Below are positions 1 through 34,708 of a stretch of DNA of 34,708 nucleotides, piece after piece. A program made the position numbers and the translations under genes. Positions within the stretch are counted from its first letter, which is position 1; each line of letters opens with the position of its first letter. The notes under the pieces were generated by a model, which ran no database searches, was not told the DNA's origin, and saw only the letters and a program-made list of their open reading frames with translations. Origin of the DNA: Ignavibacteria bacterium (lineage in GTDB: Bacteria; Bacteroidota; Ignavibacteria; Tepidaquicellales; OLB5); the NCBI GenBank assembly GCA_030835005.1, contig JAUQWT010000085.1:1-34708 (forward strand), in the 5' to 3' direction.

Positions 1-255
1 TTTGAACAGGCAATTTCAGCCGTAGATGCTTTCAGGCATTATCTTAAAACAGAGAAGCTCATAGCAGAAGACCAGAAAACTGCTCAGTATGAATTTCTGA
101 GATGCTTAACGCGCCTTGCTGAGTTTAAACTCAGTGGAGTAGACAAAAAGAACTTACACAACTTGTCAGTTCTGAAAAAAGAAATAATGAACATGAGTGC
201 TAATCCTTTAGGAGCAAAAAACTGGTTAATAGAAAAAGCTGCAGAACTGAAATAG
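1..255 (+). CDS. C-terminal part of an uncharacterised helical-repeat protein (paralogue 1; 5' end outside window)
   Basis: Frame 1 is open from base 1 to TAG at 253-255. The C-terminus ...NPLGAKNWLIEKAAELK resembles the C-termini of the 2251-3687 (GVKFWLEDRIESFNQ) and 7725-9185 (ANGLWIAEKIEEMQKGAI) proteins. Confidence 0.7.
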   Translation, partial: FEQAISAVDAFRHYLKTEKLIAEDQKTAQYEFLRCLTRLAEFKLSGVDKKNLHNLSVLKKEIMNMSANPLGAKNWLIEKAAELK

Positions 256-264
256 AAGGCAGAA

Positions 265-525
265 TCAATCCGGTATCAGTAATATTTTTTCTTTTGATGC
301 TGCCCCCGAGATCAAATCTATTTGAGATTTAGGAATCTTCAAGTGTTTTGAGATCAGCTCTATCACACGTTCATTGGCTTTTCCTTTTTCAGGCGGGACA
401 GATACTCGGATCTCGTAATAATTCTTCTCAATTTCTTTTATTGAATTTTCCCGTGAATTAGGTTTCACTTTTACTTTAATCTTCAAATGGTCTTTTCTCT
501 TTTTTTCATTTCGGATTTCAAACAA
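265..525 (-). CDS. DUF167 / YggU family protein
   Basis: 86 aa; characteristic KVKPNSRENSI...VSVPPEKGKANERVIELISKHLKIPKSQIDLISGAASKEK pattern. Confidence 0.85.
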   Translation of the reverse strand: MFEIRNEKKRKDHLKIKVKVKPNSRENSIKEIEKNYYEIRVSVPPEKGKANERVIELISKHLKIPKSQIDLISGAASKEKILLIPD

Positions 526-553
526 ATATTAGTTCATTAATCTGAATAAAAAA

Positions 554-569
554 GGAGCTAATTAGCTCC
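554..569 (-). terminator. Rho-independent terminator-like hairpin (GGAGCTAATTAGCTCC)
   Basis: Perfect 16-bp palindrome, followed by a T-run on the minus strand; downstream of the 650-1823 pseudogene. Confidence 0.6.
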
Positions 570-575
570 ATAAAC

Positions 576-610
576 TGTTCATCCGATGACTTGAAGTCAT
601 CGGATGAACA
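576..610. repeat. Dispersed palindromic repeat copy 1 (TGTTCATCCGATGACT-tga-AGTCATCGGATGAACA)
   Basis: Perfect 16-bp arms, 3-nt loop; related hairpins at 3686-3719 and 9219-9251. Confidence 0.7.
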
Positions 611-649
611 TGAAGTCCCCTGAAATGTATGCTGCGGAAAATGAAGTAT

Positions 650-1823
650 TTACTTCACCAGCAGCACCTTCTTTGAATCGGAATATTCGCCAGCTGTGAT
701 ACGGTAAAAAAACACCCCCTTGAATATTTTGATGCATCCCAATCTGCATAATATGATCCGGCAGACATGGATTGATTTACCAGTGTTTCAATTTCACGGC
801 CGGTTACATCATGTACAACCAATTTAATAAAACTGCCTTTGGAACAGAGAATTCTATGTTTGTTTTTGGATTGAACGGATTTGGATAATTTTGTGAAAGC
901 GAAAAAGCATTTGGAACCTCAGTTGATACTTGAGATATTCCAACAAACTTGCTAAGAGGTCTTTTGAATCCTCCACGATTACCGCCTATTGTACCACCTG
1001 CATATAAATAATTATTAAACAGACACATTGAATACATAATCGGAGTCCCGCCAAATCCTTCGTTTTTTTGTATCCATGTCGTGCCATAGTCATTTGACAA
1101 ATAAATTCCCTGGCTTGTTGCTGCAAAGAGATTATCGCCATAAACCAAAAGATCGTTTATTGTTTGATTGTTAAAAGAAGTCTGTGCCCAGTTAAGTCCG
1201 TTATTAGTTGATTTATATACACCATAAACCGCCATTCCAGCAAATATATTATTTCCAATAGCTGCTAGAGAGTATGGTGTCCTGATATTTAAGGATGTTT
1301 GCGTCCAGTTAAAACTATTATCTGTTGATTTATATACGCCGTGCTGCGACCCCATTCCGGCAAAAATAATACCACCGCGGCGAGCAAACAATGTACCTCG
1401 TAGTTGATATTAAAAGTCCGGGTCCAATTAGTCCCGTTATTTGTTGATAAATATATTCCATACGTACCGCCTGCTAATACATTATTCCCCAAGAATATTA
1501 TGTCGTCCATAACACTAGTTAGCGAAGTCAGTGACCAATTTAACCCGCCATTTGTTGATAGAAATACTCCAGTATTTGTTCCTGCAAAAAAAAGAACTTC
1601 CGTTTCCATTTATCACATGTACAGTTTGGTTGATCAAAGAAGTTTGAGACCAGTTAGTGCCATTGTTAGTTAAAATGTACAATCCGGTTATACCCGTTCC
1701 TGCAAAAATATTGCTCCCGTAGCCGAAAAGTACCGGTGGTTCGTTGTAAAACACCTGCTGCCATTGTGCTTCCGCCGAGAAAACAGATAAAGATGTTAAT
1801 ATTAAAATTAGAAGTTTTTTCAT
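650..1823 (-). pseudogene. Frameshifted secreted repeat protein with T9SS C-terminal sorting domain
   Basis: Signal peptide ORF (MKKLLILILTSLSVFSAEAQ) at 1823, then ORFs 1289-1609 and 804-1391 continue the same repeat (GVYKSTNNGLNWAQTS / GIYLSTNNGTNWTRT) in other frames. NYPNPFNPKTNIEFSVPK is followed by another frame change before a T9SS CTD (KLVVHDVTGREIETLVN...YYADWDASKYSRG...KKVLLVK) ending at TAA 650-652. Confidence 0.8.
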
Positions 1824-2250
1824 TGTTAGATATAGTAAAATTTAACTGAGAATTGTTGTTTCATAAAATATAATCCCCCAAAAACCATACTTTTGCTGAG
1901 TTTCGCAGCTATACGATGCTCAAAGAATACATATGGAATAATTGGGGGATACTTTTAGTGATAACTGTGAATCTTTCTTGAGAATCATATAGCCTATTGT
2001 AAACATAGTTCTCGAATGCAGCTTTTCAAAAGAGAAATTATTTGGTTTTAGAAAATTTTGAAGCGCAAACATAAAGAATTACTTATTTTTAGCTTGTTTT
2101 AAGCATTAAATATGTTAAAATTTTAGAGAAATTTCTTAAAACATTCAGGGAAATCATTAAACCTGCAAGAACCTATTAATTTTCAAGCATCTCTGATTGT
2201 CATTTCTGGTATCTATTTATACTAATAAAATTCTATTTACTTTAGAACAT

Positions 2251-3687
2251 TTGCAGAACACTAAGCTGGTAAAATTATTGAAGACTTTCTCCGGTCCTGA
2301 AATAAAAAAATTCAGGGAATTTGTTATTTCCCCTTATTTCAATAAGAATAAAAATGTGATCAGGTTAAATGATGTATTATTGAAATTTCATCCCGATTTT
2401 GATGCTAAATCCTTTACTGAAGAGAATATATATTCGGAAGTTTTTGGCAAGGGTAAGTTTGAGTACTTCAAAATAAAAAATATCTCATCAGATCTTTATA
2501 ACCTGGGGCTTGAGTATCTGAAATTAAAGCCTAATCCCTCCACTTTCTTTATGAACGATTACAATCTTATGGTGCAGCTTCGCAAGCGTAAGCTGTTTAA
2601 CCTTCATAAGAAACTGGTGAGATCAATGGAGGAAAACTTCAGGAATACAGAAGTAAAAGATAGTCCGTTTCTATACAGCAATTACCTTTTGACGGCAGAG
2701 AGCCAGCTTGTTGACCTTTTTGAAGAGCCCAGCAGTATCACCGGAATTTTGAGCGAGTTTGAAAGTTTTTTTGAATTCCTTATCTATCACTTACTGCAAT
2801 TTTATAACCTGATGATTCATATTGGCAAAGAAAACAATGTGAAAATAGATATAAAGATGATGGATGAAGTAGTAAGCTACCTCGAAAAGGGGCCCGTCAG
2901 CAAACATCCTACAACTGTGTCATACCAGTATCTGATATTACTGAAAACAAAAGAAAAAGAAGAATATTATTTTACTTTGAAGGAGCATTATTTCAATCAT
3001 TTTTCTGAAATGGATGCATCAGCTGCCTATAGGGCACACATGTATCTGTTTGGATATTGCGCCGATATGTATAATTTTAAGGGAGATCGCAGATTTGTAA
3101 TTGAATGTTATGAATTATATAAACATTCGTATTTAAATAACAGAGTGACATCGGGTGAATTGTTATATCCTGACTTTGTAAATTTCATAAAAGTCTTTGT
3201 GAGAGCAGGTGATACTGCTCTTGCCAGGAAATTCATAATCGACTTCACTGAAAAACTTCCCGAAGACCAGCTTGATAATTGTGTTAATTTCTCAAATGCA
3301 TATATTGCTCATTCTGAAGGTGATCTGAATAAAGCCCTGGCGTGTATTTCTAAAGTATGCTTCCCGTTGGCAATACTTAAAGTCCAGGTAAAGATCATGC
3401 AGGTTCAGTTAAACTATGAACTTGGTTTTTATGAAGAGACTAGAAGCTTAATCGATTCTTTTAGAAAAACACTTTTGAAAGAAGCGGTTATATCTGAAGA
3501 TTATAAAAACTCGATACTGAACTTCATGAAACTTACGATAAACTTGATCAACATAAAACAGGAAACAAGCAGAAAAATACAAGAATTCGAAATACATAAA
3601 TTGACTGAAACAATAAACAAAACACAGTCAAATCACTTTGGTGTCAAGTTTTGGCTGGAAGATCGAATTGAAAGTTTTAACCAATAA
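2251..3687 (+). CDS. Uncharacterised helical-repeat protein (paralogue 2)
   Basis: Long ORF (2197-3687). Alignment with paralogue 3 (TTGcag..KLVKLLKTFSGPEIKKFREFVISPYFN vs TTGaat..KLINILRTFSKTEMKDFEKFISSPFHN) favours the TTG start at 2251. Confidence 0.85.
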   Translation: MQNTKLVKLLKTFSGPEIKKFREFVISPYFNKNKNVIRLNDVLLKFHPDFDAKSFTEENIYSEVFGKGKFEYFKIKNISSDLYNLGLEYLKLKPNPSTFFMNDYNLMVQLRKRKLFNLHKKLVRSMEENFRNTEVKDSPFLYSNYLLTAESQLVDLFEEPSSITGILSEFESFFEFLIYHLLQFYNLMIHIGKENNVKIDIKMMDEVVSYLEKGPVSKHPTTVSYQYLILLKTKEKEEYYFTLKEHYFNHFSEMDASAAYRAHMYLFGYCADMYNFKGDRRFVIECYELYKHSYLNNRVTSGELLYPDFVNFIKVFVRAGDTALARKFIIDFTEKLPEDQLDNCVNFSNAYIAHSEGDLNKALACISKVCFPLAILKVQVKIMQVQLNYELGFYEETRSLIDSFRKTLLKEAVISEDYKNSILNFMKLTINLINIKQETSRKIQEFEIHKLTETINKTQSNHFGVKFWLEDRIESFNQ

Positions 3688-3719
3688 CTCATCCGGTGAC
3701 CTTAGCTACCGGATGAGTT
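3686..3719. repeat. Dispersed palindromic repeat copy 2 / bidirectional terminator-like hairpin
   Basis: AACTCATCCGGT-gaccttagct-ACCGGATGAGTT, 12-bp perfect arms, between two convergent genes; its first bases overlap the TAA of the upstream CDS. Confidence 0.6.
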
Positions 3720-3730
3720 GAACACACTAT

Positions 3731-5356
3731 TTATTTTACGAGCACCATCTTGTTTACTTCATTGAAATCACCAGCTTCGATCTTATAGAAATAAACACCG
3801 CTTGAAAGTGCGGTGGCATCAAACCTGAAATCATAAGAACCCGGGCCCAGGTATTCGTTGACCAACACGCTTACTATCCTGCCTATAGGATCATACACTA
3901 CAAGCTTCGTAAAGGAGCCTAAAGGAAGATCAAATTTAATTTTTGTTGCCGGGTTGAACGGATTTGGATAATTATTGTATAAACGATACTTTTCCGGGAC
4001 GCCTGATAAAGACGGTTCAATTCCGGTAGTTGTGGAATACTTGACTGTAGCAAAATCACTTGAACTTCCGCTTCCCTGGCTGTTTCCTGTTACAATTGCG
4101 TTACCGGAATTATCAACGCAGATAGATAATGCTGCATCAACTCCGTTACCCGGACCGTTGTATCTTTGCTCCCACAACTGCTGGCCACCTGCATTATATT
4201 TTAAAGTTAGATAGTCCAGGTTTGAACCCCCGGAATTACTTGCACCTGTAATAAATGCATTTCCATTCCCATCAACTGCAACAGAAGTGGCATCATCTGA
4301 AGTATTGTTTGGCCCGTTATATCTCATTACCCATTGCTGAACACCGGAAGAATTATAATAAACTGTTGCATAATCAGTGGCAGACCCCTGTCCTATACTT
4401 GAACCCGTTACATAAACATTATAAACTGAAGTAACTGCAAGCCCGAATGCAACATCGTTATCATTACCTGTTCCGTTATATCTTGAATTCCATTGTTCCT
4501 GACCGGAAGAATTGAATTTTATGGTAACATAATCATTAGATGAACCGCTGCCGCTGCTGCCCCCCGTTATATAAATATTACCAAGCGCGTCCAACGCAAG
4601 ATCAGAAGGAACGTCATCGCCGTTATTCGTTCCGTTATACCTGATAGTCCATTGTTCCTGCCCGGAAGAGTTATATTTGATTGTAAGGTAATCCAGTCCG
4701 CTGCCGCTGCCCGTGCTGCTTCCGGTTATGTATACATTTCCTGCTATATCTACTTTTACTACAGCTGCATTATCAATGCTGTTTTGAGGGCCGTTATATC
4801 TTGAAGCCCACTGCTGCTGACCGGAGGAATTATACTTTACCGTTGCATAGTCATAATTTGTTACACTAAGGCTTTGTCCTGTCACATAAACGTTACCAGC
4901 GGCATCAACTGAAACAGAAAAAGCCTCATCAGTTCCGTTAGAAGGTCCATTATATCTTGCAACCCATTGCTCTTGACCGCTGCTGTTGTATTTAATGGTT
5001 GCATAATCACTAAATGAAGTTGTGCCCGTACTTATACCTGTAACATAAACATTTCCGGCTGCATCAACAGTAATGGCATTTGCAGCATCAATAAAATTCG
5101 CCGGACCATTGTATCTGGCCGACCATTGTTCCTGTCCCGCCGAGTTATATTTTACTGTTGCATAGTCAAGGTTCGAGCCATTCCCGATACTGCTTCCTGT
5201 TACGTAAACATTTCCGCCTGCATCACAAACTACTGCAAATGCTTCATCTAAACTATTACCCGGACCGTTATATCTGGAAACCCATTGTCCAAAAACCGGG
5301 ATGCTTAGTACATTTAGTACTAATAGTAATTTAAGTGTAAAAAAAAATTGTTTCAT
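3731..5356 (-). CDS. Secreted SBBP-type beta-propeller repeat protein with T9SS C-terminal sorting domain
   Basis: 541 aa; signal peptide; eight ~53-aa repeats (W..RYNGPxNxxDxAxxVxVDxxGNVYVTGxSxGxGSxxDYATVKYNSSGQEQ); C-terminal NYPNPFNPATKIKFDLP...GVYFYKIEAGDFNEVNKMVLVK. Confidence 0.9.
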   Translation of the reverse strand: MKQFFFTLKLLLVLNVLSIPVFGQWVSRYNGPGNSLDEAFAVVCDAGGNVYVTGSSIGNGSNLDYATVKYNSAGQEQWSARYNGPANFIDAANAITVDAAGNVYVTGISTGTTSFSDYATIKYNSSGQEQWVARYNGPSNGTDEAFSVSVDAAGNVYVTGQSLSVTNYDYATVKYNSSGQQQWASRYNGPQNSIDNAAVVKVDIAGNVYITGSSTGSGSGLDYLTIKYNSSGQEQWTIRYNGTNNGDDVPSDLALDALGNIYITGGSSGSGSSNDYVTIKFNSSGQEQWNSRYNGTGNDNDVAFGLAVTSVYNVYVTGSSIGQGSATDYATVYYNSSGVQQWVMRYNGPNNTSDDATSVAVDGNGNAFITGASNSGGSNLDYLTLKYNAGGQQLWEQRYNGPGNGVDAALSICVDNSGNAIVTGNSQGSGSSSDFATVKYSTTTGIEPSLSGVPEKYRLYNNYPNPFNPATKIKFDLPLGSFTKLVVYDPIGRIVSVLVNEYLGPGSYDFRFDATALSSGVYFYKIEAGDFNEVNKMVLVK

Positions 5357-5838
5357 AATGCCCTACTTTCTATTTTTTGACTTTCATAATCTTTCATTTT
5401 CTTAGTTAATTGATGTTGAATTATGACTTTTATATGTATTGTTTAAAACAAAAATACCCTAAACTAAATCTAATTAAGTCATCACGAAGGATGAAAACAG
5501 AACTACCCCTTAAGAACTACGGTATGAACTAAAGGATCACCTAAAAAAATAATTGGACCCTGTATGATTCTAAAAGAATTTCATTCCCTTAGAGTAAATT
5601 AAATTCAATTTCCGTGCCATACTTAATTGATTAGAAAATAGGAGTTTTGTTTTGTTAACTTCTGTCAAAGAATACCTGTATCAATGACATTAGTGACAAT
5701 GAGATTTTATTATTAATGATGAATGGTTTGTTAAGTGAAAGAGTCTCTTGGGATTTTTAAATATGTTGAACTAAAGACCGGCAAACAGCTAAGGGCAAAG
5801 AACTGGCTGACAAACAGATCAAACAAGCAACTAAAAAA

Positions 5839-5854
5839 GGAGCCAATTAGCTCC
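5839..5854 (-). terminator. Rho-independent terminator-like hairpin (GGAGCCAATTAGCTCC)
   Basis: AAAAAAGGAGC...GCTCCTTTTT flanking A/T runs; 30 bp past the stop of the minus-strand 5884-6504 CDS. Confidence 0.6.
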
Positions 5855-5883
5855 TTTTTGTACAGCGCTATGTATTCCCCGTT

Positions 5884-6504
5884 TTATATTCCAAATTTTA
5901 TACCCGCAGTAAATCTGAAACCATTGTTTTTTACGTTTGTTGAATTTTTAAGTATGTTTGAAAACCCGAGTGAATAACCGATGCCTGTAAAAATATCAGT
6001 TCTATCTGCAACTTTAAATTCCATGCCGCTACCCAAATAGAGCCCGAAATCAATCGATTCATAAGAAGTAGAAACATCGCTTTCCTGAAAATTAACTCCA
6101 TCGGTTGCTTCTTCGTTTGCCGATAGCTGTACACCAAGAGTCGGTCCCAGTTCAAAATATGGTTTTACTTGGTTTAAAGGAAGATTTACATTGACCAGCA
6201 TTGGAAATTCAATGTAACTGAGATTTTCTGTGAAGGTAATACCGTTATTGTTTCTGATCTCAAAACCTTTCATGATATATCTTATCGCAGGTTTTATTGA
6301 TACATTTTTAGAAACACCAATATCTACAAACCCGCCTACCATAAACCCGGTTTTTGAACCTGTGTTAAAGCTGGGTTTGATATTGGCATTTGCAAGGTTT
6401 AAACCGCCTTCTAAACCTATGGCTACCTGACGTTGTGAAAAAGAAGCAGAAGTAAATATGAATACTGTGAAAATTAATGTTAAAATGGTTACTAAATTTT
6501 TCAT
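5884..6504 (-). CDS. Outer-membrane beta-barrel protein (PorT-like fold)
   Basis: 206 aa; signal peptide; alternating beta pattern, GLEGGLNLANANIKPSFNTGSKTGFMVGGFVDIG...FTAGIKFGI. Confidence 0.8.
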   Translation of the reverse strand: MKNLVTILTLIFTVFIFTSASFSQRQVAIGLEGGLNLANANIKPSFNTGSKTGFMVGGFVDIGVSKNVSIKPAIRYIMKGFEIRNNNGITFTENLSYIEFPMLVNVNLPLNQVKPYFELGPTLGVQLSANEEATDGVNFQESDVSTSYESIDFGLYLGSGMEFKVADRTDIFTGIGYSLGFSNILKNSTNVKNNGFRFTAGIKFGI

Positions 6505-6555
6505 CTTTTTTTCTTTCTGTTTTAAGTTATCTATTATAATGTTTTTTAGATTTTT

Positions 6556-6960
6556 TTATTGTACTGTGTAGTTTGATGTAACGCTGTAATTTGAATTTGG
6601 ATGGCCCGGCACTGTGCCTGTGAAATCAAAATTCCACTGCTGCCCGTTTTGCACACCTACATAATTATTTATGATGTATGTTGTATCCTTGCTGTAAACA
6701 TATGCAGTATTTGTAAAGCTTAATGTATCTGCAAACTGTTCAGGACTGTACCTTGATATGATACGCGATATATTTACATCAACACCGGGTCTGAAAAGAA
6801 ACTGTGTACTGCCGGTTTGAGTAATCCGCTGTGATACCTGAAATGAAACCTGCTGATTTAGGTTAGATCCCGTTACACTATCTATCTTGCTGCAACCTGT
6901 AATAATCAGGTAAACCAGCATCAACCCTCCTAAAAATAGTTTAATAATTCCGCGTTTCAT
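6556..6960 (-). CDS. Putative lipoprotein
   Basis: 134 aa; lipobox-like LIITGC after a hydrophobic N-terminus. Confidence 0.7.
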   Translation of the reverse strand: MKRGIIKLFLGGLMLVYLIITGCSKIDSVTGSNLNQQVSFQVSQRITQTGSTQFLFRPGVDVNISRIISRYSPEQFADTLSFTNTAYVYSKDTTYIINNYVGVQNGQQWNFDFTGTVPGHPNSNYSVTSNYTVQ

Positions 6961-7004
6961 TTTGTTTTTTTCCTTTCTTTGTTATATGATTATTGATTGT
7001 TAAA

Positions 7005-7349
7005 TTAATTCTTTTCAAAAACTAAACCTGATATATACGACTCCCAATCCGGCACAGAAGCAATTTCATTTATAACAGTTACAGAATCCGCTGTAAACGT
7101 GTAGTCTGAATTGTTCATCACATATTTTCCGTTTGAACCCATACCGTATTTATTTACAACATGCCATATTCTTGAATCACCGCTTGGCTTATAATAAAAT
7201 GCAGATATCCCTTCCACTTGTTCTAAGTCAACCACAGACTTTCTCTCAAGACTGTTGTTTTCACTTTTTTTAAGAGAAAAACCGGTTATTAATGCTGCGA
7301 TAACTATTGAGGCAAGAATCACTAACTTTACATACTTAACGATTTTCAT
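7005..7349 (-). CDS. Small exported/membrane-anchored hypothetical protein
   Basis: 114 aa; N-terminal hydrophobic segment (VKLVILASIVIAALITGFSL); same orientation as neighbours. Confidence 0.6.
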   Translation of the reverse strand: MKIVKYVKLVILASIVIAALITGFSLKKSENNSLERKSVVDLEQVEGISAFYYKPSGDSRIWHVVNKYGMGSNGKYVMNNSDYTFTADSVTVINEIASVPDWESYISGLVFEKN

Positions 7350-7573
7350 TTATTTGTATTCCCTTCTTTATTATGATTTTGTTTTGTATTTACACGTTTT
7401 ATATTAGTTTGTTTTTTCTTTTTAAATTTCTTTATATTTTCAGTCTTCTGTATTGGTGTATTTGGAAAGATCTCATTGAAATCTTGATCATAAATTTGGG
7501 CTAATCTGATAATGCTTTGTATTGAAGATTTTCCGAATTTATTCTTGTTACTGGATTTCATTTCCATATTCAA
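7346..7573 (-). CDS. Small basic hypothetical protein, possible XRE HTH C-terminal half
   Basis: 75 aa; ATGA overlap with the 7005-7349 CDS; GKSSIQSIIRLAQIYDQDFNEIF resembles the last helices of XRE-type HTH domains, followed by a Lys/Asn-rich tail. Confidence 0.45.
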   Translation of the reverse strand: MNMEMKSSNKNKFGKSSIQSIIRLAQIYDQDFNEIFPNTPIQKTENIKKFKKKKQTNIKRVNTKQNHNKEGNTNK

Positions 7574-7724
7574 TTCTGCATCAAAGATAGTTTTCGTTTA
7601 TATGCTCGGCAAATAATTTATTTCTCGAAACTAATCATGGGATTCCCCCTAAATCACAATAGAAATAGCGATTTTTGGCTTATATTAAAGTTTTTTCGAA
7701 CTTGAGACTAAACAGAACATTTAG

Positions 7725-9185
7725 TTGAATAATCTAAAACTCATTAATATTTTGAGGACTTTTTCGAAAACGGAAATGAAAGATTTCGAAAAGTTCATTT
7801 CTTCTCCATTTCATAACCGGGGCAGAAATTACGTTCCCTTTTTTAACCAGCTTAAAAAATTCTATCCAAAATTTGATGATAACAGGATGACTCCGGAATA
7901 TATTTATTCAAAAATATATCCTGGTAAGAAATACAATAAACAAATTCTCTGGAATATGACTTCATCTATGCTTGCAATGAGTGAGGATTTTTTGATTTAT
8001 GTTTCTTTAAAGAGGAATAAATTCGAAAGAGAGCGCAAAGTTGCAGAAGAATTTCTTGAAAGAAGACTTTCCTCTTATTATAAAAAAAAGCTTAATGAAA
8101 TGGAGTCTGCTCTTGATAGCCTTGGAATAGGCTCAGCATATTTCAGACACAAGGCTGAGCTTGAGGATGGAAGAATGGCATACCACTTTATTGAAGACAC
8201 GCAGCAATTTCTTCCTGAGCTGGTTGATAAAAAAGGTAACTATGTCATCCTGCACTTTATGAGAGAAATTTCTGATATAATTGGCAGTTTGCGTACAAGC
8301 AAGAGTATGTATAATAGGCAGTATGAGGGATCAATCCCGTATAAATTTGTTACAAACCTAAAGCTTGATAAAATAGTGGAATTTGCATATGGGACAAAAT
8401 TTAAGTATGCCGCTGTTCTGGATATATATTATGAAACAATAATGCTATCGCTGGAATACGATAATAAAAAACATTTTTTCAGGCTAAAGGAACTATTCGA
8501 ACAGAATCATCATCTTTTTACAAACGAAGAAAAGCATTTAGTAGCAGCAGAGCTTACAAACTACTGCGTACAGAAAATGAACGAAGGGGACAATTCTTTG
8601 AGGCACGCTAACTTTGAACTTGATAAATTTAAGCTTGAAAATGAAATTGTTTTAATAAGCCGCATGTTGCCAAAACTCACTTTCATGCAGATTCTTGGTA
8701 ATGCTCTGTATTTAAAGGAATTTGAATGGGCCAGGACATTTATTGAAGAGTACGCGCCAAAACTTAAGCCTTCATACCAAAAACCAACAAAAATGCTTTG
8801 CTATGCACACCTGTATTATCTTCAAAAGGATTACGGGAAAGTTCTTGAGTGCCTTAGCAAGGTTGAATTTATAGATATGTTAGATAAAATTTATGTAAAG
8901 ACTCTTTATATAAGAACATATTTTGAGATGAAGGAATTTGAGACTTTGCTCAGCTACCTTGAAACAACCAGGCATTTTTATGAAAAGAACCCATATGTAA
9001 GTAATGTATTAAGAAGTAATAATATAAAATTTATTAGCTGCATGAGCCGCCTCTTATCGGCAATTGAATCAAACGATGATTTTGAAATGGATAGAATATG
9101 GAAATTTGTTAAAGGTGATAAATCTGTTGCGAATGGCTTGTGGATTGCTGAAAAAATAGAAGAAATGCAAAAAGGAGCTATTTAG
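7725..9185 (+). CDS. Uncharacterised helical-repeat protein (paralogue 3)
   Basis: 486 aa, TTG start; N-terminal ILRTFSKTEMKDFEKFISSPFHNRGRNYVPFFNQLKKFYPKFDDN aligned to paralogue 2. Confidence 0.85.
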   Translation: MNNLKLINILRTFSKTEMKDFEKFISSPFHNRGRNYVPFFNQLKKFYPKFDDNRMTPEYIYSKIYPGKKYNKQILWNMTSSMLAMSEDFLIYVSLKRNKFERERKVAEEFLERRLSSYYKKKLNEMESALDSLGIGSAYFRHKAELEDGRMAYHFIEDTQQFLPELVDKKGNYVILHFMREISDIIGSLRTSKSMYNRQYEGSIPYKFVTNLKLDKIVEFAYGTKFKYAAVLDIYYETIMLSLEYDNKKHFFRLKELFEQNHHLFTNEEKHLVAAELTNYCVQKMNEGDNSLRHANFELDKFKLENEIVLISRMLPKLTFMQILGNALYLKEFEWARTFIEEYAPKLKPSYQKPTKMLCYAHLYYLQKDYGKVLECLSKVEFIDMLDKIYVKTLYIRTYFEMKEFETLLSYLETTRHFYEKNPYVSNVLRSNNIKFISCMSRLLSAIESNDDFEMDRIWKFVKGDKSVANGLWIAEKIEEMQKGAI

Positions 9186-9189
9186 CTCC
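9174..9189 (+). terminator. Rho-independent terminator hairpin overlapping stop codon (GGAGCTATTTAGCTCC)
   Basis: AAAAAGGAGCTA-tt-TAGCTCCTTTT; the TAG stop (9183-9185) lies in the 3' arm. Confidence 0.7.
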
Positions 9190-9218
9190 TTTTGTGGTTA
9201 TACTATAAACTGACTTAA

Positions 9219-9251
9219 ACTAATCGGATGACTTAAAGTCATCCAATCAGT
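9219..9251. repeat. Dispersed palindromic repeat copy 3 (degenerate)
   Basis: ACTAATCGGATGACT-taa-AGTCATCCAATCAGT; 13/15 pairs; core GGATGACTtaaAGTCATCC related to copy 1. Confidence 0.55.
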
Positions 9252-9264
9252 ACTAGAGTCGTGG

Positions 9265-9522
9265 TTATTTCATTTTATTAACAGCTTTTGTAAGCTTTGA
9301 TTTCTTATTCGCAGCATTGTTTCTGTGAATAATACCCTTAACTGCAGCCCTATCGAGTACTGTAACGGCTTTTTTCAGCTCTTTTTCAGCATCTTCCTTT
9401 TTCTTGGACGTAGTTACATTTTTCAAAGCGGATTTAATTTTAGCTTTAAAGTGTTTATTATATTCAGTCTTCTTAGGTGTCTGTCTTGCTCTTTTTTGCG
9501 CAGATTTATGTCTTAACGGCAT
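9265..9522 (-). CDS. rpsT: 30S ribosomal protein S20
   Basis: 85 aa; MPLRHKSAQKRARQTPKKTEYNKHFKAKIKSALKNV...KGIIHRNNAANKKSKLTKAVN. Confidence 0.92.
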   Translation of the reverse strand: MPLRHKSAQKRARQTPKKTEYNKHFKAKIKSALKNVTTSKKKEDAEKELKKAVTVLDRAAVKGIIHRNNAANKKSKLTKAVNKMK

Positions 9523-9720
9523 CTATTTTTTATCCTTTTTATACTAAAATTATACGTTTATTATTGCTTAATTCAAACTTAATTTCAAAAATAGCCATAA
9601 CCTTATTGAAAATCAATTTACTATTTTCCGCCTAAAGGCAAAAGCCAACTGAGATTCCGGGATATATCAACTGCAGATTTCTCAGCAATGGTGGTGTAAA
9701 TTAATCAAAAACAAAGAATA

Positions 9721-11289
9721 ATGGAAAAAACCAAGAACAAGATCCTATGGGTTGATGATGAAATTGAGCTTTTGCGCTCCAATATACTATTCCTTGAAGA
9801 TAAGGGCTATTCTGTAGAAAAAGCAACAAATGGTGAAGATGCTGTTGATATGGTGAAAGAAAAAGACTTCGACCTCATTTTCCTGGATGAAATGATGGCA
9901 GGCATGGGAGGACTCAAAACCCTCGCCTCTATTAAGGAGGCGCAGCCAAATGTACCTGTAGTGATGGTCACTAAAAATGAAACCGAAACCCTGATGGAAG
10001 ATGCCATAGGCGCAAAAATCTCAGACTATCTTTTGAAGCCGGTTAATCCAAACCAGATACTTCTTGTCTGCAAAAAATTCCTTGAAGGCAAGCGTATAAA
10101 AAGTGAAACAGTTTCGCGGGATTACATACAGGAACTCAATAAGATCAACATGGCCATGATGGAGCCGCTGGATCATAATGACTGGATTAAAATTAACAGC
10201 GATCTTACCCAGTGGGAAATGGAGCTTGATGAACATCCGGAACTTGGTTTAAAAGATACGGTTCTTGCTACTAGAAAAGAATGTAACGCAGAATTTTGCC
10301 GATTCTTTGAAAGAAATTATGTTGAGTGGATCCACGGCAAAAAAGAAGGCCCTGTTTTTTCCAACGGTATTGTTGAGAAATATGTATTCCCTGAGCTTAG
10401 TACTCACAAATCGGTTTTCTTTTTTGTAATTGACTGCATGAGGCTTGACCAGTGGATGCTTATGGAAAAAATGCTGTATGATTACTTTAAGATAACGAAG
10501 GATTTCCATTACGGCATGATACCTTCGGCAACTCCATATGCAAGGAATGCGATCTTCAGCGGGCTATTCCCAAGTGATATAGAAAAACATTACCCGGAGC
10601 TATTTGCCAAAGGCGAAGATGATGAGAACAGCAAGAACAATTATGAAAAAGAATTCATGCAAAAGCTGATTGACAGAAAAAAAATCAAGCTGAGGAATGA
10701 ATTACGTTATGTAAAGATACTTGATGCAGAATTCGGAAAAGGGATCGAACACAAGATTTCGAGCTTCAGCAATACTCACTTAAATGCAATTGTTGTGAAC
10801 TTTGTTGATATACTTGCGCACAACAGAAGTGATAATGCAGTATTGAAAGAAATTGCTCCGGATGAATCTGCTTACCGTTCACTAACACAGTCATGGTTCG
10901 AGCATTCATCGCTCTTTTCAATGTTCAAAATACTCTCGCAGCAGAAAGATATTAAGATAATTGTAACTACCGATCATGGCAGCATACGATGTATGCGCGG
11001 TGCAAAAGTGCTGGGTGATAGAGAAACATCTACCAATTTGAGATATAAATACGGCAGGAATGTTAAGATTGATGACCGCCAGGCAATATTCATACGCAAT
11101 CCGCATGATTACAAGCTTCCTAAAAGAGGCGGAATAGTGAATTATGTGGTAACAAAGGAAGATTTTTATTTCGTATATCCAACCGATTATCATTATTACC
11201 TGAATCATTACAAGAATACTTTCCAGCACGGCGGTATTTCCATGGAAGAATTGATATTACCCGTGGTAACGCTTGAACCGAAGGTGTAA
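9721..11289 (+). CDS. porX: PorX-like response regulator with PglZ-type effector domain (T9SS regulator)
   Basis: 522 aa; receiver domain (ILWVDDEIELL...DLIFLDEMMAGMGG...DYLLKPVNP) fused to an alkaline-phosphatase-superfamily/PglZ region (FFFVIDCMRLDQW...IIVTTDHGS...FQHGGISMEELILPV). Confidence 0.9.
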   Translation: MEKTKNKILWVDDEIELLRSNILFLEDKGYSVEKATNGEDAVDMVKEKDFDLIFLDEMMAGMGGLKTLASIKEAQPNVPVVMVTKNETETLMEDAIGAKISDYLLKPVNPNQILLVCKKFLEGKRIKSETVSRDYIQELNKINMAMMEPLDHNDWIKINSDLTQWEMELDEHPELGLKDTVLATRKECNAEFCRFFERNYVEWIHGKKEGPVFSNGIVEKYVFPELSTHKSVFFFVIDCMRLDQWMLMEKMLYDYFKITKDFHYGMIPSATPYARNAIFSGLFPSDIEKHYPELFAKGEDDENSKNNYEKEFMQKLIDRKKIKLRNELRYVKILDAEFGKGIEHKISSFSNTHLNAIVVNFVDILAHNRSDNAVLKEIAPDESAYRSLTQSWFEHSSLFSMFKILSQQKDIKIIVTTDHGSIRCMRGAKVLGDRETSTNLRYKYGRNVKIDDRQAIFIRNPHDYKLPKRGGIVNYVVTKEDFYFVYPTDYHYYLNHYKNTFQHGGISMEELILPVVTLEPKV

Positions 11290-11324
11290 TTGCACAATCG
11301 AAAATTCGTAATGAAATTTTTTGA

Positions 11325-11765
11325 ATGATACGCGATTTTGCCGTAACGACAAATTCTGCTGGGGAAACCCAAAAGTTCGGATTTGAGCTTGCAAAAAGTT
11401 TAAATCCCGGAAGTGTTGTTGCTTTGTACGGCGATCTAGGAAGCGGTAAAACGCAAATTGTAAAGGGTGTTTGCAATGCTTTGGGAGTAAAACAAACCGT
11501 AAACAGCCCTACTTTTATAATTGTGAATGAATACACTGCAACAGACTCAAAGCTGATTTATCACTTCGATCTTTACAGGATGAAGTCCCTTGATGAAGTC
11601 CTTGATATGGGGTTTAAGGATTACCTTGATGAAAGTTCAATTATACTTATAGAATGGCCGGAGAAAGTTGAAGATATTTTGCCTGCGAATGCCGTTAAGA
11701 TACATATTGCCCATACAGTTGAAAATGAGAATGCAAGATGGATAAAGATGGAGAAATCTGATTGA
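11325..11765 (+). CDS. tsaE: tRNA threonylcarbamoyladenosine biosynthesis ATPase TsaE
   Basis: 146 aa; ALYGDLGSGKTQIVKGVC (Walker A), NSPTFIIVNEY, FDLYRM, LIEWPEK. Confidence 0.93.
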   Translation: MIRDFAVTTNSAGETQKFGFELAKSLNPGSVVALYGDLGSGKTQIVKGVCNALGVKQTVNSPTFIIVNEYTATDSKLIYHFDLYRMKSLDEVLDMGFKDYLDESSIILIEWPEKVEDILPANAVKIHIAHTVENENARWIKMEKSD

Positions 11766-12421
11766 ACTTGCTGCTTATAAATTCAGGTGATAAAGAACCG
11801 TTCGTTGCCTTATATAAAAACGGTGAGTTGATTATTTATCATGCTTCGGAGTATTTACATAGCACAAATCCCCGCGACAAAAAACCTGATAAGCTGATCA
11901 ACTGTCTTGATGATTTGACGAAAGAGAATGAAATAAAGGAAACAGAAGCAATTGCAGTTACAATCGGCCCAGGGTCGTTTACAGGTATAAGGGTCGGTCT
12001 CTCCCTTGCAAAAGGACTCGCATTCGGACTTAACGTAAAGCTTATCCCTATCACAAATTTTGAACTAACGCTTAACCGTCTTGAAAATATCCAAACGGAC
12101 GAAAAATATTGCATAATAATTCCAGCAAAGCTGCCTGAATACTATTATTCTGTTGATACTGTTGGAAACGGTAATGTGCGGGGCTGTGCTGAATTGGATG
12201 ATTTGTCAAAAATCCTGCAAAAAGATACAATTATTGTGGGAGATTTTGATGATGAAACTCATTTAAAACATTGTTATTTTGAGTATATTAACGTAAAAAA
12301 TCTGAAAAAAGAAGCAGATTCCTTGGCTGAACTTGCCATTTCAAGATTCAGAGCTGGCAAGGTCTTTGATGCTGAAGATGTTGAGCCGCTATATCTTAAG
12401 GATTTTAATATAAAGAAATAA
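11762..12421 (+). CDS. tsaB: tRNA threonylcarbamoyladenosine biosynthesis protein TsaB
   Basis: 219 aa, TTG start overlapping the tsaE stop; AVTIGPGSFTGIRVGLSLAKGLAFGLNVKLIPI. Confidence 0.9.
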   Translation: MNLLLINSGDKEPFVALYKNGELIIYHASEYLHSTNPRDKKPDKLINCLDDLTKENEIKETEAIAVTIGPGSFTGIRVGLSLAKGLAFGLNVKLIPITNFELTLNRLENIQTDEKYCIIIPAKLPEYYYSVDTVGNGNVRGCAELDDLSKILQKDTIIVGDFDDETHLKHCYFEYINVKNLKKEADSLAELAISRFRAGKVFDAEDVEPLYLKDFNIKK

Positions 12422-12466
12422 GTTGCCTGTTAACTTATTCAATTGTAAACACTAATTTACAGAACA

Positions 12467-13309
12467 ATGGCCTGGTTTAAGAGAACAAAGCAGAATATTG
12501 AGACCCAGGAAAAAAAGGATCTCGGTGAAGGGCACTGGGTTAAATGCCCTAAGTGTGATGAAATTATGCACAAAAAGCAGTGGGAAAATAATTTTTACCT
12601 CTGCACAAAATGCGATTATCACTTCAGGATAGGAAGCGAAGAATATTTTACAATACTTTTTGATGAAGGTACGTTTAAAGAGTTCGATAGAAAAGTAACT
12701 TCCAAAGACCCGCTTGATTTTGTTGACTCGAAAAAATATAAAGACAGGTTAAATGATACTATCAAACAAACCGGTCTTTACGACGCCATCAGGAATGCCT
12801 TTGGCGAAATTAACGGCAAAGAGTGTGTTATCAGTGCAATGGATTTTAAATTCATTGGCGGCTCCATGGGTTCAGTTGTAGGTGAAAAAATTGCGCGCGG
12901 TATACAAAAGGCGATAAAAGAAAAATGCCCATATATTATTATCTCAAAATCCGGCGGCGCAAGAATGATGGAAGCTGCAATTTCACTTATGCAGCTTGCC
13001 AAAACTTCAGCATGGCTGGCTAAACTGGCCGAAAACAGGCTTCCTTATATTTCTGTCCTCACAGACCCCACAACCGGCGGCGCATCAGCAAGTTTCTCTA
13101 TGCTTGGTGATGTTAACATTGCCGAGCCCGATGCGTTAATTGGTTTTGCAGGGCCAAGAGTTGTAAGGCAGGCAACAGGTAAAGACCTTCCCAAAGGATT
13201 CCAGCATGCAGAATTTGTTCAGGAGCACGGTTTTTTAGATTGTGTTGTAAACCGCAAAGACCTAAAAGATAAGATATACCAGTTCATGAAATATATGCAT
13301 GGGGGATAA
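12467..13309 (+). CDS. accD: Acetyl-CoA carboxylase carboxyltransferase subunit beta
   Basis: 280 aa; N-terminal zinc ribbon [67 protein letters not shown]. Confidence 0.95.
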
Positions 13310-13351
13310 GCGCTGGTTTTTTGCATCCGGCATATAAAACATGAACCATAA

Positions 13352-14218
13352 ATGAAGATACTTCGCAAAATAAGCGAAACCAGAAAGATTACTTCGGCTC
13401 TTATCCTAAGAAAGAAAATAATAGGCTTTGTACCTACAATGGGTTACCTCCATGAGGGACATCTTTCGCTTATCAAAGCTGCAAAGAAAAAATCCGATGT
13501 TGTTATTGTAAGTATTTTTGTTAATCCCCTGCAATTTGCTCCGAACGAAGACTTCACAAAGTATCCACGGAATTTTAAGAAGGACGAAAAACTTTGCCGT
13601 GCCGAAGGCGTTGATTATATTTTTTATCCTGATATAAAGGAAATGTATCCGGATGATTTTTCTACTTATATTACTGTTGAAAATGTAAGTGCGGGGCTTG
13701 AAGGAAAGATCCGCCCTGAGCATTTTAGAGGAGTAGCAACAATTGTCCTTAAGCTCTTTAATATTGTGCAATGCAGTTTTGCTGTATTCGGGCAAAAAGA
13801 TGCACAGCAGGCATGCGTCATTAAAAAAATGACTGAAGACCTGAACATTAATACAAAAATTATCATTTCCCCAACCGTTCGCGAAAATGACGGGCTGGCA
13901 ATGAGTTCACGGAATGTTTATCTTACCCCCGGACAAAGGGCTGACGCTGCTTACTTATATAAAGCGCTTGAATATGCCCGCCGGAAAATAATGCTTGAGA
14001 ATTATAACCGGGATATTGCCTTCCTAAAGGGGCAGATGAGTAAACTTATAAAATCGCGCAAAACTGCAACAAAAATTGATTATATTTCGTTTAACAATAG
14101 CAGAACGCTTGAAGAAGTGCAAACGCTTAAAAACCTCAAAAGCGCCAGTATTTTGATAAGTTTAGCGGTTAGATTTGGCAAAGTAAGGTTAATTGATAAT
14201 ATAGTAATTAAGCGTTAA
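13352..14218 (+). CDS. panC: Pantothenate synthetase
   Basis: 288 aa; GFVPTMGYLHEGHLSLIKAAKK, VSIFVNPLQFAPNEDFTKYPR, FGQKDAQQ, SSRNVYL. Confidence 0.95.
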   Translation: MKILRKISETRKITSALILRKKIIGFVPTMGYLHEGHLSLIKAAKKKSDVVIVSIFVNPLQFAPNEDFTKYPRNFKKDEKLCRAEGVDYIFYPDIKEMYPDDFSTYITVENVSAGLEGKIRPEHFRGVATIVLKLFNIVQCSFAVFGQKDAQQACVIKKMTEDLNINTKIIISPTVRENDGLAMSSRNVYLTPGQRADAAYLYKALEYARRKIMLENYNRDIAFLKGQMSKLIKSRKTATKIDYISFNNSRTLEEVQTLKNLKSASILISLAVRFGKVRLIDNIVIKR

Positions 14219-14246
14219 TTTTGAGTAATAAGAAAGGATCTTCACC

Positions 14247-14627
14247 ATGGAAAGAATAATGTGCAAATCAAAGCTGCACCGCGCGACGGTAACGCAGGCT
14301 GAACTGTTTTACGAAGGAAGCGTAACGATCGATGCTGATCTGCTGGATGCTGCAGATATAGTGCCTTACGAAAAAATTCAGGTTGTCAATATCAACAATG
14401 GCTCCCGGTTTGAAAGTTACGCAATCGAAGGCAGAAGAAGAAGCGGAACAATATGCATTAATGGCGCAGCAGCAAGAATGGCAGCAGTTGGTGACGAAAT
14501 AATTATCATTTCGTATGCAAACTATAATGAAGAAGAATTGAAGTCATTTAAGCCTACGCTTATTATGATGGATAAGGGCAACAAGATTAAGGACATTAAG
14601 CATACTAACGAAATAATAGAAGTGTAA
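14247..14627 (+). CDS. panD: Aspartate 1-decarboxylase
   Basis: 126 aa; [54 protein letters not shown]. Confidence 0.95.
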
Positions 14628-14980
14628 TGAAAAGACTTATATATTTGCTTCCGATAGTTGCAATTTTTATTTGTTCCGGCAGTTTATTTTCCCAGAAAAT
14701 GTATAAGGTTCAGTATGAATCACAGGCTGATCTGAAAATTTATGTGGTCTCGTATGAATCGCAGGCTGATTTGAATGTTTATATGGTCAAATATGAATCT
14801 CAGGCAAGCAAAGACGGTTTGTGGTACAATGTTGCTTACGAAAGCCAGGCAGATTTTAAGCTCTATTTCGTTGAATACGAATCTCAGGCTGACCTGAAGA
14901 TCTATTTTGTAGATTACGAGTCACAAGTTGGATGGAAGAACAAGCAGAAAGAGTATCTTTTGAAGTTTAAGAATAATTAA
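14627..14980 (+). CDS. Exported six-repeat (YESQAD) protein, DUF6150/septknot-like
   Basis: 117 aa; signal peptide [23 protein letters not shown]; six YESQ repeats (YKVQYESQADLKIYVVSYESQADLNVYMVKYESQAS...); ATG overlaps the panD TAA. Confidence 0.75.
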   Translation: MKRLIYLLPIVAIFICSGSLFSQKMYKVQYESQADLKIYVVSYESQADLNVYMVKYESQASKDGLWYNVAYESQADFKLYFVEYESQADLKIYFVDYESQVGWKNKQKEYLLKFKNN

Positions 14981-15055
14981 TCTACCTGAATTATATCAAA
15001 TCGATAGTGTTCATCTTTAACATTCCCCTGCTCTTGGATATTTAATAATAATACT

Positions 15056-15913
15056 ATGCCAATAACCGATACCAATTTCAACGAGAAAAACTTGGCCTTC
15101 CGTGAGAATGAGCTTGCTGAGCTGATGAAGAAAGTCAAAACCACAGAAGGCACAGATGGTAAAAAGCTCGCAGTGGCAATACTTGCGGCGGGACTTGGAA
15201 AGCGGATGAAATCACCCGAAAAACCAAAAGTTATGTTTGAAATTAATGACAGGCCGATGATTGATTATGTTGTTGAGCTTGCTTTTAAGGTCAATGCAGA
15301 TGAAGTTGTGCCTATAGTTGGACACCACAGAGAACAGGTTATTAATTTTCTGAATAGCAAATTCCCCGGAAAAAATATTAAATACGCGATTCAGGAAGAA
15401 CAGCTTGGCACCGGACATGCACTCATGCAGACTGAAAGCCTGCTTAAGGATTTTGACGGAGAGATACTGATCTTATCGGGAGACGTTCCCCTTTTAAAAT
15501 TTGAAACTGTTGAAAAGCTTTTAGATGAGCATTTCCAAAACGGGAATCTAGCGACTTTACTTACAACAGTATTTGAAAATTCTCATGGCTATGGCAGGAT
15601 AGTTCGCGACGCAGAGAATAACTTCCTTAAGATTGTTGAAGAAAAAGACACAAGTGATGAAGAAAAAAAGATCAAAGAGATAAATCCGGCAATATATTTA
15701 GTTAACTCAGGAACATTGTTTGATGCGCTCGGCAAAATTTCCCCTGAAAATAATCAGAAAGAATATTATTTAACCGATATCTTCAACTTCATTCCTAAGG
15801 ATAGAATAGGCACCGTGGTTACTGATGACGAGCTTGAAGTAACCGGTGTTAATTCAATTGAACAGCTTAAAGAGATGGAAGATTCGATTAATTCACGCAT
15901 TCCTACTAAGTAA
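15056..15913 (+). CDS. GlmU-type N-acetylglucosamine-1-phosphate uridyltransferase (nucleotidyltransferase domain only)
   Basis: 285 aa; AILAAGLGKRMKSPEKPKVMFEINDRPMIDYVV, YAIQEEQLGTGHALMQ, ILSGDVPLL; no left-handed beta-helix C-terminal domain before the stop. Confidence 0.85.
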   Translation: MPITDTNFNEKNLAFRENELAELMKKVKTTEGTDGKKLAVAILAAGLGKRMKSPEKPKVMFEINDRPMIDYVVELAFKVNADEVVPIVGHHREQVINFLNSKFPGKNIKYAIQEEQLGTGHALMQTESLLKDFDGEILILSGDVPLLKFETVEKLLDEHFQNGNLATLLTTVFENSHGYGRIVRDAENNFLKIVEEKDTSDEEKKIKEINPAIYLVNSGTLFDALGKISPENNQKEYYLTDIFNFIPKDRIGTVVTDDELEVTGVNSIEQLKEMEDSINSRIPTK

Positions 15914-15933
15914 CAGCAAAATAAACTTAAAAC

Positions 15934-16845
15934 TTGACCCAGGCAGTCAAACGGAATTCCAGTTTTTTCCCCGAAGACCTTATCGCTATTTCAGTTTCCG
16001 GCATAATTGTACTGGCGCAAATATACTGCTTCTGGATGGGTATGATAAAGGATGTCTCACAGATCATCATTCCGGCAGTATCGTCAACAGTATTAACCCT
16101 CTTTATTATCTACCGCAGAAGAACTTCATCAAAAACCATAAAATTTATAAGCAGCTATCTGCATATTCCGTTTTATGGAATAATTTTCAGCGCATTCCAG
16201 ACAATTATACATAAGATAAACCCGAATGACTATGATGCCCTGCTTTTAAGGATTGATCTGAGTGTGTTCGGATTTGACATAACGCGCAGTTTTGAACCAT
16301 TCATTAGCAAGGGTTTAACTGAAATACTTACACTTTCTTATTTTTCTTATTACGTTCTGCCAAGTCTGACTTTTGTGCTTCTGTATTTCAAAAAAGAAAG
16401 CGGCGCATTTACATTTTCAAGGCAGTACTTACTTGCCATATTGATTGCATGGTACAGCGCATTTATTTTTTACATAATTTTGCCGGCGGCGGGACCTGAT
16501 ATTGCTTTCCCGGAACACTATACTGTGCATCTTCAGGGACTCTCACCAATTACAAATACATATTTGAACAATCTCGGGCAGTACTTAAGGGAATCATTTG
16601 TCCGCAACACATTTCCCAGTCTGCACTTTTGCATTATACTTATCACAAACTTTTTTGCATATAAGCTGAGAAGAAAATACTTCCTCTTCTGCACTTTGCC
16701 TCTTGGAACCATGCTTGCAATAGCAACAGTGTACTTAAGGCAGCATTACCTTATCGATCTTGTTGGCTCTTTACCCCTGGCCGCTCTCAGCATTTACCTC
16801 TCAATAAAATTGATCAATTCACGTAACAAAAAAGAGGCCGCTTAA
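15934..16845 (+). CDS. PAP2-superfamily integral membrane phosphatase/transferase
   Basis: 303 aa, TTG start; multiple TM segments; FPSLHFCIILITNFFAYKL and YLRQHYLIDLVGSLPLA resemble PAP2 SGH/HYxxD motifs. Confidence 0.8.
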   Translation: MTQAVKRNSSFFPEDLIAISVSGIIVLAQIYCFWMGMIKDVSQIIIPAVSSTVLTLFIIYRRRTSSKTIKFISSYLHIPFYGIIFSAFQTIIHKINPNDYDALLLRIDLSVFGFDITRSFEPFISKGLTEILTLSYFSYYVLPSLTFVLLYFKKESGAFTFSRQYLLAILIAWYSAFIFYIILPAAGPDIAFPEHYTVHLQGLSPITNTYLNNLGQYLRESFVRNTFPSLHFCIILITNFFAYKLRRKYFLFCTLPLGTMLAIATVYLRQHYLIDLVGSLPLAALSIYLSIKLINSRNKKEAA

Positions 16846-16850
16846 GCCTC
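16834..16850 (+). terminator. Terminator-like hairpin overlapping stop codon (GAGGCcgcttaaGCCTC)
   Basis: AAAAAAGAGGC...GCCTCCTTTGTTTT; the TAA stop is in the loop. Confidence 0.55.
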
Positions 16851-16938
16851 CTTTGTTTTAATGTTATATTTTCGCTTTTTTACTTTTGCCTTCTCACTTT
16901 ATTTCACTATCCCGCCATTTAACTATTTCGCTATCTCG

Positions 16939-17382
16939 CTATGCATGATGTGTATGCTCTGCCATATCCTGTCCATCGGGGAAATGAAGATTGAGGTCAA
17001 CATCAATATCCGGATGAATGCTTTTTGCCACGGGACAGTGAAGAGCGACTGCTTCAAGAATTCCTCTTTTATCAAAAGGAATTCCGGCAGGAAACTTTAT
17101 ATCTGCAACAAGCTTTACAACTCTTCTTGGCGAATCTGAGCTCATATGCTTTTCTATTCTGCATGTTGTGCCTTCCATGTTTATGCCGCGGTCCAGCGCC
17201 GAAATTCCCATAGTAGTAAGGTAACATGCCGCCAGTGAAGCCGCCAACAGGTCTGTTGGCGAGAAACTTTCTCCTTTGCCTCGATTATCTGCCGGCGCAT
17301 CTGTTTCAATTGTTACTCCGCTTGATTTATGAATGGCTTTGCAGTGAAGGCCGCCTTCATAAGTTGTATTTATTTCTACCAT
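16939..17382 (-). CDS. OsmC family protein
   Basis: 147 aa; SFSPTDLLAASLAACYLTTMGISALDRGI...EAVALHCPVAKSIHPDIDV. Confidence 0.88.
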   Translation of the reverse strand: MVEINTTYEGGLHCKAIHKSSGVTIETDAPADNRGKGESFSPTDLLAASLAACYLTTMGISALDRGINMEGTTCRIEKHMSSDSPRRVVKLVADIKFPAGIPFDKRGILEAVALHCPVAKSIHPDIDVDLNLHFPDGQDMAEHTHHA

Positions 17383-17477
17383 GATAATTATCTCCGGTTT
17401 GTTAGAAGCTCTTATGCAAAATTAACCAATTATTGCATCAAATAATCTGACGATTTTATGGATAATCGAATGAAAAA

Positions 17478-17493
17478 GGAGCCATTTGGCTCC
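17478..17493 (-). terminator. Rho-independent terminator (GGAGCCATTTGGCTCC)
   Basis: Perfect 7-bp arms, 2-nt loop, T-run on the minus strand; downstream of nrfA. Confidence 0.65.
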
Positions 17494-17614
17494 CTTAAAT
17501 TGCGTAGTTTGGATTATTTCCTCCCGGCGTTAGTCTGCGGCTCTACTTATCTTCAACACCAAATGTGAGTTTTTGAAAGCAAAGCACTCTAATATTTGAT
17601 TTTTAATATTTTAA

Positions 17615-18910
17615 TTACTTTGCTGCCAGATTTTTCATCAGTCTTTCTGCTGCAATTTGCGACTGCCGTGCATAATCAATCGCATTGCCTAATGTTTTCA
17701 ATGTTTCCTGAGGGGAGTGGAAACCCATAGAATTTTCTGCTGCAACAAAATCCCATCTAAGCTGTGCACGGCGATGAAGTTTTCGCGCTTCTTTCAATTG
17801 TTCATCTGTTGCACCTGCATCCTTAGCTGTTTTGATTGCAGTGATTGCATCCAGTATAGCATTCTCGGACTTAATCATTGTTTCATAAACCCTGTCCTGA
17901 ATTGTCTTAACTCTTCCTGCCAGTTCTTCTTCGCTCCACTTATGACAAGTCTGGCAGGCATTGTTGATGTTGCGCAGCGGTGATTTTATCCAGTGATTTG
18001 TAACTTTGAGGGAACCAACTCTTTCATACGGCATGTGGCAATCAACGCAGCTTACACCGCTTTTAGCATGTATGCCTGTTGACCATGTTTCAAACTCCGG
18101 GTGCTGCATTTTTATCATTGGCGCACCGGATGTTTCGTGATCCCAATCTTTAAAACCGTACTCATCATAATATGCTTCAATGCTGTCAACAGAAAGGCCC
18201 TTATCCCACGGGAATGTCAGATATTTTCCATCGCCTTTGAAGTAATACTCAACATGGCATTGCCCGCAAACATAGCTTCTCATCTGCTCGCGCGTGGCTT
18301 TTGTAACATCAATTCCTCTTCTCTGCATCGCTTCAATGAATGCCGGACGCTGAACTCTAAGCGCCATTGTCTTGGGGTCATGGCAATCAAGGCAGCCGAT
18401 GCCCTTATCATAATGCGCGCCCACATCTTTAAACATCGCTTTGTAAAAATTCTCTGTGCCCATTTTTTCAACATCAACAAGTACCTGTGAGCTTTTGCAG
18501 CTGATACAGGTATTTGCAGTCTTTTCATTAACGCGCAGAGTGTTTTTCACATCAGTAATAGCCCAGTAATGTCCGCGCTCTTCGCGGTAATCTTTAGAGA
18601 ATGGATAACCTGCAAACAGTTTTATCAACTGCGGATACTTCTCTAGCTTCTGGTAATTATCCGAGCCCCCGAATTGAGTAGGACCTTCATTTGTTTCAGT
18701 TTTTAAAAAGCTGTCATACTCAAACGGGAAATTTTCGCCCCATACTTTAGGGTCGGTTTCTTTATCACCAACAGGTTTGAATACAGATGGATACAAATTT
18801 GCTTCCTGCTTCTTTTCGAATATGTTTATCAGCAGCAGCGTAATTCCAACCGTCACCAGTGCAGTTATGAAAAAGATGAAGAAATATTTTTTATTTAACG
18901 GGTTAGCCAT
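17615..18910 (-). CDS. nrfA: Ammonia-forming cytochrome c nitrite reductase, catalytic subunit
   Basis: 431 aa; one CxxCK (CISCK) and four CxxCH haem motifs (CLDCH, CGQCH, CVDCH, CQTCH); N-terminal anchor. Confidence 0.93.
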   Translation of the reverse strand: MANPLNKKYFFIFFITALVTVGITLLLINIFEKKQEANLYPSVFKPVGDKETDPKVWGENFPFEYDSFLKTETNEGPTQFGGSDNYQKLEKYPQLIKLFAGYPFSKDYREERGHYWAITDVKNTLRVNEKTANTCISCKSSQVLVDVEKMGTENFYKAMFKDVGAHYDKGIGCLDCHDPKTMALRVQRPAFIEAMQRRGIDVTKATREQMRSYVCGQCHVEYYFKGDGKYLTFPWDKGLSVDSIEAYYDEYGFKDWDHETSGAPMIKMQHPEFETWSTGIHAKSGVSCVDCHMPYERVGSLKVTNHWIKSPLRNINNACQTCHKWSEEELAGRVKTIQDRVYETMIKSENAILDAITAIKTAKDAGATDEQLKEARKLHRRAQLRWDFVAAENSMGFHSPQETLKTLGNAIDYARQSQIAAERLMKNLAAK

Positions 18911-18969
18911 GATAAAATTTGTTATTTAATATTTGATTTCTTTAGCGTTCAATTCGTAATTCCTAATTG

Positions 18970-19413
18970 TCATTTCATATGCCCCACGCTTCTATGGCAT
19001 GATGTGCACTGAATCTTCGTGTTCTCGGTTTCATGAAAAGTAATGCCCGATACTACAGTTGTATGGCAGTAGCGGCAATTTTCTTCAAGTATGTCTCTGT
19101 TCCTTTGGTTGACTTGTATGGGTTCATGGAAATCGCCTGATGTAAATGCGTAACTGTGATTCCACCCGTTTAGACCTTTGGTGAACCACTTGCCGGCAAA
19201 GTTTTTGGGAGTATGGCAGTCATTACAAGTTGCAACTGAGCGGTGAGAGCCTCTTTGCCAGCCGTTGTACTGGTCATCCATTATATGGCAGTTATCGCAT
19301 GCTGCGGGGTCATCCTGCAAATATGAATATCCCTTGGCATAATAGAAAGTTGCCCCGCCAATTCCCGCCGCAACTCCGGTAAATATATAAAGTAAAAGGA
19401 AAAGTTTTCCCAT
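18970..19413 (-). CDS. nrfH: Cytochrome c nitrite reductase small subunit (NapC/NirT type)
   Basis: 147 aa; N-terminal TM helix; four CxxCH motifs (CDNCH, CNDCH, CRYCH, CTSCH); directly upstream of nrfA. Confidence 0.92.
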   Translation of the reverse strand: MGKLFLLLYIFTGVAAGIGGATFYYAKGYSYLQDDPAACDNCHIMDDQYNGWQRGSHRSVATCNDCHTPKNFAGKWFTKGLNGWNHSYAFTSGDFHEPIQVNQRNRDILEENCRYCHTTVVSGITFHETENTKIQCTSCHRSVGHMK

Positions 19414-19537
19414 CTATAGTTTCATCTTTACACAAAATTTCTCATTTTTTTGTCAACTTTCAAGTGAAAATCGTTTTTGAATATCCTTTGAGAAAGTAAT
19501 TTTGTTTAGTATAGTCTTCGACCTTTGTCAAAAAAAA

Positions 19538-19553
19538 GGAGCCTGTTGGCTCC
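19538..19553 (-). terminator. Rho-independent terminator (GGAGCCtgttGGCTCC)
   Basis: 6-bp GC-rich stem, long T-run on the minus strand; between the porin-like CDS stop and nrfH start. Confidence 0.65.
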
Positions 19554-19624
19554 TTGGTCTGTATTCCTATTTTTGATTTGTTGCTTTACTTTGTTTCATA
19601 TCTTTCATTTCGCGCTCCCCTGCC

Positions 19625-20686
19625 TTACTTAAACACAAAGAAAAACGTCATACGTGCAGCAAGATCTGTTTTGCGCTCTGCAGCTGTATTAGTCTTTTTA
19701 GCATATGAGTTCATCCAAACATTCGGCATGAAATGGATATTCTCTATCGGCATGTAATCCAGGCCAACAGTGATGAAGTTTTCTTTGTAGCCCGTGGAGT
19801 CATTTTTTGAATCCGGATTGTACATATCATACCTTGCAAACACGTTCAGTACAGGTTTATTTTCCCTGCCCAGCAAGTTACCCCAGATAAATCCGCCAAT
19901 TCCAAATGGCGCTGCGTCAACTCCTGTTCCTCCGGCATTTTTCTGAGTCTGCTGAAACACCTCAACACCTGCATTGAATTTTTCATAGGTGTAACCAACA
20001 AATCCTTTTAGTGTAGTTTTATTCTTCTCACCGTCTGCGGGTTCATAGTCGCCATACACTTCCATTTGCAGGCCTTTTACTGGCTTAGCAAATAATGTTC
20101 CGTAGTACTTCTTGTGTTTATTAATTTCAGGTTTCTGCCCGTTTCCGTTGCCTATCATAAATGCAAAGCCATAATTGCCCGCTTTATCAAACTTGCCGCG
20201 GGCGGCCACGCCTAAGTCGCTTGCTAGTACAAATCCTCTCATATCTATCAGGGTTTTTTCAACTGCGCGGTAATTCCATGCCTTTTCACTAAGAGCCCAT
20301 GAAATTGTTGGAGTTGGCACAAGTCCTATAGCAAAGCTTACTTTTTCAAATGCCTTCCATTCAACAAATGCAGTTTTTATGATTAGGCCAAATCTCGTGC
20401 TGGTGATTATTTTGTCGTTGCCTTCAAGCAGTATCTGCGAGCTGAACTTGTCATTAAAAACATAATCATACCCAAGGTATGCCCTTCGCATTTCAAATCC
20501 CTGGAATGATTTGCTATAAGGGGAGTACTGCGTTGAACTACCGGTAGAATCACCCGAAACTTTAAAAAAGTAATCCCCGAAAACATATCCCCAAAGCTTT
20601 CCGCCTTTATCCTGAGAATGAACGCTGTCAGCACTCAAACTTATGATACTTAGAAACAGCAAAACTGATAACAATTCTTTTTTCAT
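19625..20686 (-). CDS. Outer-membrane porin-like beta-barrel protein
   Basis: 353 aa; signal peptide; FEMRRAYLGYDYVFNDKFSSQILLEGNDK..., repeated amphipathic strands, C-terminal MTFFFVFK. Confidence 0.75.
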   Translation of the reverse strand: MKKELLSVLLFLSIISLSADSVHSQDKGGKLWGYVFGDYFFKVSGDSTGSSTQYSPYSKSFQGFEMRRAYLGYDYVFNDKFSSQILLEGNDKIITSTRFGLIIKTAFVEWKAFEKVSFAIGLVPTPTISWALSEKAWNYRAVEKTLIDMRGFVLASDLGVAARGKFDKAGNYGFAFMIGNGNGQKPEINKHKKYYGTLFAKPVKGLQMEVYGDYEPADGEKNKTTLKGFVGYTYEKFNAGVEVFQQTQKNAGGTGVDAAPFGIGGFIWGNLLGRENKPVLNVFARYDMYNPDSKNDSTGYKENFITVGLDYMPIENIHFMPNVWMNSYAKKTNTAAERKTDLAARMTFFFVFK

Positions 20687-20801
20687 ATTACTGTATAAAT
20701 TAATTTATAAGTTATTGTTAAATTCTTAATTATTTATATAAAATTATCGTTAAGAAATTAAGTTAATGTAAACAAATTATTAAGTTTCCATTAAGAAAAA
20801 A

Positions 20802-20836
20802 CCCCCGAATCATTCCAAAATGGGATGAAACGGGGG
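20802..20836 (-). terminator. Nested-hairpin terminator (CCCCCGaaTCATTCCaaaatGGGATGAaaCGGGGG)
   Basis: Outer CCCCCG/CGGGGG and inner TCATTCC/GGGATGA (one G:U) stems, then TTTTTT on the minus strand; downstream of the OsmC CDS. Confidence 0.7.
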
Positions 20837-20897
20837 CTTTATTTCATTGAAGCATAATCTTTAATATTAACCGAACATTATTCACAGAATCTTAACA

Positions 20898-21305
20898 CTA
20901 CTTATTAAGATTGTATGAAGAAGTTAGTTCCGCAGATTTATGCAGCATTGCATGAACGCGGCAGTACTTTTCCTCGGAAAGTTTTATTGCACGCTCAATG
21001 ACTTCCGGCTCAAGCTCCCTGCCAATGAAGTTATATGTTAAGTGTATCCTGGTGTAAACTTTTGGATGTTCAGGTGCTTCTTCGGCAGTAATATCTATCC
21101 AGAATTTATCGATCTTCTTTCTTGATTTGCCGACTATCAGCGCGCAATCCATCATAGTGCATCCGGCAAGTGCCTGCAAAAGCAGCTGTGCAGGTGATGC
21201 CGCACTGGCATTCTCACCGGAATCCATTAAAACCGTTAATCCATTCTCAGTTGTACCTTTTAGCTTGAAGCCTTCAATCCACTCAACACTGGCTGTTTTT
21301 GTCAT
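20898..21305 (-). CDS. OsmC family protein (second copy)
   Basis: 135 aa; SPAQLLLQALAGCTMMDCALIVGKSRKKID...AIKLSEEKYCRVHAML. Confidence 0.88.
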   Translation of the reverse strand: MTKTASVEWIEGFKLKGTTENGLTVLMDSGENASAASPAQLLLQALAGCTMMDCALIVGKSRKKIDKFWIDITAEEAPEHPKVYTRIHLTYNFIGRELEPEVIERAIKLSEEKYCRVHAMLHKSAELTSSYNLNK

Positions 21306-21321
21306 TTATCAAAAAGTATTC

Positions 21322-22665
21322 TTAATTATAGTTCTTTGATTTTGCAAACTTCTCAAGCTCTTCGCGAAACTTTGGATGCGAAATGCCTATAAGCGCACTT
21401 ACTCTTTCCCTCACATTCATTCCATGAAGGTCAACGGCGCCGTACTCGGTAACAACCCAGTGTACATCACCGCGTGAAGTAGTGACTCCTGCCCCCTCTT
21501 CAAGATGCGGAACGATCCTTGAAAGTGTGCCTTTCTTTGCAGTTGATTGCAGCGCAATTATCGGTTTACCGCCTTTTGAACGTGAAGCGCCCCTGATAAA
21601 ATCAACCTGCCCGCCAAATCCGCTGTAGAAATTGTAGCCTATTGAGTCAGAGCAAACCTGCCCTGTCATATCAACCTGCAGACATGAGTTTATTGCCACC
21701 ATCTTATCATTTCTTGCAATTACGAAAGGATCATTTACAAAATCTGTTGTTCTCATTTCAACAAAAGGATTATTGTGAATATACTCGAAAAGCGTATGCG
21801 AGCCAAGCACAAAAGAAGTTACCATCTTTCCTCGAAGAAGTGTTTTCTTATCGCAGTTAATTACTCCGCTTTCTATAAGCGGTATTACACCGTCTGAAAA
21901 CATCTCTGTATGGATACCAAGATCTTTCCTGTCGCCAAGGAGTCCAAGCACTGCATCGGGAATCGCGCCGATACCCATTTGAAGTGTTGAACCGTCTTCA
22001 ATAAGATCTGCGATATTCTGTCCGATTTTCTGAAAAATTTTCAGCTCTTCCGGGTCTTTTTCTGCATGCATTCCGGGGAGCTCCTGCAAATCCTGTTCAT
22101 ACTCAAAGGCATAATCAATATCACTAATGTTGATGAAGCTGTCTCCGTGTACCCTTGGCATTTTGGGATTTACCTGTGCGATTACAAGCCTTGCAACATG
22201 TACAGCAGCCTTTGTGCAGTCAACAGCAACACCCATGCTGCAGAATCCATGCATATCCGGAGGTGACACCTGAATAAGCACTACATCAACCAAATGTTTC
22301 GTATCATGATTTATAAGTTTCGGTATTTCTGAAAGGAATATCGGCATAAAATCTGCTTTGCCTGCATTAACAACCTTACGTGTATTGGCTCCAAGAAAAA
22401 ATCCATTATGCCTGAAATGGCCTTCCATTTCAGGTTTCATATACGGCGCTTCGCCAAATACCATTAAGTGGCAGATTTCAACATCTTTTAATTCGGGAGC
22501 TCTTTCTGACATTGCTTCCACAAGCCTTTGCGGATATGCACAGCCTGACTGAATATAAACCCTGTCTCCTGATTTTATTGCTTTTACAGATTCTTCGGGT
22601 GTAACAAATTTATTGGAATATTTTTGTCTGATTCTATTCGATTTTTCTTTAATTTGAGTTAACAC
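21322..22665 (-). CDS. Acetyl-CoA hydrolase/transferase family (4-hydroxybutyrate CoA-transferase-like)
   Basis: 447 aa; FVTPEESVKAIKSGDRVYIQSGCAYPQRLVEA, LQMGIGAIPDAVLGLL, DFIRGASRSKGGKPIIALQSTAKKGTLSRIVPHLEEGAGVTTSRGDVHWVVTEYG. Confidence 0.9.
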   Translation of the reverse strand: MLTQIKEKSNRIRQKYSNKFVTPEESVKAIKSGDRVYIQSGCAYPQRLVEAMSERAPELKDVEICHLMVFGEAPYMKPEMEGHFRHNGFFLGANTRKVVNAGKADFMPIFLSEIPKLINHDTKHLVDVVLIQVSPPDMHGFCSMGVAVDCTKAAVHVARLVIAQVNPKMPRVHGDSFINISDIDYAFEYEQDLQELPGMHAEKDPEELKIFQKIGQNIADLIEDGSTLQMGIGAIPDAVLGLLGDRKDLGIHTEMFSDGVIPLIESGVINCDKKTLLRGKMVTSFVLGSHTLFEYIHNNPFVEMRTTDFVNDPFVIARNDKMVAINSCLQVDMTGQVCSDSIGYNFYSGFGGQVDFIRGASRSKGGKPIIALQSTAKKGTLSRIVPHLEEGAGVTTSRGDVHWVVTEYGAVDLHGMNVRERVSALIGISHPKFREELEKFAKSKNYN

Positions 22666-22742
22666 AGCTCTTTTCTCCTGTCAATCTTGGTTAGTTGTAT
22701 TATGTTTAATTCATTCTGATGAATATAAATCTTTTTCAAAAT

Positions 22743-23999
22743 CTATTTCTTTTCTCTTTCGTCAAAGAAGTCTCCCAGTTTAAATCTTGCATTTATGAAT
22801 GCCGTTATAACTCCAAACTTCCCGGATTGAGTTTTAGAAAGCCTTATGGACGGGCCGAATGCAAATGCGTTAAGCGCAAAGCCTTCTCCTATATTGGATA
22901 CCATTATTTCAACAAGAAGCTGGAAATTTCTTATTTTTTTCAACGTAGCGTTTACCCTGAAATCAAATACTGCTCCGGCAAGGCGGCTTTCGCGTGTCAT
23001 CATTCCAATATGCGTTTCATTTGCATAATATGCAATATAAACCTGTGATCGGGTTGAGCCAAACATCCTGAACGGGTAACGGAACTCTGCATTAAGATAT
23101 GTTCCTTTAAGCACATTGTTAGGCATTGGTTTTGTACTGTCGCCGTTCTCGTAAAACGTATACATCGGCCCGTTAGTGTTATTCATATTCCCGGCCAGCT
23201 TTACATCACTAAGTACACCAACTTCCAGAAAATTGCCAAGCGGGATCACATAGCTTAACTCGATCGCTCTTATAGGTGAATATATATTATTATACTGCTT
23301 CCACGGATAGTTATCTCCTGCTGCCGGATCTATGGCGTGTGTATTCAGGTTATCTATACTGGTATTATAGCTTACACTCACTCCTATAATATTCATTCCA
23401 ACACTAACAAGATCACTTTCAAACGGTGCGCTGTATTTGTTCCCAATGCCAAATGTAAAACCTATCGATCGTTTGAGCGGTATGCCCAGCTTTTCGCCTC
23501 CGAATAACTGAAAGTACGGATTGATATAAGCAGTTGTGCTTCTGATCGTACGCTCTCTTTTAGGAGGCGCAATAAACTCTTTAATTTTTATCTGCCGTAT
23601 GACATCTAAGAACACACTGGCGTAATCAAGCCTTTTGGCGTTCATGTTCTCTTTATTGGTACCGGTCCAGCTGATCAGGCCATCCTGTACACGCTTAGAA
23701 AGCTGGCTCCATGCATATCTTTGTGCGCTTGGATCGCTTTCATCACCCAGCACTACGTACTGGTTTTGAGAGTTTCCATCCATAACATTGATAACTATAG
23801 TATAACTCTCAAGCTTGGGATCGATCCCCATATCATCCTGTGCCATAATAAATACGCTGTCATCATCTGCGCGCGCCATTATTTTGAAATACTTCCAGGA
23901 ACGCGGATTGCCTTCATCTTCTTGTTGAGCGTAAACGCTTATTAATTCGAAAGAACTAACAAATATTGCAAGAGCTATTAATTTTATCAGGGTTTTCAT
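22743..23999 (-). CDS. Uncharacterised outer-membrane / exported protein
   Basis: 418 aa; signal peptide (MKTLIKLIALAIFVSSFELISVYAQ); C-terminal half with beta-barrel-like alternating pattern. Confidence 0.7.
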   Translation of the reverse strand: MKTLIKLIALAIFVSSFELISVYAQQEDEGNPRSWKYFKIMARADDDSVFIMAQDDMGIDPKLESYTIVINVMDGNSQNQYVVLGDESDPSAQRYAWSQLSKRVQDGLISWTGTNKENMNAKRLDYASVFLDVIRQIKIKEFIAPPKRERTIRSTTAYINPYFQLFGGEKLGIPLKRSIGFTFGIGNKYSAPFESDLVSVGMNIIGVSVSYNTSIDNLNTHAIDPAAGDNYPWKQYNNIYSPIRAIELSYVIPLGNFLEVGVLSDVKLAGNMNNTNGPMYTFYENGDSTKPMPNNVLKGTYLNAEFRYPFRMFGSTRSQVYIAYYANETHIGMMTRESRLAGAVFDFRVNATLKKIRNFQLLVEIMVSNIGEGFALNAFAFGPSIRLSKTQSGKFGVITAFINARFKLGDFFDEREKK

Positions 24000-24078
24000 A
24001 TTCCTATTTATTGTAATTAATTTAAAATACTTTAACTTAATTACACTACAAAATTAGTCTTAATCGTCATATTATACT

Positions 24079-24114
24079 ATGATTTGACTCATTAACATTA
24101 ATGACCTGCATCAT
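24079..24114. promoter_or_regulatory. Tandem ATGA-N6-TCAT dyads (24079-24092, 24101-24114), putative Crp/Fnr-type operator
   Basis: atgatttgactcat and atgacctgcatcat, 22 bp apart, 80-115 bp upstream of the 23999 start codon; same architecture at 26561-26596. Confidence 0.6.
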
Positions 24115-24257
24115 TCTGATTTCTTATGTTCTTTAAAGTAAAAGAGCAAGAATCTTAGGACTTCCTGGAGCGTAACCATTCCACTAAAATACACCGTTAA
24201 TACGTGAGCAGTAAGTGTTAATTGAATGAATCTCATGTAACATAATCAATTACATTA

Positions 24258-24281
24258 AAATAGCTGAAATATCAGCTATTT
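24258..24281 (-). terminator. Terminator-like hairpin (AAATAGCTGA-aata-TCAGCTATTT)
   Basis: 10-bp perfect stem, 4-nt loop, ~35 bp past the DsrE-like stop. Confidence 0.5.
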
Positions 24282-24315
24282 GCAGAGGCCGGTAATGTTT
24301 CAAAACGATGAGTTT

Positions 24316-24798
24316 TCAGGTGAATATAATGTTTGCCCCGGCAGACGTTTCGTAGAATTCACCCACCGTAATCACATCATCAACTTCTGCGCAAAAGTCC
24401 TCTTTCTTCAAATGGAACATATCTACCGAAGCTTTGCATGCATATATATTGCAGCCGGCGTCATGTATCATCTGGATAAACTCCCGTACAGGCGGAATAT
24501 CGATCTTTTCCATTTCCTTTTCCATCATATGGGTTGCAAGTGCACTCATTCCCGGCAATGAACCAAGCAATGTCGGCATATGCATTGCAGGGTTGCCCAC
24601 GGTTGCAACTTTGAGGTGATCCATCTTCTTATTAATAATTGCCTCCATACCAAAAAAGGTAAAGAACAAATTTGCTTCAATCCCTTCCATTCTGGCACCA
24701 TTGGCCATTATGAGTCCGGGATACACTCCTTCGAGTGAGCCTTTGGAAATAATTATTGATACTTTTTTCACAGGCTCGTAATTGTTTTCTTCTAACAT
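24316..24798 (-). CDS. DsrE/DsrF-like family protein (DsrE2/DsrE3-type)
   Basis: 160 aa; LLGSLPGMSALATHMMEKEMEKIDIPPVREFIQMIHDAGCNIYACKASVDMF. Confidence 0.85.
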   Translation of the reverse strand: MLEENNYEPVKKVSIIISKGSLEGVYPGLIMANGARMEGIEANLFFTFFGMEAIINKKMDHLKVATVGNPAMHMPTLLGSLPGMSALATHMMEKEMEKIDIPPVREFIQMIHDAGCNIYACKASVDMFHLKKEDFCAEVDDVITVGEFYETSAGANIIFT

Positions 24799-24890
24799 TT
24801 TCCTTATTGTTAAATTATTCTTACTCTAATTTGTTCATTGTTGGTTGTTTACTGCACACTGTTCATTGCTCATTGAAAATTGCTAATTCA

Positions 24891-25220
24891 TTAAATACAT
24901 CCTTTCGGCTTGGGCAGCCCTGCGATCTTTGCTGCTTTTTTTGCCGGCCCTTTTGGGAAAAGAGCATAAAGCATTTTAGTATCTACTCCGCTTTCCTTAG
25001 TGAGCTTTCTGATTGAAGGCGAGTCCCCGGTTTCAGAAAACACTTTGCGCATAAAGTTTATCACTTTCCAGTGATCTTCCGTTAATTTCTCGATACCTTC
25101 TTCTTTTGCGATCTCGGCGGCGATCTCTTCATTCCAGTCTTTAAGATCAACCAGATTCCCGTCTGCATCAACCTGCATTGATTTCCCGAGTATTTCCTTT
25201 ACTCCTGCTGCAATAGACAT
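24891..25220 (-). CDS. DsrC/TusE family sulfur-carrier-like protein
   Basis: 109 aa; DLKDWNEEIAAEIAKEEGIEKLTEDHWKVINFMR...LYALFPKGPAKKAAKIAGLPKPKGCI; C-terminal penultimate Cys present. Confidence 0.9.
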   Translation of the reverse strand: MSIAAGVKEILGKSMQVDADGNLVDLKDWNEEIAAEIAKEEGIEKLTEDHWKVINFMRKVFSETGDSPSIRKLTKESGVDTKMLYALFPKGPAKKAAKIAGLPKPKGCI

Positions 25221-25244
25221 TTTATGTTATCCTTTCAATAAAAA

Positions 25245-26501
25245 TTAATTTATAATTGGTTTCAAAATCGTATCAATATCTTTTCCCATTAACGACATCT
25301 CCGATCCAACAGGAAGTTCCTTGCCCCTGATAAGAAAATTCCAGTAAGCCCATCTGAACAAAAGTTTGCCAATGTGATTCATACGGGTTTCTTTTAAAAG
25401 CGAAAATGGCCCGACAAATGGCAGGGGAAATGATCCTGTAACCGGCTCAACTTCGTAATTAAAATCAATTAGGAATGCCTTTCCGTGGCCGGATTCTATA
25501 AAACAGTTTGCATGCCCGTCATATTTAGCTTCAAGCGGTTCGCCATTTATGAAATGCATGATATTTTCTGCCAGAATTTCAGATTCAAAATGAGCAACCG
25601 AGCCCGCCTTGCTTGCCGGTATGTTTGCAGCATCACCTATTACAAAAATATTTTCATGGTTTGCTGAGCGCAGTGTGAATTTATCTGTAGGTACGAAGTT
25701 AAGCTCATCTCCAAGTCCGCTTCTGCCAATATAATCGGCGCCTTTATTTGTTGGTATAGTTACCAGCAGGTCAAAATCAACTTCTCTTTCATCCCACGAG
25801 ACGATCTGCCTTTTTTCATTATCAATCCGTCCTGTATTGAAATCTGGAACCAGCTCAATGCCTTTATCTTCAAGAAAGTGGCCAAGCACTTCTGCGCAGT
25901 TATGTTTTGTAAATGCTTCCGAGAGCGGAGTGACATATTTTATCGACGTCTTTTCTCGGATTCCCCTATCTTCAAAAAATGAATCAGCCAGGAAGGCAAA
26001 CTCAAGAGGTGCTACCGGGCATTTTATGGGCATTTCGGTAATGTTGATAACAAGCTTCCCGCCCTCCCATGTGCTGAATTTTTCGGAAAGCGCTTTTGCT
26101 CCTTCGAAAGTATAAAAATCAAATATATCCTTGTGCCAAAGCTTACCCAATAATCCTTCCGTCTCTTCCGGTGCTATCTTTGAACCTGTTGCAATTAAGA
26201 GTACGTCATAGTCAAGTATCTCGCCGCTTTCCAGCTGTACTTTATTAAAATCAGGAAGCACTTTCCATATTTCGGAAAACAATACTTGAGTATTATGAGG
26301 GAAGAATTCGCACTTGGGTTTTACAACATCTGAGGCTTTATAAATCCCAAAAGGCAAGAACAAAAAACCCGGTTGGTAGTAGTGTGTCTTATCATTATCA
26401 ACTATAGTTATTCTCCATTGATTCTTATCAAGCAGTTTATTTAACTTGTTAAGCATCATCGTACCGCCTGTTCCTGCTCCAAGAATAACCAGATTTCTCA
26501 T
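25245..26501 (-). CDS. Sulfide:quinone oxidoreductase-like FAD-dependent oxidoreductase
   Basis: 418 aa; N-terminal GAGTGGTMMLNKL Rossmann motif, YYQPGFLFLPFG, IKCPVAPLEFAF, NIFVIGDAANIPASKAGSVAHFE, C-terminal amphipathic tail. Confidence 0.85.
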   Translation of the reverse strand: MRNLVILGAGTGGTMMLNKLNKLLDKNQWRITIVDNDKTHYYQPGFLFLPFGIYKASDVVKPKCEFFPHNTQVLFSEIWKVLPDFNKVQLESGEILDYDVLLIATGSKIAPEETEGLLGKLWHKDIFDFYTFEGAKALSEKFSTWEGGKLVINITEMPIKCPVAPLEFAFLADSFFEDRGIREKTSIKYVTPLSEAFTKHNCAEVLGHFLEDKGIELVPDFNTGRIDNEKRQIVSWDEREVDFDLLVTIPTNKGADYIGRSGLGDELNFVPTDKFTLRSANHENIFVIGDAANIPASKAGSVAHFESEILAENIMHFINGEPLEAKYDGHANCFIESGHGKAFLIDFNYEVEPVTGSFPLPFVGPFSLLKETRMNHIGKLLFRWAYWNFLIRGKELPVGSEMSLMGKDIDTILKPIIN

Positions 26502-26560
26502 TTCACAGCTTGTTTGTTTTTACTCTTACACAAAATTAACCTCTAGTTTCATGTTGCCAA

Positions 26561-26596
26561 ATGATATTAGTCATTAACTCAGATGATTGTAGTCAT
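26561..26596. promoter_or_regulatory. Tandem ATGA-N6-TCAT dyads (26561-26574, 26583-26596), putative Crp/Fnr-type operator
   Basis: atgatattagtcat and atgattgtagtcat, 22 bp apart, 60-95 bp upstream of the SQR-like start codon. Confidence 0.6.
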
Positions 26597-26637
26597 ACAT
26601 TAATATCTTGTTTTACATATATTTAAGTACATAAAAA

Positions 26638-26659
26638 GGCCATACTGTTAAGTATGGCC
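26638..26659. terminator. Terminator-like hairpin (GGCCATACT-gtta-AGTATGGCC)
   Basis: 9-bp perfect stem with AAAAA on its 5' side (T-run on the minus strand). Confidence 0.55.
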
Positions 26660-27077
26660 TATATTATCGTTAGTCATATTTTAGGTATCGCAATTCTGTC
26701 TATTGGCTTTTCCTTTCTAACGTGAGAAAAGCAAATGATTTATACCAAGTTTCTGATTATTTATCTGCCGGAATGACGATTTTCCTATTTGCTGCAGCCC
26801 TTTTTTCGCAATCCGGTTCTATGTTCTTTGGTGTTATGATGCACTGTTTAACAGAACGATCTTTGTAACCGGAAAATATTTTGTTTTTTGACCGCGCTTA
26901 CATCTGGGAGTTAAACTCCCCGGCATAACCGGCTGAACAACTTCCTGATAGAGACCCATTGAATGCTTTACTTGAAGAATCCCCATCACCCACAAAGTTA
27001 ATATACTACATAAAGGGTATCCTATGACGGCTATCAAATGATTAAATGATTTTTATCTATGGAAATTCCGGTGTCGC

Positions 27078-27797
27078 TTAATCTCCTGTAAATAAACGAC
27101 TGGCTAGAGAAACGGGAAGACCTTCTTTGAGAATTTTTTCTGATGCACTCTTAATATCATAATCCAGCCTTATCAGCATGTACTTAAACTCGTTTGTATC
27201 AAACAATCCGAATGCAAGCCTTCGATTGTTATCTCTTGGCTGCCCTACGCTGCCAACATTTATTATATACCTGTGCCCGGGATTAAGTTTTCCTTCCGAG
27301 ATCAATTTTACTCCGCCCGTTGAACTTTCAAAAATCAGCGGCTGGTGAGAGTGTCCAATGAAACAAACTTTTTCGTCAAATGCCGTGAAGTTCTCTGCGG
27401 CAGCCTCTTCCGTGCGAACATATTTATATGCTCGCGGATTGAACGGTGAGGCATGAACAAACAGCAAGCTGTTTTCTGAGTGTGAATATTTCAGCGTCTT
27501 AAAATATTCTATGTAAGCAGGATCGATCACATCCCGTGTGTGGATTGATGATATCTTCGCATTTTCAGAAAATCCGTTTGATAGAGCGTGATTGAATTGC
27601 GCTTCATCGTGATTGCCGAGTATAACAACGTCACACTGGTCTTTAATAAGCTTAATTACCTCATTGGGTTCGGCGCAGTAATCAACCAAATCACCCAGGC
27701 AGATAACTCTATCAATTTTTAATCTGTCGATCTCCCTCAGGCATGCACTCAATGCCTCAGTGTTAGCGTGAATATCGGATATTATTGCGTATTTCAA
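27078..27797 (-). CDS. Metallophosphoesterase (YfcE/MJ0936-like calcineurin fold)
   Basis: 239 aa; ISDIHANTEALSACL, CLGDLVDYCAEPNEVI, LGNHDEA, FIGHSHQP, NVGSVGQPRDNNRRLAFG. Confidence 0.92.
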   Translation of the reverse strand: MKYAIISDIHANTEALSACLREIDRLKIDRVICLGDLVDYCAEPNEVIKLIKDQCDVVILGNHDEAQFNHALSNGFSENAKISSIHTRDVIDPAYIEYFKTLKYSHSENSLLFVHASPFNPRAYKYVRTEEAAAENFTAFDEKVCFIGHSHQPLIFESSTGGVKLISEGKLNPGHRYIINVGSVGQPRDNNRRLAFGLFDTNEFKYMLIRLDYDIKSASEKILKEGLPVSLASRLFTGD

Positions 27798-27835
27798 ATT
27801 ATACTGGATAAAAAATCATCTAATCAAGAAGTATG

Positions 27836-27861
27836 TTGCCACGACCCAAAGGTCGCGGCAA
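27836..27861. terminator. Hairpin TTGCCACGACC-caaa-GGTCGCGGCAA
   Basis: 11-bp arms with one mismatch in the gap downstream of dapD. Confidence 0.45.
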
Positions 27862-27908
27862 TTCATTTATATACAATTTTTCGTTATTTGTTATTTACTA
27901 TTTGATAT

Positions 27909-28745
27909 TTATCTAAGATTTTCTTCCAGCGCCGTTGATACATCCGTCTTCTCATCCCTGTACTTAATAATTATCGGAGTATAAATAGATAAATTATTTC
28001 GAATACCAAATTCATTTTTCAATGACCGTGTTCCTGCCACAACAACTGCTCCTTCGGGAATTACAAGCGGCGTATCATTTGTTTTTTTGTAGATGAGACC
28101 CCTAACTGTATCGTAAACAGGAGTTGACCCTGTAATAACGCATCCGGCACCAATGACTGCCCTGCGCTCAACAATAGTGCCTTCATAAATTCCGCAATTG
28201 CCGCCTATCATTACTTCATCTTCAATAATTACGGGCACAGAGTTTATCGGTTCAAGCACACCGCCAATCTGCGCCGCTGCAGAAAGATGTATCTTTTTCC
28301 CCAGCTGTGCGCATGAGCCCACTAACGCATGTGAATCAATCAGCGAATTATCATCAACATAAGCGCCAATGTTTATATACATAGGAGGCATGCATATCAC
28401 TCCCTTGCCGATATATGCCCCTGAACGGATAGTTGAACCGCCGGGCACAATTCTTACTCCGTCTTTTATTTTAACCGGCTTTAAGGGCAGTGTATTTTTA
28501 TCATAATAGCGGAAGCTGTTATCAATTGACATTTCCTTCAGCTTGCCCAGCCTGAACCCCAGCAGAATTCCCATCTTAACCCAGCGGTTTGCCTGCCATC
28601 CTGCGGAAGACTTTTCGGCAGAACGTACCTTTCCTTTGTTTAAGAGTTTCACCATTTCTTTAAATGACTCAAGCGCCTTTTTCTTTTCAGCAGGGTTTAA
28701 ACTTGCTGAGGTGTAATACTTTTCTATATCTTTATCTAAGCTCAT
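27909..28745 (-). CDS. dapD: 2,3,4,5-tetrahydropyridine-2,6-dicarboxylate N-succinyltransferase
   Basis: 278 aa; left-handed beta-helix hexapeptides ([69 protein letters not shown]). Confidence 0.92.
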
Positions 28746-28785
28746 TATAAAGTTCTAATTAATTGAATTAGGTAAATGATATCAA

Positions 28786-28826
28786 CTCCCCCCTCTCCCT
28801 ATAGAAGAGGGTCTGGGGGTGAGGTT
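28786..28826. repeat. Imperfect inverted repeat (CTCCCCCCTCTCCCTATAGAAGAGGGTCTGGGGGTGAGG), REP-like
   Basis: GC-rich imperfect palindrome in the AT-rich divergent dapD/Rieske intergenic region. Confidence 0.5.
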
Positions 28827-28967
28827 AAATATCTTAGTAAATTACTCGATTTTTATCGTTAATTCAATTGAAACAAAATGTTACAATTTTCTGTTAGAAT
28901 TACGTTGATTGTTTGGTTACTAAGCAGTAATTTTATACAGTAAATCTTCAAAAAGGAGCTAAAACAA

Positions 28968-29429
28968 ATGTCTGACAAAATATCGAGGCGGGATTTCATT
29001 AAAAGATCGGCAATAGGTGTGGTTGTTGGCTCAACAGTGCTTTCGTCGCTGAACCTTGAGGCTTATGCAAAATCCCCTGCAAAAAAGGGAATTGCAAAGA
29101 AAACAGGGGATGACCTGGTTGTTAAGCTTTCCGAAAACGCAGAGCTGACCAAAACTGGCGGCACGGTAAAAGTTAATGATGAACTAATGCTTGTCCGCAC
29201 TTCAGAGACCGAGTTCCTGGCAGTAAGAACAGTTTGCACTCATAAGGGCTGTGATGTTGAACTGCAGGGAGATAAGTTTGTCTGTCCGTGCCATGGCTCG
29301 GAATACACAATTACCGGCAAAGTGACCGAGGGCCCCTCTACAACAAATCTCAAAACTTTCGAAACGGTGTTTGATTCCGATAAGGGGACTGTTACCATAA
29401 AGAATGCAGGAATAATAGAAAAAAATTAA
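28968..29429 (+). CDS. Rieske [2Fe-2S] protein with Tat signal
   Basis: 153 aa; SRRDFIKRS Tat motif; CTHKGC...CPCHGS Rieske ligands; RBS AAGGAG upstream. Confidence 0.93.
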   Translation: MSDKISRRDFIKRSAIGVVVGSTVLSSLNLEAYAKSPAKKGIAKKTGDDLVVKLSENAELTKTGGTVKVNDELMLVRTSETEFLAVRTVCTHKGCDVELQGDKFVCPCHGSEYTITGKVTEGPSTTNLKTFETVFDSDKGTVTIKNAGIIEKN

Positions 29430-29478
29430 GAAACTCAGCAAACTTCAAAAGTCATTTGCAAAATAGTTACAATAATTG

Positions 29479-29508
29479 AAGAACAAGGGGGCATGCCCCC
29501 TTGTTCTT
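29479..29508 (+). terminator. 30-bp perfect palindromic terminator (AAGAACAAGGGGGCATGCCCCCTTGTTCTT)
   Basis: Perfect palindrome immediately 3' of the Rieske gene. Confidence 0.7.
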
Positions 29509-29529
29509 TATATTGTATCACAATACCAA

Positions 29530-30435
29530 TTACTTTCTTCCCCCCGATAAAATACTCTTCACAACATAACCTGCCATCTGGGGATTTTCTTTAAAGCGCC
29601 TTGTTGAATACTGGTACCAGTGCGAACCAAACGGTATATAGACCCTTATTCTGTGCCCGTCCCTTAATATCTTATCGCGCATAATTTCTCTAACTCCCAG
29701 CAGCATCTGGAATTCATACCGGTCTTTTGTTTTCTTTAGCTCTTCTATTAACCTGTATGCACCCTCTACAAGAAACTCGTCGTGAGTAGCAATCCCAACA
29801 TAGCTGTTGTTTTCAAACATCAGCCTTAATACTTTCAGGAAATTATCACGCACTTCCTGCTTGTCCTTAAATGCTATTTCAGCGGGCTCAATATATATAC
29901 CCTTACACAAACGAAAGTTTGTTCCTGTTTTAATAAGTTCTACTGCATCATAATATGTGCGCTTTAAATATGCCTGGAGTACAATTCCTGTTTTGCTGTA
30001 TTTGCTGTTTGCTTCCTTAAAGATTCTTATTGTCTCATCTGTGCATGTAGAGTCTTCCATATCAATCCTGACAAAAATATCAAATGCCTTTGCCACGGTT
30101 AATATCTCGCTTACTGTTTCAAGGCAAAAGTCATGGTCAATCTTTAAGCCAAGAGAGGTAAGCTTTATCGATTGATTCGCATCCAGTTTATTCTTATCAA
30201 TTGCCTCCAGCACTCTAAGGCAGTCATCTTTTGCCCTTCTGGCATCATCTTTACTGAAAACGTCTTCGCCGAGCACATCAATTGTGCCCATAATGCCTTT
30301 ATCGTTCAGCTTCTTTGCGGTAACAACGGCATCTTCCAGTTTATCTCCGGCGATATATTTATTTGCGAATTTTCTTACGATCGATCTTGGTACAAGCGGC
30401 AGGGTTCCAACTATGATTTTGTTTAATATTCCCAT
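29530..30435 (-). CDS. Proline dehydrogenase (monofunctional)
   Basis: 301 aa; IFVRIDMEDSTCTDETIRIF, GIVLQAYLKRTYYDAVELIKTGTNFRLCKGIYIEP, GIATHDEFLVEGA, FQMLLGVREIMRDKILRDGHRIRVYIPFGSHWYQYSTRRFKENP. Confidence 0.92.
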   Translation of the reverse strand: MGILNKIIVGTLPLVPRSIVRKFANKYIAGDKLEDAVVTAKKLNDKGIMGTIDVLGEDVFSKDDARRAKDDCLRVLEAIDKNKLDANQSIKLTSLGLKIDHDFCLETVSEILTVAKAFDIFVRIDMEDSTCTDETIRIFKEANSKYSKTGIVLQAYLKRTYYDAVELIKTGTNFRLCKGIYIEPAEIAFKDKQEVRDNFLKVLRLMFENNSYVGIATHDEFLVEGAYRLIEELKKTKDRYEFQMLLGVREIMRDKILRDGHRIRVYIPFGSHWYQYSTRRFKENPQMAGYVVKSILSGGRK

Positions 30436-30487
30436 AAATATATTAGTATTTGGTAATTGAAAATATGTAATGCGCTTCTAAAAAAAA

Positions 30488-30508
30488 GGAATGCTCAAAC
30501 TGCATTCC
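30488..30508 (-). terminator. Rho-independent terminator (GGAATGC-tcaaact-GCATTCC)
   Basis: 7-bp perfect stem followed by TTTTTTT on the minus strand, just past the 30516 stop. Confidence 0.7.
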
Positions 30509-30515
30509 TTTAACT

Positions 30516-30908
30516 CTATAATTCATCCAGATTTTTCCTGCCAGAATACCCTTCGGGAATTGTATGCCAGAATTTTATTTCGCCTTCTCCGTGATGCCAG
30601 CACAGGTAAACTTCTTCACCGCTTTTGCGCAGGTGCGGAAAATCTATCAGTCCTCTATCTATCCCCTTAATCAAAACACCTTCTGCAGAAATGCTTCGCA
30701 CTATATCAACAAGCCTCTCCATTTCTTCAGGGAATGCGCCTTTGCCGTTTGGCCCCGAGCCCCCAAAGTACTGGTGGTTATAAACGTCGTAGCCTTTTGA
30801 GTCAAGCTTTTTCTTCAGCCCTATCATCTCTTCTATAAGCGGTTTAATTTCATCCAAAAGAGTGTTCGCTTCTTCAACACTGAAATGCCGGCTGTGAAGT
30901 GTATTCAT
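30516..30908 (-). CDS. DUF2203 family protein
   Basis: 130 aa; [20 protein letters not shown]...[47 protein letters not shown] overlap with leuS. Confidence 0.88.
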
Positions 30909-33334
30909 TTAACCACAATATTTACAAGCTTGTTCTTTACAACTATTTCCTTAACGATCTGTTTACCCTCAAGGTAAGTTTTTACTTTCTCGTCACTTTT
31001 TACAAGTTCTTTCAGTTTTTCTTCGTCTGTATCGTTTTCCACTTCAACTCTTGCTCTTACTTTCCCGTTAACCTGCCCAACAACCGTCACAACGCTGCGC
31101 TGCACTTTCGCGGGGTCATACACCGGCCATGAAGCAGTTGATATCGTTTCTGTGTTGCCCAGCTTCTGCCAAAGCTCTTCGGCAATATGCGGCGCAAGAG
31201 GAGCAAGCAGTTTCACCAATGCAATTACAAGATCTTTCGGAATAACTTCAAGCTTTGAGATCTCATTTACATATATCATTAACTCACTGATGCATGTGTT
31301 GAACTTCATATCCATATCTTCAATATCATCGGTAACTTTCTTAACTGTACGGTTCATCAGGCGTTCGGTTTCACCTTCAGGCTTAACATCTTTTATTGCC
31401 TTATGGATATTGCCTTCTTCATCAATTATCAGTCTCCATACTTTGTTAAGAAATCTGTAAACGCCTTCAATACCTTTGGTTGACCAAGGTTTGGTTGCGC
31501 TTAGGGGACCGAGGAACATTTCAAAAAGCCTCAGAGAATCTGCGCCATAATCTGCGATAACCTCATCGGGACTTACAACATTGCCGCGGGATTTACTCAT
31601 CTTGTTTGAATCTTCGCCAAGTATCATCCCCTGGTGATACAACCTGACAAACGGTTCACGTGTTGATACATATCCCAGATCAAACAGCACTTTATGCCAG
31701 AACCTTGCATAAAGCAGATGCAGTACTGCATGTTCTGCACCTCCAAGATACAAATTCACAGGCATCCAGTATTTTTCTTTTTCTTTGCTTACTATTTCTT
31801 TATCATTATTCGGGTCTAGGAATCTTAAGTAATACCAGCACGAGCCGGCCCATTGAGGCATAGTATTGGTTTCGCGCTTTGCAGGTTTACCCGTTTCTTT
31901 ATCAATAGTGTTTACCCATTCAGAAATTCCGGCAAGCGGCGATTCACCCGTTCCGATCGATTTATAATTATCAACCTCCGGAAGCATAACAGGCAGGTCC
32001 TCTTCAGGAACAAGCTTTGCTGTTCCGTCTTCAAGGTAGATTATCGGGAACGGCTCTCCCCAGAATCTCTGGCGCGAAAAAAGCCAGTCGCGAAGTTTAT
32101 ACTGAACCGTAGATTTCCCGAGTCCTTTAGATTCCAGCCAATCAATAACCTTCTTCTTTGCTTTTTCTGTCTTCAATCCTGTGATGAAACCTGAATTGAC
32201 AGCAATGCCTTCTTCGGCAAAAGCTTCTTTCTGAATGTCACCTTCTCCGCTTAAAGGCCTTACAACTTCAACAATTGGCAAATGAAATTTTGTCGCAAAT
32301 TCCCAGTCGCGTTCATCATGCCCCGGTACTGCCATGATAGCTCCCGTGCCGTAACCTGTCAGCACATAATCACTGATCCAGATCGGTATCTCCTCGTTGT
32401 TGACGGGATTAACCGCATACGCGCCGGTGAATACACCTGTTTTATCTTTATCAAGTGATTGGCGCTCAAGATCAGATTTATGTGCTGCATTATCTTTATA
32501 AATATCAACAGCGGTTTTGTTATCAGCCTGAGTGATAAGTTCAACATACGGATGTTCCGGAGCAAGCACCATATAAGTTGCTCCCCAAAGCGTATCCGGG
32601 CGTGTTGTAAAAACTTCGAGAGTCTCCGGCCTGTTTTTAATTTGGAACGTTACCTTCGCGCCTTCAGATTTTCCTATCCAGTTGCGCTGCATTTCTTTTG
32701 TACTCTCTGGCCAGTCAAGCATATCAAGATCAATAAGTAAACGCTCTGCGTATTCCGTTATCTTCAGCATCCATTGTTTCATCGGACGGCGGACAACTGT
32801 AAATCCTTTTTCGGTCTGTTCCGGTACTTCTTCGTTTGCTAGCACAGTGCCAAGCTCGGGGCACCAGTTCACGGCAACCTCTGCCTGGTAAGCCAGTCCT
32901 TTTCTGTAGAGCTGCATGAATATCCACTGAGTCCATTTATAATACTTAGGGTCAAATGTTGTAACTTCTCTGTCCCAATCGATCGAGAGGCCGATCAATT
33001 TAAGCTGCCGCTTGAAATTATCAATGCTTTTTTGAGTTGTTATGCGCGGGTGAATTCCGGTCTTGATCGCGTACTGCTCTGCCGGAAGTCCAAATGAATC
33101 CCAGCCCATCGGGTGAAGCACATTAAACCCCTTCATTCTCTTATATCTTGCAATAATATCGGTTGCAGTATATCCTTCAGGGTGGCCAACATGCAGGCCG
33201 TCGCTTGAAGGGTAAGGGAAAAAGTCCAGTACATAGTATTTAGGCTTTAAACTATCTTCTTTTGCGGCAAAAGTTTTGTTTTCTTCCCAATATTTCTGCC
33301 ATTTCTGCTCTATTTCAGTGAAATTATACTTCAT
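30905..33334 (-). CDS. leuS: Leucyl-tRNA synthetase
   Basis: 809 aa; [42 protein letters not shown], editing domain [20 protein letters not shown]. Confidence 0.96.
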
Positions 33335-33560
33335 ATTTACAAAATTACAAACTTGTTAAGTAATAATCAGTGTTATTATTGCGGGATTTATTAACTTTAA
33401 GCTTGTATGACAGTATTTAACAGCATTGTTGACAGTCCATATGCAATACTACACAGTCTCTGAATTGAATTTTATTTAAGCATTCCTATACGTAAATTCG
33501 TAATCATGAAAAAAAACGTGATAAATAGTAAGTTATAAATAACCCTGATAAAATAAAATA

Positions 33561-34400
33561 ATGGCTCATCCGTTAAAAGATATAAAGCTTATCGTAATTG
33601 ATATTGATGGTACTCTGGTAGATTCTGAAGGTAATGTTGGCGAAAAGACGCTGCGGCTTGCCAAAGAATTGAAAAAACAGAATATCCTTTGCACACTTTC
33701 TTCGGCTAGATCATTTCATTTCTCCTCACATATTGCCGACGATATGGAGATCGATATTCCGTTTGTTACTCTTGATGGTGCCCTTATAAAGAACCGAAAC
33801 GGTCAAACTGTATTCAAAGGAGTCATAAAGAATACTGTTATTAACAAAGCAATAAAACTTGCCGAGAATAATTATGGCAAGATTACTATGTGCGACGAGT
33901 TTAATTTATTTGTTACGCCAAGAAATGCTGTTGTTAAAGAATTCACAAGGCTAAGTACTCCCGTTAAGGAAGTCCGGGACTTCTCTTCTGTTAAAGATAT
34001 TCTGGAGATACTTATATATTGCGAAGATAAAGTAAGCGTGAAAGCGATTAAGCATAATTTCAGTTTCTTTGATAATTATGGAATTTCAATGAGTGTTACT
34101 AAATCACCCACACATGAATATTACCTGCTTACAATTAAAAGAAAAGGAAGTAATAAGCTTGAAAGCGTTAAGAGACTGGTAAAGCATCTTGGACTGAGCA
34201 AAAAGAATGTTGCTGTTATTGGAGACTGGCATAATGATATGCCCCTATTTGATTACGGCGCATATAATATCGCAGTACAGAATGCGATTCCCGAACTGAA
34301 GCGCAAAGCAGATTACGTAACTAAATCAACTAATAACGAAGACGCCGTTGGCGAAGTCCTTGAGATAGTCCATAATTACCGTTTGAACGGTTCGGGCTGA
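33561..34400 (+). CDS. HAD-superfamily Cof-type phosphatase
   Basis: 279 aa; IVIDIDGTLVDSEGNV, VAVIGDWHNDMPLFDYGAYNIAVQNAIPELKRKADYVTKSTNNEDAVGEVL. Confidence 0.9.
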   Translation: MAHPLKDIKLIVIDIDGTLVDSEGNVGEKTLRLAKELKKQNILCTLSSARSFHFSSHIADDMEIDIPFVTLDGALIKNRNGQTVFKGVIKNTVINKAIKLAENNYGKITMCDEFNLFVTPRNAVVKEFTRLSTPVKEVRDFSSVKDILEILIYCEDKVSVKAIKHNFSFFDNYGISMSVTKSPTHEYYLLTIKRKGSNKLESVKRLVKHLGLSKKNVAVIGDWHNDMPLFDYGAYNIAVQNAIPELKRKADYVTKSTNNEDAVGEVLEIVHNYRLNGSG

Positions 34401-34468
34401 TATTATTTTTAGAGATCTATTATTGAATTCATTTCTTATCCATTTTAAATTATCCTGCCTTTTAATAA

Positions 34469-34708
34469 TTGAGGAAACCTGAAATAATCGGAATACTTGG
34501 CGGCGGACAACTTGCAAGAATGTCGGCCTTTGCCGCAAAGCGCATGGGTTTTGGCGTTGCAGTGGTTGAAAAGAAAAGACACTCGCCTGCCGGACAGATA
34601 GCCGAACATGAACTCAAAGGATGGGTAAGCAGCTCTCAGCTTTTGAAAAAACTTTCGGCTATTAGCAGTGTTGTAACACTTGAAAATGAATTCGTTGATT
34701 ATCGCCGC
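34469..34708 (+). CDS. purK: N5-carboxyaminoimidazole ribonucleotide synthase, N-terminal part (runs off window)
   Basis: TTG start; translation (M)RKPEIIGILGGGQLARMSAFAAKRMGFGVAVVEKKRHSPAGQIAEHELKGWVSSSQLLKKLSAISSVVTLENEFVDYR. Confidence 0.85.
   Translation, partial: MRKPEIIGILGGGQLARMSAFAAKRMGFGVAVVEKKRHSPAGQIAEHELKGWVSSSQLLKKLSAISSVVTLENEFVDYRR

Follow-up and report, generated by a model that had tools for sequence, protein, structure and literature searches.

In the stretch of Ignavibacteria DNA analysed here (34,708 nucleotides, hereafter the window), a gene for a single-cysteine DsrC/TusE-family protein stands between genes for a sulfide:quinone reductase (SQR) and a DsrE2-like protein. 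The same gene set recurs in many bacterial phyla, which suggests a route of sulfur hand-over without sulfite reductase. We regard it as fairly probable that the three genes encode a cytoplasmic sulfane-sulfur relay charged by sulfide oxidation, in which sulfur would pass from SQR to the DsrE2-like protein, then to C108 of the DsrC-like protein and on to an acceptor other than DsrAB. The direction of transfer, the donor, the acceptor and the activity are what we infer by analogy with characterized sulfur carriers.

The DsrC-like protein (24891..25220, minus strand; 109 residues from an ATG) matches the Pfam DsrC profile PF04358 at 128 bits (2e-37; cut-off 24.9) and TIGR03342 at 112 bits (cut-off 53.5). 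Its predicted fold (pLDDT 87) agrees with this assignment: all eight PDB matches at E ≤ 0.001 belong to the DsrC family, and TM-scores against 3or1, 3or2 and 2xsj range from 0.83 to 0.88. The tail reads KGPAKKAAKIAGLPKPKGCI. As a reading made from the sequence alone had claimed, the penultimate cysteine is present (C108, codon 24897-24899), while the upstream arm cysteine, Cys100 in Allochromatium vinosum DsrC, is replaced by alanine when the protein is compared with solved DsrC proteins (A97, codon 24930-24932). The spacing of ten given in that reading was a small miscount, A97 and C108 lying eleven positions apart with ten residues between them. The protein thus lacks the full pair of arm cysteines of a canonical DsrC, and its description as a single-cysteine carrier holds. 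C108 and A97 are both invariant across the 28-row alignment used for the structure model, which left out the E. coli TusE row and three viral rows; two divergent members have threonine at the A97 site. Because alanine occupies this site in nearly all SQR-adjacent relatives, from many phyla, neither chance nor sequencing error accounts for the replaced cysteine.

The SQR gene (25245..26501, minus strand) ends 24 bp upstream of the DsrC-like gene on the same strand. Its product scores 632.7 bits against a cut-off of 525 for the NCBIfam family NF049943 ("type III sulfide quinone reductase, selenoprotein subtype"), and sulfide-dependent quinone reduction is its predicted activity. Two cysteines, C161 (PIKCPVAP, codon 26019-26021) and C333 (YDGHANC, codon 25503-25505), align with those in the PVKCAGAP and YDGYTSC motifs of human SQOR, which are the catalytic pair of that enzyme. 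Both are strictly kept, in 86/86 and 88/88 of the SQR relatives covering the respective sites. The selenocysteine motif of the type III family is HxxU (PMC13188914), and the HANC of the window's SQR occupies that place by motif; the protein belongs to the same family as the selenoprotein subtype but is its cysteine form, with HxxC where HxxU stands. A selenocysteine-containing SQR was rejected, in-frame TGA being absent from the 88 relatives examined. Upstream of the gene, a pattern scan detected a terminator-like hairpin with a 10-bp stem and a T tail (26637..26660, minus strand), a consensus match only, whose position fits a transcript that begins with SQR. On the other side, 92 bp downstream of the DsrC-like gene and on the same strand, lies the gene for the DsrE2-like sulfur carrier (24316..24798, minus strand; PF13686, 1e-32). 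We limit its name to "DsrE2-like" since it reaches 100.7 bits against the cut-off of 210 of the DsrE2 equivalog NF047629. Its C121 (codon 24436-24438) is the one invariant cysteine of the protein, found in 93/93 relatives.

A scan of named genomes, whose query reaches close relatives only, yielded 80 loci. Where flanking sequence sufficed on both sides, SQR, DsrC and DsrE2 genes followed in this order on one strand in 63 of 70 loci; these represent 13 named phyla and include nine loci without phylum assignment. Counted separately, 73 of 74 loci have DsrE2 next to the DsrC-like gene and 69 of 76 have SQR upstream of it. In 56 of 76 loci a DUF1641 gene separates SQR from DsrC; none does so in the window. 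Cultured carriers of the module include Rhodohalobacter sulfatireducens (L064). The DUF1641 protein model is all-helical, and its low confidence (pTM 0.28) leads us to read no role from it. Since the named-genome query finds close relatives only, we also used an independent sample of 99 genomes of the class, picked by kinship to the window. In this sample, type III SQR exceeded its cut-off in all 32 genomes with a single-cysteine DsrC and in none of the nine with a two-cysteine DsrC. As these genomes are related to one another, a Fisher p value for this contrast overstates how independent they are. The only genome with SQR and no detected DsrC, G040, has DUF1641 as the next gene, and its contig stops within that gene. 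In Desulfurella acetivorans and a small number of others, a DsrC-DsrE2 pair occurs with no SQR beside it, so that SQR may not be the sole sulfur donor. The neighbourhood of the module contains no conserved acceptor gene. A phage or plasmid origin was rejected, since searches of phage and plasmid records, and of viral contigs, gave no match.

The window's own genome, 95% complete, contains a single DsrC-family gene. The sequence-only reading had seen no dsrAB, and this now extends from the window to the genome, in which neither dsrAB nor a domain of assimilatory sulfite reductase (PF01077, NIR_SIR) was found; dsrAB hidden elsewhere, which would have implied Dsr metabolism, is accordingly rejected. 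TusB (PF04077) was absent from 58 genomes including this one, and TusA from this genome. MnmA is present here, and in the class it occurs irrespective of the module: 98 of the 99 genomes have a TrmU/MnmA match, which in 88 of them exceeds the curated cut-off, with or without the module. Among 48 module genomes, dsrA exceeded its cut-off in four, each with a second DsrC that has two cysteines in three cases and, in Desulfurella, valine at the second site.

The steps of the putative relay may be pictured as follows. SQR would oxidize H2S at the membrane, pass two electrons to quinone and keep the sulfur in persulfide form between C161 and C333. C121 of the DsrE2-like protein would pick up this sulfane sulfur and deliver it to the DsrC-like protein, at C108 of its flexible arm. 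Missing its second arm cysteine, the latter can form neither an internal disulfide nor the DsrC trisulfide used by DsrAB, and would for this reason donate persulfide sulfur in one direction only, with something other than DsrAB as acceptor. In A. vinosum, DsrEFH gives sulfur to the penultimate cysteine of DsrC without need of the other arm cysteine, and glutathione persulfide and thiosulfate serve neither DsrEFH nor DsrC as a sulfur source (PMC3397948). In cable bacteria the step from DsrEFH to DsrC is one-way in vitro (PMC13293266). Transfer from the DsrE2-like protein to DsrC is proposed by analogy, as DsrE2 is only distantly related to the DsrE of DsrEFH. Of the earlier proposal that SQR, DsrC/TusE-like and DsrE-like proteins relay sulfur directly from sulfide oxidation, the fit of a conserved operon to a sulfane-sulfur relay stands; actual flow along this path, and its being "direct", are at the level of proposal.

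One rival reading gives the module a TusE-like end use. E. coli TusE is likewise a DsrC-family protein with one arm cysteine, the penultimate one, with Ala/Thr at the second site and a basic arm: arm charge averages +5.05 in module proteins (n=115), against +2.6 in two-cysteine DsrC (n=35) and +5 in E. coli TusE. As this basicity matches that of TusE, an RNA-modifying acceptor is possible. The module might then replace IscS-TusA-TusBCD, with sulfide-derived sulfur going to MnmA, which makes 2-thiouridine in tRNA, or to some other enzyme of thiolation. Such an end use would suit the MnmA of the window's genome, but MnmA is near-universal in the class and the module is found in about a third of its genomes, so that MnmA is not dependent on it; moreover, TusB and TusA were not found, the module is linked to SQR and not to tRNA genes, and its proteins lack the insert that precedes LFP in TusE and A. 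vinosum DsrC. A tree computed without the second-cysteine columns placed 31 module proteins in one clade (support 99/92) adjoining short-form two-cysteine DsrC, and set E. coli TusE and two viral copies, the only representatives of the TusE side, apart (100/99). On the same alignment of only 102 columns, AU tests rejected neither a common clade of module and TusE (p 0.26) nor one of all arms without the second cysteine (p 0.20). We favour independent losses of this cysteine, to which the best tree and the missing insert point. Classical TusE, which with a complete TusBCD system would have made this ordinary tRNA thiolation, is rejected: the protein scores 87.7 bits against a cut-off of 191 for the NCBIfam TusE equivalog, lacks the insert and has no TusB or TusA beside it in its genome. 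The likeness to TusE noted in the sequence-only reading thus applies to the cysteine state and the basic arm, tRNA thiolation as an end use being a possibility that on balance we judge improbable.

We give a similarly small chance to sulfide detoxification or persulfide buffering, in which the carriers would hold or release the product of SQR for export as polysulfide or sulfur, with no specific acceptor. SQR in heterotrophs is frequently protective against sulfide, and the users of sulfane sulfur that were looked for in the window's genome (dsrAB, TusB, TusA) are missing from it. However, a dedicated and strictly conserved chain of two carriers, often with DUF1641, exceeds the needs of a simple buffer, and the acceptors of SQR are usually small thiols. 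Sulfur could also flow in the opposite direction, persulfide sulfur being reduced: the carriers would deliver sulfane sulfur as polysulfide, and the flavoprotein would be a persulfide reductase. Retention of DUF1641-DsrC-DsrE2 by the sulfur reducer Desulfurella speaks for this, yet that very cluster has no adjacent SQR, the window's flavoprotein lies above the curated SQR cut-off and carries the SQOR cysteine pair, and the one-way transfer seen in vitro in cable bacteria opposes it. We consider reverse flow very unlikely. The relay charged by sulfide oxidation is the reading we prefer.

Several known systems resemble the module in part. E. coli TusE shares 47% identity with the DsrC-like protein, which is without the seven-residue TusE insert, falls in another clade in the best tree and belongs to a module linked to SQR and DsrE2 instead of TusBCD and TusA. 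Canonical DsrC working with DsrAB (2xsj, 1ji8, 1yx3) has the same fold, the penultimate cysteine and the short form without insert, but the module protein has alanine at the second arm cysteine and its genome no dsrAB; where dsrA and the module co-occur, the DsrC of dsrA is a separate gene. The DsrEFH-to-DsrC relay of A. vinosum and cable bacteria likewise places a DsrE-type carrier beside a DsrC-type protein with a penultimate cysteine, whereas the module has a single DsrE2-like protein, a donor that is apparently SQR and not TusA, and an acceptor other than DsrAB. The rhd-tusA-dsrE2 and YTD clusters also employ DsrE-type carriers in sulfur metabolism; the module lacks genes for TusA, rhodanese and YedE and has a DsrC-like protein instead.

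In organisms without DsrAB, the second arm cysteine is almost always replaced by alanine, serine or threonine (PMC3397948, 2012). The family and its single-cysteine state are already known. What seems new is the conserved module, together with its distribution, no description of an SQR-DsrC-DsrE2 module having been found in the open-access literature. Single-cysteine DsrC proteins in genomes lacking dsrAB are commonly labelled TusE or tallied as DsrC; here the protein marks a conserved SQR operon in many largely uncultured phyla, recognizable by alanine at the second cysteine together with an adjacent SQR. Were the relay true, it would explain the fate of SQR sulfur in organisms without Dsr and Tus systems, and dsrC/tusE matches in metagenomes could not safely be read as sulfite reduction or tRNA thiolation. 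More tentatively, and with somewhat less than even confidence, we suggest that the DsrC family has a widespread third branch. This would be a relay needing neither DsrAB nor TusBCD, with SQR charging both a carrier of the DsrE2 type and a single-cysteine DsrC, possibly docked by the helical DUF1641 protein, so as to bring sulfide-derived sulfur to an enzyme in many bacterial phyla.

Beyond the module, genes for a hypothetical protein, a CoA transferase, OsmC, a porin, NrfH, NrfA and a further OsmC follow in the same orientation (16939..23999, minus strand), as they do after the module in the window's family; the same order recurs in several congeneric genomes and in one other genome of the family (G013). 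The CoA transferase, OsmC, porin and NrfHA genes lie within 16939-22665. NrfA-family matches occur in 69 of the 99 class genomes. As NrfA is this common with or without the module, we rejected a link to nitrite ammonification and regard the NrfHA neighbourhood as local to the family, the genes from the hypothetical protein to the last OsmC probably being a local association outside the core module. Within L031-L110, 22 loci have a MerR-type regulator upstream of SQR and 13 have a FadL-type outer membrane protein downstream. In G013, the SQR gene (L175/L216) appears frame-shifted near its 3' end, which could be an assembly error. D. acetivorans A63 (L066) and L154 have two DsrC-family genes, though none is reported for the species in PMC5317093; one of the Desulfurella genes sits in the DUF1641-DsrC-DsrE2 cluster without SQR, the other near dsrA and with valine at the second cysteine. 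Finally, positions 14627-14980 of the window (plus strand) hold a 117-residue reading frame built of YESQADLKIYVV-type repeats.
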